Shown one piece after another: positions 1 to 64,000 of a stretch of DNA of 64,000 nucleotides. Location: the NCBI RefSeq assembly GCF_000522985.1, contig NZ_CP007128.1:5192220-5256219 (forward strand). The letters are read 5' to 3'. The notes beneath the pieces were generated by a model. The model did not search any database and had not been told where the DNA came from. It worked only from the letters and a program-made list of their open reading frames with translations. The position numbers and the translations under genes were made by a program. Within the stretch, counting starts at the first letter, position 1; every line of letters begins with the position of its first letter. The DNA is from Gemmatirosa kalamazoonensis. GTDB lineage: Bacteria; Gemmatimonadota; Gemmatimonadetes; Gemmatimonadales; Gemmatimonadaceae.

Positions 1-1495
1 TGAGCACGGGCGTCAGGTAGCGCACCTGCGCGGAGCTCGTCCACACGCGGTGCAGCAGGTCGTTGTAGTCGAGACCGAGGTTGAGGCGGTAGCGCAGGTT
101 GCCGACGATCTTCACCTCGCCGAACGCGGTGCCGATGACCTGGTTGGAGCGCGTGCGGTTGGAGTTGTTCGTCAGCACCGCGACCGGGTTCACGCCGTAG
201 TTCGGGTTCGCGTCGCTGCCGTAGCCCCAGCCGCCCGGGTTGTTCGGATCGCGGATCGGGATCGTCGGCAGCAGGCTCACGACGTCGATGAGCGGCAGCG
301 CCTGACCGCCGAAGATGCCGTTCGGGTACGCGCGCTGGTTCGACTGCGAGATGGCGAGCGCCTCACCGACGGTGATGCGGCCGCGCGTCGCGTCGGAGTT
401 CACGCGCACGCTGTAGCGGCGGAAGTCGGTGTTGATGACCGTGCCCTTCTGGTCGAGCACCGAGCCGCTCAGCAGGTAGCTCGCGCTCGTCGTGCCGCCG
501 GACGCGGTGAGGTTGTAGTTCTGGATCGCGCCCCGCTGGAACAGCGCGTCCTGCCAGTCGGTGTTGATCGACGCGCCGCCCGACACGCCCGCCGGCGGCG
601 TCTGCCCCGCGGCGGCGTACGCAGCCTTGAACACGTTCTGGAACTCGGCGGCGTTCATGAGCGGGATCCGCTTCGGGATCTGCTGGAAGCCGTAGTACGT
701 GTTCAGCGCGAAGCGGCTCGGCCCGTTCGCGCCGCGCTTCGTCGTGATGACGATGACGCCGTTCGACGCCTGCGCGCCGTACTGCGCGGCAGCGGAGGCG
801 TCCTTCAGGATGTTGATCGACGCGATGTCGTCGGGGTTGATGTTCGGGTTCTGCTGCCCGACGTACATGCCGTCGACGACGTAGAGCGGCGACGGGTTGC
901 CGAAGCCGTTCTGCCCGCGCACGACGATCGACGCGGGGCGACCGGGCTGGCCGCTCGCGGCGATCTGCACGCCGGGCGCGCGGCCGCGCAGCGCCTCCTC
1001 CACCGTGGCCACCTTCTGGTCCTGGATGTCGGAGGAGGTGACGGTGGAGACGGCGCCGGAGATGTCGCGGCGCTGCTCGTTCGTGTAGCCGACGACCGAC
1101 ACCGCGGTGAGCGTGGTGGCCGACGCGGTGAGCGTGACGTCGACGGTGAGCGTCTGGCCGTCGCCGACGGTGACCTGCTGGGTGACGGGCGTGTAGCCGA
1201 TGCGCGCGGCGCGCAGCGTGTACGTGCCGGCGGGGACGCCGCTGATGGAGTAGCGGCCGTCGTCGCCGGCCACCGCGCCGTAGCCGGTGCCGGTGAGCGC
1301 GACCTGTGCGCCGACGAGCGGCTGGCCGTTGTCGCCGCGCACGGTGCCGGTGACGCGTGCCGTACCGCGCGGCTGCTGCGCACCCGCCGCGGGGGCGAGC
1401 GCGGTGGTGGCCAGCGCAGCCGGCGCCCACGCGAGCCCGAGGGCGGTCAGCAGCCCTGCGGTCGCCCGCGCCGAGCGGTAGAAGGGGTAGATCAC
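1..1495 (-). CDS. SusC/RagA-like TonB-dependent outer-membrane receptor, 3' end beyond window
   Basis: The N-terminal half of a SusC-type receptor, running off the left edge. Such receptors import oligosaccharides or other large ligands across the outer membrane using TonB energy. Translation from GTG at 1495 gives a signal peptide, then a carboxypeptidase-regulatory-like beta domain (GTVRGDNGQPLVGAQV at about residues 45-60), then the plug domain with LYVVDGMYVG and the family signature ASNGVIVITTKRG at about residues 243-255. A GGAGGA ribosome-binding site (complement of 1503-1508) lies seven bases upstream and decides the start. It lies downstream of the lacI-type gene on the same strand, so galactoside uptake is a reasonable guess for its ligand. 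A SusD partner would be expected beyond the edge but cannot be seen. The family is certain; the substrate is inferred. Confidence 0.9.
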   Translation of the reverse strand, partial: MIYPFYRSARATAGLLTALGLAWAPAALATTALAPAAGAQQPRGTARVTGTVRGDNGQPLVGAQVALTGTGYGAVAGDDGRYSISGVPAGTYTLRAARIGYTPVTQQVTVGDGQTLTVDVTLTASATTLTAVSVVGYTNEQRRDISGAVSTVTSSDIQDQKVATVEEALRGRAPGVQIAASGQPGRPASIVVRGQNGFGNPSPLYVVDGMYVGQQNPNINPDDIASINILKDASAAAQYGAQASNGVIVITTKRGANGPSRFALNTYYGFQQIPKRIPLMNAAEFQNVFKAAYAAAGQTPPAGVSGGASINTDWQDALFQRGAIQNYNLTASGGTTSASYLLSGSVLDQKGTVINTDFRRYSVRVNSDATRGRITVGEALAISQSNQRAYPNGIFGGQALPLIDVVSLLPTIPIRDPNNPGGWGYGSDANPNYGVNPVAVLTNNSNRTRSNQVIGTAFGEVKIVGNLRYRLNLGLDYNDLLHRVWTSSAQVRYLTPVL

Positions 1496-1598
1496 GAGAC
1501 GATCCTCCGCGAGAAACGGGGTGAACGAGCCCGCCTAACGGCGCGGGTCTGAGAGAGACGAGGCGTGATGGTGTGCATGGTCCGCACGGCGCTCGGCG

Positions 1599-2681
1599 TC
1601 AGGCCCGCGCCGCGGTGCCGCGGCGGGGACGTGGAAGGGCGGCGGGAAGCGCGGCCGCCGGCGCCGCCGTGGAGCCGCGCACGACGAGCTCCGCGTCGAG
1701 GTAGACCTTCTCGGGCGCGAGCTGCTGCTGCGACTCGATCTGTCGGATGAGCATGCGCGCGGCGCGGTCGCCCATCTCGTGCTTCGGGACGTGCAGCGAC
1801 GTGAGCGGCACGGCGAGGTACTCGCACAGCGGCACGTCGTCGTAGCCGACCACCGAGACGTCCTCCGGCACGCGCAGCCCGAGCTCGCGCAGCGCGCGAC
1901 AGAGCCCGATGGCGACGAGGTCGTTGTAGCAGGTGACGCCGGTGGGACGCGGCCGCGCGTCGTCGCCGAACAGCGCGAGGCCGGCGCGGTAGCCGTCGGC
2001 GAGGTGCGCGCCGGCGGGGACGATGACGTCGTCGGTGAACGCGAGGTGCGACGAGCTGAACGCGCGGTGCACGCCCGCGACGCGCTCCTCGGAGTGCGCG
2101 GAGTACGCGGGGCCGGCGAGGTGGACGACGCGCGCGTGGCCTAACGCGAACAGGTGCTCGACGGCGCGGCGCGACCCCTCGACGTTGTCGACGTCGACGA
2201 TGCTCGCGCGCACGCCGCGCACCGCCTCGAGGAGGACGAACGGCACGTTGCGCCGCTTCAGCTCGAAGAAGTGCGAGAGGTCGGCGTGCTCGTCGAGCAC
2301 CGGCGTGGCGATGATGCCGTCGACGTCCTTGCCGCGGAGCATGGCGACCGCGCGGTGCTCGGCGCCGTAGTCGCCCTCGGACGAGACGACGAGGAGCGTG
2401 TAGCCGGCGGCGATGGCGGCGGCGCGGGCACCGGCGATGACGTCGGCGTAGTACGGGTTGTCGTACTCCTTGATGACGACGGCGATCGAGCGGTCGCGTC
2501 GGGCGACGGCGCGGCCGGCGAGCTGCGTCGGGCGATAGTTCAGCAGCTCGATGGCGGCGAGGACGCGGTCGCGCGTGGCGTCCTTCACGGTGTCCGACTC
2601 GTTGAGGACCGCGGACACCGTGGCCTTCGAGACGCCCGCCGACGCGGCGACGTCGCTGATCGTGGGACGCTTGGCGGCCAT
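1599..2681 (-). CDS. LacI-family transcriptional repressor
   Basis: A 360-residue LacI/GalR-type regulator. The helix-turn-helix is at residues 5-29 (PTISDVAASAGVSKATVSAV), followed by the hinge and a periplasmic-binding-protein-like sugar domain to about residue 330. The ATG at 2681 is chosen because the protein then begins MAAKRPTISDV, the usual family length; an in-frame ATG 16 codons upstream would add an unstructured leader. It is divergent from galT-galK and lies just upstream of the SusC-like gene. Two 14-bp operators with the same half-site (CCGAAC/GTTCGG) sit in the divergent gap, one 41 bases from its own start. This suggests it represses galTK and itself, with galactose or a galactoside as the likely inducer. 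The effector is inferred from context only. Confidence 0.93.
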   Translation of the reverse strand: MAAKRPTISDVAASAGVSKATVSAVLNESDTVKDATRDRVLAAIELLNYRPTQLAGRAVARRDRSIAVVIKEYDNPYYADVIAGARAAAIAAGYTLLVVSSEGDYGAEHRAVAMLRGKDVDGIIATPVLDEHADLSHFFELKRRNVPFVLLEAVRGVRASIVDVDNVEGSRRAVEHLFALGHARVVHLAGPAYSAHSEERVAGVHRAFSSSHLAFTDDVIVPAGAHLADGYRAGLALFGDDARPRPTGVTCYNDLVAIGLCRALRELGLRVPEDVSVVGYDDVPLCEYLAVPLTSLHVPKHEMGDRAARMLIRQIESQQQLAPEKVYLDAELVVRGSTAAPAAALPAALPRPRRGTAARA

Positions 2682-2721
2682 CGCGGTACGGGAGCGGGGC
2701 AGCAGCGTTTCGTCCGAACGT

Positions 2722-2735
2722 CCGAACAAGTTCGG
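2722..2735. promoter_or_regulatory. LacI-type operator, lacI-proximal
   Basis: CCGAACAAGTTCGG has 6-bp inverted half-sites around a two-base centre. It uses the same half-sites as the operator at 2921-2934 and lies 41 bases upstream of the repressor's start, as expected for autoregulation. The assignment rests on symmetry and position. Confidence 0.6.
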
Positions 2736-2871
2736 CCGGTTCGACTCGGTTCAGCGAGGCGGAACGTGCTCGGCGTCCACGCCCGTGTCAAGCTGTGGGA
2801 CCCCGCCGAGCGGGCCGTCGTCACCGCACTCGACCGCGCCGGCCGGGTCGCCCGGTCGACCGGGCGCCGCC

Positions 2872-2899
2872 TTGACAGCGGGGCGCTTCCTCCTGTACT
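2872..2899 (+). promoter_or_regulatory. Probable galT-galK promoter
   Basis: A perfect -35 hexamer TTGACA (2872-2877) is followed after 16 bases by TGTACT (2894-2899), a moderate -10. Predicted initiation near 2906 lies just upstream of the operator at 2921-2934, the classic arrangement for repressor blocking. The remainder of the 343-bp divergent gap (2682-3025) shows no gene. Confidence 0.5.
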
Positions 2900-2920
2900 C
2901 AGTGAACGCGCCGAACGCTC

Positions 2921-2934
2921 CCGAACCGGTTCGG
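2921..2934. promoter_or_regulatory. LacI-type operator, galT-proximal
   Basis: CCGAACCGGTTCGG is a perfect 14-bp palindrome with the central CpG typical of LacI-family operators. It lies just downstream of the predicted galT transcription start. Its centre is about 199 bp (close to 19 helical turns) from that of the matching site at 2722-2735, which would allow looping. Confidence 0.7.
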
Positions 2935-3025
2935 CGACCGAGCGCGGGCGACGCCACCCGGGCGCGGACCGTGCAGCACGCGGGCGCCGCCAGTCACCAC
3001 CGACGGAGCCGACGGAGACCTGCCC

Positions 3026-4096
3026 GTGACCGACCTCGCTGCCCTCGCCGAGCACCCGCACCGCCGCCGCAACGCCCTGAGCGGCGAGTGGGTGCTCGTC
3101 TCGCCGCATCGCAACCAGCGGCCGTGGCAGGGACAGGTCGAGAAGCACGCGCAGTCGCACCGCCCGGCGTACGACCCGACCTGCTACCTGTGCCCCGGCA
3201 ACGCGCGCGCGGGCGGCGCGGAGAACCCGACGTACACGAGCACGTTCGTCTTCGACAACGACTTCGCCGCGCTGCGCCCGGGCCCCGCGCCCGACGCCGA
3301 GCCGCCGAGCGACGCGGATCTGTTCGTCGCGTCGCCCGAGCCGGGACGCTGCCGCGTGATCTGCTTCTCGCCGCGCCACGACCTCACGCTCCCCGACATG
3401 GCGCTGCCGGCGATCCGCGGCGTCGTCGACACGTGGGCCGAGCAGTACGCGCTGTTAGGCAGCGACCCGGCCATCGGCCACGTGCAGATCTTCGAGAACA
3501 AGGGCGAGATCATGGGGTGCAGCAACCCGCACCCGCACGGGCAGATCTGGGCGCAGGCGTCGCTGCCGCTGCACGTTGCGCGCGAGCACGAGCGGCAGCG
3601 CGCGCACCACGACCGCCACGGCCGCACGCTGCTCGCGGACTATCTCGCCGAGGAGCTGCGCCGCGACGAGCGCATCGTCGTCGCGAACGACGCGTTCGTC
3701 GTCGTCGTGCCGTGGTGGGCGGTGTGGCCGTTCGAGACGCTCGTCGTCGCGCGCCGTCCCGTCGCGCACCTCGGCGAGCTCACCGACGCCGAGCGCGACG
3801 GGCTGGCCGACATCGTGCAGCGGGTCACGCGGCGCTACGACAACCTGTTCGACGTGTCGTTCCCGTACTCCGCCGGCATCCACCAGGCGCCGACCGACGG
3901 CCAGGCGCATCCGGAGTGGCACCTGCACCTGCACTTCTTCCCGCCGCTGCTGCGCTCCGCGACCGTGCGCAAGTTCCTCGTCGGCTACGAGATGCTCGGC
4001 GAGCCGCAGCGCGACCTCACGGCGGAGACCGCGGCGGCGCGGCTCCGTGCGCTCCCCGAGACGCCGCTCGCCGACAAGGCCGAACCGCTCCCGTAA
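3026..4096 (+). CDS. galT: Galactose-1-phosphate uridylyltransferase
   Basis: Leloir-pathway enzyme of 356 residues that exchanges UDP between UDP-glucose and galactose-1-phosphate in the cytoplasm. The active-site HPHGQ is at residues 169-173 (NPHPHGQIW), whose second histidine is uridylylated in the family. A Cys pair, CYLC at 53-56, matches the zinc site. The C-terminal half carries the second HIT-like fold with HLHLHFFPP. The GTG start at 3026 has GGAG eight bases upstream (3014-3017). galK follows with no gap, so the two form an operon predicted to be controlled by the divergent LacI repressor. Confidence 0.96.
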
Positions 4097-5260
<1,164 letters not shown>

Positions 5261-5272
5261 CGCGCCATGCAC

Positions 5273-5401
5273 GACTCCACGTACGTGTTTGTGTGGGACT
5301 GAAGAAGGACTGAAGAAGGAGAACACAGCAAGAAAGTGTTGGTCCTTCTTCAGTCTCTCTTCAGTCCTTCTTCAGTCCTTCAGTCACTCGTACGTGGAGT
5401 C
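5273..5401. repeat. Long hairpin with tandem-word arms, putative bidirectional terminator
   Basis: The outer 13-bp arms (GACTCCACGTACG / CGTACGTGGAGTC) are perfect. Inside them, direct copies of ACTGAAGAAGG face copies of CCTTCTTCAGT around a central GTTGG-containing loop. It sits between convergent galK and the HNH gene, so it would serve both as a terminator. There is no conspicuous T-tract. A sister copy with the same words is at 9271-9400. Confidence 0.8.
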
Positions 5402-5411
5402 TCGTCGGTCC

Positions 5412-5825
5412 TCACGCGGCGTACGCGAGGCTCACCGCCCGCTTGGCGCTCCGCTTCAGCGCGCGATGCACGGTGCGCGCGTACCGGACGAAGTTCTGCC
5501 CCGCCCATGGATTGCGCAGGAAGAACTCGAGCGGGAGCATGTCGGCCTTCATGCGGTTGCACGGTCCGCACGCGGCGACGACGTTGCCGGCGACGTCCGG
5601 CCCGCCCTTCGCGCGCGGGTACACGTGGTCGAGCGTCGCCGACTCGATGCACAGCGCGGCCGCGCAGTAGACGCAGCGCCGGCCGCAGTCGCGCAGCGCG
5701 GCGGCCTTCAAGGCGCGTTTGGCGAACAATTCGGCCATCTCGCGCGGCCGACGGAAGCCGCGGCGCGGCGAGCGGGCGAGCATGTGGCGAGGAACGTTGC
5801 GGCGGATCGCGGCGGGTCGGGGCAT
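5412..5825 (-). CDS. HNH endonuclease-like protein
   Basis: A 137-residue basic protein with a compact HNH/McrA-like nuclease fold. CVYC at about residues 51-54 and the later CGPC pair form the structural zinc knuckles. LDHVYPRAKGG carries the catalytic DH, and the N of NVVAACGPCN the third HNH element. The C-terminus (NPWAGQNFVRYARTV) is an extra helical region. A GAGG ribosome-binding site lies just upstream of ATG 5825. It stands alone, convergent with galK. Such small HNH proteins may be DNA-repair or defence nucleases; nothing nearby decides which. A similar protein is encoded at 19899-20222. Confidence 0.85.
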   Translation of the reverse strand: MPRPAAIRRNVPRHMLARSPRRGFRRPREMAELFAKRALKAAALRDCGRRCVYCAAALCIESATLDHVYPRAKGGPDVAGNVVAACGPCNRMKADMLPLEFFLRNPWAGQNFVRYARTVHRALKRSAKRAVSLAYAA

Positions 5826-5855
5826 GAGACCTCGTCGGAAGTGGGCTACAACGGC

Positions 5856-5894
5856 GACGCCCCGCTCCGGGCCAGGGCCCGGATGCGGGGCGTC
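5856..5894. repeat. Strong intergenic hairpin
   Basis: GACGCCCCGC plus TCCGGGC pair with GCCCGGA plus GCGGGGCGTC. This gives a 17-bp stem with one bulged T and a four-base loop. It lies about 30 bases upstream of the HNH start, in its probable leader, or as a second terminator after the HIT gene. The rest of 5895-6047 shows nothing recognisable. Confidence 0.6.
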
Positions 5895-6047
5895 AGACGG
5901 TCGCTGCTCAGCGTGCGGCGCCTACGGGTCGCGCTCGTCGGTCGTCTCGGTCTCCCCCGCTGCGCCATCCCGCGTCCTCCGATGTCGGGTCGTCACGCTG
6001 CCTACCGTGACTAACGCAGCGGGCGTGCCAGATGTTGCAGGGGGCCT

Positions 6048-6173
6048 GATACGGCGGCGCTAATACTACGGCGCCGATGGGGCGGCGCTGAGAACCCGGC
6101 GCTGATCCCGCGCGTTTTCAGCGCCGGAGGTTCAGCGCCGCCTCACCAGCGCCGATTGAGCAGCGCCGCCTCA
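6048..6173. repeat. Imperfect palindrome built of GGCGGCGCTGA words, putative terminator
   Basis: Copies of GGCGGCGCTGA and CGGCGCTGA on the left face TCAGCGCCG copies on the right. The best arms are 6081-6105 and 6118-6142, with a few mismatches around a GC-rich loop. It directly follows the stop of the HIT gene on the minus strand, the position expected of a terminator. It belongs to the same class as the other word-repeat hairpins but is more degraded. Confidence 0.6.
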
Positions 6174-6674
6174 TCAAACCCCGGCGGAGTCGGTGACGCG
6201 GCGGCGCGGCGGCTCGGGGCGCAGCGACTCGCGCATCGGATCGCGCAGGTCGGCGATGATGCGCGCGGCGATCGCCTCGAGCCGCAGACGGTCCGGCATC
6301 TCCGAGCCGCCGAACGGCAGCGGCACGTCGAAGCCGTCGCCGGCGCGCCGCGGGATGATGTGGATGTGATAGTGGAACACGTCCTGCCCCGCGGCCGAGC
6401 CGCTGTTGACGACGATGTTCAGGTCGTGCAGCCCCGTGACGCGCTGGATCGCCGGGATGAGCTGGAGCGTCACGTCGTAGAGGTGCCGCCCCACGTCGCG
6501 CGGCACGTCCTCGAGGCGCTCGTAGTGCTCGCGCGGCACCACCAGCACGTGCCCGTCGTTCACCGGCTGGATGTCCATGAACGCGAGCGCGTCGGCGTCC
6601 TCGTAGCAGACGGAGACCTCCGCCGCGCCGTGGATGAGATCGCAGAACGGACAGTGCGGGGGTGTCTTCGACAT
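6174..6674 (-). CDS. HIT-family nucleotide hydrolase/transferase
   Basis: A 166-residue histidine-triad protein. The triad HYHIHIIPR (His near residues 101, 103 and 105) is the nucleotide-phosphate catalytic motif. The N-terminal CPFCDLI pair resembles the zinc site of Hint/HinT-like members. The family hydrolyses purine nucleoside phosphoramidates or dinucleoside polyphosphates in the cytoplasm; the exact substrate cannot be read. A GAGG ribosome-binding site precedes ATG 6674. The C-terminus carries a proline/arginine-rich tail of about 25 residues not typical of the core fold. It lies 99 bases after the zinc metalloprotease gene on the same strand. Confidence 0.9.
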   Translation of the reverse strand: MSKTPPHCPFCDLIHGAAEVSVCYEDADALAFMDIQPVNDGHVLVVPREHYERLEDVPRDVGRHLYDVTLQLIPAIQRVTGLHDLNIVVNSGSAAGQDVFHYHIHIIPRRAGDGFDVPLPFGGSEMPDRLRLEAIAARIIADLRDPMRESLRPEPPRRRVTDSAGV

Positions 6675-6773
6675 GCGAGTCCTCGGCCTGGTTGAGCTGT
6701 GCGGAGGAAGGAAAAGTGCATTCGACGGGCCAGCGCGGCGGCGGTCCGCCGCCGCGCCTGCCTCCCGCCGAGG

Positions 6774-9188
6774 TCACGGCTCGCCGAACGGATCTCCCGG
6801 CGGCGCGACGAGCGCCGGCGACGGATGCGGCACCTCGCGCCGCGTGAGCCACCGGTCGGCGTCGCCGGCGAGCTGCAGGAAGTGCGCGCGGCTCTCCACC
6901 GGCCCCACGCCGTCCGCGGCGCGACGCGCGCTCGCGCCGAGCGCGGCGATCTTGAGGTCCGCCATCGCGCGCACCTCGGGCGACGCGTCGGAGTCCGACG
7001 CGAGCGTGAGCAGACGATCGAACAGCGCGCGCTGGGCCACGCGGCGCAGCGCGGCGTCCCGCTCCGGCTCCGATTCGGCGCTCGTGCCCGGCCACCGCAC
7101 GGCGCGCGCGAGCGCGTCGATCGTCTCGGCGAGCGACAATTGCCGCGGGTCGAACACGCGCTGCTGGACGAGGCGCGCCGCGCGCTCGCGTTGAAGGGTC
7201 GCATCGACGATCATCTGCGCGAGCGTGCGCGCGGCGCCGAGCGCGTCGAACGTGGGGCGCGTGCGCGTGCGGAACAGCTCCACGTCGGGCGTCACCGCGT
7301 TCGCGTTGGGCCCGAGCAGCGTGCGCACCGTGTCGGGGATGTTCAGCTCCGACGGGGCGAGCGCGGCGGCGAGCATGCCGAGCGCCGCACGCTGACGCGC
7401 CGCATCGATCGGCCGCGTGGCCTGCTGCGCGTCGCCGCGCACCGCGTTCGCGTACTCCATGCCGCCGAGCGCGCGCGACAGCGCGTTGATCGCGAAGCGG
7501 TGCATGAAGTACACGGGCGCGAACCGCTCCTGCAGCAGCGCGAGCGGATCGCCCGGTCGCACCGCGCGCTCGCCGAACCGCGCCATCGCCACGCGCCGCA
7601 CCGCCTGCTCGCGCCGGAAGAACTCCTCCGCGGTCGCCGCATCGTCCCACAGCACGGTGCGCGGGTCGCTCGCGTAGTCCGGGCGCGCGTCGATGTCGCT
7701 CAGGTACAGGTATCCCTTCCGGAGCCCCTCGGCCACGATCGCGCGCAGCGAATCCTGCTCCTGCGCGGGCGGGAAGATGCCGTAGCCCCAGCGGATCGCC
7801 CACACGTCGTACGGCCCGGGCCCCGGCGCGTACGCGGCGGAGATGTCGATGTCGCCGCGGCCGTCGACGGTGACCCGGGGCGGCGGGTAGTCCATCACCG
7901 ATGCGCGCTCGTACGTCGACGCGATGTAGTTGTGCGACAGGCCTAACGTGTGCCCCGTCTCGTGCGCGCTCACCTGCCGCACGCGCGCGAGCACGAACGC
8001 CGTGTCGGCCGCCGCGGCGTCGGCCCCCTTGAGCCCCGCGTAGAGGTTGTAGTCGGTGCGCGCGCGGTGCGAGTCGAGGCGCGCCATCCCCTTCAGGATC
8101 TCGCCCGTGCGCGGATCGACGATGGAGCCGCCGACCGACCAGCCACGCTCGTTGCGGTTCTCCCACTGCACCACGTTGTAGCGCGCGTCCATCGGGTCGA
8201 CGCCCGCCGGCAGCCACTCGACGCGGAAGCCGCCGGCGAGGCCGGCCTGCGCGAACACCTGCTCCCACCACTTCACGCCCTGCATCGTCGCCGTCCGGAT
8301 CGGCTCCGGGATGCCGGGATCGACGTAGTAGACGATCGGGTTCTTGATCGGGCTGTTGGGATCGTTCGGGTTCACGCGCTCGAGCCGATGGCGCGCGATC
8401 CACTCCTGCACGAGCGGGCGCTGGATCGGCTGCGCGTAGTCGCGGAACGAGATGCCGAAGTAGCCGACGCGCGGGTCGGACTCGCGCGGCCGGTAGCCCG
8501 TTCGGAGCGGCAGCAGCGAGACGTGCTCGCGCAGCGTGAACGCCGAGCCGTCGGGCACCACCGCGCTCACGATGCCGCCCGGGCGTCCGCCGGTCGCGAA
8601 CGTGAGCGCGACGTCGACCTCGGTGTTCGTCGGGAAGTTGCGCGTGAGCGCGCGGTTGATCCCCGAGCGGTCGCGCGCCACCGAGTAGCTCCCCTGCTGC
8701 GTGCGCTCGAGCGTGCGCGAGACGTCCATCCAGTCGCGCACGAACAGGTCCGTGGCATCGACGAGCAGCCGGCCCCCCTCGGTGCCTAACAGCGGCAGCG
8801 ACGCGATCGTGCTCGACGGGAACGCTTCGGCGACGCTACGCTGGTGCGCGGCGTTCGCCGTGTCGGACGAGCGGTAGTTCCAGTTCTCCAGCACGACGAG
8901 CACGCGCTCGCCGTTGCGGTCGAAGCGCACGACGTAGCTGTCGCCGCTCGCGCCGCGATCGAGCCCCACCGGGTTCGATCCGAGGCCCGTGGCGAGCGCG
9001 GTGGTGAGCAGCGCGCGCATGGAGTCGGCCGGGAGCTCGAGCAGCAGCTTGCCCGTGCGCGCGTCGGTGTAGACGGGGAGAAAGCCGTCGAGCCGCTCGT
9101 AGCCGGCGGTCTTGCCGCCGAACGGCGCGGGCTGCGCGGCAGCCGAGGCGGCGACGAGGAACGAGAGGAAAGCGAGTCGCTTGGGCAT
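6774..9188 (-). CDS. Secreted zinc-dependent metalloprotease (DUF5117/DUF5118 type)
   Basis: A protein of 804 residues beginning MPKRLAFLSFLVAASAAAQ, a signal peptide cleaved near residue 20. The central catalytic domain holds HETGHTLGLSHN (near residues 404-415), a metzincin-type HExxHxxGxxH zinc motif. Flanking regions resemble the DUF5117 and DUF5118 domains that surround this peptidase core in Bacteroidetes and Gemmatimonadota. The ATG at 9188 gives a clean signal peptide. Frames upstream stay open but only code through the palindrome at 9271-9400, so they are rejected. I see no Shine-Dalgarno sequence. The substrate is unknown; it probably digests protein in the periplasm or outside the cell. 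Confidence 0.9.
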   Translation of the reverse strand: MPKRLAFLSFLVAASAAAQPAPFGGKTAGYERLDGFLPVYTDARTGKLLLELPADSMRALLTTALATGLGSNPVGLDRGASGDSYVVRFDRNGERVLVVLENWNYRSSDTANAAHQRSVAEAFPSSTIASLPLLGTEGGRLLVDATDLFVRDWMDVSRTLERTQQGSYSVARDRSGINRALTRNFPTNTEVDVALTFATGGRPGGIVSAVVPDGSAFTLREHVSLLPLRTGYRPRESDPRVGYFGISFRDYAQPIQRPLVQEWIARHRLERVNPNDPNSPIKNPIVYYVDPGIPEPIRTATMQGVKWWEQVFAQAGLAGGFRVEWLPAGVDPMDARYNVVQWENRNERGWSVGGSIVDPRTGEILKGMARLDSHRARTDYNLYAGLKGADAAAADTAFVLARVRQVSAHETGHTLGLSHNYIASTYERASVMDYPPPRVTVDGRGDIDISAAYAPGPGPYDVWAIRWGYGIFPPAQEQDSLRAIVAEGLRKGYLYLSDIDARPDYASDPRTVLWDDAATAEEFFRREQAVRRVAMARFGERAVRPGDPLALLQERFAPVYFMHRFAINALSRALGGMEYANAVRGDAQQATRPIDAARQRAALGMLAAALAPSELNIPDTVRTLLGPNANAVTPDVELFRTRTRPTFDALGAARTLAQMIVDATLQRERAARLVQQRVFDPRQLSLAETIDALARAVRWPGTSAESEPERDAALRRVAQRALFDRLLTLASDSDASPEVRAMADLKIAALGASARRAADGVGPVESRAHFLQLAGDADRWLTRREVPHPSPALVAPPGDPFGEP

Positions 9189-9270
9189 GCGTCGGAGAGG
9201 AGAGGATCGGCGGAGTCTTTCGCGCCGCGCGCGCGCGCGCGCAAGCGGGCCCGCTCGGCTCCGCCTCGGA

Positions 9271-9400
9271 CGGCTCCACGTACGTGTGGTCGCGGGACTG
9301 AAGAAGGACTGAAGGAGGACTGAAGAAGGAGAACACCAACAGAGTTGTTGGTCCTCCTTCAGTCCTTCTTCAGTCCTCCAAGAACACGTACGTGGAGCCG
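9271..9400. repeat. Long hairpin with tandem-word arms, sister of 5273-5401
   Basis: The outer 17-bp arms (CGGCTCCACGTACGTGT at 9271-9287 and its complement at 9384-9400) are perfect. Inner arms are repeats of ACTGAAGAAGG and ACTGAAGGAGG against their complements. It follows the stop of the S41 peptidase gene and precedes the metalloprotease gene on the same strand. It shares the CCACGTACGTG tips and the repeated word with 5273-5401, about 4 kb away. Confidence 0.8.
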
Positions 9401-9418
9401 TCCACGGAGCGCCCCGCC

Positions 9419-10870
9419 TCAGGGTCGGCCGCGCTCGATCTCCCGTCTGACCCACTCGATCGCCTCCCACTCCGCCACCGGGATCCGCACCTGCGGCGCG
9501 ATCCCCACGCCGTCGATCCCCTGCCCCGCGGCCACGCGCTTCGACTTCGTCGTCGGGTAGTTCAGCACGAGATCCCCGCCCGGCATCTCCGCGCGGCGCA
9601 CGTTCGCGTAGTCGAGGATCCCCGCGCTGCGCTCGCCGTAGAGCGTCACCTTGGCGCTCTGCCGCGCGGCGAGCAGGAACTGCTCGCACGAGCTGGCGCA
9701 GCCCCGGTCGACGAGGATCGCCACGCGGCGCGGCAGCGTACGCACGGAGTCGAACGTCGTCTCGCCGTCGTTGCCGATCCACCATCCGCCGCGGCTCGCT
9801 TTCATTCGTGCGACGTTCGCCCGCAGCCCCGCGCGCTGCCCCTCGGGGAACGTGGTGTCGGCGGCGAGCGCCTCGTTCGCGCGGATGTTGTCGTCGGTCG
9901 CGAGCGCCATCATGCCGACGACCTTGATCGGGCCGGTGTACACCAGCGGCAGCAGCTCGCGATAGTTGTAGTCCGAGCCGCCGCCGTTGCCGCGCACGTC
10001 GACGACGAGCCGCTCCGCCGCGCGGATCCGCGCGCCCTCCGCGGCGAACAGCGAGTCGATGCCGCGGGGATCGTTGAACGTCGGGATCTGCACGAGCACC
10101 GTGCCCGGCCACAGCTCGCGCGCGGCGAAGCGCGTGTTGAGCGACGCGCGGAGCTGCTCCGGCGTGCGATCGCCCGCGCCCACCGGCCAGCGGCGCACCC
10201 ACGTCCCGCCGCCGGAGAACGTGAGCACGTTCCCGACGACGCGTGCCGTCCATCGCTGCTCCGAGTGGTCGCGCATGTAGAAGCGCGCCGCGTACACGCC
10301 GCCCGTGTCGCGCGCGAGCCGCGCCTTCACCTGCCCCGGCATCCACCACACCGAGTCGGCGGCGAGGACCGTCATCACCACGTCGCCGCTCGTCGCGTCG
10401 CGCAGCGCGGCCACGCGATAGCGACCGTCGAGCGACTCCCACACTCCCTCCGCCGCGTCGCGCCGCGCGCCGGACGCGGTGAGCCGGGCGCGCGCCGTCG
10501 GCTCGTCGAGGGCGCGCTGCTCCCACGACGCGTACCGTGCGCGCACCTCGTCGTCGCTCGGCGACGCGGCCGGCGACGCGGGTGCGGCGGCGCGGCGCGT
10601 GAACCCGAGGTGTCCGTCGCCGAAGAACGCGGTCCAGCGGCGGAGCACCGCGTCGCAGTCGGCCGACGTCGCCGCCCGCGCCGACGATGCGCGCAGCGTG
10701 TCGAGCAGCGCGTCGTACGCCGGTCGTCGGGCGGCGGTGACCTTGTCGTCGAAGCCGGCGTAGTTGCGCGCCGCGAAGGCGGTGGTCCACGCGAGCTGCG
10801 CGGTGCAGCTCGGCGTCGGCTGACGCTCGGCGAGGGCGAGGAGGGCGAGCAGCGGCGCGACGTGGAGCAT
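9419..10870 (-). CDS. S41-family C-terminal processing peptidase-like protein
   Basis: A 483-residue exported protein starting [17 protein letters not shown] (signal peptide), with GAGG about seven bases before ATG 10870. The C-terminal half has the S41/tail-specific protease fold: [12 protein letters not shown] followed by [16 protein letters not shown] (near residue 390), where a serine of CASS aligns with the nucleophile. [12 protein letters not shown] near the C-terminus is also typical. I see no PDZ domain between the helical N-terminal region and the catalytic core, so it resembles the interphotoreceptor-retinoid-binding-like S41 subgroup rather than CtpA. The substrate is unknown. It is divergent from the E1 dehydrogenase gene. 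Confidence 0.9.
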
Positions 10871-10987
10871 GGGCGGCCTCGGGATCGGTGTCGTCGACGG
10901 AGGTCCGACAGCGCGAGCGACGCCAGCGTTTGCCCGCGGGGCGGACGCGCTCCGCGGCGTCGCTACCCGGGGCCTCCGCGGGCCCCT

Positions 10988-10993
10988 TATCTT
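10988..10993 (+). promoter_or_regulatory. TATCTT box, probable -10 of a leaderless transcript
   Basis: TATCTT ends exactly six bases before ATG 11000, so conventional spacing puts the first transcribed base on the A of the start codon. The following gene has no Shine-Dalgarno sequence, which fits leaderless initiation. No convincing -35 was seen. Confidence 0.45.
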
Positions 10994-10999
10994 TCGGCC

Positions 11000-13138
11000 A
11001 TGGCTACCCAGACCCGCCCCACGCGCAAGAGCGACAAGGCCGCCCCGGCCCCAGCGGGCGCCCCGGCGCTCACGCGCGAGCAGCTCCTCGCCGCATACCG
11101 CACGATGCTCCTGTCGCGCCGCCTCGACGACAAGGAGATCCAGCTCAAGCGGCAGAACCGGATCTTCTTCCAGATCTCGGGAGCCGGCCACGAGGCGGTG
11201 CTGGTCGCCGCGGGGTTCGTGTTCCGCGGCGGCTACGACTGGTTCTACACGTACTACCGCGACCGCGCGCTCTGCCTCGCGCTCGGCATGACGGCCGCCG
11301 AGATGCTCTACTCCGCGGTGGGCGCCGCGACCGATCCCAACTCCGGCGGGCGGCAGATGCCGAGCCACTGGGGGCGCAAGGATCTCAACATCGTCACGAC
11401 GTCGTCGCCGACCGGCACGCAGTTCCTGCAGGGCGTCGGCGCGGCCGAGGGATCGCTGCGCGCGAAGCTGTTAGGCCTCACCGACGGCTTCCACGACGAC
11501 GAGGTGGTGTTCATCTCCACCGGCGACGGCACGACGAGCCAGGGCGAGTTCTGGGAGTCGCTGAACACGGCGAGCAACCTGAAGCTCCCCGCCGTCTACC
11601 TCGTGGAGGACAACGGCTACGCCATCTCGGTGCCGGTCGAGGTGAACACCGCGGGCGGCTCCATCTCCGACCTCGTGTCGAGCTTCCCCGATCTGCACGT
11701 CGAGCGCGTCGACGGCTGCGACGTGATCGCGAGCTACGAGGCGCTGTGGCGCGCCGTGCGCCACGCGCGCGAGCGCAAGGGCCCCGCGCTCGTGCACGCG
11801 AAGGTCATCCGGCCGTACTCGCACTCGCTGTCCGACGACGAGACGCTGTACCGGCCGGCCGAGGAGCGCGACGCCGAGGCCGCGCGCGACCCGCTCACGA
11901 CGCTCCCCGCGTGGCTTCTCGCCGAGGGCCATGCGACGGAGCGCGACCTCGCCGAGATCCAGGAGAGCGTGGACGCCGAGGTGCTCGCGGCGACCGACGA
12001 CGCGCTCGAGCAGTCGCAGCCCGATCCGAGCACCGTGTACTACGCCGTCTACTCGCCCGACGTCGACCCCACCGGCGAGCAGTTCGACACCGAGGACGAC
12101 CCGCAGTTCTCCGGCGGCGACACGACGATGATCGAGCAGATCAACACCGTGATGAAGGACGAGATGCGGCGCAACGAGCGCATCGTCGTCTTCGGCGAGG
12201 ACGTCGCCGACGTGTCGCGCGAGGAGTACATCGGCAAGGTGAAGGGCAAGGGCGGCGTCTTCAAGGCGACGCACGGCCTGCAGACGGAGTTCGGCTCGGC
12301 GCGCGTGTACAACTCGCCGCTCGCGGAGGCGAACATCGTCGGCCGCGCGATCGGGCTCGCGCAGCGCGGGTTCAAGCCGGTCGTCGAGATCCAGTTCTTC
12401 GATTACATCTGGACCGCGTACATGCAGCTGCGCGACGAGCTCGCGACGATGCGGTGGCGGTCGAACGACATGTTCGCCTCGCCGCTGGTCGTGCGGACGA
12501 CGTACGGCGGCTACATCCGCGGCGCGATCTACCACTCGCAGACGGGCGCGTCGCTGTTCACGCACTGCCCGGGACTGCGCGTCGTCTGCCCGAGCGGCGC
12601 CGTCGACGCGGCGGGGCTGCTGCGCACCGCGATCCGCTGCGACGACCCGGTGATCTTCCTCGAGCACAAGCACCTGTACCGTCAGACGTACAACAAGGGA
12701 CGGTATCCGGGGCCGAACTTCATGATCCCGTTCGGCAAGGCGCGCGTGGTGCGCGAGGGGACCGATGCGACGGTGATCACCTACGGCGCGACGGTACAGC
12801 GCGCGCTCGCCGCCGCGAACCAGGCCGCGGAGGCGGGCGGGCCCGACGTCGAGGTGATCGACCTCCGCACGCTCAGCCCGTGGGACCAGGAGGCGGTCTA
12901 CGCGAGCGTCAAGAAGACGTCGCGCGCGATCGTCGCGTACGAGGACTCGCTGTCGTGGGGCTACGGCGCCGAGATCGCGGCGCGCATCGCCGACGACTGC
13001 TTCGCGTGGCTCGACGCGCCGGTGAAGCGCGTGGCGAGCACCGACACGTTCGTCGGCTACGCGCCGAGCCTCGAGGACGCGATCCTGCCGCAGCAGGAGA
13101 CGTTCCGGCGCGCGTACGAGGAGATCGTGAAGTTCTAG
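11000..13138 (+). CDS. Fused alpha-beta E1 of a 2-oxoacid (branched-chain type) dehydrogenase
   Basis: A single 712-residue chain carrying both E1 halves of a thiamine-diphosphate 2-oxoacid dehydrogenase. The alpha part (to about residue 355) has the ThDP motif starting [15 protein letters not shown] (about 175) and ending EDNGYAIS. The beta part (from about 375) starts [20 protein letters not shown] and includes FGEDVAD and a C-terminal transketolase-like domain with [11 protein letters not shown]. Branched-chain 2-oxoacids or pyruvate are the likely substrates. Separate alpha and beta subunits are commoner, but fused forms are known. No E2 or E3 gene is adjacent. The upstream open frame is discarded because homology starts at [10 protein letters not shown] and the predicted promoter abuts this ATG. 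Confidence 0.93.
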
Positions 13139-13214
13139 GGCAGGAGGGCAGGAGCGCAGGAGGGCAGGAGTCCTTGTGGCTCTCCTGCCCTCCTGCGCTC
13201 CTGCCCTCCTGCCC
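13138..13214. repeat. Perfect 33-bp-arm hairpin made of GGGCAGGA words
   Basis: The left arm 13138-13170 and right arm 13182-13214 are exact reverse complements around an 11-base loop. The arms are tandem GGGCAGGA/GCGCAGGA words. The first base of the left arm is the last base of the E1 stop codon. It lies between convergent genes, so it probably terminates both. It shares its core with the hairpin at 23877-23957. Confidence 0.85.
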
Positions 13215-13221
13215 TCTCAGT

Positions 13222-13896
13222 TCAGAACGACAGGCCGAACGTGATCGGCACGTACTGCACGGTCTTCAGGTTCGCGAACTTGTCGGCCTTCGTGTACACG
13301 TTCGACAGTCGCGCCTCGGCGAACGCCTCGATGCCGCCGAGCTTGAGCAGCAGGCCCGCGCCGCCGTTGATGCCGAAGTCGGTCGTCGACTGCTCGGCGG
13401 CCGCGGTGACGGTGCCGGCCGGCGTCACGGTGACGTTCGCGGTGTTCTTCAGGTTGAACGCGCCCACGCCGGCGAGCACGTACGGGCGGATGGGGCCCGT
13501 CGGGAGCTGCAGCGTGAGGTTCGCGAGCCCGCCGAGGATCTGGCTGTAGCCGTCGCTCGTCGTGGTCGTCGTCGTGGTGCCGCCGGTGCCGATGCGCGAG
13601 AACTGCACCTGGCCCGCGCCGAAGCGGTTGTAGCTCACCGCGGCGCGGAAGCCTAACGGCGTGCCGGGCGCGCGGAACTCCACGTACCCCTGCCCGGCCA
13701 CGCCCTGCTTGAAGTCGCGCTTGATGGCCGTGGCGTCGCCGCCGTTCTTGAAGTCGCCGACCGGCATCGACACGCCGCCACCGATGCCGATGCGGATCGG
13801 GCGCTGCGTCGGGTCGGCTCGCTGCGCGCTTGCGGACGCCGCGGCGAGCGACGTCAGGAGCGCCGCGCCCGTGAGGATCGTCAGGCGCGCCGGCAT
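13222..13896 (-). CDS. Outer-membrane beta-barrel protein, 224 aa
   Basis: It starts MPARLTILTGAALLTSLAAASASAQ, a signal peptide ending in the ASAQ pattern common in this window. The mature part alternates hydrophobic and polar residues and glycines as in small OmpA/OmpW-like barrels (RIGIGGGVSMPVGDF, GQGYVEFRAPG, RPYVLAGVGAFN). It ends YVPITFGLSF, a C-terminal aromatic beta-signal for outer-membrane insertion. A low-complexity GTGGTTTTTTTSDGY loop is probably extracellular. Its ATG shares a base with the stop of the DUF4412 gene (TGATG), so the two are translationally coupled. The function of the barrel is not known. Confidence 0.85.
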   Translation of the reverse strand: MPARLTILTGAALLTSLAAASASAQRADPTQRPIRIGIGGGVSMPVGDFKNGGDATAIKRDFKQGVAGQGYVEFRAPGTPLGFRAAVSYNRFGAGQVQFSRIGTGGTTTTTTTSDGYSQILGGLANLTLQLPTGPIRPYVLAGVGAFNLKNTANVTVTPAGTVTAAAEQSTTDFGINGGAGLLLKLGGIEAFAEARLSNVYTKADKFANLKTVQYVPITFGLSF

Positions 13897-14921
13897 CACG
13901 GCTTCTTCCGCTTGAGGAAGCCGCCCAGCTTGCCCTTGATCGCGTCCACCGCGGCGTCCTTCCCCGCGTCCTTGGCCGCGTCCTTCGCGGCGTCCTTCAC
14001 CACCTTGCCCGCGTTGAGCGTGTCGAGCCCGTTCGCCTTCATCGCCGAGTCGAGCGAGGCGCCGACCTGGCGCATGTCGGTCACCTGGTAGTCCTTCGGG
14101 ATCTCGAACAGCGACGCGTCGAGCTTCCCGCTCTTCAGCTCCGTGATCTCCATGCGCGCGGTGTCCGTGCGCACGCGGCCCTTCTCGTCGGTGCCGGTCG
14201 CGTAGACGATCGTGCGCAACGGCATCCCCTCGCCGAACTGGCGCTCGAAGTCGGCGGCGCGCGGCGACGTGGCGAGGCCGGGGTTCGTGCGGGCGAGGCC
14301 GCGGCCGAACGAGTTGGACCACGCGCGCAGCGCCTCGGCGTCGACGCCCGGCAGGCGGGTGGCGATCCACATCTCGGCGGTGCCCTCGTCGGTCGACGTC
14401 TGCGTCCTGCCGAGGACCTTCACCTCCGACGTGCCGCTGGAGTGGACGCGGACGTGGCGCGTCGGGATGCCGAGGATCTTGTCCCCCGAGCCGAGGTCGT
14501 CCCAGTCGAACTTCGCGTCCTTCTGCGAGACCTTCACGACGGAGTTGTTCGTCGCCCTGCCGTAGCCCATCCCCATCCGCTCGCCGCTCCCGAAGCCCTC
14601 GCCGCTCATGGTGATCGCGACCTTCTGGGTCGGATCGACGATGGCGAAGGTCTTGTCGGCGCCGCGGATCAGCATGTAGCCGCCCGGCTTCATCATCGGC
14701 ATCCCCTCGGCGCCCTGGCGGAACTCCACGCGCATGTTGGAGCCGGCGGCGCGGACGGTCATCGCCATGTAGGGCACGGTGCCGCCCTGCGCGCGTGCGT
14801 CGCGCGCGGCCGAGCTGTGCATCTCGTACGTGAACGTGACACCCTGCTGGGCGCCGGCGGCCGACGCGGCGAGCACGAGGGCGGCGGGAACGAGCAGAGG
14901 CGGGAACGATCGAATGCGCAT
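13896..14921 (-). CDS. DUF4412-like exported protein with lysine-rich C-terminus
   Basis: A 341-residue exported protein; ATG 14921 has GGAGGA six bases upstream and begins MRIRSFPPLLVPAALVLAAS (signal peptide). The body, with PYMAMTVRAAGSNMRVEF, GGYMLIRGADKTFAIVDP and LDASLFEIPKDYQ, resembles DUF4412/LolA-like lipid- or cargo-binding folds. The C-terminus carries a repetitive KDAAKDAAKDAGKDAAVD amphipathic stretch (about residues 307-325) ending in the basic FLKRKKP. Similar tails appear in proteins that bind membranes or surfaces, but this is speculative. It forms a two-gene operon with the downstream barrel, suggesting a joint envelope role. Confidence 0.8.
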   Translation of the reverse strand: MRIRSFPPLLVPAALVLAASAAGAQQGVTFTYEMHSSAARDARAQGGTVPYMAMTVRAAGSNMRVEFRQGAEGMPMMKPGGYMLIRGADKTFAIVDPTQKVAITMSGEGFGSGERMGMGYGRATNNSVVKVSQKDAKFDWDDLGSGDKILGIPTRHVRVHSSGTSEVKVLGRTQTSTDEGTAEMWIATRLPGVDAEALRAWSNSFGRGLARTNPGLATSPRAADFERQFGEGMPLRTIVYATGTDEKGRVRTDTARMEITELKSGKLDASLFEIPKDYQVTDMRQVGASLDSAMKANGLDTLNAGKVVKDAAKDAAKDAGKDAAVDAIKGKLGGFLKRKKP

Positions 14922-15106
14922 GGTGGGTCCTCCTCGAGCGGGACGCAAACGGCGGGAAACAGGCGGCGGCTACCTACGACTGGAGCCAAAGTAGGGGTCA
15001 CCCCAATTCAGGCAAGCGTTCTCGCCCCCCGTCCGGGCGCGCCGCTTCGGCTCCTCAGCCGGATCCATACGCGGTCCCCGTGGCGCGCCGATCACGCGCC
15101 CGGCCG

Positions 15107-16240
15107 TCAGCGCGCCGCCGTCGCGATCCCGACGCCGAGCGGCGCGGCGAGCCCGAGCCGCACGCCGCCTCCACGCAGCGCCTGCGCGAACAGTCCCGGC
15201 GACACGCCGCCGACGCGCACGACGCCCGGGTACACGTTCGCCGCGAGCAGCGCGTCCGACTGGCTCGTGCGCACGAGCGAGACGAGCAGCGACCCGCCGC
15301 GGTCCACGAACACGCCGGCGTTCGGGCGCAGCACGACGGTGCGCCGTCCGGTCGCCGGGTCGATCACGGGATTGTCGACCGCGTCCGCGCCGGCGGCGAT
15401 CGACACGCTCGTGCCGCCGCGCCGGCCGATCGACACGCCGCCGAGGGTGGAGACGCCGAACGCGTAGAACAGCCGCGCGCGGCGCGTGCGCGGCAGCGGC
15501 ACCCGCAGCACGTACTGCTGTCCCGCGTTCTCGATCGTGCGCCGGGCGAAGTCGAAGGACGGCTGGCCGGGCCAGTTCGTGAGCTCGAGCCGGTCCGAGA
15601 ACAGCCGCTGTACGCGCGCCGACCGGAAGAGCAGGATGCCGCCGACGTCGAACACGTAGAGATCGGTGACCGCGTCCTCGTTAGGCAGCCGCGAGTCGCC
15701 GTTCTCGATCATCTCGTTCAGCAGATGCGCGCTCATCATCGTGACGCCGGAGAGCAGCGCCGGATGGGACGCGCCGTGCCACGCGTACCACTCCGTCATG
15801 CGCGCCGAGATCATGCCGCTGCCGAGCAGGTGGAACTCGTAGTTCGGCAGCCACTGCCCGCCCCCGCCGGCGGAGAGGGAGAGCGGCAGCAGCTCGCCGC
15901 GCACGACGTAGTGCAGCCCGAAGCGCTTCCACGCGCGGTCCGGCCGGGCGAGCGAGCGCGCCACGTTGCCGAGCGCCACGTCGTACGGAAAGCGCAGGAT
16001 GCGCCGGTCGGCGAAGTCGGTGCGCAGCATGTCGAAGCCCTCGTTCACGATCTCGGTGAACGGGTTGAACTCGGCCTCGGAGCCGTACGTCCGCCCGGCG
16101 TAGAACCGCCCCGGCTCGGGAACGGTGCCGCGGTGCGGGGCGCACGCCGTCGCCGCGGCGAGCAGGAGCGCCGCCCCCACGCGAAACGTTCGCCGCCGGT
16201 GTAGCGTAAGGGGGGCAGGACCCTCTCCCGCGTGCGCCAT
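15107..16240 (-). CDS. Predicted lipoprotein of unknown function, 377 aa
   Basis: ATG 16240 gives MAHAGEGPAPLTLHRRRTF, then a hydrophobic stretch and the lipobox-like ATACAP at about residues 31-36, so the mature protein would be lipid-anchored. The remainder (FYAGRTYGSEAEFNPFTEIVNE, GMISARMTEWYAWHG, LLNEMIENG) has no motif I recognise; the C-terminal half has the glycine-rich beta pattern of an outer-membrane-associated domain. The start is uncertain, as no ribosome-binding site is evident and a GTG 20 codons in is possible. Its ATG overlaps that of the divergent gene at 16239 in the palindrome CATG. The preceding gap (14922-15106) holds nothing recognisable. Confidence 0.7.
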   Translation of the reverse strand: MAHAGEGPAPLTLHRRRTFRVGAALLLAAATACAPHRGTVPEPGRFYAGRTYGSEAEFNPFTEIVNEGFDMLRTDFADRRILRFPYDVALGNVARSLARPDRAWKRFGLHYVVRGELLPLSLSAGGGGQWLPNYEFHLLGSGMISARMTEWYAWHGASHPALLSGVTMMSAHLLNEMIENGDSRLPNEDAVTDLYVFDVGGILLFRSARVQRLFSDRLELTNWPGQPSFDFARRTIENAGQQYVLRVPLPRTRRARLFYAFGVSTLGGVSIGRRGGTSVSIAAGADAVDNPVIDPATGRRTVVLRPNAGVFVDRGGSLLVSLVRTSQSDALLAANVYPGVVRVGGVSPGLFAQALRGGGVRLGLAAPLGVGIATAAR

Positions 16241-16529
16241 GCTGCTTATGCTCTCCATCCTCATCGCCCTCGCCATCGCCTTCGTCGGCTTCCGACTGAG
16301 CCGCCGCTTCGTGCGCGACCGGCTGCGGTTCGTCGACGCCGCGCAGCGCACCTCGGCGCCCTGGCTCGCGGGGATCGGCGCGCTCGTGCTGGGCGCGGTC
16401 GTCGTCGCGCTCATCCCCGGCCTGAGCGTCGGCACCGCCGTCGCGTTCGCCCTCGCCATCGGCACCGGTGTGGCCGCCGGTGCGCGCGACGTGCGCGAGG
16501 GGCGGCACCTGCTGGACGACGGGCGCTAG
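16239..16529 (+). CDS. Small two-helix membrane protein, 96 aa
   Basis: It starts MLLMLSILIALAIAFVGF, one transmembrane helix, followed by a basic cytoplasmic segment (RLSRRFVRDRLRF). A second hydrophobic segment (WLAGIGALVLGAVVVALI plus VGTAVAFALAIGTGVAAG) may span once or twice. The C-terminus is charged (ARDVREGRHLLDDGR). No family recognised. It is divergent from the lipoprotein gene with overlapping start codons, and convergent with the DinB gene, whose stop overlaps in CTAG. Start codons at 16239 and 16248 are both possible. Confidence 0.6.
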   Translation: MLLMLSILIALAIAFVGFRLSRRFVRDRLRFVDAAQRTSAPWLAGIGALVLGAVVVALIPGLSVGTAVAFALAIGTGVAAGARDVREGRHLLDDGR

Positions 16530-17074
16530 ACGACCAGCGGCAAGTACCGCTCGCGGAGCAGCATCGCGTGGTGCAGCTCGTGCCCCGCGATGATCCAGCC
16601 TAACGCCCGCGCGGTGATCGGAGCGTTGTTCGCCGTCACCCGTCGAGCGAGCCGCGCCTCGTCGAGGTTGTGGAACAGCGCCAGCGTGGCGCGCCGCACG
16701 GCGGTGAGCTCGCCCATCAGGCTGTTCAGCGCGCGCGCGTCGAAGCCGCCCTCCACGACGTAGGCGTTCTCGTCGAACGCCGGGAGCGACGCCGGCTCGC
16801 CGCGCGCCGCGCAGAGCGCGCGGTACGCGAACACCCGCTCCGCGTCGGCGAGGTGGCCGACGACCTCCTTCACGCTCCACTTGCCCGGCGCGTAGCGCAG
16901 CCCGCCCCCGGACTCGCCGAAGCGGTCGAGCAGCGCGACCGTCGTCTCGAGCTGCGACTCGAGCGCCGCGAGCAGATCGCCCTCCGGCACCTGGTCGATG
17001 TACTTCTGGTAGTACGGCAGGTACTCGCCCGTCGCCGGGCGCGTCGCGTACGACGGAAGGGTGGAGAGCGGCAT
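16526..17074 (-). CDS. DinB-like putative metal-dependent hydrolase
   Basis: A 182-residue four-helix-bundle protein of the DinB/YfiT family. Histidines that usually bind a divalent metal are visible in VGHLADAERVFAYR (about residues 74-87) and HELHHAMLLRERYLP near the C-terminus. Family members include bacillithiol or mycothiol S-transferases and DNA-damage-induced proteins; the thiol partner here cannot be told. ATG 17074 is chosen because the protein then starts MPLSTLPSYATRPATGEY, as in relatives. It lies 26 bases after the Cys-rich lipoprotein gene on the same strand, and its stop overlaps that of the convergent small membrane-protein gene. Confidence 0.88.
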   Translation of the reverse strand: MPLSTLPSYATRPATGEYLPYYQKYIDQVPEGDLLAALESQLETTVALLDRFGESGGGLRYAPGKWSVKEVVGHLADAERVFAYRALCAARGEPASLPAFDENAYVVEGGFDARALNSLMGELTAVRRATLALFHNLDEARLARRVTANNAPITARALGWIIAGHELHHAMLLRERYLPLVV

Positions 17075-17100
17075 GGTCGGGGGATCGAGAGAGTCGCGGC

Positions 17101-17769
17101 TCACCGCGGAACGGCGGGGACCACGGGGGCGTCGCCGACGTAGGCCGCGCGGCACGAGCCGCCGACCAGCGACGGGCGCGGCGGCTGCCGCAGCTCGCAC
17201 GTCGACATGATCTCGTACTTCGCGTTGAACGCCTTCTGCGCGCGCTCGAGCTCCGCGGCCTTGGCCTTCAGCGCGGCGACGTCGGTGCTGCGCGGGCAGT
17301 AGACGACGTAGTCCGCCGGCCCACCGCACGCCTTCGCGCCGAGGGGCAGCACGGTGCACTGGTCGGCGGCGGTGCAGCCGGTGACGTGGGCGAGCGCCTT
17401 CGCCTCGCGCATCAGCCGGTCGATCGCCGCCTGGTCGCTCGCCTGGTTCCCCGGCTGCGCCGAGGCGTCCTGCGGCGGCATGCGGTGCGGCACGGGACGC
17501 GGCGGGCGCGGCGTGAGCCGCGGCCGGGACGGCGAGTCCGACGGCGCGGGCCGCCCCGCGGGCACCTGGGTCTGCGGTGCGTGCGGCGCGGTGTCGCGCG
17601 CGGCGGTGTCCGGCGTCGCGGCGGCGGGAGGTACCGGAGCAGGCGCCGCCGTGGCGGGCGGCGTGGCGACCGCGCTGTCCGGCGCGGCGGCCGAGCTGTC
17701 CGCGCCGGAGCGCGTCGTCGAGCAGCCGGCGACGGCGAGGGTGCCTAACGTCAGGAGGATGCGTCTCAT
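17101..17769 (-). CDS. Cysteine-containing lipoprotein with proline-rich linker
   Basis: MRRILLTLGTLAVAGC is a lipoprotein signal with the lipidated Cys at residue 16. A long Ala/Pro/Thr-rich linker (about residues 17-105) follows. The C-terminal globular domain of about 110 residues has five or more cysteines (TGCTAADQCTVLPLGAKACG, VVYCPRS, MSTCELRQPP, GGSCRAAYV), suggesting disulfide bonding in the periplasm. I recall similar domains in proteobacterial hypothetical proteins, but no function is known. The start overlaps the amidohydrolase stop by four bases (ATGA), so the two are co-translated. Confidence 0.8.
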   Translation of the reverse strand: MRRILLTLGTLAVAGCSTTRSGADSSAAAPDSAVATPPATAAPAPVPPAAATPDTAARDTAPHAPQTQVPAGRPAPSDSPSRPRLTPRPPRPVPHRMPPQDASAQPGNQASDQAAIDRLMREAKALAHVTGCTAADQCTVLPLGAKACGGPADYVVYCPRSTDVAALKAKAAELERAQKAFNAKYEIMSTCELRQPPRPSLVGGSCRAAYVGDAPVVPAVPR

Positions 17770-19457
17770 GGGCGGTCCTTGCGCACGGCGGAATCGCTCG
17801 CCCGCTCGTACACCACCCGCCCGCCGACGATCGTCATCAGCACCTGGGCATCGCGGATCGTCTCCGGCGGCACGCGCGTGAGGTCGCGGTCCACGACCAC
17901 GAAGTCGGCGAGCCGCCCACGCTCCAGCCGCCCGAGGTCGCCCTCGGCGAAGCCCGCGTACGCCGAGCCCGCGGTGTACGCGCGCAGCGCATCCTCGACG
18001 CCGATCTTCTGCTCCGGCACCCAGCCGCCGGGGTGCTTGTCGTCGAGCGTGCGGCGCGTGACCGCGGCGTAGATCCCCTCCAGCGGCGTCGGCGGCGCGA
18101 CGAACCAGTCGCTCCCGAACGCGAGCGTCGCGCCGGCGTCGCGCAGCGACCGGAACGCGTAGGTGAGCCGCGCCCGCTCGGGGCCTATCACGCGGTCGGC
18201 CCATCGCCCGTCGTCGATCGCGTGGTACGGCTGCATGCTCGCGATCACGCCGAGCTGCCTGAACCGCGGCACGTCGGGCGCCGACAGGTGCTGCGCGTGC
18301 TCGATGCGGAAGCGCCGATCGCGCGGGCCGTTCTCCTTCTCCACGCGCTCGAAGACGTCGAGCTGCGTGCGGATGGCGCGGTCGCCGATCGCGTGCACGA
18401 TGACGTGCAGTCCCGCCGCGTCGGCGCCCTTCGTCCACGCGTACAGGCTCTCGGGCGGCGTGACGAGCAGCCCGCGGTCGGTCGGCGCGTCGGTGAACGG
18501 CTCGAGCATCGCCGCGGTGTGCGAGCCGAGCGACCCGTCGACGAATCCCTTCAGCGCGCCGATGCGGAGCCACGCGTCGCCGCGCCCGCGCGCCGCCACC
18601 GTGTCGCGCAGCCGCTCCCACGTGCCTAACGGCACCGCCGCGTAGATGCGCGTGCGCAGGCGGCCCGCGGCGTGCGCGCGCTCGAACGTCGCGAGGTCGT
18701 CCCACGACCCCATGTTGTGCACCGCGGTCACGCCGTGCGACGCGACGTACGCCATCGCCGCGTCGAGCGCGCGGTCCTTCAGCGCGTCCGACGGCTCCTT
18801 CACGACGCGCCATACGAGATCCTGCGCGTTGTCCTTCAGCACGCCCGTCGGCTCGCCCGCCGCGTCGCGCACGATCGTGCCGCCCGGCGGGTCGGGCGTG
18901 TCGCGCGTGACGCCGGCGGCGCGCAGCGCGGCGCCGTTCGCGAGCGCCATGTGCCCGTCGAGACGGCTCACCCACACCGGGCGGTCGGGGGTCACCGAGT
19001 CGATCCAGGCGCGCTGCGGCAGCTCCCCGCCCCACCGCTCGTGGTCCCAGTCGCCGCCAGTGATCCACTCTCCCGGCGGCACCGTGGCGGCGAACGCCGC
19101 GATGCGCTTCGTGAGCTCCGCCGGCGTGGCCGCGTCGCGGAGCTGCACCGACGAGAGCCGGAAGCCGCCGTCGATGAAGTGCACGTGCGCGTCGATGAAG
19201 CCCGGGACGACCAGCGCGCCCTTCGCATCCACGACGCGCGCCGCGCTGCCGGCGAGCTTGCGCACCTCGGCGCTCGACCCCACCGCGGCGAGGCGCTCTC
19301 CGCGCACGGCGAGCGCGTCGGCCCACGGACGGCGCGGGTCGCCCGTCCACACGCGCGCGTTGACGACGGCGAGCGACACGGGCTCCTGCGCGGGGGCCAT
19401 GCTCGTCATGGTCGCGAGGGCGAGGAGCGAGGCGAGAACCGGACGCATCATTTCCAT
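17766..19457 (-). CDS. Exported amidohydrolase family 3 protein (YtcJ-like)
   Basis: A 563-residue metal-dependent hydrolase with an N-terminal signal peptide (MEMMRPVLASLLALATMTSM, then APAQ). Metal ligands expected for the superfamily are visible: DAHVHF after VVPGFI (about residue 80), HVIVHAIGDRA, RIEHAQHL and FGSDWFV. The YtcJ subgroup acts on cyclic amides or N-substituted formamides, but the substrate cannot be predicted. The ATG at 19457 retains a full signal peptide; two in-frame ATGs follow closely. It is first in a probable operon with the Cys-containing lipoprotein and DinB genes. Confidence 0.9.
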   Translation of the reverse strand: MEMMRPVLASLLALATMTSMAPAQEPVSLAVVNARVWTGDPRRPWADALAVRGERLAAVGSSAEVRKLAGSAARVVDAKGALVVPGFIDAHVHFIDGGFRLSSVQLRDAATPAELTKRIAAFAATVPPGEWITGGDWDHERWGGELPQRAWIDSVTPDRPVWVSRLDGHMALANGAALRAAGVTRDTPDPPGGTIVRDAAGEPTGVLKDNAQDLVWRVVKEPSDALKDRALDAAMAYVASHGVTAVHNMGSWDDLATFERAHAAGRLRTRIYAAVPLGTWERLRDTVAARGRGDAWLRIGALKGFVDGSLGSHTAAMLEPFTDAPTDRGLLVTPPESLYAWTKGADAAGLHVIVHAIGDRAIRTQLDVFERVEKENGPRDRRFRIEHAQHLSAPDVPRFRQLGVIASMQPYHAIDDGRWADRVIGPERARLTYAFRSLRDAGATLAFGSDWFVAPPTPLEGIYAAVTRRTLDDKHPGGWVPEQKIGVEDALRAYTAGSAYAGFAEGDLGRLERGRLADFVVVDRDLTRVPPETIRDAQVLMTIVGGRVVYERASDSAVRKDRP

Positions 19458-19523
19458 TGCGTTACCATCATCTCCATCGAGTGCGGTACGACGATGATGG
19501 CAAGGCACGGGAGCGGATGCGTC

Positions 19524-19841
19524 CTATCTCCGCTCCATCGCGTCGCGGATGTCGAGCAGGATCTCGAAGTAGAGCTGCTCGCGGCGGTACGCGAAGTCGA
19601 GCGTGGCCATCTGCGAGCTGTCGCCCGTCGTCTGAGCGCGCTCGAACGCCTCGCGATACATCTCGTCGAGGTTCTCCAGGATCTTGTCGCGGGAGCGGGA
19701 CATGCGCAGGGAGTGGAGTGATTGCAGGGCCTGGCCGGTGAGTCGCGGCGGCGCATCCGCGGCGGTGCCCATCACCTCGTCGTCGAACAGCCGCTTGGCG
19801 GTGTCGAGCAGGAAGCGGCGGGGATCGAGCGGGTTGGGCAC
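19524..19841 (-). CDS. Small helical protein of unknown function, 105 aa
   Basis: Read from GTG 19841 it begins VPNPLDPRRFLLDTAKRLF and ends LYFEILLDIRDAMERR. It is mostly helical and charged, without signal peptide or membrane segment. No family recognised. The frame stays open further upstream, but that part is antisense to the HNH gene and has unnatural composition, so the GTG is preferred; no ribosome-binding site is visible. It is divergent from the HNH gene (57-bp gap) and 66 bases upstream of the amidohydrolase on the same strand. Confidence 0.5.
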   Translation of the reverse strand: MPNPLDPRRFLLDTAKRLFDDEVMGTAADAPPRLTGQALQSLHSLRMSRSRDKILENLDEMYREAFERAQTTGDSSQMATLDFAYRREQLYFEILLDIRDAMERR

Positions 19842-19898
19842 GGCGACACCGGAGAGCGACGGACCGGGAAACGACGGGTCGAGGGGCGCGGACGTCCG

Positions 19899-20222
19899 GT
19901 GAAGCGGGCCGAGATCTTCGCGCGCGACGCGTACCGCTGCGTGTACTGTGGCGAGGTCTTCCCCGCCGAGGCGCTGAGCGTCGATCACGTGCAGCCGCGC
20001 GCCCGGGGCGGCGACAACTCGGCCGGAAACGTAGTGACCGCCTGTGGGGGGTGCAACACGCGTAAAGGACACCGCCACCTCGCCCACTTCCTCGCCGACG
20101 AGCCCGACGCGCGCGCGCACTTCTTCCGCCTCGCCCGCCACGTCTGGCCGCGCCACCTGCGCGCCGTGGAGGAGGAAATCCGCGAGCGGGAGGCGGGCCG
20201 CCCGTCGAAGCGCCCCCCCTGA
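19899..20222 (+). CDS. HNH endonuclease domain protein, 107 aa
   Basis: A compact HNH nuclease: CVYC (about residues 13-16), SVDHVQPRARGG with the catalytic DH, then NVVTACGGCN with the third motif and second zinc pair. The C-terminal region (FRLARHVWPRHLRAVEEEI) is helical. It is smaller than, and clearly related in motif layout to, the HNH protein at 5412-5825. GTG 19899 is chosen because the conserved part starts at once (KRAEIFARDAYRC) and a purine-rich GAGGGG lies upstream. Its role is unknown; no phage or restriction genes are nearby. Confidence 0.75.
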   Translation: MKRAEIFARDAYRCVYCGEVFPAEALSVDHVQPRARGGDNSAGNVVTACGGCNTRKGHRHLAHFLADEPDARAHFFRLARHVWPRHLRAVEEEIREREAGRPSKRPP

Positions 20223-20242
20223 ACCTGCGGCGCGCGCCGGGG

Positions 20243-20454
20243 TATCATTCGCTCGGAGAGGGAGTAGCCACGCGGGCGCAGGGCCCGCGCTGCCGGGTCG
20301 TCAAGACCGCCGAGCGCCAGTGAGTGGGCGCGCGGCGCGGTCCGGCGGGGTCGAGGATTCGATCAGGCGAGACTCTCGTGCACCGGAACGGATCCGGCGC
20401 GCGAGGGGCTCGCCTTTCGTGCGTCCGGAACGGCCACGGCTCAGGGAGGATGCG
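20243..20454 (+). promoter_or_regulatory. Possible promoter and long leader of htpX
   Basis: TATCAT at 20243-20248 could be a -10, implying a leader of about 200 nt before the htpX start. The leader holds a small hairpin (GCGGGC, five-base loop, GCCCGC, near 20272-20288) and other GC-rich inverted segments. No known riboswitch is recognised. No gene is seen in 20223-20454. Confidence 0.3.
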
Positions 20455-21291
20455 GTGAACAACGTGAAGGTGTTCGTGCTGATGGCCGGTCTCTCGGCGC
20501 TCGTCGTCGCGATCGGCGGCGCGATCGGCGGGTCCACCGGCGCGGCGATCGCGCTCGCGCTCAGCGCGGTCATGAACTTCGTGGCCTACTACGGCTCGTC
20601 GTCGATGGTGCTGCGCGCGTACGGCGCGCGGGTCGTCGGGGCGAGCGAGGCGCCGGAGCTGTACGCGATGGTCGACCGCCTGCGCCAGCGCGCCGGGCTG
20701 CCGATGCCGACGGTCGCGATCGCGCCGCACGCGCAGCCGAACGCGTTCGCGACGGGACGCGATCCCGAGCACGCGGTGGTGTGCGTGACGGAGGGGATCG
20801 TGCGCCTCGTGTCGCGCGACGAGCTGGAAGGCGTGATCGCGCACGAGCTGGCGCACATCAAGAACCGCGACATGCTGCTGCAGACCATCGCCGCGACGAT
20901 GGCGGGCGCGGTGGCGAACCTCGCGCAGTTCGGCTTCCTGTTCGGGGGCGCGCGCGACGAGGACGGCGAGTCGCACCCGATCGCGGGGCTGCTCACGATG
21001 CTGCTCGCGCCGATCGCGGCGATGCTGATCCAGTTCGCGATCAGCCGTCAGCGCGAGTTCAAGGCGGACGCGGTGGGCGCCGAGATCAGCGGCCGCCCGC
21101 TGTCGCTCGCGAACGCGCTGCAGAAGCTGGAGCTCGGCGCGCACCGGATCCCGATGCAGGTGTCGCCGGCGGTCGCGCCGCTCGCGCAGGTGAACCCGCT
21201 CGCCTTCGCCGGCGGCGGCATCGCGAAGCTGTTCTCGACGCACCCGCCGACGGCGGAGCGGGTGGCGCGCCTAACGGCGATGGCCGCCTAA
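20455..21291 (+). CDS. htpX: HtpX-like M48 membrane zinc metalloprotease
   Basis: A 278-residue integral-membrane protease for quality control of membrane proteins. Two N-terminal transmembrane helices (VFVLMAGLSALVVAIGGAIG; AAIALALSAVMNFVAYYG) precede the cytosolic M48 domain. HELAH (about residues 129-133, in EGVIAHELAHIKNRD) supplies two zinc ligands, and the E of FKADAVGAEISG the third. Another hydrophobic hairpin lies between them (IAGLLTMLLAPIAAMLIQFA), as in HtpX. GTG 20455 has GGAGGA four bases upstream, which decides the start. The last codons and stop fall within two copies of the GCCTAACG octamer. Confidence 0.94.
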   Translation: MNNVKVFVLMAGLSALVVAIGGAIGGSTGAAIALALSAVMNFVAYYGSSSMVLRAYGARVVGASEAPELYAMVDRLRQRAGLPMPTVAIAPHAQPNAFATGRDPEHAVVCVTEGIVRLVSRDELEGVIAHELAHIKNRDMLLQTIAATMAGAVANLAQFGFLFGGARDEDGESHPIAGLLTMLLAPIAAMLIQFAISRQREFKADAVGAEISGRPLSLANALQKLELGAHRIPMQVSPAVAPLAQVNPLAFAGGGIAKLFSTHPPTAERVARLTAMAA

Positions 21292-21348
21292 CGTGGCTGC
21301 GTGGCTGCGTGGCTGCGTGTACGACCGTCACGCCGCCACGCAGCTACG
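21292..21348. repeat. Hairpin of GTGGCTGC words between convergent genes
   Basis: Three tandem copies of GTGGCTGC on the left face CACGCCGCCACGCAGCTACG on the right. This gives about 20-bp arms with two mismatches and a short loop. It begins right after the htpX stop and overlaps the last codons of the convergent ferredoxin gene. Same class as the other word-repeat hairpins. Confidence 0.7.
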
Positions 21349-21652
21349 GCAGTCTGTGGAAGACGGCGTCCTCGACGACGCGGCCGTGCTTGAGGTGCTC
21401 GACGACGATGCGCTCGAGCAGCTTCGGCGTCACGCTCCAGTACCAGACGCCTTCCGGGTACACGACGACGATCGGGCCGCCGGTGCAGACGCCGAGGCAC
21501 GGGGTCTCGCCGCGCTTCACGCGGGTGGGGCCGAACAGCAACCCCTCGCGCTGGAGCAGGCGCGCGAGCTCCGCGTAGATCTCGCGCCCGCGGCGGTCGG
21601 GGGAGCAGAACCCGCCCGTGCAGACGAGCACGTGGCGGGTGTAGCGCTCCAT
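21344..21652 (-). CDS. Thioredoxin-like 2Fe-2S ferredoxin
   Basis: A 102-residue protein of the thioredoxin-fold (2Fe-2S) ferredoxin family. The four cluster ligands are Cys11 and Cys16 (CTGGFC) and Cys52 and Cys56 (CLGVC), in the usual C-x4-C...C-x3-C order, followed by GGPIVVVYPEG. Members act as small cytoplasmic electron carriers or are parts of NADH-dependent enzymes. ATG 21652 is used; a GTG seven codons upstream is an alternative. Its stop lies in the hairpin that separates it from htpX. No redox partner is adjacent. Confidence 0.88.
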   Translation of the reverse strand: MERYTRHVLVCTGGFCSPDRRGREIYAELARLLQREGLLFGPTRVKRGETPCLGVCTGGPIVVVYPEGVWYWSVTPKLLERIVVEHLKHGRVVEDAVFHRLP

Positions 21653-21699
21653 CTCCGGCGTCGGCGACGGCACCGGCGGGATCGGCCGCTCCGAGGGAG

Positions 21700-22017
21700 C
21701 TACTCGCCCGTGCCCCGGCGGCGCTCGGCCGCCTGACGCTCGAGCCGGTCGCGGAGCAGCATGCGCATGCCGGAGATCACGAGCGCACACCCGGCGAGCG
21801 AGACCACGGGCCCGGCGATCGGGCGCTCGCGGAGGTAGACGGACGCCGCGGCGCTCATGAGGAACCCGGCGCCCGCCGCGGCGAGCCCGCGCACCTGCGG
21901 CGCCGATGCGCGGTCGGTCGCCCACACGAACCACGCGTACGCGAGCAGCATCGCGCCGCCGCCGCTCACGACCGCGTGCAGCACCGCTTCGCGACCGAGG
22001 GAGACGGTGACGGGCAT
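21700..22017 (-). CDS. Small multi-pass membrane protein, 105 aa
   Basis: Three predicted membrane helices: [40 protein letters not shown] and [18 protein letters not shown] basic C-terminal tail ([19 protein letters not shown]) follows, which by the positive-inside rule is cytoplasmic. No family recognised. It lies 47 bases upstream of the ferredoxin gene on the same strand and diverges from the sulfurtransferase gene. It is accepted as real because hydrophobic segments are regularly spaced and the frame has the strong third-position GC of real genes here. Confidence 0.6.
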
Positions 22018-22065
22018 GGCCGGAACATAACGGGTCGGGGGCTCCCCCGCCCGACTATCTTACCG

Positions 22066-22071
22066 CTGTAC
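22066..22071 (+). promoter_or_regulatory. TATCTT box upstream of the sulfurtransferase gene
   Basis: TATCTT lies 20 bases before ATG 22092, which has no Shine-Dalgarno sequence. It matches the TANCTT boxes before the E1, bioF, sirtuin and L31 genes. It predicts a leader of only about 14 nt. Confidence 0.4.
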
Positions 22072-22091
22072 CGTACCCTCACCTCTCGACC

Positions 22092-22979
22092 ATGCCCGAA
22101 GACCGAGACCCGACGATCGCCGCGAAGGGCTACGCGCACCCCGAGGTGCTCGTCTCGACGCAGTGGGTCGCCGACCACCTGCAGGACTCGACGGTGCGCA
22201 TCCTCGAGTGCGACGAGGACGTGCTGCTCTACGACCTCGGCCACGTCCCCGGCGCACAGAAGCTCGACTGGCACGAGGACCTCAACGACGCGACGGTGCG
22301 CGACTACGTCGACCGCGCGCAGTTCCAGACCGTGCTCCGCGCGCGCGGCATCGACGCCTCGCACACCGTGGTGCTCTACGGCGACAAGAACAACTGGTGG
22401 GCGACGTACGCGTTCTGGGTGCTGAAGCTGTTCGGCTTTCCCGACGCGCGCGTGATGGACGGCGGCCGCACGAAGTGGGAGCAGGAGGGACGGCCGCTCG
22501 TCACCGACCGGCCGTCGTACGCGCCGACGACCTACGAGGCCCCCGAGCGGAGCGACGCCGCGATCCGCGCGTTCATGGACGACGTGCGCGGCCACATGCA
22601 GGCGCGCAAGCCGCTCGTCGACGTGCGCTCACCGCAGGAGTTCAGCGGCGAGCGGACGCACATGCCCGACTACCCGCAGGAAGGCACGCTGCGCGGCGGC
22701 CACATCCCCGGCGCGCGCTCGGTGCCGTGGGCCCGCGCCGCGAACGCCGACGGGTCGTTCAAGTCGGCCGACGAGCTGCGCGCGATCTACGAGCAGGAGC
22801 AGGGGCTGAAGCGCTCGGACGACGTCGTCACCTACTGCCGCATCGGCGAGCGGTCGAGCCACACCTGGTTCGTGCTCACGTACCTCCTGGGATTCGACCG
22901 CGTGCGCAACTACGACGGGAGCTGGACCGAATGGGGCAACGCGGTGCGCGCACCGATCGAGAAGGGGGCGCCGCGATGA
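22092..22979 (+). CDS. Two-domain sulfurtransferase (thiosulfate/mercaptopyruvate type)
   Basis: A 295-residue tandem rhodanese. The N-terminal inactive domain (about residues 15-140) contains VPGAQKLDW and [12 protein letters not shown]. The catalytic C-terminal domain (about 165-285) contains [24 protein letters not shown] and the persulfide Cys loop [12 protein letters not shown] near residue 248. The loop CRIGER resembles thiosulfate sulfurtransferases more than the CGSGVTA form of mercaptopyruvate enzymes. No signal peptide, so cytoplasmic. Its TGA overlaps the ATG of the osmC-type gene (ATGA), implying an operon for sulfur or peroxide handling. Confidence 0.93.
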
Positions 22980-23440
22980 CGCGCCCACCGAATCGCGTGA
23001 CCGTGAACTGGGCCGGCGAGCACCGGTTCGACGCCGGCCGCGCGACCGGCGGCCCGACGGTGCGCATCGACGCCGACGCGAAGACGGGCCCCGGCCCGGT
23101 GGACGCGATGCTCATCGCCCTCGGCAGCTGCACCGCGGTGGACGTGGTCGACATCCTCGCGAAGCGGCGGACGCCGGTGGAGTCGCTCTCCGTCGAAGTG
23201 GTCGGCGAGCGCCACGAAGGCGGCTTCGCACCGCGCCGCCTGGTGCACGCTCGACTCGTCTACCGCATCACCGGCGAGAAGATCGAGCGGGTACACGCCG
23301 AGCGGGCGATCGAGCTCGCCGTCACGAAGTACTGCTCGGTGCGCGACTCGCTCGACCCGAAGATCCCGGTGGAGTGGACACTGGAGCTGAACGGGGAGTC
23401 GGGACTCGGGACTCGGGACTCGGGACTCGTGGGGGAGTAG
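22976..23440 (+). CDS. OsmC/Ohr-family peroxide-reductase-like protein
   Basis: A 154-residue OsmC-like protein. The two redox cysteines are in [13 protein letters not shown] (about residue 53) and [10 protein letters not shown] (about residue 120), as in hydroperoxide reductases. Its start overlaps the sulfurtransferase stop by four bases, so translation is coupled. The normal fold ends at [10 protein letters not shown]. The last dozen residues ([13 protein letters not shown]) are encoded by the left arm of the hairpin at 23398-23490, so the repeat has extended the protein at its C-terminus. Which oxidant it reduces is unknown. Confidence 0.9.
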
Positions 23441-23490
23441 TTCCCGAGTCCCGAGTCCCGAGTCCCGAGTCCCGAGTCCCGAGTCCCGAC
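23398..23490. repeat. Hairpin of GGGACTC words overlapping the osmC-type gene end
   Basis: The left arm 23398-23429 consists of tandem 7-bp GGGACTC words. It is the exact complement of 23459-23490, and extra copies lie in the loop. The stop codon of the OsmC-type gene (23438-23440) lies inside the structure. The next gene is in the same direction and has its own predicted promoter just downstream, so this probably separates two transcripts. Confidence 0.8.
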
Positions 23491-23493
23491 GGG

Positions 23494-23522
23494 TTGGATT
23501 CCCGCCCAAGCCCGTGTAGCTT
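23494..23522 (+). promoter_or_regulatory. Predicted promoter of the L31 gene
   Basis: TTGGAT (23494-23499), a 17-base spacer and TAGCTT (23517-23522). Initiation near 23529 would leave a leader of about 76 nt before ATG 23605. It is the best-spaced -35/-10 pair with a TANCTT box in the window. Confidence 0.5.
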
Positions 23523-23531
23523 CAGTAGTTC

Positions 23532-23573
23532 CGCGCCGTTGGCGCGACTCCGGGGCCGGTCGGGATCGGCCCC
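23532..23573 (+). promoter_or_regulatory. Two small hairpins in the L31 leader
   Basis: CGCGCC-GTT-GGCGCG (23532-23546) is followed by GGGGCCG, an eight-base loop and CGGCCCC (23552-23573). Both lie in the predicted leader of the L31 mRNA. Autogenous leaders for L31 are known in other bacteria, but this structure matches none I can name. Confidence 0.35.
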
Positions 23574-23604
23574 ATGCGACGGACTCCACCACGCCAAAGA
23601 CGCG

Positions 23605-23847
23605 ATGAAGAACGACATCCACCCCCAGTACCACCCGGTGGTCTTCAAGGACCTCTCGAACGGGCAGCTGATCGTGACCCGGTCGACGATGACCAGCGAG
23701 CAGAAGATCCGCCTGAGCGACGGCAACGAGTACCCGGTCGTCCCGCTCGAGATCACGAACATGTCGCACCCGTTCTTCACCGGCGAGCAGCGCCTGGTGG
23801 ACACGCAGGGTCGCGTCGACAAGTTCAAGAAGCGCTACTCGCGCTGA
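23605..23847 (+). CDS. rpmE2: 50S ribosomal protein L31 type B
   Basis: An 80-residue L31 protein: MKNDIHPQYHPVVFKDLSNG at the start and SHPFFTGEQRLVDTQGRVDK followed by a basic tail. It lacks the CxxC zinc motif of type A L31, so it is the zinc-independent type B form, which commonly replaces the zinc form under zinc limitation. It stands alone between two hairpin repeats, with its own predicted promoter and a structured leader. A type A paralogue is not in this window. Confidence 0.95.
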   Translation: MKNDIHPQYHPVVFKDLSNGQLIVTRSTMTSEQKIRLSDGNEYPVVPLEITNMSHPFFTGEQRLVDTQGRVDKFKKRYSR

Positions 23848-23876
23848 GCGCGCTGAGCGCGCTTCGCGCGCCAGCG

Positions 23877-23970
23877 AGGGCAGGAGGGCAGGAGCGCAGG
23901 AGGGCACGAGAGATTCCGATTCTCTCGTGCCCTCCTGCGCTCCTGCCCTCCTGCCCTCCTGCCCTCCTGC
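23877..23970. repeat. Perfect 37-bp-arm hairpin made of GGGCAGGA words
   Basis: The left arm 23877-23913 and right arm 23921-23957 are exact reverse complements with a seven-base loop. Extra CCTGCCCT words continue to the neighbouring stop codon. It separates convergent rpmE2 and the DUF4097 gene. The arm core is the same as in 13138-13214, about 10.7 kb away, but the tips and loop differ. Confidence 0.85.
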
Positions 23971-23971
23971 C

Positions 23972-25045
23972 CTAGTGCTTCAGTATGCGCACCCCGCCCG
24001 ACCCGCCGTCGATCACGATGCGGCCGCGGCCGTCGCCGATCTGGCCGCGGAGGTGGTCGCTCTCCTTGCGGGTCACCTGGATCGGGACGTCGCTCTCGAT
24101 GCCGCCGCTGCCGGAGTCGATGTCGACCTGGGCGCCGAGCGTGGCCGGGATGCGGAGCGTGATCGAGCCGGAGCCGGTGTCGATGCGCACGGCGTCGATG
24201 TCGGACGCGAGATCGAGGTCGACCGAGCCGCTGCCGTTGTCGATCTTCACGTCCTTCGACGTGACGTTCGACAGCCGCGCCGAGCCCGAGCCGAGGTCGA
24301 GGTCGATCGAGGACGCGCTGAGGTTGGCGCCGGTCAGGCTGCCGGATCCGCCGTCGACCTTGAGCCGGGTGGCGCTCACGTCGCGCAGCTCGACGGGGCC
24401 GGAGCCGAGGTCGAGGTCCACGTCGCCCTGCGCGTTGCTGACGCGCACGCGCCCCGAGCCCGCGTCGACGGCGAGCCGCCCGCGGGTGCCGTCCGCCGTC
24501 ACCGACGCCGCGTCGACGTCGAGATCGAGGTCGCCGTTCACGTTCGTGACGGTCGCCTCGCCCGCCGCGAGGTGCACGGCCACCTTGCCGCCGCTCGGCA
24601 CCGCGACGGTCACGTCGGCCCACGCCTCGGTGCCACTGCCGGAGCTGCGGATCTGGGTGTCGCCGGATCCGAACGCGCCGTAGTTGCCGCCGCCCCACGT
24701 GCCGTCGCTCCGCACGCGCGTGCGCATGCGCGAGCCGCGCGGGAGGTCGGGGTACACGATGTCGTCGTCCGGGTAGATCACCCGCACGGCGCTCGTGCCC
24801 CGGAAGTCGCCGGCCTCCACGCGGAGCTTCGAGGCGTCGCGGCCGCGGCGGACGACGTCGACGGTGACGTCGCTCCCCGAGCCGGCGACGACGCGCACGG
24901 TGCCGACGAGGTTCCAGACGGCGGCCGCGCCGCGGAGCGCGTGGCGCTCGCCACCCTGTGCCCCGGCGACGGCCGCGGTGGCGATCGTGGCGCCGCCGAC
25001 GACGGCGGCGCGGAGGAGCGTGCGGGCGCGGGGCAGCGTGGACAT
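23972..25045 (-). CDS. DUF4097-type exported beta-repeat protein
   Basis: A 357-residue protein with a signal peptide (MSTLPRARTLLRAAVVGGAT, then IATAAVAGAQ). The rest is a right-handed beta-structure built from repeats of about 20 residues with GSGS/GSGR turns: VDAGSGRVRVSNAQGDVDLD, LGSGPVELRDVSATRLKV, GGSGSLTGANLSASSIDLD and onward. This is the DUF4097/DUF4098 (adhesin-like) pattern. Such proteins are periplasmic or surface exposed; many sit near anti-sigma or RsgI-like genes, but none is here. The function is unknown. Confidence 0.85.
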   Translation of the reverse strand: MSTLPRARTLLRAAVVGGATIATAAVAGAQGGERHALRGAAAVWNLVGTVRVVAGSGSDVTVDVVRRGRDASKLRVEAGDFRGTSAVRVIYPDDDIVYPDLPRGSRMRTRVRSDGTWGGGNYGAFGSGDTQIRSSGSGTEAWADVTVAVPSGGKVAVHLAAGEATVTNVNGDLDLDVDAASVTADGTRGRLAVDAGSGRVRVSNAQGDVDLDLGSGPVELRDVSATRLKVDGGSGSLTGANLSASSIDLDLGSGSARLSNVTSKDVKIDNGSGSVDLDLASDIDAVRIDTGSGSITLRIPATLGAQVDIDSGSGGIESDVPIQVTRKESDHLRGQIGDGRGRIVIDGGSGGVRILKH

Positions 25046-25160
25046 GGGGCGCGGGATGGGGGAAGCCCGACGGGCGGTCGAAAGGGGGTTCGCCGGGACG
25101 TACGAGGTCGTCGGGACCAGGGATTCGACGGGGGAGCCGGCCGCAGGGTTTGCCCGTCGT

Positions 25161-25166
25161 TACCTT
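25161..25166 (+). promoter_or_regulatory. TACCTT box abutting bioF
   Basis: TACCTT ends six bases before GTG 25173, the same geometry as the TATCTT box before the E1 gene. It predicts a transcript starting on the first base of bioF. No Shine-Dalgarno sequence precedes the GTG. Confidence 0.4.
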
Positions 25167-25172
25167 CCGCGC

Positions 25173-26399
25173 GTGCCGTCCTCGCCCGACCCCACCGCCC
25201 GACCGCTCGACGCCCTGCTGCGCGACGAGCTGGCCGCCATCGACCGCGCGGCGCTCCGCCGCACCCTGCGCCCGATGCGTCGGCGCGAGGGAGCCACGCT
25301 GCTCGTGGACGACCGTGAGGTCGTGGACTTCGCGTCGAACGACTACCTCGGCCTCGCCGCCGACCCGCGGCTCGCCGGCGCGCTGCGCGACGCGCTCGAC
25401 GACGTCGGGGTGGGCGCCGGCGCGGCGCGGCTCGTCACCGGCGACGACCCGCTGCACGAGCGGCTCGAGTCGGCGATCGCGGCGCTGAAGGGGACGGAGC
25501 GCGCGCTGCTGTTCGCGAGCGGCTTCGCGGCGAACGTCGGCGTGCTCCCCGCCCTCGCCGGGCGCGACGATGCGATCTACTCCGACGCGTTGAACCACGC
25601 GTCGATCGTCGACGGCTGCCGGCTGTCGCGCGCCGCGGTGCGCGTGTTCCCGCATGGCGACGTCGACGCGCTCGACGCGATGCTGCGCGCCGACGCGGGC
25701 GGGGCGCGCTTCCGCCGGCGGTGGATCGTCGTGGAGGGCGTGTACTCGATGGACGGCGACCTGTTCCCGCTCGACCGACTGGTGTCCCTCGCGCGTGCGC
25801 ACGGCGCGTACACGGTGGTGGACGACGCGCACGCGAGCGGCGTGTTGGGCACCGGCGGTCGCGGGACCGCGTCGCACTTCGGCGTCGACGGCGCGATCGA
25901 CGTGACGGTCGGCACGTTAGGCAAGGCGTTCGGCACGGCGGGCGCGTTCGTCGCCGGGTCGGCGGCGCTGTGCGACCTGCTGCTGCACCGCGCGCGGTCG
26001 TTCGTGTTCACGACGGGCAGCCCGCCGGCGGTGGCCGCGGCGACGCTGCGCGCCCTCGCGATCGCGCGCGACGAGCCATGGCGGCGCGACCGGCTGCGCG
26101 ACAACGCACGCCGACTGCGCGCCGGGCTCGCGGCCCTCGGCCGGCCGGCGCCGGGCGAGGCGGACGGACACGTGGTGCCGGTGCTGTTGGGCGACCCGAC
26201 GCGCACGGTGGACGCCGGCGCGCGGCTGCTCGCCGACGGCTTCGCGGTCGGCGCGATCCGGCCGCCGTCGGTGCCGCCCGGGAGCGCGCGCCTGAGGCTC
26301 AGCGTGAGCGCCGCGCACACGCCGGAGCAGATCGACGCGCTGCTGGAGGCGCTCGCCGCGGTGCCGGGCGTGCCTAACGCCGATCCGGTGCCGGCGTGA
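25173..26399 (+). CDS. bioF: 8-amino-7-oxononanoate synthase
   Basis: PLP-dependent enzyme of 408 residues that condenses pimeloyl-ACP (or CoA) with alanine in biotin synthesis. VDFASNDYLGLA is the family N-terminal signature. DDAHASGVLGTGGRG includes the PLP-interacting Asp and His, and TVGTLGKAFGTAG holds the PLP Schiff-base lysine (about K251), read through a TTA-GGC copy of the octamer. GTG 25173 is preferred because it gives normal length and abuts the predicted promoter. It is first in bioF-bioA-bioD-bioB-pdxH; its stop overlaps the bioA start. No bioC, bioH or birA lies in the window. Confidence 0.94.
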   Translation: MPSSPDPTARPLDALLRDELAAIDRAALRRTLRPMRRREGATLLVDDREVVDFASNDYLGLAADPRLAGALRDALDDVGVGAGAARLVTGDDPLHERLESAIAALKGTERALLFASGFAANVGVLPALAGRDDAIYSDALNHASIVDGCRLSRAAVRVFPHGDVDALDAMLRADAGGARFRRRWIVVEGVYSMDGDLFPLDRLVSLARAHGAYTVVDDAHASGVLGTGGRGTASHFGVDGAIDVTVGTLGKAFGTAGAFVAGSAALCDLLLHRARSFVFTTGSPPAVAAATLRALAIARDEPWRRDRLRDNARRLRAGLAALGRPAPGEADGHVVPVLLGDPTRTVDAGARLLADGFAVGAIRPPSVPPGSARLRLSVSAAHTPEQIDALLEALAAVPGVPNADPVPA

Positions 26400-27685
26400 T
26401 GGAGACCGACGCGCTGCTCGCGCTCGACGCGCGGCACGTGTGGCACCCGTACACGCAGCACCGCGGCGCGCCGACGCCGATCCCGGTGGCGCGCGCCGAG
26501 GGCGCGTACCTCTACACGACCGACGGGCGCCGCATCCTCGACGCCATCTCGAGCTGGTGGGTCACGCTGCACGGGCACGCGACGCCGGAGATCGCCGACG
26601 CGATCGGGCAGCAGGCGCGCACGCTGGAGCAGGTGATCTTCGCCGGGTGCACGCACGAGCCGGCGGTGCGTCTGTGCACGGAGCTCGCGCGCGTCGCGCC
26701 GGCGGGCCTTCGCCGCGTCTTCCTCTCCGACGACGGCTCGACGGCGGTGGAGGTCGCGGTGAAGATGGCGCTGCAGTACTGGGAGAACCGCGGCGAGCCG
26801 CGCCGCCTCGTCGCCGCGCTGGAGAACGCGTACCACGGCGACACGTTCGGCGCGATGAGCGTGAGCGCGCGCTCGGTGTACACGGCGTCGTTCGATCCCA
26901 TGCTGTTCGACGTCGCGCGCCTCCCCGATCCGAGCGAGGGAGGCGCGGCGACGATCGACGCGCTCGACGCGCTGTTAGGGACCCGCGGCCGCGAGCTCGC
27001 CGCCGTCATCGTGGAGCCGCTGGTGCTCGGCGCCGGCGGCATGCGGATGTGGGATGAGGCGACGCTGCGCGCGATCGCGGAACGATGCCGCGCGAGCGCG
27101 ATACCGCTCATCGCCGACGAGGTGATGACGGGCTTCGGGCGCACGGGACCGCTGTTCGCGTGCGAGCGCGCGGGCGTGACGCCGGATCTCATGTGCGTGT
27201 CGAAGGGGATCACCGGGGGCTTCCTGCCGTTGGGCGCGACGCTCGCCACCGACGCGCTGTTCGACACGTTCCTGAGCGACGACCGACGGCGCACGCTGTT
27301 CCACGGACACTCGTACACGGCGAACCCGATCGCCTGCGCCGCCGCGCTCGCGAGCCTCGCGCTGCTCGAGGCGCCGGCGTGCACCGCGGCGCGCGCGCGC
27401 ATCGAGGCGGCGCACCGGCGTGGCCTCGCGGCGCTCGCCGCGCACCCGCGCGTGTCCGGCACGCGCCTGACGGGCACGATCGCGGCGTTCGAGATCGCGA
27501 GCCCCGAGCGCGGCTACCTCGCCGGAGTCGGGCGCGCGCTCGGCGCCTTCGCCCTCGCGGACGGCGTGCTCCTGCGGCCGTTAGGCGACACCTGCTACCT
27601 GCTCCCGCCGTACTGCACGAGCGACGACGACCTCGCGCACGCGTACGACGTCGTCGCGCGCTTCCTCGACCAGCCGCGCCCGTGA
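26399..27685 (+). CDS. bioA: Adenosylmethionine-8-amino-7-oxononanoate transaminase
   Basis: Class-III PLP aminotransferase of 428 residues that uses S-adenosylmethionine as amino donor to make 7,8-diaminopelargonic acid. HVWHPYTQH near the N-terminus and the DAISSWWVTLHGH segment are typical of BioA, and the PLP lysine lies in CVSKGITGG (about residue 269). FHGHSYTANPIACAAALASL is the conserved C-terminal element. The bioF stop and this ATG share one base (TGATG); a GTG three bases earlier is an alternative. It is followed by bioD with a four-base overlap. Identification is secure. Confidence 0.95.
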   Translation: METDALLALDARHVWHPYTQHRGAPTPIPVARAEGAYLYTTDGRRILDAISSWWVTLHGHATPEIADAIGQQARTLEQVIFAGCTHEPAVRLCTELARVAPAGLRRVFLSDDGSTAVEVAVKMALQYWENRGEPRRLVAALENAYHGDTFGAMSVSARSVYTASFDPMLFDVARLPDPSEGGAATIDALDALLGTRGRELAAVIVEPLVLGAGGMRMWDEATLRAIAERCRASAIPLIADEVMTGFGRTGPLFACERAGVTPDLMCVSKGITGGFLPLGATLATDALFDTFLSDDRRRTLFHGHSYTANPIACAAALASLALLEAPACTAARARIEAAHRRGLAALAAHPRVSGTRLTGTIAAFEIASPERGYLAGVGRALGAFALADGVLLRPLGDTCYLLPPYCTSDDDLAHAYDVVARFLDQPRP

Positions 27686-28401
27686 GCCGCGTCGTCCGCC
27701 TCGCGGTGACGGGCACCGACACGGGCGTCGGCAAGACGGTGACGGCGTGCGCGCTCGTCGCCGCGCTGCGGGCGCGCGGGCTCGCGGTGGGCGTCATGAA
27801 GCCGGTGGAGACCGGTGTCGCCGCGCGCGACGGGAGCACCGACGCCGAGCGGCTGCGGTGGGCGGCCGGCGAGACGGATCCGCTGGCGCTCGTCTGCCCG
27901 CACACGTTCGAGGAGCCGCTCGCTCCGTGGCTCGCTGCGGAGCGCGCCGGCCGGCCGCTCGACATCGCGACGCTCGACGTCGCGCTGGCGCAGGTCGGAC
28001 GCGTGCGCGACGTCGTGGTGGTGGAGGGCGCCGGCGGCCTGCTCGTGCCGTTCACGCGCGAGCTGTCGTTCGCCGACCTCGTGTCGCGATGGGCGCTCGA
28101 CGTGATCGTCGTCGCGGCGAACCGACTCGGCGTGTTGAACCACACGCTGCTCACGGTGCGCGAGGCGACGCGCCGCGGCCTCGTCGTGCGCGCCGTGGCG
28201 CTCGTCGACGCGGCCGACGACGGCGGCGTGGCCGAGCGCACGAACCCCGACGCGCTCGCGGCGCTCGTCGCTCCCGTGCCGGTGGTGCGCGTGCCGCGGC
28301 TCGACGAGCGCGCGCTGCACGACGCACGCGCGCTCGCCGACGCGGGCGCCGCGCTGGCGGACCTGGTGGCGGGGCGCATCGCCCCGACGACCGCCCCTTA
28401 G
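27682..28401 (+). CDS. bioD: Dethiobiotin synthetase
   Basis: ATP-dependent carboxylase of 239 residues that closes the ureido ring of dethiobiotin. The P-loop is at the N-terminus, GTDTGVGKTVTA at residues 11-22, with MKPVETG (substrate/Mg site) and VVVEGAGGLLVPF (DTBS switch motif) following. The GTG start overlaps the bioA stop (GTGA), which indicates translational coupling. ANRLGVLNHTLLTVREA matches the nucleotide-base region. It lies in pathway order between bioA and bioB. Confidence 0.95.
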   Translation: MSRVVRLAVTGTDTGVGKTVTACALVAALRARGLAVGVMKPVETGVAARDGSTDAERLRWAAGETDPLALVCPHTFEEPLAPWLAAERAGRPLDIATLDVALAQVGRVRDVVVVEGAGGLLVPFTRELSFADLVSRWALDVIVVAANRLGVLNHTLLTVREATRRGLVVRAVALVDAADDGGVAERTNPDALAALVAPVPVVRVPRLDERALHDARALADAGAALADLVAGRIAPTTAP

Positions 28402-28428
28402 ATTCAGGCACCCCGTAGCCACGATCCG

Positions 28429-29484
28429 ATGCCGAACTGGAGCGAATTCGCCGACCGCGCACTCGCCGGCGAGCCCCTCACGCGCGACGAGGCGCGCGCC
28501 GTCCTCGCCGCCCCCGACGACGCGCTGCTCGACCAGCTCGCGGCCGCGTACCGCGTGCGGCGGCAGCACTGGGGGAACCGCGTGCGGCTGCACTTCCTGC
28601 TGAACGCGCAGAGCGGACTGTGCCCCGAGGACTGCGGCTACTGCTCGCAGTCGAAGGTGTCGGCGGCGGAGATCGAGAAGTACCCGATGCTCGCGCGCGA
28701 GAAGATCCTCGACGCCGCCGAGCGCGCCGCGCGGTTGAAGGCGGGGACGTTCTGCATGGTGATCTCGGGGCGCACGCCGGGCGGGCGCGTGTTCGAGAAG
28801 GTGCTCGACGCGGTGCGCGAGGTGAAGGCGCGCCACGACCTCCGCGTGTGCGCGTGCCTCGGCCTGCTCTCGGAGGCGCAGGCGGTGGCGCTGAAGGAGG
28901 CGGGCGTGACGCAGGTGAACCACAACCTGAACACGTCGCGCCGCTACACGCCGGACGTCGTCACCACACACACGTTCGACGACCGCGTGGCGACGGTGGA
29001 GCACGTGAAGGCGGCGGGCCTCAAGACGTGCTCGGGCGGCATCGTCGGCATGGGCGAGACCGACGACGACGTGATCGACCTCGCGCTGTCGCTGCGCGAG
29101 CTGGAGGTGCGCTCGGTGCCGGTGAACTTCCTCATCCCGGTGCCGGGGACGCCGTTCGAGACGGTGCGCGCGCTCGATCCCCGCCGCTGCCTGCGCGTGC
29201 TGTGCCTGTACCGCTTCCTGCTGCCGTCGCAGGAGATCCGCATCGCCGGCGGGCGCGAGGTGCACCTGCGGTCGATGCAGGTGATGGGGCTTTACCCGGC
29301 GAACTCGATCTTCATCGGCGACTACCTCACGACGCAGGGGGCCGCGGCGCGCGCGGACCTCGAGATGATCCGCGACGCGGGCTTCGTCCTGGAGGCGCCC
29401 GACGGCTCCGCGTACGCGGGGGATCCGCTCGCCGACCTGCCGGAGAGCTATCCGCGCGCGCCGCTCCCCATGATCCATGTCTGA
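28429..29484 (+). CDS. bioB: Biotin synthase (radical SAM)
   Basis: A 351-residue radical-SAM enzyme that inserts sulfur into dethiobiotin. The 4Fe-4S/SAM motif is CPEDCGYC (Cys65, Cys69, Cys72). Further conserved cysteines that bind the auxiliary 2Fe-2S cluster are in GTFCMV, RVCACLG and [17 protein letters not shown]-adjacent sequence. GIVGMGET is typical of BioB. A gap of 27 bases separates it from bioD and contains a TAGATT box that could be an internal promoter. The last eight bases overlap pdxH. Confidence 0.96.
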
Positions 29485-30133
29485 TCCATCGGCGCTCGAC
29501 CTCTCGCTGCTGCGCCGCACGTACGCCCGCGCCGCGTTGGGCGAGTCCGACGTCGCCGACGACCCGATCGCGCAGTTCGCGGCGTGGTTCGCCGAGGCAC
29601 AGCACGCGCAGGTGCCGGAGCCGAACGGCATGACGCTGGCCACGGCGACGCCCGACGGCCGTCCGTCGGCGCGCGTGGTGCTGCTGAAGAGCGTGGACGC
29701 GCGGGGCTTCGTGTTCTTCTGCGACTATCGCAGCCGCAAGGGCCAGGAGCTCGACGCGAACGCGCGCGCCGCGCTCGCGTTCTGGTGGGAGCCGCTGGAG
29801 CGGCAGGTGCGCGTGGAGGGGCGCGTGGAGCGCGCGTCGCGCGAGGAGTCCGCGGCGTACTTCGCGACGCGGCCGCGCGGCAGCCGCCTCGGCGCGTGGA
29901 CGTCGCGGCAGTCGAGCGTGCTCCCCGACCGCGCGGCGCTGGAGCGCGAGCTGGCGGCGGTGGAGCAGCGATTCGCCGGCGTCGACGACGTACCGCTGCC
30001 GGACCACTGGGGCGGCTTTCGCGTCGTGCCGGACGCGATCGAGTTCTGGCAGGGGCGGCCGGACCGACTGCACGACCGGATCCGCTACCGCCTGACGTCA
30101 GGGGGATGGACGCTGGATCGATTGTCTCCCTGA
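29477..30133 (+). CDS. pdxH: Pyridoxamine/pyridoxine 5'-phosphate oxidase
   Basis: An FMN-dependent oxidase of 218 residues making pyridoxal 5'-phosphate. FMN-binding segments are visible: [19 protein letters not shown], then [19 protein letters not shown] and [10 protein letters not shown]. The C-terminal PNPOx dimerisation region ([31 protein letters not shown]) is complete. The start overlaps the end of bioB by eight bases, so it belongs to the biotin operon. It would supply the PLP used by BioF and BioA. It is convergent with the GGDEF-EAL gene, leaving a 16-bp gap in which an imperfect CCTGACG/CGTCAGG stem lies. Confidence 0.95.
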
Positions 30134-30149
30134 CGGCGCGAGGGAGTCG

Positions 30150-32936
30150 TCAGGCGGCCTCCGCGCCGTGCCCGATTCCCTCGTTCAGCATCCGCGTGAT
30201 CTCCTCCGGCGGCACCGGGTGCGCGAAGAGGAAGCCCTGTCCGTACTCGCAGCCGAGCGCGCGGAGCTGCTCCTGCTGCTGTGGACGCGCGACGCCTTCG
30301 GCCACCGTGCGCAGCGCCAGCGAGTCGCCGAGCGCGATGATCGTGCGGGCGAGCGCGGCCTCGCTGCCGCCGCGGCACATGGCGTCGATGAAGCGGCGGT
30401 CGATCTTCAGCACGTCGAGCGGGAACTGCTGCAGGTAGTTCAGGCTCGCGTAGCCGGTGCCGAAGTCGTCGATCGCGAGCCGCGCGCCGAGCGCCTTCAG
30501 CGCGCGCAGCGTCTCCAGCGTCCCCTCGTCCTCCTGCAGGAACACCGTCTCGGTCAGCTCGAGCAGCAGCAGATGCGGCGGGAAGCCGCTGTCGCGCAGC
30601 GCGTCGCGCACGTCGTCGACGAAGCCCGGGTCGCGGAGCTGCAGCGGCGAGACGTTCACGGTGAGCGTGAGCGAGCGCATGCGGTCGAGCGAGCGGCGGC
30701 CGCCGACCCAGCCCGCGCCGTGGCGACACGCCTCGCGCAGCACCCAGCGGCCTAACGGCACGATGAGGCCCGTCTCCTCGGCGAGCGGCACGAACCGCGC
30801 GGGCGGCAGCACGCCGAGCTGCGGGTGTGCCCACCGCACCAGCGCCTCCACGCCCACGACGCGCTCGCCGTCGAGCTCCACGATCGGCTGGAAGTGCAGC
30901 AGCAGCTCGTCGCCCGTCGGCATGCCGCTCACCGCGGTGCGCAGCGCCGCCTCGAGCTCCAGCCGCTCCAGCGCGGCCTCCTGCATGCCGCGCTCGTACA
31001 TCACGTGCCGTCCCTTCCCGGCGCCCTTCGCGCGGTACATCGCGACGTCCGCGTTGCGCAGCAGCACGTCCGCCGTGGGGCGCTCGGTCTCGTCGCCCAC
31101 GCCGCCGCGCGCCACGCCGACGCTCGCGCCGACGAAGATCTCCTTGCCGTCGATGGTGACCGGCGCGCGCATCGCGCGCACGACGCGGTCGGCGACGACG
31201 AGGACGTCGTCGTCGCTGCGCACGTTCTCGAGCAGGATCGCGAACTCGTCGCCGCCGAGGCGCGCGACGGTGTCGCTGCCGCGCGTCGCGTTCAGCAGCC
31301 GCTCCGCCACGGCGCGCAGCAGGGTGTCGCCGGCCGCGTGGCCGAGAGAGTCGTTCACCTTCTTGAAGTCGTCGAGGTCGACGTAGATGATCGCGACGTT
31401 CGACGGGAGCCGGTCCGGTGCGGCGAGCGTGTGGTGGATGCGGTCGAGCAGACGCGCGCGGTTCGCGAGCCCGGTGAGCGGGTCGTGGAACGCCTGGTGG
31501 CTGAGACGCGTCTCGAGCTCCTTCCGCGCCGTGACGTCGTAGCACATGCCGACGAGCGTCACCGCGTCGTCGTGGTTGGTGCGGAAGCGCGAGATCGTGA
31601 GGCTGCACCAGATCTGCGCGCCCTCCCGATGCACGAACCGCTTCTCCACGGTGACGCTGTCGCGCCGGCCGGCGCGCAGCTCGGCCACCGGGCCGCGTGT
31701 GATGATCGCGTCCTCGGGCGGCGAGAACTCCGATGCGCGTCGGCCGATCAGCTCCGCGGCCGACCATCCGACGAGCCGCTCGAACGCCGGGTTCACCGCG
31801 TGGATGATCCCGTCGTCGTCGATGAACGTGATGCCGATCGCCGCCTGGTCGAACATCGCGCGGAAGCGCGCCTCGCTGGAGACGACGCGCGCCACGGTGG
31901 CGACGCGCTCCGTGACGTCGCGGATGGTGCACAACCCGCCGGCGATGCGGCCGTCGCTCGAGCGCACCGGCACGCACACGGCATCGAAGAAGCGCCACTC
32001 GGCGTCGCGCGACGCGCGGCCGCGGCACTCGTGCACGTGCGTCGGCTCGCCCCCGATCGCGCGCTCGTACGGCTTGCCGTGCTCGCCCCAGTCGATCTCC
32101 GCGTCGAAGTCGTCGAGGCGGCGGCCGAGCGCGTCGCGGCGCTCGACGCCCGTCCATCGCTCCATCGACGGGTTCCACTCGGTGACGCGCTGGTCGTCGT
32201 CGAACGCGTAGATCCCGTCGGACACCGACGCGACGAGCGACGTCGCGAACTCGCGCTCGTGCGACGTGGTCGCGTAGGCGCGCGCGAGCTGCTCGCGCGA
32301 CGCGACCACCTCGGCCACCAGACTGTCGGCGTGCCGCGACGCGGGGCGCACCACGGCGACCGCGCCGACGGCGAGCGCGGCGAGCATCGCGAGGACGAGC
32401 GCGATCTCCTGCACGCGGAGCGCGCTGATCTCGGCCTCGGATCCGGCGAGCACGTCGCGCCGCGCCGCGGCGAGGAGCCGGGCGAGCGTCAGCTGGCCCG
32501 CGACAATGCGGTGGCCGAGGGCGGCGTCGGGCGCGTCCGCGCCGAGGGCCGCGGCGTCGGCGAGGAGCCGGACGCGGACGGGGACGAGCGAGTCGAAGCG
32601 GGCGCGTACCTCGTCGGCCACCCCGGCCGGGGCGGTGGCGAGCGCCGCCGGCGTGTCGTGCGTCCCCTCGTCGCGCAGCTCCGCGGCGGCGGCGGCGAGC
32701 GTGCGGCGGGCGCCGTCGCGGGCGGCGGAGCCGACCGGCGTCTGCTCCAGCAGCGTCGCCGCCCCCGCGAGACGCTCGGACGCGAGCCGCTCCCGGCTCC
32801 AGCGCGCGATGAGCGCGTAGTGGCCGAGCTGGCGCGCCTGCGCCGCATGCACGAGCACCTGCCCCCCGATCGTCGCCGCCGACGCGATCGCGAAGACCGC
32901 GAGGTAGCGGTGGGTCAGGTTGGGGAGGCGGCTCAT
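30150..32936 (-). CDS. Membrane PAS-PAS-GGDEF-EAL cyclic-di-GMP protein
   Basis: A 928-residue signalling protein. Two transmembrane helices (about residues 10-30 and 185-205) flank a periplasmic helical sensor. Two PAS domains follow (about 240-350 and 365-490), then GGDEF with an intact RLGGDEFAIL (about 558-567), then EAL with GVEALVRWAHP (about 695) and the catalytic AIDDFGTGYASL. Both cyclase and phosphodiesterase motifs look intact, so it could make or degrade c-di-GMP depending on input. ATG 32936 starts MSRLPNLTHRYLAVF at the first membrane helix; upstream frame is low-complexity. It diverges from the blaI-type gene. Confidence 0.94.
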   Translation of the reverse strand: MSRLPNLTHRYLAVFAIASAATIGGQVLVHAAQARQLGHYALIARWSRERLASERLAGAATLLEQTPVGSAARDGARRTLAAAAAELRDEGTHDTPAALATAPAGVADEVRARFDSLVPVRVRLLADAAALGADAPDAALGHRIVAGQLTLARLLAAARRDVLAGSEAEISALRVQEIALVLAMLAALAVGAVAVVRPASRHADSLVAEVVASREQLARAYATTSHEREFATSLVASVSDGIYAFDDDQRVTEWNPSMERWTGVERRDALGRRLDDFDAEIDWGEHGKPYERAIGGEPTHVHECRGRASRDAEWRFFDAVCVPVRSSDGRIAGGLCTIRDVTERVATVARVVSSEARFRAMFDQAAIGITFIDDDGIIHAVNPAFERLVGWSAAELIGRRASEFSPPEDAIITRGPVAELRAGRRDSVTVEKRFVHREGAQIWCSLTISRFRTNHDDAVTLVGMCYDVTARKELETRLSHQAFHDPLTGLANRARLLDRIHHTLAAPDRLPSNVAIIYVDLDDFKKVNDSLGHAAGDTLLRAVAERLLNATRGSDTVARLGGDEFAILLENVRSDDDVLVVADRVVRAMRAPVTIDGKEIFVGASVGVARGGVGDETERPTADVLLRNADVAMYRAKGAGKGRHVMYERGMQEAALERLELEAALRTAVSGMPTGDELLLHFQPIVELDGERVVGVEALVRWAHPQLGVLPPARFVPLAEETGLIVPLGRWVLREACRHGAGWVGGRRSLDRMRSLTLTVNVSPLQLRDPGFVDDVRDALRDSGFPPHLLLLELTETVFLQEDEGTLETLRALKALGARLAIDDFGTGYASLNYLQQFPLDVLKIDRRFIDAMCRGGSEAALARTIIALGDSLALRTVAEGVARPQQQEQLRALGCEYGQGFLFAHPVPPEEITRMLNEGIGHGAEAA

Positions 32937-32937
32937 G

Positions 32938-33015
32938 GCGCGGGGTGCGCGGGGTGCGCGGGGTGCGCGAGTCGGGATACGCCACGCGCGGGAGCCGGGG
33001 CTCCCGTAGCGTGGC
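32938..33015. repeat. 9-bp tandem repeat and hairpin upstream of the GGDEF-EAL gene
   Basis: Three copies of GCGCGGGGT (32938-32964) are followed by a hairpin: GCCACGC and GGGAGCC pair with GGCTCCC and GCGTGGC (32981-33015). It lies just upstream of the GGDEF-EAL start, in the leader or promoter. Unlike most hairpins in this window, it is not at a gene end. Confidence 0.6.
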
Positions 33016-33101
33016 GCGAGGTCGGTCGACGGATCATTCCCCCTCAGGTATCGACCGCGCCGGAGCCCCGCTTGAGCCGCCGCGTCGTGCCAATTCGGCG
33101 G

Positions 33102-33119
33102 CAACTAGATTTCTAGTTG
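33102..33119. promoter_or_regulatory. BlaI-type operator 1
   Basis: CAACTAGATTTCTAGTTG is a perfect 8-2-8 palindrome, unusually AT-rich for this genome. It lies 65 bp before the blaI-type start. A perfect TTGACA (33117-33122) overlaps its right edge and could be the -35 of the operon. Confidence 0.75.
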
Positions 33120-33156
33120 ACATCCACGGGCTCCCCGCGCATCTTGGCGTCGGGTT

Positions 33157-33174
33157 CTACTAGAAATCTAGTTG
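33157..33174. promoter_or_regulatory. BlaI-type operator 2
   Basis: CTACTAGAAATCTAGTTG is the same palindrome with one mismatch. Its centre is 55 bp from that of operator 1, and it ends two bases before the GAGGG ribosome-binding site. Binding here would block both transcription and access to the gene start. Confidence 0.75.
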
Positions 33175-33183
33175 CGAGGGCAC

Positions 33184-33570
33184 ATGGCGGTCTCGTTCAC
33201 CGACCGGGAGCTCGACGTCATGGCGGTGCTGTGGGAGCGGGGGCCGTCCACGGTCGCGGAGGTGCGCGGCGCGCTGGACGACGACCTCGCGTACACGACC
33301 GTGCTGACCGTGCTGCGGACGCTCGAGGACAAGGGGTACGCCGGCCACCAGGAGGCGGGCCGCGCCTACCGTTACCACGCGCTGGTGGCGCGGGAGGCGG
33401 CGGGCCGCAGCGCCCTGCATCGGGTGCTCGGCAAGCTGTTCGCCGGGTCGCCGGAGCTGCTCCTCACGCAGCTCGTGGACGAGCGCGGGCTGGCTCCCGA
33501 CGAGCTGGCCCGGATGCGCGCCCTGCTCGACGACCGGCTGCGCGGCCTGGGCGAGGAGGACGACGCATGA
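33184..33570 (+). CDS. BlaI/MecI-family repressor
   Basis: A 128-residue winged-helix repressor: FTDRELDVMAVLWERGPSTV, then VRGALDDDLAYTTVLTVLRT (recognition helix), then LEDKGYAGHQEAGRAYRYHA. The C-terminal dimerisation helix contains the site where family members are cleaved when the partner peptidase is activated. ATG 33184 has GAGGG (33176-33180) three bases upstream. Two 18-bp operators precede it. Its TGA overlaps the ATG of the M56 peptidase gene, the standard BlaI-BlaR1 pairing. There is no beta-lactamase nearby, so the regulon is unknown. Confidence 0.93.
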   Translation: MAVSFTDRELDVMAVLWERGPSTVAEVRGALDDDLAYTTVLTVLRTLEDKGYAGHQEAGRAYRYHALVAREAAGRSALHRVLGKLFAGSPELLLTQLVDERGLAPDELARMRALLDDRLRGLGEEDDA

Positions 33571-35234
33571 CCGCGCTGTGGATGGGCTATGCCGTGCTGC
33601 TCGCGACGCTGCTCGGCCTCGCGGCGGCGTGCGTCGAGCGCGCGCTGCGCACGGCGCGACGGGCGGCGCGCGTCGTGTGGGTGGTGGCGCTCGCGGGGTC
33701 GCTCGCGGCGCCGGCCGGGGCCTGGGTCGCGCGGCGCCACGTGTCGGCGTCCCCTGCCCCCGTGCCGACGACCGCCGCCGCCGCGTCGCCGGCGACGCTC
33801 TCGGCGCTGCTCGCCCGGGCGCGCGTTCGCGAGATCGCCCCCGACGACGCGGCCCGCTGGCGGGCGCTCGACCATCCGCTGCTCGCCGTGTGGCTCGGCG
33901 CGTCGCTGCTGTCGATCGGCTGGCTCGGACTGTCGCACCGCCGCCTCCGCACGGCGCTCCGCGCGTGGCGCTCGGCCACGGTCGCCGGCGAGGACGTGGT
34001 GCTGACGCCGGGCACCGGGCCGGCGGCGGTGGGGAGCGAGGGCGGGCGGATCGTGCTGCCGACGTGGGCGCTCGCGCTCGCGCCGGACGACCTGGCGCTC
34101 ATGCTCGCCCACGAGCGCTCGCACCTGCGGGCGCGCGATCCACAGCTGCTGGCCGGCGCGGCGCTCGCCGTCGCGCTCGCGCCGTGGAACCCGGCGCTGT
34201 GGTGGCAGCTCCGCCGGCTGCGGCTCGCCGTGGAGCTCGACTGCGACCGGCGCGTGCTGCGCCGGCATCCGGACGTCGCCCGCTACGGGGCACTCCTGCT
34301 CGACGTCGCGCGCCGGGGCACGGCCGCGCGGCTGCCGCTCGCCGCGGCGCTCAGCATCCAATCATCCGCACTCGAACGGAGGATCCGCACGATGACCACC
34401 CGCCGTCCCCGCCACCCGCTCGCGCGCGCGCTCGTCCTCGGTGCGTTAGGCACCGGTCTCGTGGCGGCCGCATGCGAGGCGCCGCGCCCGCTGGCGCCCC
34501 GCCCCGAGTCGCGCGTGCCGCTGTCCGCGATCACGAACGCGGCCCCGCAGGTGGAGCGGCGCGAGGGCGAGCCGACGATCGACCGCGTGCGGCTCGCGAT
34601 CAAGCAGTTCATGCCGACGGTGGCGAGCGGCGCCGAGTCGCCGGGCCGGCTGTGGTTCGTGTCCGACGAGACCGGAAAGGTCGTGAAGGCGGCGTTCGAC
34701 GCGGGCACGGGCAAGGACGGAGCGCTGCGCAGCCCGAAGCTGCGCGTGACGCTCGACTCGCAGACCGTGCTCGAGGCGAAGGACGCGATCGTGCAGTCGC
34801 CCGCGCAGCCGGAGTTCGTCGCCACGATGGACCCGTCGTCGATCGCGACGGTGGACGTGATGAAGCTCGGCCCGGGGAGCGTGACGAAGGACAGCGTCGC
34901 CGTGATCTGGATCGTGAAGAAGCCCGCCGGCGCGGCGACGGCGCCGGTCACGCCGCGCGCCGCGCTGAAGCGATCGGGTGTCGCGCTGACGTCGCCGCCC
35001 GACACCGCGACGCCGACGCCGAACGCGGTCCGGATGACGGGGCCGAACGGCGAGTCGCCCATCTTCATCGTCGACGGCGTGGTCGTGCCCGCGGGCCCCG
35101 ACGGGCGTCCGCCGCTGCCGGCACCCGACAAGATCGAGTCGGTCGAGGTCTTCAAGGGTCCCGCGGCGGTGAAGCTCTACGGCGACAGCGCGAGCAAGGG
35201 CGTCGTGAAGGTGACGACGAAGAAGCCCGATTGA
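33567..35234 (+). CDS. BlaR1-like M56 peptidase with C-terminal TonB-plug-like domain
   Basis: A 555-residue membrane protein. The N-terminal half is an M56 (BlaR1/MecR1) peptidase: membrane helices (LWMGYAVLLATLLGLAAACV; LLAVWLGASLLSIGWLGL) and the zinc motif HERSH near residues 181-185 in MLAHERSHLRARD, followed by LAVELDCDRRVL. A further hydrophobic segment (LVLGALGTGLVAAACE) precedes the extracytoplasmic part. Instead of a penicillin sensor, the C-terminus ends PIFIVDGVVV, DKIESVEVFKGPAAVKLYGD, then GVVKVTTKK, the hallmark of a TonB-receptor plug. It presumably senses an envelope signal and cleaves the co-encoded repressor. The plug-like tail's role is not known. Confidence 0.9.
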   Translation: MTALWMGYAVLLATLLGLAAACVERALRTARRAARVVWVVALAGSLAAPAGAWVARRHVSASPAPVPTTAAAASPATLSALLARARVREIAPDDAARWRALDHPLLAVWLGASLLSIGWLGLSHRRLRTALRAWRSATVAGEDVVLTPGTGPAAVGSEGGRIVLPTWALALAPDDLALMLAHERSHLRARDPQLLAGAALAVALAPWNPALWWQLRRLRLAVELDCDRRVLRRHPDVARYGALLLDVARRGTAARLPLAAALSIQSSALERRIRTMTTRRPRHPLARALVLGALGTGLVAAACEAPRPLAPRPESRVPLSAITNAAPQVERREGEPTIDRVRLAIKQFMPTVASGAESPGRLWFVSDETGKVVKAAFDAGTGKDGALRSPKLRVTLDSQTVLEAKDAIVQSPAQPEFVATMDPSSIATVDVMKLGPGSVTKDSVAVIWIVKKPAGAATAPVTPRAALKRSGVALTSPPDTATPTPNAVRMTGPNGESPIFIVDGVVVPAGPDGRPPLPAPDKIESVEVFKGPAAVKLYGDSASKGVVKVTTKKPD

Positions 35235-35313
35235 ACCGCAGAGGACGCAGAGGCCGCAGAGGAGAACCAATTGGTGTTGGTTTCCTCTGCGGCCCTCTGC
35301 GTCCTCTGCGGTT
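35234..35313. repeat. Hairpin of CGCAGAGGA words between convergent genes
   Basis: AACCGCAGAGGACGCAGAGG and further words face their complements ending at 35313. The structure is nearly perfect (one insertion, one substitution) with TTGG/CCAA at the tip. The first base is the last base of the M56 stop codon. I recall similar CGCAGAGGA hairpins from cyanobacteria and planctomycetes; that needs a search. Confidence 0.8.
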
Positions 35314-35333
35314 CGATGTCGTTCGCCGCTCGA

Positions 35334-37415
35334 TCAGTGCGACGCGCCGCGCGGCCAGACGTTGTCGGACGGATCGCGGTCGGGGAACCGTGCATCTGGA
35401 TCGAGCTTCACGCTCTCCACGGCGCGGCCGCCGAAGTCGAGCGTCGCGGTGAACGTGCGGGCGCCGCGGAACCAGACGTCGGCCGGGTACGTGACGAGCG
35501 CGGTGTTGGCGTCGAGCGCGCGCACGTTAGGCGTCGGGCGGATCGCCGCGCCGCCGGGCGCGAGCTTCACCTCGAGCACGACCGGCGACGGCATCTGGCC
35601 GTCCTGGCGCACGGTGACGAGCGTGCGCGCGCCGCTCCGCGTCACGCTCTGGATCGAGGCGTCGACGCTCTCGGTGGTGAACAGCCAGTAGTACCAGAAC
35701 CATCCGAGGTCGCGGCCTAGCGCGCGGTTCATGAAGAACATGTAGTCCCACGGCGACGGGTGCTTGAACATCCACGTCCGCGCCCACTCGCGGTGCGCGC
35801 GCTGCACCGCGCTGTCGCCGACGATGCCGCCCAACGCCGAGAGCATGAGCGGCGTCTTCTGGTAGGTCGTGAAGCCGTAGAACGACGGGCCGGCGTAGTT
35901 CGCGTCCCACATCATCGGCGGCTCGGCCTCGCTGCCGCTCACGCGGCCGTACGACTGGCCGAGCGAGTCGAACAGCGCCGTCGTGCGCGGCGCGCGGCCG
36001 CCGGGACGCGGGCGGATGATGCCCGACACGACGGCGCTGGAGTCGGAGAGGACGTTCATGTACTGGTTGAACCCCTCGTCCATCCAGCCGTACCATGTCT
36101 CGTTGTTGCTCACGACCATCGGCCACCACTGATGGCCGGTCTCGTGATCGGCGGCGCCCTGGTTGGAGTTGATCACCATCGGGTACTCCATCCCCGCGCT
36201 CGGCCCGTCCTGCAGCGTGAGCTGCGGGAACTGGTACGGGAACCAGAGGCCGGAGTAGAACTCGAGCGCGTGACGCGCCACGGGGCCGGCGTTCTCGTAC
36301 AGGTTCGCGTGTCCGGGCAGATAGTACATGTTGATCGGCACGCGCCCCTTCCCCGGGATCGTGGCGCGCGTGGCGGCCCACACGTACTGGCGCGCGGTGG
36401 CCCACGCGAAGTCGTTCACCGTGTCGGCGACGAAGTGCCAGGTGAGGCGGCCGCCCTCGGTGCCTAACGTCGCGCGCCCCGGGGCGACGTCGTCGGGACC
36501 GACGATCGTGACCACGGAGTCGGACTCGAGAACGTGGGACAGCCGCTCCCGCGCGCGGGGCGTGAGCACCTGCTCGGGGTTCTGCAGCACGCCGGTGCCG
36601 CTCACGATCCATCCCGCGGGGACGTCGATGCTGACGTCGAAACGCCCGAAGTTGTTGTAGAACTCACTCGGCCCGAGGTACAGCTCCGTGTCCCACCCGC
36701 GCAGGTCGTCGTAGACGGCGACGCGCGGGTACCACTGCGTCGGCTGGAACAGCGAGTCGGCCCACCGCTGCGTCATGCGGTGTCCGGCGCCGGGGCCGCC
36801 GGGGAGCTTGTGGTTCCACTGGATGTCGAGCGTCGCCGTCGCGTTAGGCGCGACCTTGGACGCGAGCGTGACGCGCGCCACGGTCGTGCGCAGCCCGGCG
36901 ATGCGGAGCGCGGGGGCCGACGCGCTCGCCGCCGCGGCGAGGCCGCCGGCCCCCTGCGCGGTGGGGGGCGGCGCCTGCGTGAGGTCGGCCTCGCGCCCGT
37001 CGACGGCGAGGCGCGTGATCACCATGCCGTCGGTCACCTCGGCGGGCACCCACGGCGCGAGCTGCGGCGTGTTGCCGAGGAAGATGTTGGGGTCGAGCCG
37101 GAGGACGATCTGGCTCAGCGAGTCGGGGCTCGCGTTGTGGACGACGACGGTCTCGCGCCCGGTGATGCGCTGCGTCGCGGGGTCGAGCGACGCGCGGATG
37201 GTGTAGTCGGTGCGCAGCTGCCAGTAGTTGCGGCCGGGACGCCCGGTGGAGTCGCGCGTGCCGGCGGCGAGCGCGCGGCGGATGGTGTTCGTGAGCGGGA
37301 TGTCGCGGCGGACGGCGCGCTCGGGGAGCGGCGCCTGCTGCTGCGCGCCGAGGCGCGCGGCGAGGGCGAGGCTCGCGAGCGCGGCGACGCGGCGCGGATG
37401 CGGAAGGTTGGACAC
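35334..37415 (-). CDS. M1-family aminopeptidase-like metallopeptidase, exported
   Basis: A 693-residue exported protein starting from GTG 37415 (MSNLPHPRRVAALASLALAA as signal). The M1 catalytic zinc site is DHETGHQWW (about residues 420-428), followed at the family spacing by MDEGFNQYM with the third ligand. The usual GAMEN exopeptidase motif is replaced by SAGMEYP, as in the Bacteroidetes/Gemmatimonadota M1 subgroup. The C-terminus (GGAAIRPTPNVRALDANTAL) is a beta domain. It likely trims peptides in the periplasm. No Shine-Dalgarno is evident. It is convergent with the M56 gene and divergent from the sirtuin. Confidence 0.92.
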   Translation of the reverse strand: MSNLPHPRRVAALASLALAARLGAQQQAPLPERAVRRDIPLTNTIRRALAAGTRDSTGRPGRNYWQLRTDYTIRASLDPATQRITGRETVVVHNASPDSLSQIVLRLDPNIFLGNTPQLAPWVPAEVTDGMVITRLAVDGREADLTQAPPPTAQGAGGLAAAASASAPALRIAGLRTTVARVTLASKVAPNATATLDIQWNHKLPGGPGAGHRMTQRWADSLFQPTQWYPRVAVYDDLRGWDTELYLGPSEFYNNFGRFDVSIDVPAGWIVSGTGVLQNPEQVLTPRARERLSHVLESDSVVTIVGPDDVAPGRATLGTEGGRLTWHFVADTVNDFAWATARQYVWAATRATIPGKGRVPINMYYLPGHANLYENAGPVARHALEFYSGLWFPYQFPQLTLQDGPSAGMEYPMVINSNQGAADHETGHQWWPMVVSNNETWYGWMDEGFNQYMNVLSDSSAVVSGIIRPRPGGRAPRTTALFDSLGQSYGRVSGSEAEPPMMWDANYAGPSFYGFTTYQKTPLMLSALGGIVGDSAVQRAHREWARTWMFKHPSPWDYMFFMNRALGRDLGWFWYYWLFTTESVDASIQSVTRSGARTLVTVRQDGQMPSPVVLEVKLAPGGAAIRPTPNVRALDANTALVTYPADVWFRGARTFTATLDFGGRAVESVKLDPDARFPDRDPSDNVWPRGASH

Positions 37416-37446
37416 GGATTCTCGTTGCTCAGCGTTTCCGAGCGAC

Positions 37447-37565
37447 GGAGGACGCAGAGGACGCGGAGGAGAACCTTTCACATGGTCTCCTCCGTGCCCG
37501 CCGTGTCCTCCGTGGCTCGATTCGAAGAGGGCAGTCCTCTGCGACCCTCTGCGTCCTCCGTGGTT
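37447..37565. repeat. Compound hairpin of CGGAGGA/CGCAGAGGA words in a divergent gap
   Basis: The left arm (CGGAGGACGCAGAGGACGCG and onward) can pair with two alternative right arms. One contains TCCTCCGTG words (about 37485-37513); the other is CCTCTGCG/GTCCTCCG (about 37536-37560). It lies between divergent M1 peptidase and sirtuin genes, where no transcript ends, unlike its relatives. It may mark an older gene end or a rearrangement. Confidence 0.65.
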
Positions 37566-37590
37566 CAAACATACCGAGCGAGCGGTCGGC

Positions 37591-37596
37591 TAGCTT
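37591..37596 (+). promoter_or_regulatory. TAGCTT box abutting the sirtuin gene
   Basis: TAGCTT ends five bases before ATG 37602. This again predicts a leaderless or nearly leaderless mRNA, and no Shine-Dalgarno sequence is seen. Confidence 0.4.
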
Positions 37597-37601
37597 CCGG
37601 C

Positions 37602-38363
37602 ATGGACGCACACGACGTGGACCGAGCGCGCGAGCTGCTGGGGCGGGCCGAGCGCGTGGTGGTGTTCACCGGGGCCGGCGTGAGCGCGGAGTCGGGTGTG
37701 CCGACGTTCCGCGGCGCGGGCGGGTTGTGGCGCGACCACCGCGCGGAGGACCTCGCGACGCCCGAGGCATTCGCGCGCGACCCGCGTCTCGTGTGGGAGT
37801 GGTACGCGCGGCGCCGCGAGCTCGTGGCGCGGTGCGCGCCCAACGCAGCGCACGCGTCCATCGCGCGCTTCGCGGCGGCGCGGCCCGGCGTGACCGTGGT
37901 CACGCAGAACGTGGACGGGCTGCACCAGCGCGCCGCGCGCGACGCGGGCCACGACGCCGGTGCGCGCGCGATCATCGCGCTGCACGGCACGCTGTTCGGC
38001 GTGCGCTGCTCGCGGTGCGACACGCGCGCGCCGCACGACGGACCGATCGATGCGACGTCGCGCGAGACGCTGCCGCGCTGCCCGTCGTGCGGGGCCCTGC
38101 TCCGCCCCGACGTGGTGTGGTTCGGCGAGGCGCTCGACCCCGTCATGGTGCACGCCGCGTTCGATGCGGCCGCATCCTGCGACGCGTGCCTCGTGGTGGG
38201 GACGAGCGCGGTGGTGCAGCCGGCGGCGAGCGTGGCGACGCTCGCGGCGCGCGGCGGCGCGGCGGTGGTGGAGGTGAACGCGGAGGAGACGGGGCTTTCC
38301 GGCGCGGCGGACGTGGTGCTGCGCGGGAAGGCGGGGGAGCTGGTGCCGGGGGTGCTTGCCTAA
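37602..38363 (+). CDS. Sirtuin-type NAD-dependent deacylase
   Basis: A 253-residue Sir2 protein that removes acyl groups from lysines using NAD. All core motifs are visible: GAGVSAESGVPTFRG (about residues 25-39), TQNVDGLH (about 105), the catalytic histidine in IIALHGTLF (about 128), and the zinc cysteines CSRC and CPSC (about 137-167). GTSAVVQPAA and VEVNAEET complete the NAD-binding fold. The class III residues Ala/Tyr/Arg of desuccinylases occur in part (WEWYARRREL), so it may be CobB-like. The stop falls in a GCCTAACG octamer, directly followed by a 15-bp tandem array. Confidence 0.93.
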   Translation: MDAHDVDRARELLGRAERVVVFTGAGVSAESGVPTFRGAGGLWRDHRAEDLATPEAFARDPRLVWEWYARRRELVARCAPNAAHASIARFAAARPGVTVVTQNVDGLHQRAARDAGHDAGARAIIALHGTLFGVRCSRCDTRAPHDGPIDATSRETLPRCPSCGALLRPDVVWFGEALDPVMVHAAFDAAASCDACLVVGTSAVVQPAASVATLAARGGAAVVEVNAEETGLSGAADVVLRGKAGELVPGVLA

Positions 38364-38365
38364 CG

Positions 38366-38485
38366 ACGATTCGCTGCGGGACGATTCACTGCGGGACGAT
38401 TCACTGCGGGACGATTCACTGCGGGACGATTCACTGCGGGACGAACTACGGCGGGACGATCTACGGCGGGACGATCGACTGCGGG
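38366..38485. repeat. Eight tandem copies of a 15-bp unit
   Basis: Copies of ACGATTCACTGCGGG run head to tail right after the sirtuin stop. Copies 2-5 are identical and copies 1 and 6-8 carry one to four changes, so the array grew recently in the middle. The unit length is a multiple of three, so frames stay open through it (DDSLR repeats), but no gene is supported. No hairpin partner of the unit is seen. Confidence 0.9.
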
Positions 38486-38565
38486 ATCGCGCGGCGGCGA
38501 GCGGAGGCGAGACGCGCGTTCGGCGCGCGGGCGCGCGGCGCCTCGCGGGGACGAGCCTCCCAGAG

Positions 38566-38637
38566 GTTTGGAACGCGGATCCCGCGGATTCCGCGGATCT
38601 GCGAATCTGCGGAATCCGCGGAATCCGCGTTCCAAAC
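38566..38637. repeat. Hairpin of GCGGATTCC words
   Basis: GTTTGGAACGCGGA (from 38566) pairs with TCCGCGTTCCAAAC (to 38637); inner CGCGGATTC words continue the stem. It lies between the convergent sirtuin and DUF1906 genes. The remaining sequence 38638-38811 has no gene; a G-run/C-run stem (GGGGGAGCCCCCC) near 38745-38765 could form another small hairpin. Confidence 0.75.
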
Positions 38638-38811
38638 ACGACGAGCCTTCCTGGCCGCGGAGTCGTGACACGGCGCCGCGATGTTCGGATCCGGCCCGCG
38701 TGGGATCGGCACCGGCGCGTGTTCGGCGCATAGCACCTTGGGCGAAGGGGGGGGAGCCCCCCTGGGACCTAGGTACGCGCCGCCGATCGCGCCGTCGATC
38801 GGCCCGCCGTC

Positions 38812-39657
38812 TCAGCTCCCCGACGGCGACTTCGTGCTCGCCACGCTCTCGTCCACCGTCAGCGTCACGCCGTTCCACGTGCGCGTCACGTCGAGCGCGC
38901 CCTGCCACGCGGTGGCGAACGGATAGCCGACGCCGGTCGGCGCGCTGGCGAGCGAGAAGTTGCGCGTGCTTGCCACCCAGAACGGCACGTCGCCCACGTC
39001 GGCGTGGATGTCCGCCCCGTTGCTGACGTGCGCGTAGATCCCGGGCCGGAAGCGCCCATCGGCGACGACGCGCGCGACCCATGCCTTGTAGTAACTGCGC
39101 ATCGCAGCGGTGATCGTCATCGGCTCGAGGTCGAGAAAGATCGCCGTGCCGCTCGGGAAGCCCTCGGCCGCGGTGCGCGCGATCGCGTCGCGTGCCTCCG
39201 CGTCGCCCTGCGACGCGTCGAGCAGCGTGCGGGAGCAGGTGACGGCGACGGCGCTCGCCATGGCGCGCAACGCGGACGCGCGGAGCGACGCCTCGCGCGA
39301 GCCGGCGAGAATCGGTACGCCGTCCCACGTCTGCTGGCCGACGTAGAGCACCGCGACGCCGAGTCCCGCTGACGTGATCGTCGCGCGCTTGCCGACGAAC
39401 GTGGAGTCGCGATGGCACGGCGCCGGGAGGTAGTAGCCCATCCACTCGTACGGCGCGCCGGTGGCCCACGCGCGCACCGCGGCGTCGCCGGGGTACACAC
39501 CGATGTCGAACCCCGGATGCCCGGCGCCGCCCGTCGGCGTCGTCGGCGTGGGCGCCTGCGGGACCTCGAACGGCGTGCCCGCGTCGCCGCCGCACGCCGC
39601 GACGGTGCCTAACGCGAAGACGCTCGACAGCAGCATCACCGACCGCGCGAGACTCAC
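38812..39657 (-). CDS. Lipoprotein with DUF1906 glycoside-hydrolase-like domain
   Basis: A 281-residue lipoprotein. GTG 39657 has GGAGGA about eight bases upstream; the product starts MSLARSVMLLSSVFALGTVA, then the lipobox Cys (ACGG). A short PTPTTPT linker leads to a TIM-barrel-like domain: GHPGFDIGVYPGDAAVRAW, GYYLPAPCHRD, FLDLEP with the putative acidic residues and PGIYAHVSNGADI. This is the Rv2525c/DUF1906 family, related to GH25 lysozymes. Activity on peptidoglycan is plausible but unproven. Its start overlaps the endonuclease V stop by four bases. Confidence 0.85.
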   Translation of the reverse strand: MSLARSVMLLSSVFALGTVAACGGDAGTPFEVPQAPTPTTPTGGAGHPGFDIGVYPGDAAVRAWATGAPYEWMGYYLPAPCHRDSTFVGKRATITSAGLGVAVLYVGQQTWDGVPILAGSREASLRASALRAMASAVAVTCSRTLLDASQGDAEARDAIARTAAEGFPSGTAIFLDLEPMTITAAMRSYYKAWVARVVADGRFRPGIYAHVSNGADIHADVGDVPFWVASTRNFSLASAPTGVGYPFATAWQGALDVTRTWNGVTLTVDESVASTKSPSGS

Positions 39658-40337
39658 GATTTCGCCTTCCTCCGTTCCTCGTTCACGAGCCGGTGCGCCC
39701 GGCGCGTCGTCTCCGGCTCGCGGTACCCCGCGCTCGCCGCGAGCACGACGTCCACCGCGGTCTCGAGGTCGACGAGGTGCCCGGGCGAGACGTACACGGG
39801 GTTCACGCGGTCGCGCAAGCGCACGGCCATGCCGACGATCTCGCCGCGGTGCTCGAGCGGCGCGCGCGACCCGCGCTCGGCGCCGAGCGTGCCGTGGCGG
39901 CCGACGAGGATCGACTTCGCGCAGCCGATCGACGGCACGCCGAACAGGACGCCGCCGTGGCACGCGATGCCGAAGCGGCGCGGGTGCGCGATCCCCTGCC
40001 CGTCGAAGATCAGCACGTCGGGCCGCGTGCGCAGCCGATCCCACACGTCCACGATGAGCGGCAGCTCGCGGAACGACAGCAGCCCGGGGACGTACGGGAA
40101 CCGCAGCGGCGCGACGGCCGAGGCCTCGTCCACGGTGCGCAGCCCGGGCTGCTCGAGCACCACGATCCCCGCGTAGCCGACGTCGCCGAAGCGCTCCATC
40201 GACACGTCGAGCCCCGCGACGAGGCGCGGCGCGAAGCCGGGCGGCGGCGCGAGCACCACGCGCGAGCGGAGCGCCTGCTGCTGCGCGATGGCCTGCTCGA
40301 CGGTGAGATCGAAGCGGCGGGGATCGACGTCGGTCAC
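39654..40337 (-). CDS. nfi: Endonuclease V (deoxyinosine 3' endonuclease)
   Basis: A 227-residue repair nuclease that nicks DNA or RNA near deoxyinosine. Catalytic acids are in place: Asp44 (AGLDVS), Glu91 (FRELPL) and Asp112 (FDGQGIAHPRRFG), and the wedge motif PYVPGLL is at residues 81-87. The C-terminal SPGHLVDLETAVDVV and TRRAHRLVNEERR match the family. GTG 40337 overlaps the stop of the TPR gene, and its own stop overlaps the DUF1906 gene, so three unrelated functions share one transcript. Confidence 0.95.
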   Translation of the reverse strand: MTDVDPRRFDLTVEQAIAQQQALRSRVVLAPPPGFAPRLVAGLDVSMERFGDVGYAGIVVLEQPGLRTVDEASAVAPLRFPYVPGLLSFRELPLIVDVWDRLRTRPDVLIFDGQGIAHPRRFGIACHGGVLFGVPSIGCAKSILVGRHGTLGAERGSRAPLEHRGEIVGMAVRLRDRVNPVYVSPGHLVDLETAVDVVLAASAGYREPETTRRAHRLVNEERRKAKS

Positions 40338-41284
40338 TTCAGCTTCGCCAACGCATCCCTCGCGCCGGTCAGCTTCGGGTCGAGCGACACCGCGGTCTGG
40401 TACTCGGCGCGTGCGGCGTCGCTGCGTCCACGCTCCTCGTAGATCGTGCCGAGGCGCCAGTGGGCGCTGGCGAGCGGCGGTTCTCCGGGCTGCGGCGTGT
40501 AGGCGAGATACCGCTTCAGTGACTGCTCGCCACGCTCGAGCTGCTGCCCCGACTCCGCGGCCAGGCGCCCCACCACGAAGTGGGACAGCATCGAGCCGGG
40601 CACCGCGTGCTGCATGCGCTCGATCGTCTGCCACGCGTCGTCCCACCGCTTCTGCTGCGCGTAGCCGAACGCGAGGCTCGCCCACGCGTTCAGGCTGTCG
40701 GGGTACTCCGCGGCGAGCCGATCGTACTCGTGGATGACGGTGCTCCAGTCCCGGTCGCGGCCCGCGATCCGCGCGGCGACGAAGCCGCCCCACCACGTGT
40801 CCCGCCGCCGGATCTCCTCGATCTGCGCGCGCGCCTTCTCCTTGCTGCCGCCCAGGATCCCCGGCGCCTGCGTGTAGTACTCGACGAGCCCCTCGCGCGC
40901 GTCGAGGTACTCCGGGTCGAGCTGCACGGCGCGGTCGAACTCGTGCTTGGTCTTCTTCGCGAGCGACGCCTTGCTGAAGATGTTCGCGCGCTGCGCCTGC
41001 GCGCCGTACGCGCGGCCGAGATAGAAGTGCGCGACCGGGTTCGACGCGTCGGCCGCCACCGCGCGCTGGAACGCGTTCGCCGCATCGCCGTACTGGCCGT
41101 CGACGAACGCGAGGCACCCGGCGAAGAACGCGCCGCGGCCGGCCTCCGACTGCGCGAGCTGCTGCGCGCTGGTGCGCGCCGTGGGAAAGCGCGGGTTGCC
41201 GAGGTGGCCGCACAGCGTACCGTCGGCCTTGCTCTGCGCCGCGAGCGTGGCAGGTACCGCGAGCAGGAGAAGTGCGAGACGCAT
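40334..41284 (-). CDS. Exported TPR-repeat protein, 316 aa
   Basis: MRLALLLLAVPATLAAQ is a signal peptide. The mature protein has tetratricopeptide-like helical repeats, e.g. ANAFQRAVAADASNPVAHFY, EFDRAVQLDPEYLDAREGL, YDRLAAEYPDSLNAWASLAF and YQTAVSLDPKLTGARDALAK. It probably scaffolds periplasmic protein interactions; the partner is unknown. An upstream in-frame ATG would destroy the signal peptide's N-terminal position, so 41284 is preferred. First gene of the TPR-nfi-DUF1906 operon. Confidence 0.85.
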   Translation of the reverse strand: MRLALLLLAVPATLAAQSKADGTLCGHLGNPRFPTARTSAQQLAQSEAGRGAFFAGCLAFVDGQYGDAANAFQRAVAADASNPVAHFYLGRAYGAQAQRANIFSKASLAKKTKHEFDRAVQLDPEYLDAREGLVEYYTQAPGILGGSKEKARAQIEEIRRRDTWWGGFVAARIAGRDRDWSTVIHEYDRLAAEYPDSLNAWASLAFGYAQQKRWDDAWQTIERMQHAVPGSMLSHFVVGRLAAESGQQLERGEQSLKRYLAYTPQPGEPPLASAHWRLGTIYEERGRSDAARAEYQTAVSLDPKLTGARDALAKLK

Positions 41285-41346
41285 GGCGGGAGGGTGAGGG
41301 GATGCGCTGCATACCGCGCCGAGCGCGGCGAGGTTCCGACCGCACC

Positions 41347-42333
41347 TCACCATCGCGGGTGCACGGCCTCTCGGAGGTACTGGTCGTACACCTCACCCAC
41401 CCGCGCCATCGTCTGCGCGGAGAGCGGGGCGAGGTCGAGTGCGTGCACGTTCCCCTCCACCTGCGCCGCGTCGCGCGCGCCGGGAATCGTCGCCGTCACC
41501 TCGGGGTGCATCAGGATCCAGCGGAGCGCGAGCTGCGCCATCGTCGCGCCGTTAGGCACGAGCGGCCGCAGCGCCTCCACCGCCTCGAGCCCGCGCGCGT
41601 AGTCCACGCCGCTGAACGTCTCGCCGACGTCGAACGCCTCGCCGCGGCGGTTGAACGTGCGGTGGTCCGTCGGCGCGAACTCGGTGTCGGCGCGGTACTT
41701 CCCCGAGAGCAGCCCGCTCGCGAGCGGCACGCGCGCGAGGATGCCGACCTGCCGCGCGCGCGCCACGGGGAAGAACTCCTCGGCCGGACGCAGCCGGAAC
41801 ATGTTGAAGATGATCTGCACCGACTGCACGTTCGGGTACTCGGCAGCGCGGACCGCCTCCTGCACGCGCTCCACGCTCACGCCATAGAAGCGGAGCTTCC
41901 CCGCCGTCACGAGGTCGTCGAGGATGCCGAACACCTCGGGCATCTCGTACACCTCGCCCGGAGGGCAGTGGAGCTGCAGCAGGTCGATCGCGTCGCAGCC
42001 GAGGTTGGCGAGCGAGCGCTCGACGAACGCGGTGAGGTTCGCGCGGTCGTAGCCCGCGGCGACGTGCGGGTTCAGCCGCCGGCCGGCCTTCGTGGCGACG
42101 ATGATCTCCTCGCGCCGCTCGCGTCGGAGCCGTCCGACGAGCCGCTCCGAGTGTCCGTCGCCGTACACGTCGGCCGTGTCGACGAAGTTCACGCCGAGGT
42201 CCACGGCGCGGTGCAGCGCGCGCAGCGACTCCGCGTCGTCGGTCCGCCCCCACACGTCGCCGCCGATGGCCCACGCGCCGAAGCTGACGGCGGAGATCCT
42301 CCATCCGGTGCGACCGAGATCACGGTACTCCAT
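41347..42333 (-). CDS. Aldo/keto reductase
   Basis: A 328-residue NAD(P)H-dependent oxidoreductase of the AKR superfamily. The catalytic tetrad is visible: Asp and Tyr in FVDTADVYGDGHSE (about residues 46-59), Lys in IVATKAGRR, His in LLQLHCPPG. The C-terminal NADPH-binding element is TATIPGARDAAQVEGN. ATG 42333 has GGAGGA seven bases upstream, which excludes an earlier ATG. The substrate cannot be told; general stress proteins of the YghZ/Tas group are the closest by sequence feel. It is divergent from the PAS kinase with only 53 bp between. Confidence 0.92.
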   Translation of the reverse strand: MEYRDLGRTGWRISAVSFGAWAIGGDVWGRTDDAESLRALHRAVDLGVNFVDTADVYGDGHSERLVGRLRRERREEIIVATKAGRRLNPHVAAGYDRANLTAFVERSLANLGCDAIDLLQLHCPPGEVYEMPEVFGILDDLVTAGKLRFYGVSVERVQEAVRAAEYPNVQSVQIIFNMFRLRPAEEFFPVARARQVGILARVPLASGLLSGKYRADTEFAPTDHRTFNRRGEAFDVGETFSGVDYARGLEAVEALRPLVPNGATMAQLALRWILMHPEVTATIPGARDAAQVEGNVHALDLAPLSAQTMARVGEVYDQYLREAVHPRW

Positions 42334-42358
42334 GCGTGCTCCTCCCTGCATACGGGGC

Positions 42359-42378
42359 GCCATATGGCATTCTATATT
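42359..42378 (+). promoter_or_regulatory. Palindrome and TATATT box in a divergent promoter
   Basis: GCCATATGGC (42359-42368) is a perfect 10-bp palindrome, and TATATT (42373-42378) ends eight bases before ATG 42387. The box fits the leaderless pattern seen elsewhere. The palindrome may be a regulator site for one or both divergent genes. Confidence 0.4.
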
Positions 42379-42386
42379 TCGTATCG

Positions 42387-44420
42387 ATGACCACCGTCTC
42401 TCGCCATACCGTGCCGCTCGACCGCGTCTTTCCCGGCGACGGCGAGATGGCGCGCCGGTGCCGCGCGTTCGACTGGACGCGGACCTCGCTCGGCCCGCCG
42501 AGCACTTGGGATGCCGCGCTTCGCGTGGCGGTGCGCACGGCGCTCGAGTCGCCGATGCCGATCAATCTGTGGTGCGGCGCCGACCGGGTGCTGATCTACA
42601 ACGACGGCTACATCCCGCTCCTCGGCGCGAAGCACCCGCGCGCGCTCGGCACGCCCGGCTTCGAGGTGTGGCACGAGATCTGGCCGGAGATCAGCGGCAT
42701 GTTCGACCGCATCCTGGCCGGCGGCCCGGCGACGTACGCCGAGGACGCGCCGTTCCGGATGGAGCGGAGCGGCGAGACCGATGCGGCATCGGCGTGGTTC
42801 ACGTTCTCGCTCAGCCCCGTGCGCGACGACGCGGGCGAGGTGATCGCGTTCTTCAACGTCGCCGTCGAGTCGACGCAGCGCATACTCGCGCAGCGCGAGG
42901 TGGAAGCGGCGCGCGCCGCCGCCGTGCGCGCCGAGGAGCGGCTGCGCGGGGTGTTCGCGCAGGCGCCCGCGTTCCTCGCTGTGCTGCGCGGCCCGGAGCA
43001 CGTGTTCGAGTTCGCGAACGACGCGTACCTGCAGCTCGTGGGGCATCGCGACATCATCGGGCGCCGCGTCGTCGACGCGATCCCCGAGGTCATCGGCCAG
43101 GGCTTCGTGGAGCTGCTCGACCGCGTGCTCGCGACCGGCGAGCCGTTCGTCGGGCGCGAGACGCCGGTACTGCTGCGACAGACGCCCGACGCGCCGCCGA
43201 CGCAGCTCTACCTCGACTTCGTGTACCAGCCGCTCGTCGAGGGCAACGGCGAACGCGTGGGCATCGTCGCGCACGGGTCGAACGTCACCGAGGCCGTGAT
43301 GGCGCGGCGCGCGATCGAGGCGAGCGAGGCGCGCTACCGCTTCCTCGCGAACGCAATCCCGGTGCAGGTGTGGACCGCGACGCCCGACGGCGCGCTCGAC
43401 TTCGTTAGCGACCGCACCGCGCGCTCGCTCGGTCGTCCGGCCCACGCGCTGCTGGGCCCCGGATGGCTCGACGTCGTGCATCCCGACGACGTCGCGGCCG
43501 CGACGGAGCGGTGGCAGCAGTCGCTGCGCACGGGCGAGCCGTACGAGGTGGAGTTCCGCCTCCGCAGCGCGGAGCACGGCGCCTACCGCTGGCACCTCGG
43601 CCGCGCGATCGCGCAGCGCGGCGACGACGGCGAGGTGCTCGCCTGGTTCGGCACGAACACCGACATCGAGGAGTCGAAGCGCGCGCAGGCGGAGCTGCAG
43701 CGGCTGACGCAGGAAGCGCTCGACGCCAACCGCGCGAAGAGCGACTTCCTCGCCGCGATGAGCCACGACCTGCGCACGCCGCTGAACGCGATCGGCGGCT
43801 ATGCGCAGCTCATGGAGATGGGCGTGCGCGGGCCGATCACCGACGAGCAGCGCACCGACCTCGCGCGGATCCAGCGCGCGAAGGAGCACCTCGACCGGCT
43901 GGTGAGCGACGTGCTGAGCTTCGCGAAGCTCGGCGCGGGACGCATCGACCTGCGCCGGCACACGGTGGAGGCGCGCGCGCTCGTCGCTTCGGTGCTGGAG
44001 ATGATCGGGCCGCAGCTCGAGGAGAAGCGGCTGGAGCTGCGCGCGCCCGACGTGCCTAACGGGATCCTCATCGCGTGCGACATCGACAAGACGCGGCAGA
44101 TCCTCGTCAACCTGCTCGCGAACGCGCTGAAGTTCACCCCCGCCGGCGGCACGATCGCGATCGCCGTGCGCGCGGCGTCGGCGGTCGTCTCCATCGACGT
44201 CACCGACAACGGCATCGGGATCCCCGGCGACCAGCTCGAGCGCATCTTCCAGCCGTTCGCGCAGGCCGAGCGCGCGCTCGACCCGCGCGAGCAGGGCGTG
44301 GGACTCGGGCTCGCGATCAGCCGTCAGCTCGCGCGCGCGATGGCCGGCGAGCTGCGCGTGAGCAGCGCCCCCGGCGTGGGCTCGACGTTCACGCTCACGC
44401 TGCCGCGGCACGCCGGCTGA
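42387..44420 (+). CDS. Multi-PAS sensor histidine kinase
   Basis: A 677-residue cytoplasmic kinase without membrane segments. Three PAS-like domains cover about residues 20-165, 185-310 and 320-435, the last being a clear PAS_3 (GWLDVVHPDDVAAATERWQQ). The phosphoaccepting histidine is in MSHDLRTPLNAIGGY (about 460). N box LVNLLANALKFTP, G1 DNGIGIP and G2 GVGLGLAISR complete the ATPase domain. There is no receiver domain and no response-regulator gene nearby, so it is an orphan kinase. The TATATT box eight bases before the ATG and absence of a Shine-Dalgarno sequence suggest a leaderless mRNA. It ends three bases from the convergent xylB. Confidence 0.93.
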   Translation: MTTVSRHTVPLDRVFPGDGEMARRCRAFDWTRTSLGPPSTWDAALRVAVRTALESPMPINLWCGADRVLIYNDGYIPLLGAKHPRALGTPGFEVWHEIWPEISGMFDRILAGGPATYAEDAPFRMERSGETDAASAWFTFSLSPVRDDAGEVIAFFNVAVESTQRILAQREVEAARAAAVRAEERLRGVFAQAPAFLAVLRGPEHVFEFANDAYLQLVGHRDIIGRRVVDAIPEVIGQGFVELLDRVLATGEPFVGRETPVLLRQTPDAPPTQLYLDFVYQPLVEGNGERVGIVAHGSNVTEAVMARRAIEASEARYRFLANAIPVQVWTATPDGALDFVSDRTARSLGRPAHALLGPGWLDVVHPDDVAAATERWQQSLRTGEPYEVEFRLRSAEHGAYRWHLGRAIAQRGDDGEVLAWFGTNTDIEESKRAQAELQRLTQEALDANRAKSDFLAAMSHDLRTPLNAIGGYAQLMEMGVRGPITDEQRTDLARIQRAKEHLDRLVSDVLSFAKLGAGRIDLRRHTVEARALVASVLEMIGPQLEEKRLELRAPDVPNGILIACDIDKTRQILVNLLANALKFTPAGGTIAIAVRAASAVVSIDVTDNGIGIPGDQLERIFQPFAQAERALDPREQGVGLGLAISRQLARAMAGELRVSSAPGVGSTFTLTLPRHAG

Positions 44421-44423
44421 GCG

Positions 44424-45926
44424 TCAGCGCTGCGCAGAGGGCGCCGCGGGCTGCGCGGCGGCGTACGACGCCCGGAACCGCGCGTACACGTCGTCGTACG
44501 CGCGATGCGCCGCCGGGTCGGGGTGCTCGAGCGCGCTGCGGGTGAGCGTCGCCTTCCCCGCCGCCGCGAGATCGGCGAACGCGCCGACGCCCACCGCGCC
44601 GAGCAGCGCCGCGCCATACGCCGGGCCTTCCTCGCGGTTCACCGTCTGCACCGGCAGCCCGTAGACCTCGGCCTGCAGCGTGCGCACGAACGGGCTCTTC
44701 GCGCCGCCGCCGGTGAGCAGCAGGCTCGCCGGCGCGAGGCCGAGCGACTGGAGGATCGAGACCGAGTCGCGGAGCGCGAACGAGACGCCCTCGAGCACGG
44801 CGCGCGTGGTGTGCGCCCGCGTGTGCGCGAGCGAGAGGCCCAACAGCGCGCCGCGCGCCGACGCGTCGCGATGCGGCGTGCGCTCGCCCTGCAGGTACGG
44901 CAGGAACGTGACGCCCTCGGCGCCGCGCGGCACGCTCGCCGCCTCGGCGTCGAGCCGCGCGCTCGCGCCGGGCGACGCCAGCTCGCGCGCGAACTGCTCG
45001 CGGTACCACGAGAACGCGCCGCCCGCCGACAGCACGACGCCCATCACGTACCACACGTTAGGCACCACGTGGCAGAACGTGTGCGCGCGCAGCCCGGGAT
45101 CCACCACCGGCCGAGCGGTGGGCGCGAGCACGGTGCCGGACGTCCCCCAGCTCGCGACCGCCTCGCCCGGCGCCACGACGCCGACGCCCGCCGCTCCGCA
45201 CGCGTTGTCCGCGCCGCCGCCGACGACCGATGTTCCCTCCGCGAGCCCGCACGCCGCGGCCGCCTCGCCCGTCACACGCCCGAGCACGTCGGACGAGCCG
45301 CCGACGTCGGGGAGCAGCGCGCGCGGCACGTCGACGGCGGCGAGCAGCTCGTCGCTCCACCGCAGCCGCGCGGGATCGAACATCAGCGTGCCCGACGCGT
45401 CCGACGGCTCGGTGGCGAGCACGCCGGTGAGGCGGTAGCGGATGAAGTCCTTCGCCAGCAGCACGGTGGCGACGCGCGCGTAGGCGTCGGGCTCGTGGCG
45501 CCGCAGCCACAGCACCTTCGGGAGCGTGAAGCCCTCGAGCGCCGCGTTCATCACCCAATCGCGCAGCCTGTCCTCGCCGCCCGCACGCCGCGTGATCTCG
45601 TCGCACTCGGCGGTCGTGCGGCCGTCGCACCAGAGCAGCGCGGGGCGGATGACCTGCCCCGCGCGGTCGAGAAACACGCTCGAGTGCATCTGACCGGAGA
45701 TGCCGACCGCCGCGACGGAATCGTCGGGCCGCTGCGCCAGCACGTCGCGCAGCGCAGCGACGCTCGCCTGCCACCACGCCTCCGGATCCTGCTCCGCCCA
45801 GCCGGGCCGTGGGGTGCTCATCCTGAGCGGCGTCGTGGCCGACGCGACGACGTCGCCGCCGGGCGCGACGAGGATCGCCTTGACGCCGCTCGTGCCGACG
45901 TCGAGGCCGAGGAAGAGTGCACTCAT
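44424..45926 (-). CDS. xylB: Xylulokinase
   Basis: FGGY-family kinase of 500 residues that phosphorylates D-xylulose. LGLDVGTSGVKAILV is the N-terminal ATPase motif (residues 6-20). WCDGRTTAECDEI and GISGQMHSSV are typical of XylB, where QMH contacts substrate. The C-terminal domain has SWGTSGTV, LPYLQGERTPH and TGGGAKSPF. It is the last gene of the minus-strand xylan locus, separated from xylA by a hairpin (45967-46063), so it may be transcribed less or separately. Its 3' end is three bases from that of the PAS kinase. Confidence 0.95.
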   Translation of the reverse strand: MSALFLGLDVGTSGVKAILVAPGGDVVASATTPLRMSTPRPGWAEQDPEAWWQASVAALRDVLAQRPDDSVAAVGISGQMHSSVFLDRAGQVIRPALLWCDGRTTAECDEITRRAGGEDRLRDWVMNAALEGFTLPKVLWLRRHEPDAYARVATVLLAKDFIRYRLTGVLATEPSDASGTLMFDPARLRWSDELLAAVDVPRALLPDVGGSSDVLGRVTGEAAAACGLAEGTSVVGGGADNACGAAGVGVVAPGEAVASWGTSGTVLAPTARPVVDPGLRAHTFCHVVPNVWYVMGVVLSAGGAFSWYREQFARELASPGASARLDAEAASVPRGAEGVTFLPYLQGERTPHRDASARGALLGLSLAHTRAHTTRAVLEGVSFALRDSVSILQSLGLAPASLLLTGGGAKSPFVRTLQAEVYGLPVQTVNREEGPAYGAALLGAVGVGAFADLAAAGKATLTRSALEHPDPAAHRAYDDVYARFRASYAAAQPAAPSAQR

Positions 45927-45966
45927 GCGGGAATCATCGGTCGAGAGTCAGTGCAGGTGCGCTGTC

Positions 45967-46063
45967 CTTTCGGCAGGATAAACAGGATGGACAGGATGAA
46001 CACCAACAACGACTGCTTTGTTGTTGGTGTTCATCCTGTCCATCCTGTTCCTCCTGTCGAAAG
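45967..46063. repeat. Hairpin of GACAGGATG words after xylA
   Basis: The left arm (from CTTTCGGCAGGAT) and right arm (to 46063) pair over about 44 bases with a few mismatches at the base. The words are AACAGGATGGACAGGATG and the tips are CCAACAAC/GTTGTTGG. It follows the xylA stop and precedes xylB. Sister copies are at 49458-49548 and 60001-60093. Confidence 0.8.
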
Positions 46064-46069
46064 CAGCGC

Positions 46070-47239
46070 TCAGCGCGCTCCGAGCAGCACTTCGATCGTG
46101 AGCTGGTCGAGCCGCTCGTACGCGTAGCCCTGCGCGCGGATGGCGGGCAGATCGAGCTGCTGCTCCTTCAGCGCCTTCGCGCGCTCGGGCGAGAACTTCA
46201 CGCCGTCGTTCCCGGCCCCGTCGCCACGGGTCTTCAGCTCGCGCACGAGCTGCTGGATCTCGGCGTCGGCGTTCCAGCGCGCGGCCTTCTCCTTCAGGAT
46301 GAGATAGGTGCGCATGCAGCCGGCGGCGAAGTCCCACACGCCCTGCTCGTCCTCGGTGCGGTAGGCGTGCGCGTCGAAGTGGCGCATGCCGTTCCACTGC
46401 GCGTCCTCGAGCAGCTTCACGAGGAAGAAGTTGTCCTTCACGTTCACGGAGCCGAAGCGGAAGTCCTGGTCGTAGCGCCCCGGCTTCTGATCGTTCAGGT
46501 CGATGTGGAACAGCTTCCCCGCGTCGAGCGCCTGCGCGACGCCGTGCGTGAAGTCGAGCCCCGCCATCGTGTCGTGCGCGACCTCGGGGTTGAGCCCCAC
46601 CATCTCGGGATGGTCGAGCGTCTCGATGAACGCGAGCGCGTGGCCGATCGTCGGCAGGTAGATGTCGCCGCGCGGCTCGTTCGGCTTCGGCTCGAGCGCG
46701 AACTTGTAGTCGTACCCCTGCGCGATGTTGTACTCGCAGAGGAAGTTCAACGCGTCGCGGAACCACTTCATGGCGTCGCGCGGATCCTTCGCCGCGTTCG
46801 TCTCCGTGCCCTCGCGCCCGCCCCAGAACACGTACGTCTCGGCGCCGAACTCCTTGCCGAGGTCCATGGAGCGCATCGTCTTCTGCAGCGCGTAGGCGCG
46901 CACGCGCGCGTCGTTCGACGTGAACGCGCCGTCCTTGAACGCGGGGTCGGTGAACAGGTTCGTCGTCGCCATCGGGACCTTGAGCCCCGTGCGCTCGAGC
47001 GCGGCCCTGAAGTCCTTGATGATCTGCGCGCGCTCCGACGCCGACGCGTCGCGCGGAACGAGATCCTCGTCGTGGAAGTTCACCCCGTACGCTCCCAGCT
47101 CGCCGAGCTTGTCGACGATGCACGGCGCGGAGATGGCGGAGCGCACCGGCTCACCGAACGGGTCGCGGCCGACGTTGCCGACGGTCCAGAGGCCGAACGT
47201 GAAGTGGTGCTCGGGGCGGGGCGTGTAGGCGTCGCTCAT
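46070..47239 (-). CDS. xylA: Xylose isomerase
   Basis: TIM-barrel enzyme of 389 residues that isomerises D-xylose to D-xylulose using two divalent metals. Active-site elements: NFHDEDLVP (His56, Asp59), VFWGGREG, metal-binding [13 protein letters not shown] (about residues 182-193), and GLNPEVAHD with the second metal ligands. The length and the absence of an N-terminal extension place it in the shorter actinobacterial-type group rather than the E. coli group. It lies seven bases from the GH67 gene and is probably co-transcribed with it, linking glucuronoxylan debranching to xylose catabolism. Confidence 0.96.
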
Positions 47240-47246
47240 CGCAAGC

Positions 47247-49442
47247 TCAGGGAACGTTGTCGCAGCGGGGTTTGTCGCGGTTCGCCGGGCAGCGAACCTG
47301 GAGATAGTACTGCAGCGGGTGCGCGGGCTGCTCGTAGCGTGCCGGAATGGGTAGATGCGAGAACGACTGGAAGTATGTCAGCGCCGCGTCGCGCCACCAG
47401 CGGGCTTCCTTCTCCTGGATCGCCAGGAAGCTCTGTACGTCGCGGAACCGCTCGTCGTCCACCTTGCCGCGCTGGGCGTCCCAGGTGCGCTGCATGGCGC
47501 GCACGGAGTCGACCCCGGCGTTGTAGCGCGCGACGAGCTCGTCCCAGAGCGGCCGGCCGTGCGTCGCCGGCAGCCGCTCGGTCCACCCGACGTGATGGAA
47601 CCAGAGCAGCACGGAGTCGGGCACCGTCCGCTGGTTCCCCCACCGCGCGCGGATCGGCGGCGCGTACTGCTCCAGCGCGTTGCTCCCCGTCGCGGTGCGG
47701 TCGAAGCCGAGGCCGAGCGAGTCGGCGCGGTGGAAGTAGGTCGGCGTCTGGTCGGCGCGCATGCGCGTGTTCGGCCCACCGACCCACGGCCCCGGCCCGT
47801 AGTGGTGCCCCGTGGCCATGATGTGCGCGAGGCCGAGCGGCGTCATGTAGTTCACGACCGCCTCGCGCGACGTCTTCATCATCGCCTTCACCGCGCGCAC
47901 GAACGACGGGTCGTTCGTGAACGTCATGCGCAGCCAGTCGTCGGCGATGTCGCTCGCCGACATCTCGGGATCCCACGCGAGGCGGCCGTACGCGTACCAG
48001 TTCGCCTGGTTGAACTGCGAGCCGGTCCAGTTGCGATCGTCGCCGATGTTCGATACGCCGGCGATGCCGGTGCGCGCGTAACCGTGCAGCGAGCCGTCGA
48101 TCACCTTCGCGACGGTGGAGCCCTTCCCCTTCGCCCACGTGTCGGACCGCAGCACCTCCTCGAACTCCTGCCCGAGGTAGACGAGGTGCGTGTCCTGGCC
48201 GAGGTACTCCTTCGTGACCTGGAACTCCATCATGAGCGGCGTCTTCGGCATCGCGCCGAAGAGCGGCGAGAACGGCTCGCGCGGCTGGAAGTCGAGCGGC
48301 CCGTTCTTCACCTGCACGAACGCGTTGTCGCGGAACTGCCCGTCGAGCGGCTTGAACTCCGTGTACGCCTGCTTCACGCGGTCGACAGGCACCTCGTTGC
48401 TGTACACGAACGCGCGCCACATCACCACGCCGCCGTGCGGCGCGAGCGCCTCGGCGAACATGTTCGCGCCGTCGGCGTGCGTGCGGTGATAGTCCTGCGG
48501 GCCGGGCTGCCCCTCCGAGTTCGCCTTCACGGTGAACCCGCCGAAGTCGGGGATCAGCGCGTAGATGGAGTCGATCTTCGCCTTCCACCACGCGCGCACC
48601 GCGGGGTCGAGCGGGTCCGCCGTCTTCAGCCCGCCGATCTCGATCGGGGCGCTGAACCGCGCCGTGAGGTACACGCGCACGCCGTACGGGCGGAACACGT
48701 TCGCGAGCGCGGCGACCTTCGCGAGGTACTCGGGCGTCAGGATGCGCGCGTTCGCGTTCACGTTCGTGAGCACCGCGCCGTTGATGCCGATCGACGCGTT
48801 CGCGCGCGCGTAGTCGCGGTAGCGCGGGTTCGACGCGTCGGGGAGCGTGTCCCACGCCCACAACGAATGCCCGGCGTAGCCGCGCTCCACGCTGCGATTG
48901 AGGTTGTCCCAGTGGTTCAGCAGCCGGAGCTGGATCTTCGGCGCGCTCGCCACCGCGAGGTTCGCGAGCGTGCCGTACGTCTGGAGCTGGCGCAGGAACC
49001 GGAACGCGCCGTAGAGCGCGCCGACGTCGCTGTTCGCGGCGACGACGATCGCGCGCCGGCCGCCCACGCGCGTCGCGCGCACGACGTAGCCCTCGCGCCC
49101 AACGGCCCGCAGCGCGTCGCCGAGGCCTAACGCGCCGATCGTGCGCGACGACGCCGGCGTGCCGACGATCACCGCGCCGTCGCGCGTGGCCGACGCCGAC
49201 AGCGGCACGTCGGCGCCGAGCAGTCCGCGCAGCCCGGTCCGCAGCTCGTCGCGCGCCGCGCGCAGCGTCGGCGAGTCGCCGTCGACCACGAGCTGCGTCA
49301 CGGCCGCGCGGTACTCGGCCAGCCGCGCCGCGTCCGTCACCGGGCGGTAGCGCAGCCACAGGTCGTAACCGTCCTCCGCGCGCGCGGGCGCGGCGGCGGA
49401 CAGGACCAACCATAGCGTGATCAATGCTCTCTTCATTCGCAT
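47247..49442 (-). CDS. GH67 alpha-glucuronidase, exported
   Basis: A 731-residue enzyme that removes 4-O-methylglucuronic acid from the ends of xylo-oligosaccharides. The signal peptide is [20 protein letters not shown]. An N-terminal GH67N-like domain (to about 155) precedes the (beta/alpha)8 catalytic core: [20 protein letters not shown] (about 340) holds conserved acidic residues, and [13 protein letters not shown] and [16 protein letters not shown] are GH67 hallmarks. The C-terminal helical domain ends with [17 protein letters not shown] 49442 or 49436 are both possible; no Shine-Dalgarno is seen. Export distinguishes it from the cytoplasmic GH67 enzymes of Bacillus. Confidence 0.94.
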
Positions 49443-49457
49443 CGGTGCTCGGCGTTC

Positions 49458-49548
49458 TCGACAGGATGCACAGGATGGACAGGATGAGCGCCAACACCAA
49501 CTGCTTCGTCGTTGGTGCTCATCCTGTCCATCCTGTTCATCCTGTCGA
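49458..49548. repeat. Hairpin of GACAGGATG words overlapping the galM stop
   Basis: TCGACAGGATGCACAGGATG and further words face their complements ending CATCCTGTCGA at 49548. Tips are CCAAC/GTTGG-like. The last codons and the stop of the aldose epimerase gene (49537-49539) are part of the right arm. It separates that gene from the GH67-xylA unit. Confidence 0.8.
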
Positions 49549-50625
49549 AGAGAAGCGGAAGACGGTGCGCGACGTGTACGTGTCGCCGGGACGCAGGATC
49601 GTCGACGGAAAGTGCGGCTGGTTCGGCGAGTCGGGGAAGTGCTGCGTCTCCAGCGCGAGGCCGGACCGCGCACCGTAGCGCACGCCGCCCTTGCCCGGCG
49701 GGCCCTCGGCGAGCGCGTTTCCCGAGTAGAAGTGCACGCCCGGCTCGGTGGTGAACACGTCGAGCGCGCGCCCGCTCCGCGGCTCGTGCACGCGCGCGGC
49801 GAAGCGGAGCCCGGGCGCGTCGCCGTCGATCACGAAGTTGTGGTCGTAGCCCCCGGCGTGCGCGAGCTGCGGATCGGCGTCGTCGATGCGCGCGCCGATC
49901 GCGGTCGGCGTTCGGAAGTCGAACGGCGTGTCCTGCACCGCGCGCAGCTCGCCCGTGGGGATGAGAAGCGCGTCGACCGGCGTGTAGCGCGACGCGCTCA
50001 GCGTGAGCAGGTGCTCGCACACGTCGCCCGCGCCGTGTCCCGCGAGGTTGAAGTACGCGTGCTGCGTGAGGTTCACCGGGGTGGCGCGCGTCGTCGTCGC
50101 GTGGTACTCCACGACGAGCGCGTCGTCCTGCGTCAGCGTGTACCGCACGTGCGCCGCGAGCGCGCCGGGGTAGCCCTCGTCGCCGTCCGGGCTGACGTGG
50201 CGCAGCACGGCGCCCACGCCGCGCTCGTCGGCGAACGGCTCCGTCGCCCACACCGCGGTGTGAAAGCCGCCGGGCCCACCGTGCAGGTGGTTCGGCCCGT
50301 CGTTCGCGTCGACGACGTGCTCGGTGCCGTCGAGCGTGAAGCGCCCGCCCGCGATGCGGTTCGCGTAGCGCCCGACGAGCGTGCCGAGGTAGCGTGGGTC
50401 GGCCTCGTACGCGTCGAGCGTGTCGTAGCCCAGCACCACGTCGTCGAGCGCGCCGTCGCGGTCGGGCACGTGCAGCGACGCGATGATGCCGCCGAGCGTG
50501 AGGAAGCGCAGCGCGACGCCGTTCGCGTTCGTCAGGGTGTACGCGTGCACCGTCTCGCCGGACGACGTGACGCCGAACGGCTCGCAGCGCACGCCGCGGG
50601 TGAGGTCGAGCGAGGTCGTGCTCAT
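49537..50625 (-). CDS. galM: Aldose 1-epimerase
   Basis: A 362-residue mutarotase interconverting anomers of xylose, glucose or galactose. Catalytic His189 lies in NLTQHAYFNLAGH and the catalytic Glu in GLALETQHFPDSP (about residue 328); GGFHTAVW and the RYANRIAGGRF motif are typical. No signal peptide, so cytoplasmic. Its ATG overlaps the GH9 stop (ATGA), and it is the last gene of the MFS-GH10-GH10-GH115-GH9-galM operon. The C-terminal Ser-Thr-Gly and stop are encoded in a hairpin arm. Confidence 0.94.
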   Translation of the reverse strand: MSTTSLDLTRGVRCEPFGVTSSGETVHAYTLTNANGVALRFLTLGGIIASLHVPDRDGALDDVVLGYDTLDAYEADPRYLGTLVGRYANRIAGGRFTLDGTEHVVDANDGPNHLHGGPGGFHTAVWATEPFADERGVGAVLRHVSPDGDEGYPGALAAHVRYTLTQDDALVVEYHATTTRATPVNLTQHAYFNLAGHGAGDVCEHLLTLSASRYTPVDALLIPTGELRAVQDTPFDFRTPTAIGARIDDADPQLAHAGGYDHNFVIDGDAPGLRFAARVHEPRSGRALDVFTTEPGVHFYSGNALAEGPPGKGGVRYGARSGLALETQHFPDSPNQPHFPSTILRPGDTYTSRTVFRFSSTG

Positions 50626-53153
50626 GGGGTGGATCGGTACAGACGCTGCGCCGCGTTCGCGACGTAGACGAACATCGCGGCCTCGGGGATGACGTACTCC
50701 CCCTCGTACCAGAGGAACGGCCAGTCCTCCTTCAGCTCGGGGAAGTCGGGCTTCACGATCAGCACGCCCGGCACCACGCCGCCCGGGATGAACGAGTAGT
50801 CCGCGCGATTGTTGCCGTACGCCACCGTCTTGCTGTGCGCGCCGACGCCGGACACGAGCGACGTGCTCGATGCCGGATGCGCGCCGAGCAGGAAGTCGAC
50901 GGCGCGCAGCACGTGCTCCGCGCCGATGATCTCCGGAAAGGCCTCGTGGAGCACGGCGTTGCGCATCGCGAAGCCGAGCACCGCGCCGCTCCCCGCCCAT
51001 CCGCCCGTCGTGATCGGCACGCCGAACGGGTTCTGCGCGCTCGCCGCGTCGAGCCGGGTACGGTACGCGCGCACCGCACGCTCCACGCGCTCGCGCCACG
51101 ACGCGTCCATGAGCGGCATCGCCCGCACCGCGAGCTCGGCGTACCCGTCGAATCGCGACTCGATCGTCGGCCACATCGCGTCGAGCCGGCGCGCGTACTT
51201 CGCGTCGCGCGTCGTGATCAGCAGCTCCACCGCAGCCTTCAGCTCCTCGGCCTCGAGCGGGCCGCCGGTGGTGTTGCCGGCGCGGAAGACGATCGGCGTC
51301 TCGCGCGCGTGCTCCTCGTCCCACACGCGCGTCGCGGTGCGCAGGCACTCGTCGGCGAGCGCCGCGTCGCGCGCGCGCAGCACGCGGCTCGCCGCCGCGA
51401 GCGCCGCGATCGCGCCGTAGTCGAGCGGCGTGTTCTTGCTCGTGAACGCCATGCGGTCGTCGCTCGTCCCGGAGCGCCACCGCGCGCTGTCCACGGCGAG
51501 GCTGTCGAGCCGCGGATCCCAGACGAGGTTGTCCGTCATGGTGACCGCGTCGCCGAGGTGCGTGTACTGGCCCAGCGTCGGCTCGACGATGCCCGGGATG
51601 GCGTGTCCCACCGCGCGGTACTGCGCGAGCAGCGCGAGCGTGCCGTGCTCGATCTGCTGCACGACGTCGGGGACGCCGTCGGGGTGACGCAGGTCCACCC
51701 AGCGGCGGCGCTCGTCGACCGTCGTCTGATCCCAGTCGACGCCGAACGTCTCGCGCGCCTGTACGAGCGCGAGCACCGTCGCGTACTGGCTCTGCGTGCG
51801 GAGGTCGAAGTCGCCCGCGTCGTGCCACCCGCCGACGTTCAGCCCCGGGATGTGCTCACCGGGCGCGTACTTCGTGTCGGTCGTCGGCCCCTGCGCGTAG
51901 AGATCGAAGTGCACGTACGACGTCGGCGCCTGCCGAGCGTCGTCGAGATGCGGCGCCCCGTGCCACACGCGATAGCGGTCGTTCACGAGCACGTGGTCCA
52001 TCTGGACCGCGAGGTACGTGTCGAGCGACGGCTGCCACACGTCGGCGTACACGTCGCGCGCGATGCGGAACGGCTCCGACCGCGCCGCGCCGTACTCGAT
52101 CACGTACACGCCGGGCTCCTTCTCCGACGAGAAGTCGAATCGCGCGTAGTCGTAGCGGAGGTAGCGCCCCCACCGCACGGGCGCGCGCGCCACTCGTGGC
52201 GTCAGGCGCCCATCGGCCTCCACGCGCAGCAGCCGCGCGACCGGCCGCGCCGCGTCGTTCGGATCGGTCTCGATGACGGCGACCTTCGGCGCGTCGGGGA
52301 GATAGCCGACCTGCGAGTGCGCGATCACGGGCGGGCGCGTCCAGCCGGGGATGCGGTTCGGGATGAGGAGCCATTCCACCACCGCGCCCGTGCGACCCGC
52401 GGGGAGCAGCGTGCGCACCACGAACCAGCCGTTCTGCGCCTTGTTGCGGCCGTCGTACAGCGCGACCGTCGCGCCACCGCGCGCAGTGATCGTCACGCGC
52501 CGCTCGGCGTCCTCCGGCGCGAGCACCAGCGTGTGCCCGGACGCCATCGCCGACGCCTCGAGCCCGGGTACGCTGGTCGGCCCGCCGACGGCGTTGCCTA
52601 ACGGCGCGGGCGCGCGCTCGACCGCGCCGCTCTCGCGCCGCGGGAACAGCCCGGGTGCGCCGTCGGCGAGGTACGTCTTGCCGAAGTACGCGGACGGAAG
52701 GAACTCGATGTTGAGCCCCGCGCGCCCCACGAGCCGCTCGGGAAGCGGCGCGTCGAGCAGCACGCGCACGAGCACCCCGTCGCCGCTCGGCGACGCCTCC
52801 ACGCGGTACGAGAAGTCGTACGCGGGATACGACAGCCGCGCCGTGACGCGGCCGCTCGCCCGGTCCACGTCGCGCCCGACGAGCCGCGGCGTCGGGTCCC
52901 ACTGCTCCGGCGTCGGCGAGAGGCGCACGTCACCGTTCGTCGCCGTGCGCACGCCGTGGTGAATCAGCTCGACGCCGCTGATCTTCTCGTCGCCGAACTG
53001 CCCGTAGTAGTCGTTGAACACGAGCACGTCCGCCCCACGCCCGCGCAGCACACCGAGGCTGTCGACACGAAGCGGCTGCTGTGCCGCGAGCGCCGCCGGC
53101 ACCAGCCACGCCATGATCAGCACGAATCCGCGCGGATAGGTCCTGATCGTCAC
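50622..53153 (-). CDS. GH9 glycoside hydrolase with extra N-terminal domain
   Basis: An 843-residue exported enzyme. GTG 53153 overlaps the GH115 stop (GTGA); the signal peptide is RGFVLIMAWLVPAALAAQ. Residues about 30-265 form a beta-rich domain I cannot name (VLVFNDYYGQFGDEKISG, GLFPRRESGA). A cellulase N-terminal Ig-like domain follows (HSQVGYLPDAPKVAVIE), then the GH9 (alpha/alpha)6 core with GGWHDAGDFD (about 440-449), which supplies the catalytic Asp pair, and YEGEYVIPEAAMF with the acid Glu. GH9 enzymes are usually endoglucanases; in this cluster it may act on mixed or xyloglucan-type substrates. Confidence 0.92.
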   Translation of the reverse strand: MTIRTYPRGFVLIMAWLVPAALAAQQPLRVDSLGVLRGRGADVLVFNDYYGQFGDEKISGVELIHHGVRTATNGDVRLSPTPEQWDPTPRLVGRDVDRASGRVTARLSYPAYDFSYRVEASPSGDGVLVRVLLDAPLPERLVGRAGLNIEFLPSAYFGKTYLADGAPGLFPRRESGAVERAPAPLGNAVGGPTSVPGLEASAMASGHTLVLAPEDAERRVTITARGGATVALYDGRNKAQNGWFVVRTLLPAGRTGAVVEWLLIPNRIPGWTRPPVIAHSQVGYLPDAPKVAVIETDPNDAARPVARLLRVEADGRLTPRVARAPVRWGRYLRYDYARFDFSSEKEPGVYVIEYGAARSEPFRIARDVYADVWQPSLDTYLAVQMDHVLVNDRYRVWHGAPHLDDARQAPTSYVHFDLYAQGPTTDTKYAPGEHIPGLNVGGWHDAGDFDLRTQSQYATVLALVQARETFGVDWDQTTVDERRRWVDLRHPDGVPDVVQQIEHGTLALLAQYRAVGHAIPGIVEPTLGQYTHLGDAVTMTDNLVWDPRLDSLAVDSARWRSGTSDDRMAFTSKNTPLDYGAIAALAAASRVLRARDAALADECLRTATRVWDEEHARETPIVFRAGNTTGGPLEAEELKAAVELLITTRDAKYARRLDAMWPTIESRFDGYAELAVRAMPLMDASWRERVERAVRAYRTRLDAASAQNPFGVPITTGGWAGSGAVLGFAMRNAVLHEAFPEIIGAEHVLRAVDFLLGAHPASSTSLVSGVGAHSKTVAYGNNRADYSFIPGGVVPGVLIVKPDFPELKEDWPFLWYEGEYVIPEAAMFVYVANAAQRLYRSTP

Positions 53154-56134
53154 TTGTCGTCCGCCGCGCGGCTCGTGGTCACCGTGCCGCCGCCACGATG
53201 GTAGCTCTCCGGTGGGCCGAGGTACGTGCGCGGCAGGTCCGTCGTCGCGATGACGAGCTTCTGCAGCACGAGCCCCGGATCCACCATCCAGAGCTTCAGG
53301 ACGTGGTCGCCCGGCCGCGCGAGCTGGTGCTGCGTGACGTGGATCTTGATGCTGTTCGACACGCCCTGCTCCCACGCGCCGTTGCCGTCGGTGCGGCCGG
53401 AGCTCGACGAGTCGGCGTGGATGTTCACGATCTGCGGCGCCTCGTCGTCGAACGAGACGCCATAACGGATCCCCTGCCCGGCCGTGAAGTTCAGCGTCGG
53501 CGACACGAACGCGTGCACCGACACCGTGCCGCTGTCGAACATGAACACGCGGTACTCGAGCCGCGGCGACGCGCCGCCCGGCGTTACGCTCGCCGCCGTC
53601 ACCGGCGTCGGCGTCATCCCCGACAGCGTGCGGCCGAGGTCCGGGATGCGCTCCCACGTCACGGGCGACGCGTTCACCGCGCGCGTGAAGTGCTCGGCCT
53701 CCATCGACACGACGCCGCCTCCCTCGATGAAGCCGACGATGGCGTCGCGCTTCGGCGCCGGGGGATTGAACGCCGTCGCCTGCACCGTGACCCGCGCGCC
53801 GTTAGGCCCGACGACCGCGATCGTGCCCGGCGTGGTCCCCGCCGGCGCGCGCGACCAGTCCACCGTCACGGCGAGCCGCTGGTCCTTGGTGACCGTGCCC
53901 TTCTCCGGCGTCACGCGCAGCCACGGCGCAACGCTCGTCGCCGTGAACTCGAACGGCGCCGTGCCGCGGTCGAACACGTCGATGTGGTACGTCTGCCGCT
54001 GGAACGCGTCGAACGTCGGCAGCGTCGGCGGCGGCGGGCGGAAGAAGCCGGGCGGCGGTCCGCCACCGGGACCGCGCGGCGCCGGCGCGGGGCGGTTCTG
54101 CTCCACCATCGCGACGCCCATGTCGGCGGGCGCCGGCACCTGGATGACGTCGACGCGCGGCATCGCGTTGCGCGGCGGCTCCTGCCAGTACGTGTAGCCG
54201 ATGTGTGTCTGGTCCATCATGTGCGACCACTTCCCGCCGGCGAGCTGGGTGTTGTACCGCCGCGTGATCTCGGCGTCGCGGTCGAACAGGCGCCGCGCCG
54301 AGTCGGCGAGGTCGTTCGTGCTGGCGCGTCCCTCCTGCGCGTACACCCGGTTGCGCGCCACCGTGAAGTACAGCGCGTTCAGGTTCTGCATCGCCTGCAC
54401 CGGGTGCAGCACCAGCTCGTAGTACGCGTCCACATACGGCGCGGGGATCTCGTGCGACACGCGCTCGGCACGCGCGAGCAGCGAGTCCCAGTCGGCGGCC
54501 ACGCGCTCGGCCTCACCGTAGTTCACGAGGCTGAACGTCGCCGTGTCGAGCAGCTCCGGCTTGCGGCGGCCGGCGTACTTCAGGTACGTCGTCACGACGT
54601 CCGCGATCTCCGCCGCGTGCTCGGCGGGGAATTGCTGCGCCGCCCACCGGCGCGTCCACTCCGGCAGCCTGTCGGCGGTGACGGCGCGCGGGTTCCACGC
54701 GTAGTCGAGGAAGAACTGGATCGGCATCTCCATCGGCTTGAGATCGCCGACGTTCACCACCCAGATCCGGTTCGCGCCGTACTCGTACGCGAGCCGCATC
54801 TGCTCGAACACCCGCGCGATGGGGTTCGTGTTCAGCCACTTGTAGTTGCGCGGGCCGCCGACGTAGTCGAAGTGGTAGTAGATGCCGAAGCCCCCGGCGC
54901 GGCCGCGGTCCTTCGGGTTCGGCAGCCGCCGCAGGTTGCCCCAGTTGTCGTCCGAGAAGAGGAGCGTGACGTCGTCCGGCACGCGCATCCCCTTGTCGTA
55001 GTACTCCTGGACTTCCTTGTACAGCGCCCACAGCTGCGGCGTCTGCGCGGGATCCTTCCTCGTGACGTCGGCGATGATCTTCCGCTGGTCGGCGACGATG
55101 CGCTCCAGCAGCGCGACGTTGCTCTCGCCGTTCGTCGTCATGGGCCGGTCGCCGTCGCCGCGCATGCCGATCGTGACGACGTTCTCGCGCGACCCCATGC
55201 GCTCGATCCCCTTGCGCCAGAAGTCGCGGAGCGTGGAGTCGTTCACGCCGTAGTCCCACACACCCTTGCCGTAGCGGCGCCACTCCTGCTGCGCGCGCGT
55301 CATCGGCTCGTGGTGCGACGTGCCCATCACGATCCCGTACTCGTCGGCGAGCTTCGCGTTCAGCGAGTCGTCATCGGCGAACGCGTTCCCCCACATCGCA
55401 GGCCACAGGTAGTTGCCCTTCAGGCGCAGGATCAGCTCGAACATCTTCTCGTACACGACGTGGTTCACGCCGCCGAACTTCTCGCGCGTCCACCCCGAGA
55501 ACGCGGGCGCCTCGTCGTTGATGAAGATGCCGCGGTACTTCACCGCCGGCGTGCCCGCCGTGCGTCGGCCGGCCGCCACGTACAGCGCCTCGTGGCGCCG
55601 CACCGGCACGTCGGCCCACCAGTACCACGGCGACACACCGATCTGCGCCGACAGGTCGTAGATGCCGTAGATCGTGCCGCGCTTGTCGCTCCCTGCTATC
55701 ACGAGCGCGCGGTCCACGCCGGGCAGCGGCCGGTCCACCACCTGCAGGAGGTACGTCTCCCACCGGTTCGCCACGCCGCTCGTGTCGATCTTCCGCTCGC
55801 GCACGAGCCGGTCGACGAGCGGGCTGTGGCCGATCGTGCCGACGATCACCGCGCGATTCGCGTTAGGCGCCGAGTCCACCACGAGCCGCGGCGCCGCGCC
55901 GGTCACCCGCTGCAGGTCCGCGCGCAGGTCGGTCGCCGCGCGCAGCACGCCGGCGAAGTCCGCGCTGCTCGCGTACAGCGGCGCGGTGCGTCCGTCGGCC
56001 GCGAGCGCGAAGCGATCGCCGCCCGCGCGCGCCGTCACGTACGACGAGTCGGCCTGCGCGTCCGCGCGCGCGGCCGGAGCCGCGACGACACACGCCAGCG
56101 CCAGCCAACGAATGACGATCGACCGCGTGAGCAT
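53150..56134 (-). CDS. GH115 alpha-glucuronidase, exported
   Basis: A 994-residue enzyme that removes methylglucuronic acid from internal xylan units, unlike GH67, which needs terminal ones. Signal peptide MLTRSIVIRWLALACVVAAP, with GGAGGA before ATG 56134. Recognisable GH115 blocks: YRGIFINDEAPAFSGW, LKGNYLWPAMWGNAF, GTSHHEPMTRAQ, TIGMRGDGD and DNWGNLRRLP. A proline-rich linker (GPGGGPPPGFFRPPPP) near residue 680 leads to C-terminal beta domains typical of the family. It lies within an operon of overlapping genes with GH9 downstream and GH10 upstream. Confidence 0.94.
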   Translation of the reverse strand: MLTRSIVIRWLALACVVAAPAARADAQADSSYVTARAGGDRFALAADGRTAPLYASSADFAGVLRAATDLRADLQRVTGAAPRLVVDSAPNANRAVIVGTIGHSPLVDRLVRERKIDTSGVANRWETYLLQVVDRPLPGVDRALVIAGSDKRGTIYGIYDLSAQIGVSPWYWWADVPVRRHEALYVAAGRRTAGTPAVKYRGIFINDEAPAFSGWTREKFGGVNHVVYEKMFELILRLKGNYLWPAMWGNAFADDDSLNAKLADEYGIVMGTSHHEPMTRAQQEWRRYGKGVWDYGVNDSTLRDFWRKGIERMGSRENVVTIGMRGDGDRPMTTNGESNVALLERIVADQRKIIADVTRKDPAQTPQLWALYKEVQEYYDKGMRVPDDVTLLFSDDNWGNLRRLPNPKDRGRAGGFGIYYHFDYVGGPRNYKWLNTNPIARVFEQMRLAYEYGANRIWVVNVGDLKPMEMPIQFFLDYAWNPRAVTADRLPEWTRRWAAQQFPAEHAAEIADVVTTYLKYAGRRKPELLDTATFSLVNYGEAERVAADWDSLLARAERVSHEIPAPYVDAYYELVLHPVQAMQNLNALYFTVARNRVYAQEGRASTNDLADSARRLFDRDAEITRRYNTQLAGGKWSHMMDQTHIGYTYWQEPPRNAMPRVDVIQVPAPADMGVAMVEQNRPAPAPRGPGGGPPPGFFRPPPPTLPTFDAFQRQTYHIDVFDRGTAPFEFTATSVAPWLRVTPEKGTVTKDQRLAVTVDWSRAPAGTTPGTIAVVGPNGARVTVQATAFNPPAPKRDAIVGFIEGGGVVSMEAEHFTRAVNASPVTWERIPDLGRTLSGMTPTPVTAASVTPGGASPRLEYRVFMFDSGTVSVHAFVSPTLNFTAGQGIRYGVSFDDEAPQIVNIHADSSSSGRTDGNGAWEQGVSNSIKIHVTQHQLARPGDHVLKLWMVDPGLVLQKLVIATTDLPRTYLGPPESYHRGGGTVTTSRAADDK

Positions 56135-56163
56135 CGCTCCTCCTGGTTCGTCGGCGCGCCGGC

Positions 56164-57285
56164 TCAACCGCCGAGGGCGGTGCGCACCGCGGTGTACGTC
56201 GCCTTCGTGCCCAACGCGTCGTCGAACAACAGCGCCTGCCCCCATCCCGGGAACGTGGTGTTGATCCACGACTCGCCGTCGTTCACGCCCCACACCAGGA
56301 TCGCGTCGCACGCGCTCACGGCGAGGCACGCGGCCACGACGTCGCCGTACGCCTGCGCCTGCGCCGCGAGATCCGCGGCCGTGGCGCCCGGCGTCCGCAC
56401 GCGCACGTCGAGCTCCGTGATCTCGATCTTCAGCCCGAGCGCGGCGAAGCGATTGAACGTGTTCACCAGCGCCTGCCGCGACGGCGCCGTCGCCCCGCCG
56501 CCCACCTGCAGATGCGCCTGGAAGCCGATCCCGTCGATCGGCACGTTGCGGGCCTTCATCCCCTGGATCAGCGCGAACGCGGAGTCCTGCTTCGCCCCGG
56601 GGAATTCCAGGTTGTAGTCGTTGTAGAACAGCAGCGCGCCCGGATCCACTCGGCGCGCCTCCGTGAACGCGACGTCGATGTAGTCGCGGCCGAGCGCGGG
56701 CGCCCACGGCGAGCCGGTGGTGCGCAGCGACCCCGAGCCGTCGTTCAGCGCCTCGTTCACCACGTCCCACGCGTGGATCTTCCCCTTGTAGTGGCCGACG
56801 ACGCTGTCCACGTGCTCCTTCAGCAGCTGGCGGAGCGTGTCGGCGCTCCACGTCGCGCCGGTGAGCCACGTCGGGTTCTGCTGGTGCCAGGCGAGCGTGT
56901 GGCCGCGCACCTTCATGCCGTTCGTCTGCGCGAACGCGACGAGCGCGTCCGGGTTCGCCCAGCGGTACGTGAACCGCCCGTTGCGGTTGAGCGGCTCCCA
57001 CTTCATGACGTTGCCCGCGACGACCATGTCGAACTCGCGCGCGACGAGCGCGTTGTACGCCGCATCGTTCGCGAAGAACTTCGCGTCGAGCGCCACGCCG
57101 AACGACCGTCCCTTCGCCGCCGCCAGCTCGCGCAGCGGGCTCGCCGTCGTCGTCGGAGTCGTCGGTGTGGTGGGGGTCGTCGGTGTCGCGGGCGTGGTCG
57201 GCGTCGTCGGCGCATCGGACCCGCCACCGCATGCCGCGAGCGCGAGAAGTACGATCGTCGTCCAGGGAGTGTGCTTCTGCGTCAC
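56164..57285 (-). CDS. GH10 endo-beta-1,4-xylanase, lipoprotein
   Basis: A 373-residue xylanase. The lipobox LLALAACGGG anchors it at Cys19, and a low-complexity linker of TTP/TTPTTP repeats (residues 25-47) would let it project from the membrane. The catalytic acid is in AWDVVNEAL (about E176) and the nucleophile in IEITELDVR (about E289). HTLAWHQQNP and FYNDYNLE are GH10 signatures. No carbohydrate-binding module. It lies 22 bases downstream of the second GH10 gene and 29 bases upstream of GH115. Confidence 0.95.
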   Translation of the reverse strand: MTQKHTPWTTIVLLALAACGGGSDAPTTPTTPATPTTPTTPTTPTTTASPLRELAAAKGRSFGVALDAKFFANDAAYNALVAREFDMVVAGNVMKWEPLNRNGRFTYRWANPDALVAFAQTNGMKVRGHTLAWHQQNPTWLTGATWSADTLRQLLKEHVDSVVGHYKGKIHAWDVVNEALNDGSGSLRTTGSPWAPALGRDYIDVAFTEARRVDPGALLFYNDYNLEFPGAKQDSAFALIQGMKARNVPIDGIGFQAHLQVGGGATAPSRQALVNTFNRFAALGLKIEITELDVRVRTPGATAADLAAQAQAYGDVVAACLAVSACDAILVWGVNDGESWINTTFPGWGQALLFDDALGTKATYTAVRTALGG

Positions 57286-57307
57286 GGTGCTCGTCGGTGG
57301 AAGCCGC

Positions 57308-58462
57308 TCACATCGCCTGCCGACGCGCCGCCGCGAGCACCGCGTCGAACGCCGGCTTCGGCCGCCCCTGCCGGTCGAACAGCAGCGGCCAGTTCGTCCG
57401 CCCGCGCACCGGGAAGCCGTTCAGCCACGACGTGGCGTCGGTCACCCCCCAGAACGTCACGCGGTCGATGATGTCGCGGTGCTTCTCGTACACGGCGAAC
57501 AGCGCCGCGTACCGCCGCGCGAGCTGCTGCTGCACCGAGTCCGGGAGCGAGGCCGTGTACGGGTTCGACGCGGCGGCCATCTGCGCGCGCGCCGACACGT
57601 CGGCCGTGTTGCCTCCCATGGGACGCGGCAGCACGTCGACGTCGAGCTCCGTCACGTTCGCGTGGAAGCCCGCGGCGCCGATCGCCTGGAACATCGAGTC
57701 CACGAGCGCCACCGACGGCACGTTCGGGTCGAGCTTGTGGTGGTCCTGCGAGTTGATCGCCGCCACCGGGATCCCGGCCGCGCGGATGCGCTTCGCGAGC
57801 GCGATCGCGCCGTCGCGCTTCGCCGGCGTCGCGAGGTTGTAGTCGTTGTAGTACAGCTCCGCCGCCGGGTCCACCGCGTGCGCGTACTCGAACGCCTTCA
57901 CCACGAAGTCGTCGCCGATGATGCGGTACCACGGCGACTGCCGCATCGTGCCGTCCTCGTTCAGCGCCTCGTTCACGACGTCCCACCCCTTGATGCGCCC
58001 CTTGTAGCGCCCCATCACGTGCTCGATGTGGTCCTTCATGCGCGCGAGCAGCGCGTCGCGCGTGAGCGGCTGCCCCGCCGAGTCCTGGAACACCCAGCGC
58101 GGCGTCTGGCTGTGCCACACCAGCGTGTGCCCGACGATGAACATCCCGTTGCGCTCGCCGAACGCCACGTAGCGATCGCTCTGCGAGAAGTCGTACTCGT
58201 TCGGCCGCGGGTGCACGACCTCCCACTTCAGCACGTTCTCCGGCGTGATCGCATTGAAGTGCGTCTTCACGAGGCGCACGTCGACGCTGTCGGTCTCGTC
58301 GAACACGCGCGGCGCGATCGCGGTGCCGATCCGGAAGTCGTTCCGGAACGCGTTCTTGAGCGACGCCGCCGCGGGGCTCGGCGACGCCGACGGGTGGCCG
58401 CACGCGGCGGCCATGAGCGCACCGCACCACGCGGCGCGCACGAGAGAGCTCGTCGTCTTCAT
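57308..58462 (-). CDS. GH10 endo-beta-1,4-xylanase, second lipoprotein copy
   Basis: A 384-residue GH10 xylanase with lipobox ALMAAACGH near residue 21. Catalytic acid in GWDVVNEALN (about E165), nucleophile in NVTELDVDV (about E271), and HTLVWHSQTPRWVF in the substrate cleft. It differs considerably from its neighbour: no TTP linker, and a longer loop (LPRPMGGNTADVSARAQMA) after the nucleophile, as in XynB/Xyn10-like enzymes active on short xylo-oligosaccharides. The pair is thus probably an old paralogy with divided roles rather than a recent duplication. Confidence 0.95.
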   Translation of the reverse strand: MKTTSSLVRAAWCGALMAAACGHPSASPSPAAASLKNAFRNDFRIGTAIAPRVFDETDSVDVRLVKTHFNAITPENVLKWEVVHPRPNEYDFSQSDRYVAFGERNGMFIVGHTLVWHSQTPRWVFQDSAGQPLTRDALLARMKDHIEHVMGRYKGRIKGWDVVNEALNEDGTMRQSPWYRIIGDDFVVKAFEYAHAVDPAAELYYNDYNLATPAKRDGAIALAKRIRAAGIPVAAINSQDHHKLDPNVPSVALVDSMFQAIGAAGFHANVTELDVDVLPRPMGGNTADVSARAQMAAASNPYTASLPDSVQQQLARRYAALFAVYEKHRDIIDRVTFWGVTDATSWLNGFPVRGRTNWPLLFDRQGRPKPAFDAVLAAARRQAM

Positions 58463-58469
58463 GTCGACT

Positions 58470-59981
58470 TCACCGCGCGCTCGCGGCGGCTTCGGCGATC
58501 CCGGTGAACTCCGCGCGGCGTGCGCTCAGCTCGTCCTGGATCTGGATGTTGAGTGCCCGCGTGATGCGGTAGAACACCAGGCAGACGACGACCACGACGA
58601 GGAACAGCGCCGGGTACACGCTCGCCGTCATGCGGATCCCCTGCAGCGCCCGCGCGCTCTGCGCCGCGTTCGCCACGTAGCCGTAGCCCGAGAGCAGCCA
58701 GCCCGCGATCGCGCCGCCGAGGCTCAGCCCCGTCTTCAGGCCGAACAGGATCGTCGCGAACACCACGCCCGTCGTGCGCCGCCCCGTGCGCCACTCCGCG
58801 TAGTCGGCCACGTCGGCGAACATCGCCCAGATGAGCGGGATCGTCGGCGCGTACGACAGCGCGCGCAGCACCTCGAGCCCGAACGTCGCGCCGACTGCGT
58901 CGGCCGGCAGCAGGATGAACGCCGCGAGGAACAGCGCCGCGAGCGAGAAGCCCACCAGCGCCACCGCGCGCTTGCCGTAGCGCGCCGCCAGTGCCGTCGA
59001 CGCCACCACGCCCACGACGGTGACCGCCTGGCTCATGATGTTGAACAGGCTGAAGCCGACCGACGCCACGTTCGAGCGGTCCGCGTTCAGGATCAGCCCC
59101 AGCACGTTGAGCAGCGAGTGCCCGCCGTCCGGGCTCGCCGCCGTCGCCTGCGGCAGGCCGACCCGCTGGAGAAACGCGAGCAGCCGCGTCGGGTCGACGT
59201 AGTACTGGAAGTAGTAGAACATCGTGCCGCCGCGCATCGCCACGAACACGAAGTGCGAGATCGTCAGCACGAACATCGCGACCCACGGCCCGTTCTTCAG
59301 CAGCGCGGAGAAGTCGCGCTTCGGATCGGCGCGCTGCTCCTTCGGCGGCTGGATGCGCTCGCGCGACACCGCGAACGTGATGACGAAGCAGACGACGCAG
59401 ACGATCGCCCACAGCCCCATCGTCATCTGCCAGCCCTTCGCGTTGTTTCCCTGCCCCAGCTTCGCGACGAGCGGCAGCGTGAACCCGCCCACGATGAGCT
59501 GCGCGAGCATCGCCGCGACGAAGCGGTACGACGACAGCTTCGTGCGCTCGTCGCTGTCGCCCGTCATCACGCCGCCCATCGCGGAATACGGCGTGTTGTT
59601 CGCGGAGTACAGCGTCATGAGCAGCACGTTCGTCACCGCCGCCCACAGCACCTTTCCCGTCGTGCCGAATCCCGGCACCGTGTACGCGAGCACCATCACG
59701 ACGCCCCACGGCAGCGCCGTCCACAGCACCCATGGACGGAACTTCCCCCAGCGGGTGTTCGTGCGGTCCGCGAGCACGCCCATCATCGGGTCGAAGAACG
59801 CGTCCCACAGCCGGCCGACGAGCAGCATCGACCCCGCGACGGCAGCGCTGATCCCCAGCGTGTCCGTGTAGAAGTTGAGCTGGAACAGGATCATCGTCAT
59901 GAAGACGAAGTTCGCCGCGGCGTCGCCGAGGCTGTACCCCGCCTTCTCGATGAAGGATAGGCGTTCGGAGTGCTGAGCCAT
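58470..59981 (-). CDS. GPH-family (MelB/XynB-like) sugar:cation symporter
   Basis: A 503-residue inner-membrane transporter of the glycoside-pentoside-hexuronide family with about twelve helices. The N-terminal signature GYSLGDAAANFVFMTMILFQ and the cytoplasmic loop DRTNTRWGKFRPW are diagnostic. YSANNTPYSAMGG and ADVADYAEWRTGRRTTG are the other conserved GPH loops. By context it imports xylose, xylo-oligosaccharides or glucuronoxylo-oligosaccharides. ATG 59981 begins MAQHSERLSFIEKAGY at the family's usual start. It leads the six-gene operon down to galM; a hairpin (60001-60093) separates it from GH3. Confidence 0.93.
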   Translation of the reverse strand: MAQHSERLSFIEKAGYSLGDAAANFVFMTMILFQLNFYTDTLGISAAVAGSMLLVGRLWDAFFDPMMGVLADRTNTRWGKFRPWVLWTALPWGVVMVLAYTVPGFGTTGKVLWAAVTNVLLMTLYSANNTPYSAMGGVMTGDSDERTKLSSYRFVAAMLAQLIVGGFTLPLVAKLGQGNNAKGWQMTMGLWAIVCVVCFVITFAVSRERIQPPKEQRADPKRDFSALLKNGPWVAMFVLTISHFVFVAMRGGTMFYYFQYYVDPTRLLAFLQRVGLPQATAASPDGGHSLLNVLGLILNADRSNVASVGFSLFNIMSQAVTVVGVVASTALAARYGKRAVALVGFSLAALFLAAFILLPADAVGATFGLEVLRALSYAPTIPLIWAMFADVADYAEWRTGRRTTGVVFATILFGLKTGLSLGGAIAGWLLSGYGYVANAAQSARALQGIRMTASVYPALFLVVVVVCLVFYRITRALNIQIQDELSARRAEFTGIAEAAASAR

Positions 59982-60000
59982 GCGGTGGCTAGTTGTTGTG

Positions 60001-60093
60001 GACAGGATGAACAGGAGGGACAGGATGAGGACCAACAACGAAGGCACTGCACGTGTTGTTGGTTCTCATCCTGTCCGTCCTGTTCATCCTGTC
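60001..60093. repeat. Hairpin of GACAGGATG words between GH3 and transporter genes
   Basis: GACAGGATGAACAGGAGGGA (60001 on) and further words face their complements to 60093, 39-base arms with two mismatches, with CCAACAAC/GTTGTTGG at the tip. It is the third member of the family confined here to the xylan locus. Stop of GH3 lies about 25 bases beyond. Confidence 0.8.
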
Positions 60094-60119
60094 GAAAATG
60101 AACGGCGCCGTATCCTGTC

Positions 60120-62459
60120 TCACTTCCCCACCGTCAGCGTCACGGTCTGCAGGTCCTCGTCGCGCGACGAGGTGCCGACCATGATCCGGAACTCCCCCGG
60201 CTCCACCACGTACCGGTAGTCCACATCGTGGAACGCGAGCGCGTCGCGCCCGATCTGCAGCTCCACCGTCGTCGTCTCGCCCGGCGCGAGCCGCACCTTT
60301 CGGAAGCCCTTGAGCTCCTTCACCGGCCGCGTCACCGAGCTCGCGACGTCGCGCACGTAGAGCTGCACCACCTCGCTCCCCGCGCGCGCGCCGGTGTTCG
60401 TCACGTCGCACCGCACCCGCGTCGCGCCGTCGACGCCGATCGTCCCGTCGTCGAGCCGCACGTTCGACACGCGGAACGTCGTGTACGAGAGGCCGTACCC
60501 GAACGGGTACAGCGGCGTCACGTCGTCCCACAGATAGCCGCGCCGCGCCGACGGCTTGTGGTTGTAGAACACGGGCAAATGCCCCGCCGACCGCGGGAAC
60601 GAGATCGGCAGCTTCCCCGCCGGCGTGTGCTCGCCGAACAGCACGTCGGCCACCGCGCGGCCGCATTCCTGGCCCAGGTACCAGCACTCCACGATGGCCG
60701 GCACGCGATCGGCGACTCGCGTGATCGCGAGCGGCCGGCCGTTGAACAGCAGCGCGACGACCGGCTTGCCCGTCGCGAGCATCGCGTCCACGAGCTCGTT
60801 CTGCCGGCCGACGAGATCGAGGCTCGTGCGGTCGCCCATGTGCTTGCGCGACCACGCCTCGCGGCTCGTCTGCTCGTTGCCGCCGATCGCGAGCACGATC
60901 ACGTCGGCGCCGCGCGCGACGTCCACCGCCTCCGCGATGAGCCGGCGGTCCTCCTCCGGATCGCTCGGCACGACCTCGTCCTGCACCCAGCTCCCGCCGA
61001 TGGTGATCCGGCACCCTTCGGCGTGCACCACGCGCGCGCGGTCGCCGACGTGCGCGCGGATCCCGTCGAGCACCGTCACGTCGTGGCGCGGGATGCCGCT
61101 GTAGCCACCTAACAGCGAGCGATTCGCGTTCGGCCCGATCACCGCGATCGTGCCGAGCGTCGCGAGGTCGAGCGGAAGCACGTCGCCGTCGTTCTTCAGC
61201 AGCACCATCGTCTCGCGCGCGGCCTGCAGCGCCAGCTCGCGGTTCGCGTCGGACGCCACCGTGCGTTCCGCGACGTCGGGGTCGACGTACGGATCGTCGA
61301 ACAGGCCCGCGCGGAACTTCCACTCGAGCAGCGGCACCACGAGATCGTCGAGCTGCGACTCGGCCAGCGTCCCCTCGCGCACGAGCTCCACGAGGTGCCG
61401 GTAGCAGTCCGGCTCCGGCAGCTCGACGTTCACGCCCGCGCGCACGGCGAGCGCGCAGGCCTCCTTCTTGTCCGCCGCGACGTGATGGCCGTGCGTGTCC
61501 GGGCGGTCGTGCAGCTCCCAGATCGCGTAGTAGTCGGAGACGATGAAGCCCTCGAAGCCCCACTCGTCGCGCAGCACGTCGCGCAGCAGCCACCGGTTCG
61601 CGTGCGACGGCACGCCGTCCACCTCGTTGTAGCTCGCCATGAGGCTCACGCACCCGGCTTCCTGCACCGCCGCCTTGAACGGCGGCAGGAACACGTCGCG
61701 CAGCTCGCGCATCGACACGTTCGCCGGCGCGCAGTTCTGCCCGCCCTCCGGCTGCCCGTGCGCGACGAAGTGCTTCAGCGTCGCCATCACGCGGGACTTG
61801 TCGCGGAACGTCGCGTCGCCCTGGAACCCGCGCACCGCCGCGACACCCAACCGAGTCACGAGGTACGGATCCTCGCCGAACGTCTCCTCCACGCGTCCCC
61901 ACCGCGGATCGCGCGCCACGTCCACCACCGGCGTGAGCGCCTGGTGCGTGCCGCGCGACCGTGCCTCCGCCGCCGTCATCGCGTACAGCGACTCCACGAG
62001 CGCCGGATCGAACGTGCTCGCGAGCCCGATCGGCTGCGGGAAGCTCGTGCCGTCGATCGCCGCCTGCCCGTGCAGGCACTCCTCGTGGAACACGACCGGG
62101 ATGCCCAACCGGCTCTCCTCGACGAAGAAGCGCTGGATGTCGTTCGTCAGCGTCGCCTGCTGGCGCGCGTTGCGCCCCTTCGTCGGCTCGTGCCCGCCGC
62201 CGCCCGCGCCGCTGCCGCCGGCGTCGCTCGGCCGCCCCACCTGTCCCAGGCCGTTGCCGTGCCCGAACGCGGCGCGCGCTTTCGCGACGTCGAAGTTCCC
62301 CGCGTCGTCGACGAGCGTCTCCGTCTTGAGCTGCCACACGCCCACCATCTGCGCCGCCTTCTCCTCCAGCGTCATGCGCGCGAGGAGGTCGGCGGTGCGC
62401 TGCTCGGGCGAGAGCGTGGCGTCCTTGTAGGGGAGCGTGATCTGTGCGTTCGTCGTCAT
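60120..62459 (-). CDS. GH3 beta-glucosidase/beta-xylosidase
   Basis: A 779-residue GH3 enzyme. The TIM-barrel domain has PVVDVARDPRWGRVEETFGE and the nucleophile Asp in FIVSDYYAIWELH (about D307). The alpha/beta sandwich domain follows (LLKNDGDVLPLDL, VIGPNANRSLLGGY), then a C-terminal fibronectin-III-like domain. No signal peptide, so it probably acts on imported xylo-oligosaccharides in the cytoplasm, fitting the adjacent symporter. A Gly-rich insertion (SDAGGSGAGGGG, about residue 80) is unusual. The start ATG 62459 gives MTTNAQITLPYKDATLS. Confidence 0.94.
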   Translation of the reverse strand: MTTNAQITLPYKDATLSPEQRTADLLARMTLEEKAAQMVGVWQLKTETLVDDAGNFDVAKARAAFGHGNGLGQVGRPSDAGGSGAGGGGHEPTKGRNARQQATLTNDIQRFFVEESRLGIPVVFHEECLHGQAAIDGTSFPQPIGLASTFDPALVESLYAMTAAEARSRGTHQALTPVVDVARDPRWGRVEETFGEDPYLVTRLGVAAVRGFQGDATFRDKSRVMATLKHFVAHGQPEGGQNCAPANVSMRELRDVFLPPFKAAVQEAGCVSLMASYNEVDGVPSHANRWLLRDVLRDEWGFEGFIVSDYYAIWELHDRPDTHGHHVAADKKEACALAVRAGVNVELPEPDCYRHLVELVREGTLAESQLDDLVVPLLEWKFRAGLFDDPYVDPDVAERTVASDANRELALQAARETMVLLKNDGDVLPLDLATLGTIAVIGPNANRSLLGGYSGIPRHDVTVLDGIRAHVGDRARVVHAEGCRITIGGSWVQDEVVPSDPEEDRRLIAEAVDVARGADVIVLAIGGNEQTSREAWSRKHMGDRTSLDLVGRQNELVDAMLATGKPVVALLFNGRPLAITRVADRVPAIVECWYLGQECGRAVADVLFGEHTPAGKLPISFPRSAGHLPVFYNHKPSARRGYLWDDVTPLYPFGYGLSYTTFRVSNVRLDDGTIGVDGATRVRCDVTNTGARAGSEVVQLYVRDVASSVTRPVKELKGFRKVRLAPGETTTVELQIGRDALAFHDVDYRYVVEPGEFRIMVGTSSRDEDLQTVTLTVGK

Positions 62460-62482
62460 GTGTGCGTGACGGTGCTGTCCTG

Positions 62483-62561
62483 GTCACGCGGAGCCGCGGA
62501 GAACGCGGAGACGACCCATTCCGTTGGTGTTCTCCGCGTTCCCCGCGGCTCCGCGTGAGAC
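62483..62561. repeat. Hairpin of CGCGGAG words
   Basis: GTCACGCGGAGCCGCGGAGA and following words pair with their complements ending CTCCGCGTGAGAC at 62561, with minor mismatches. The tip again contains GTTGG. It follows the esterase stop and precedes the GH3 gene on the same strand. Confidence 0.8.
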
Positions 62562-62568
62562 GAGTTGC

Positions 62569-64000
62569 TCACCAGTCGTCCGTCCGGAATGGCGCCGCGG
62601 GGAGCCCGTCGCGGTTGTAGAGGTTCGCGTCCACCGGATTGTTCGCCCACGCGTATCGCACCGCGACGGGACGGTGCACGCGATCGCTCCACACGACCAC
62701 GCGGTTCCCCTCGATGCGCGCGTTCGCCCAGGCCCAGCGGTGGTCCGCGCCGGCGAGCGCGAACGCGCCCACGCTGGCGTCGGGCGCCTTCGACGTCAGC
62801 CCGCCGCCGACGTGGTCGAACGTCACGATCACGCTGTCGCCGCGCACCTCGTGCGACCGATACGTCGGGCCCGACGCGAGCACGTTCTCGTGGTACGCCA
62901 CGCGCCGCGCGACGAGCGCGAGCCGGTGCCCCGGGTCCTGCTTGTTCGTCGGGTGCAGCAGGTTCGCGCCGCCGACGTCGATGATGACCGCGCGGCCCGT
63001 GTTCGGCAGCGCGAGCGCGGCCTCCATCGACTCGCGCTGTAGCGCCCACCCGCCGCCGCTCGCCGACGGCACGCTGTCGGGCGCCGTGTAGTTCGGCAGC
63101 TGCACCCACAGGAACGGGAACGTCGGCGCGCTACCCTGCCACGCCTTCCGCCAGCTCGTGATGAGCGACGCGAACTGGCCGCGATAGGCGCGCGCCTGCG
63201 CGTCGTCGTTCGCGTTCGACTCGCCCTGGTACCAGATCACGCCCTTGATCGGGAACGGCAGCAGCGGGTGCACCATCTTGTCGTAGGTGATCGCCGCCAC
63301 CTTGTTCGTGCGCTGCGCGTCCATGCGCACCGCCAGCTCGGCGACCTTGAACTTCCACTGTCCGGCGAGCGACCGCGACGCGCCGCCGATCTCGAGCCGC
63401 GGCGAATCGCCGCCCGCGATCCCGCCGCCGCCGCTGTAGTCGCTCACGCGCACGACGAGCGAGTTCGCTCCCGCGTGCAGCGCCGACGTGGGGACGGTGT
63501 ACGTGCGCGGCACGTTGTAGCCCGCGGTGCGCCCGACCTCGACGCCGTTGACCCACGTGACGTCGTCGTCGTCGATCGCGCCTAACAGGAGCCGCACCGG
63601 TGCGCGCGCCTCGTCGGCCGACAGCGTGAACGTCGTGCGGTACCACGCCACGCCGTCCACGCTCGCGAACCCCTGCCCCTCCCAGTAGCCCGGCACCGCG
63701 ATCGTCGACCACGACGCGTCGTCGAGCGCGGGATCGGCCCACACGGCCTTGCCGCCGACCAGCCCGGGATCGCGCTCCGGCACCACGCCGATGCGCGCCT
63801 GGATCGAGTCGCGCAGCTTCTCGAGCCGCGCGCGCTCGGCGGCGAGCGTCTTCGCCGGCGCGTCGGGCGCGAGGCCCTGCACGTCGGCGCTGAGCCACGT
63901 CTCGATCGCGCTGCCGCCCCACGTCGTGTTCACGATGCCGATCGGCACGCGCTCGTGCTCACGCAGCTCCTTCGCGAAGAAGTACGCGACGCCGCTGAAC
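62569..64000 (-). CDS. Sialate O-acetylesterase-like carbohydrate esterase, 5' end beyond window
   Basis: At least 477 residues of an SGNH-type acetylesterase; the N-terminus lies beyond the right edge, since the frame stays open to 64000 and reads FSGVAYFFAKELREHERVPI, the normal family interior. A jelly-roll domain is inserted (DDASWSTIAVPGYWEG to NGVEVGRTAGYN). The block IKGVIWYQGESNANDD and the C-terminal catalytic pair LLHPTNKQDPGHRLAL are present. In this locus the substrate is more likely acetylated xylan than sialic acid. It is followed by a hairpin before GH3. Confidence 0.9.
   Translation of the reverse strand, partial: FSGVAYFFAKELREHERVPIGIVNTTWGGSAIETWLSADVQGLAPDAPAKTLAAERARLEKLRDSIQARIGVVPERDPGLVGGKAVWADPALDDASWSTIAVPGYWEGQGFASVDGVAWYRTTFTLSADEARAPVRLLLGAIDDDDVTWVNGVEVGRTAGYNVPRTYTVPTSALHAGANSLVVRVSDYSGGGGIAGGDSPRLEIGGASRSLAGQWKFKVAELAVRMDAQRTNKVAAITYDKMVHPLLPFPIKGVIWYQGESNANDDAQARAYRGQFASLITSWRKAWQGSAPTFPFLWVQLPNYTAPDSVPSASGGGWALQRESMEAALALPNTGRAVIIDVGGANLLHPTNKQDPGHRLALVARRVAYHENVLASGPTYRSHEVRGDSVIVTFDHVGGGLTSKAPDASVGAFALAGADHRWAWANARIEGNRVVVWSDRVHRPVAVRYAWANNPVDANLYNRDGLPAAPFRTDDW

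Follow-up and report, generated by a model that had tools for sequence, protein, structure and literature searches.

An apparent BlaI/M56 operon of Gemmatirosa kalamazoonensis with a TonB-receptor half-plug as its periplasmic domain and a probable internal lipoprotein start

We analysed a 64,000-nucleotide stretch of the Gemmatirosa kalamazoonensis genome (hereafter, the window). Judging from its sequence, one locus in the window is a BlaI/M56 (BlaR1-type) repressor/antirepressor operon, in which the periplasmic input domain is one half of a TonB-receptor plug (Table 1), plausibly the input of a Ton-linked periplasmic sensor. The peptidase gene contains a conserved internal Shine-Dalgarno (SD) sequence and ATG, together with a lipobox and a region of weak mRNA structure, so it probably makes two products, a protease that acts as a membrane sensor and, separately, the half-plug as a free lipoprotein.

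Table 1. Features of the BlaI/M56 half-plug operon (window positions)
Feature	Positions	Strand	Basis
BlaI operator 1, CAACTAGATTTCTAGTTG, perfect 8-2-8 palindrome	33102-33119	.	motif ACTA-N6-TAGT
BlaI operator 2, TACTAGAAATCTAGTTG	33158-33174	.	motif ACTA-N6-TAGT
blaI-type repressor gene, ATG start	33184-33570	+	PF03965 (E 4.3e-30), sequence
M56 (BlaR1-type) peptidase with periplasmic half-plug tail, 555 aa, long product	33567-35234	+	Pfam, sequence
HEXXH zinc site HERSH, H182-H186	34110-34124	+	relatives' alignment
Putative equivalent of the S. aureus BlaR1 S283/F284 autocleavage bond (A261/L262)	34347-34352	+	inferred, ungapped count from RR motif aligned to 8exp
Internal SD, CGGAGG in codons R271-R272	34377-34382	+	codon comparison, 16S 3' end
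Proposed second in-frame ORF from ATG276, 280-aa half-plug prolipoprotein (MTTRRPRHPLARALVLGALGTGLVAAAC...)	34392-35234	+	inferred translation
TM4 of long product, predicted lipoprotein signal peptide of short product	34392-34472	+	sequence
Lipobox Cys303 (AAAC303)	34473-34475	+	relatives' alignment
First tail domain, divergent first half-plug copy (DPSSIATVDVMK...VAVIWIVKK)	34641-34922	+	hhalign
C-terminal half-plug (IFIVDGVVV...DKIESVEVFKGPAAVKLYGD...GVVKVTTKK)	35040-35231	+	Pfam, model, Foldseek, profile search

Peptidase, repressor and operators

The peptidase gene occupies exactly the frame given in an earlier, sequence-only reading of the window, from the ATG to the stop, and is preceded by an SD sequence, GGAGG, 7 nt before its ATG. 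The assignment of the product to BlaR1-like peptidases in the same reading is borne out by a PF05569 match over residues 13-274 (E 6e-19; 68.7 bits for the 555-aa protein, vs a curated cut-off of 31) and by the HEXXH motif; H182, E183, H186 and E223 are invariant among the relatives. The protein is not a BlaR1 beta-lactam sensor (32.8 bits against NF000326, cut-off 400), and a Pfam scan of its 555 aa yielded no transpeptidase-type match and hence no penicillin-binding sensor domain. The repressor that such a peptidase was supposed to control is encoded upstream, in a blaI gene of which the 3' end and the M56 start codon overlap by ATGA; control of the operon by this repressor is a prediction from this gene pair and its operators.

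The operator suggested previously, CAACTAGA, proved to be real, with two sites in front of blaI. The motif that the two have in common, ACTA-N6-TAGT, is also present in front of blaI in many relatives. When the entire 7.48 Mb genome was searched for genes with this operator, as had been proposed, four sites were found, compared with zero for the reversed control pattern across the same 7.48 Mb, and three of the four lie at the two M56 operons. Because the operator is almost confined to these operons, the BlaI regulon looks minimal, with an output that would be mostly self-directed. The fourth operator-like site (L193, C2:24361-24376) immediately precedes a gene whose product has a signal peptide and, judged by eye, resembles deacetylases of the PIG-L/LmbE type; this gene is a possible further member of the regulon. 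An upstream scan for sigma-70 promoters gave no match.

On the other side of the operators, a divergent PAS-GGDEF-EAL gene (30153-32936, minus strand) starts at about 32936, so that its upstream region contains the BlaI operators, and it might be co-regulated.

The half-plug tail and its relatives

The C-terminal tail of the peptidase, interpreted previously as a TonB-receptor plug, matches PF07715 over residues 465-546 with 35.6-39.5 bits (cut-off 23.9). The match covers profile positions 25/27-107 only, rather than the complete plug (1-107), leaving the N-terminal quarter of the plug unmatched. Thus, the tail is indeed plug-like, but it is only a half-plug that lacks the first part of the domain as well as the barrel: no barrel family matches the protein, which ends right after the half-plug, in agreement with the notion of a plug detached from its barrel. 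The comparison with the SusC-like receptor at the edge of the window (2-1495, minus strand) on which that notion was based is valid because this receptor has a complete plug (profile 2-107) along with CarboxypepD_reg. With the SusC/RagA receptors (PF07715, TIGR04057), the tail shares the DG...IESVEVFKGPAAVKLYGD...GVVKVTTKK core and, likely, the fold; unlike them, it has no barrel, matches the plug profile from 25 to 107 only and is attached to a peptidase. The SusC/RagA signature TIGR04057 stays below its cut-off on the tail (30.9-34.3 vs 46.2 bits).

In a sequence search of the PDB, a profile built from 12 relatives matches SusC/RagA plugs (E 9e-14 for the best). The structure model, for which 21 tails were used, reaches confidence over the last 64 residues only (pLDDT 83-96), and these match plugs best. 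Foldseek puts TonB-dependent receptors in each of the first 19 places among PDB entries, albeit at modest scores (best E 0.018, prob 1.0; VIA-align Z of at most 5.2 across 65 residues). The first tail domain is a divergent half-plug copy, as indicated by hhalign probabilities of 79-83% against the half-plug repeats of the relatives, with moderate pLDDT. In those relatives, two half-plugs occur in tandem (hhalign copy 1 vs copy 2, 97%, E 1.7e-11), and the motif is found three times in one tail (L073).

A survey of M56 tails detected the half-plug in orthologues. Among 68 non-redundant tails of the Gemmatimonadota group, 28 contain Plug, 15 TonB_C, one ExbD/TolR and one CarboxypepD_reg; with 28 plug tails in this set, the tail is not an accident of one genome. 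The Gemmatimonadota relatives carry one to three half-plug copies, TonB_C, or both, and in two tails (L014 and L098) TonB_C is combined with a half-plug below the Pfam threshold. By these domain matches, one M56 group is a repeated user of parts of the Ton machinery as the periplasmic domain. Plasmid records yielded no relative. The tail with ExbD/TolR is that of L102:5892-6572, and the one with CarboxypepD_reg that of L087:5580-6248.

The Gemmatirosa genome itself has six M56-type matches, among them L006, which resembles M48 more. TonB_C forms the tail of the closest paralogue, 63 kb away; the others have tails of different kinds. This paralogue (L005, around C2:5288557-5290500) belongs to a blaI-M56 operon with its own operator, TACTAGGCCCGTAGTT, and combines the TonB C-terminal tail with a lipobox, AAAC, and the same CGG AGG ATC ... 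ATG internal start. In three further M56 proteins of this genome (L001, L002 and L003), the C-terminal ends are made up of SDGDK-type, DUF4097-like and HEAT-like repeats, and the internal start motif was not seen in these three.

Codon evidence for an internal start

The M56 peptidase domain ends with L-E-R-R-I/L-x-x-M, which is followed by the fourth helix, TM4. In the window gene, the corresponding codons are GAA CGG AGG ATC CGC ACG ATG, so that GGAGG is positioned 9 nt before ATG276 and just before TM4; the 16S rRNA of the same genome ends with CACCTCCTTA, the canonical anti-SD sequence. Arg272 is invariant in the Gemmatimonadota-group homologues (68/68), and therefore only its codon, which is free to vary, is informative. 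This codon is AGG or AGA (AGR) in 64/68 genes, whereas AGR accounts for 6.7% of the remaining 2783 Arg codons of these regions and for 4/67, about 1/62 and 4/68 codons at control invariant arginines. The difference persists after clustering at 45% identity (22/24 vs 3/69 for the controls, Fisher p 5e-16), and at E270, GAA is preferred over GAG (p 1e-11).

Several properties of the mRNA point in the same direction. The internal site has the lowest mean anti-SD energy across the aligned M56 region (-8.2, with a mean of -2.0 and s.d. of 1.1). Ranked gene by gene, it comes first in 9/68 only, but GGAGG is common in GC-rich genes, which makes the per-gene rank weak evidence, and it was replaced by the aligned mean and by the codon test. 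GC3 dips at codons 264-284, and the mRNA folds more weakly at the internal site (z +1.7 +/- 0.06, n=65); a fall in GC3 and weak folding are usual at true translation starts. The SD, a start codon and a strict lipobox are combined in 49 of the 68 homologues, and in the whole sample, ATG, GTG or TTG is found at the right distance in 90/97 tailed AGR genes. In other Gemmatimonadota subfamilies, AGR comes with ATG, GTG or TTG at slightly shifted offsets (e.g. L144, L146, L183 and L190). This site has several marks of an internal start: an SD conserved beyond the protein constraint, a start codon at a suitable distance and an unstructured region.

A tail-less M56 clade, in which TM4 is kept, has AGR in 0/11 genes and usually no Met at that place, and three tailed relatives in which TM4 does not end in a lipobox (L015, L016 and L020) are encoded without the AGR codon. 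Tail loss is too rare among the 152 M56s for a tree-based test of the association between tail and AGR, so that an independent-pairs comparison, with 3 pairs, has no power. Among the proteobacterial genes (Dyella, Luteibacter and others), Met hardly varies and AGR is present in 12/26 vs a 9% background, an enrichment that is not decisive; Met has in part a protein-level reason there. The proteobacterial M56 proteins (L044-L115; Dyella, Luteibacter, Rhodanobacter, Paraburkholderia, Massilia) have tails that open with 'LDRYxGxYxxS', a conserved Met before TM4 and AxA-like TM4 ends, with AGR in about half of the genes.

The segment that starts at Met276, MTTRRPRHPLARALVLGALGTGLVAAAC, reads as a textbook example of a lipoprotein signal peptide, with a charged n-region, a hydrophobic stretch and a lipobox Cys, and lipidation is predicted. 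The lipobox Cys is found in 11/12 members of group A1 of the relatives and in 21/21 plug-tail members of group A2. Hence, the description of the plug as fused to the peptidase in the sequence-only reading stands for the M56 protein, but given the conserved SD/ATG and the lipobox, the tail is probably a separate lipoprotein as well. The existence of the short product from Met276 appears likely. A split form, with a tail-less M56 gene followed by a separate lipoprotein gene, was not encountered in the 11 tail-less loci read. A search of the literature that covered a minority of the subscription journals found nothing on M56/BlaR1 proteins with a plug, TonB or an internal start, and in the literature found, a conserved internal start with a lipoprotein signal is not described for the M56 family, including BlaR1.

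Alternatives and the proposed circuit

The conserved codons could also be read without a second start, if the full-length M56-plug protein is the sole product and a translational pause, brought about by the AGG codons and the weakly structured mRNA, aids TM4 insertion or peptidase folding. Such a reading gains from seven tailed M56s (L145, L148-L150, L153, L171 and L191) in which AGR occurs without the usual start codon, that is, with AUC/AUU or none, so that the element could have a non-AUG start or another role, such as a translational pause, and also from the near-invariance of Met276 in Proteobacteria even without AGR. However, the tail-less M56s have the same fourth helix and yet no AGR, and a pause does not explain why a start codon stands at the right distance, why the mRNA is weakly structured or why there is a lipobox; moreover, SD-like pausing within coding regions is itself disputed. 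We regard the pause as distinctly improbable. The half-plug lipoprotein could, instead, be freed from the full chain after translation, by self-cleavage of the M56 protein around A261/L262 or by LspA at the lipobox. The BlaR1 protein of S. aureus, a domain-swapped dimer, undergoes self-cleavage in cis between Ser283 and Phe284, within the loop that precedes helices 9 and 10 (PMC9834060), and this bond maps 14 residues before Met276; the lipobox on TM4 would be accessible. Release of this kind, which leaves the conserved SD codons and the initiation-like mRNA unexplained, seems to us somewhat unlikely, and it can work together with internal initiation. With the two sites so close, internal initiation would make almost the same C-terminal fragment as self-cleavage, in a form ready for Sec export and lipidation.

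A different question is whether the half-plug has anything to do with the Ton system. It might be a structural leftover without a Ton role, in a protein that senses, for example, misfolded outer-membrane proteins or peptidoglycan. Indeed, the M56 tails vary widely, including, within the Gemmatirosa genome, the HEAT-like, DUF4097-like and SDGDK repeats, and many relatives have tails without any Ton domain (31/67 without plug or TonB_C by motif). Conversely, Plug, TonB_C and ExbD modules are used repeatedly by one M56 group, and the tail core, DG...I..VEV.KG...G.I..TTK, is conserved among the relatives; the leftover is a possibility of some weight, albeit not one that we favour. The recurrence of Ton-machinery tails lends general support, short of proof, to a putative sensor of receptor or TonB status, as originally proposed: the link to Ton is strengthened by the tails with TonB_C, with TonB_C plus a half-plug and with ExbD/TolR.

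Taken as a whole, a BlaI/M56 half-plug operon with two products from one frame and a derepression circuit is the best explanation, one that we hold to be moderately probable. The tests that support it concern the domain make-up, the operator, the conserved internal start signals and the lipobox, and we infer the existence of both products, the cleavage of BlaI, the half-plug's partner and which way the signal runs. In this circuit, BlaI would repress its own operon from the two operators. The long product, from Met1, would be a zinc peptidase that spans the membrane with four helices and exposes the half-plug to the periplasm, and the short one, from Met276, would use TM4 as a lipoprotein signal peptide to yield a free half-plug anchored by Cys303. 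An envelope event that alters the contact of the half-plug with a Ton component or a receptor would activate the peptidase, which would cut BlaI and derepress the operon, supplying more sensor and more free half-plug lipoprotein. The latter would share the Ton-related partner of the tethered copy and would either determine the threshold or execute the response. It is conceivable, although on present evidence unlikely, that the M56 genes of Gemmatimonadota are generally two-in-one, with a free Ton-derived lipoprotein (half-plug, TonB_C or ExbD) that competes with or complements the tethered copy, so that the operon would gauge and adjust Ton or receptor occupancy by feedback and would itself be nearly the whole regulon.

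The idea of reading the state of an outer-membrane receptor via a periplasmic contact is shared with the Ton-linked FecR/FecA regulation, where FecR is an anti-sigma factor read by the signalling domain of the receptor; here, in contrast, it is the regulator that carries the plug-like part. Like the S. aureus BlaR1/BlaI and MecR1/MecI systems (M56; PDB 8exp), the locus has a blaI-M56 pair, a cytoplasmic HEXXH...E peptidase, four helices and, across the membrane, a C-terminal sensor, and the RR motifs align; it differs in having a half-plug and no penicillin-binding sensor domain, and in its Gram-negative host. The S. aureus residue aligned with Met276 is the Ile in 'RRLINI'. In-frame internal starts that give a C-terminal product have been demonstrated for Shigella Spa33 (PMC6925163) and archaeal Cas11b (PMC11899642). 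As in these cases, one frame would give two products, the short one being the C-terminal domain; unlike in them, the short product is predicted here, and it would be exported and lipidated, with the last helix of the long form as its signal peptide.

M56/BlaI systems are chiefly familiar as sensors of beta-lactams, and a group with Ton-derived sensor domains offers a concrete candidate signal among the many Gram-negative ones. If the internal start is true, genes annotated as encoding one protein make two, and such cases can be found only through conservation at the codon level. The SD-codon test at an invariant Arg is applicable to other membrane sensors.

Two repeats were observed downstream of the operon. 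Directly after the M56 stop, between convergent genes, there is an inverted repeat of CTCTGCG units (35235-35313; 3 matches vs 0.03 expected), which could be a terminator or a mobile repeat. Further on, just downstream of a sirtuin-like gene, a 15-bp tandem repeat, GACGATTCACTGCGG, is present in 8 copies (38365-38486).
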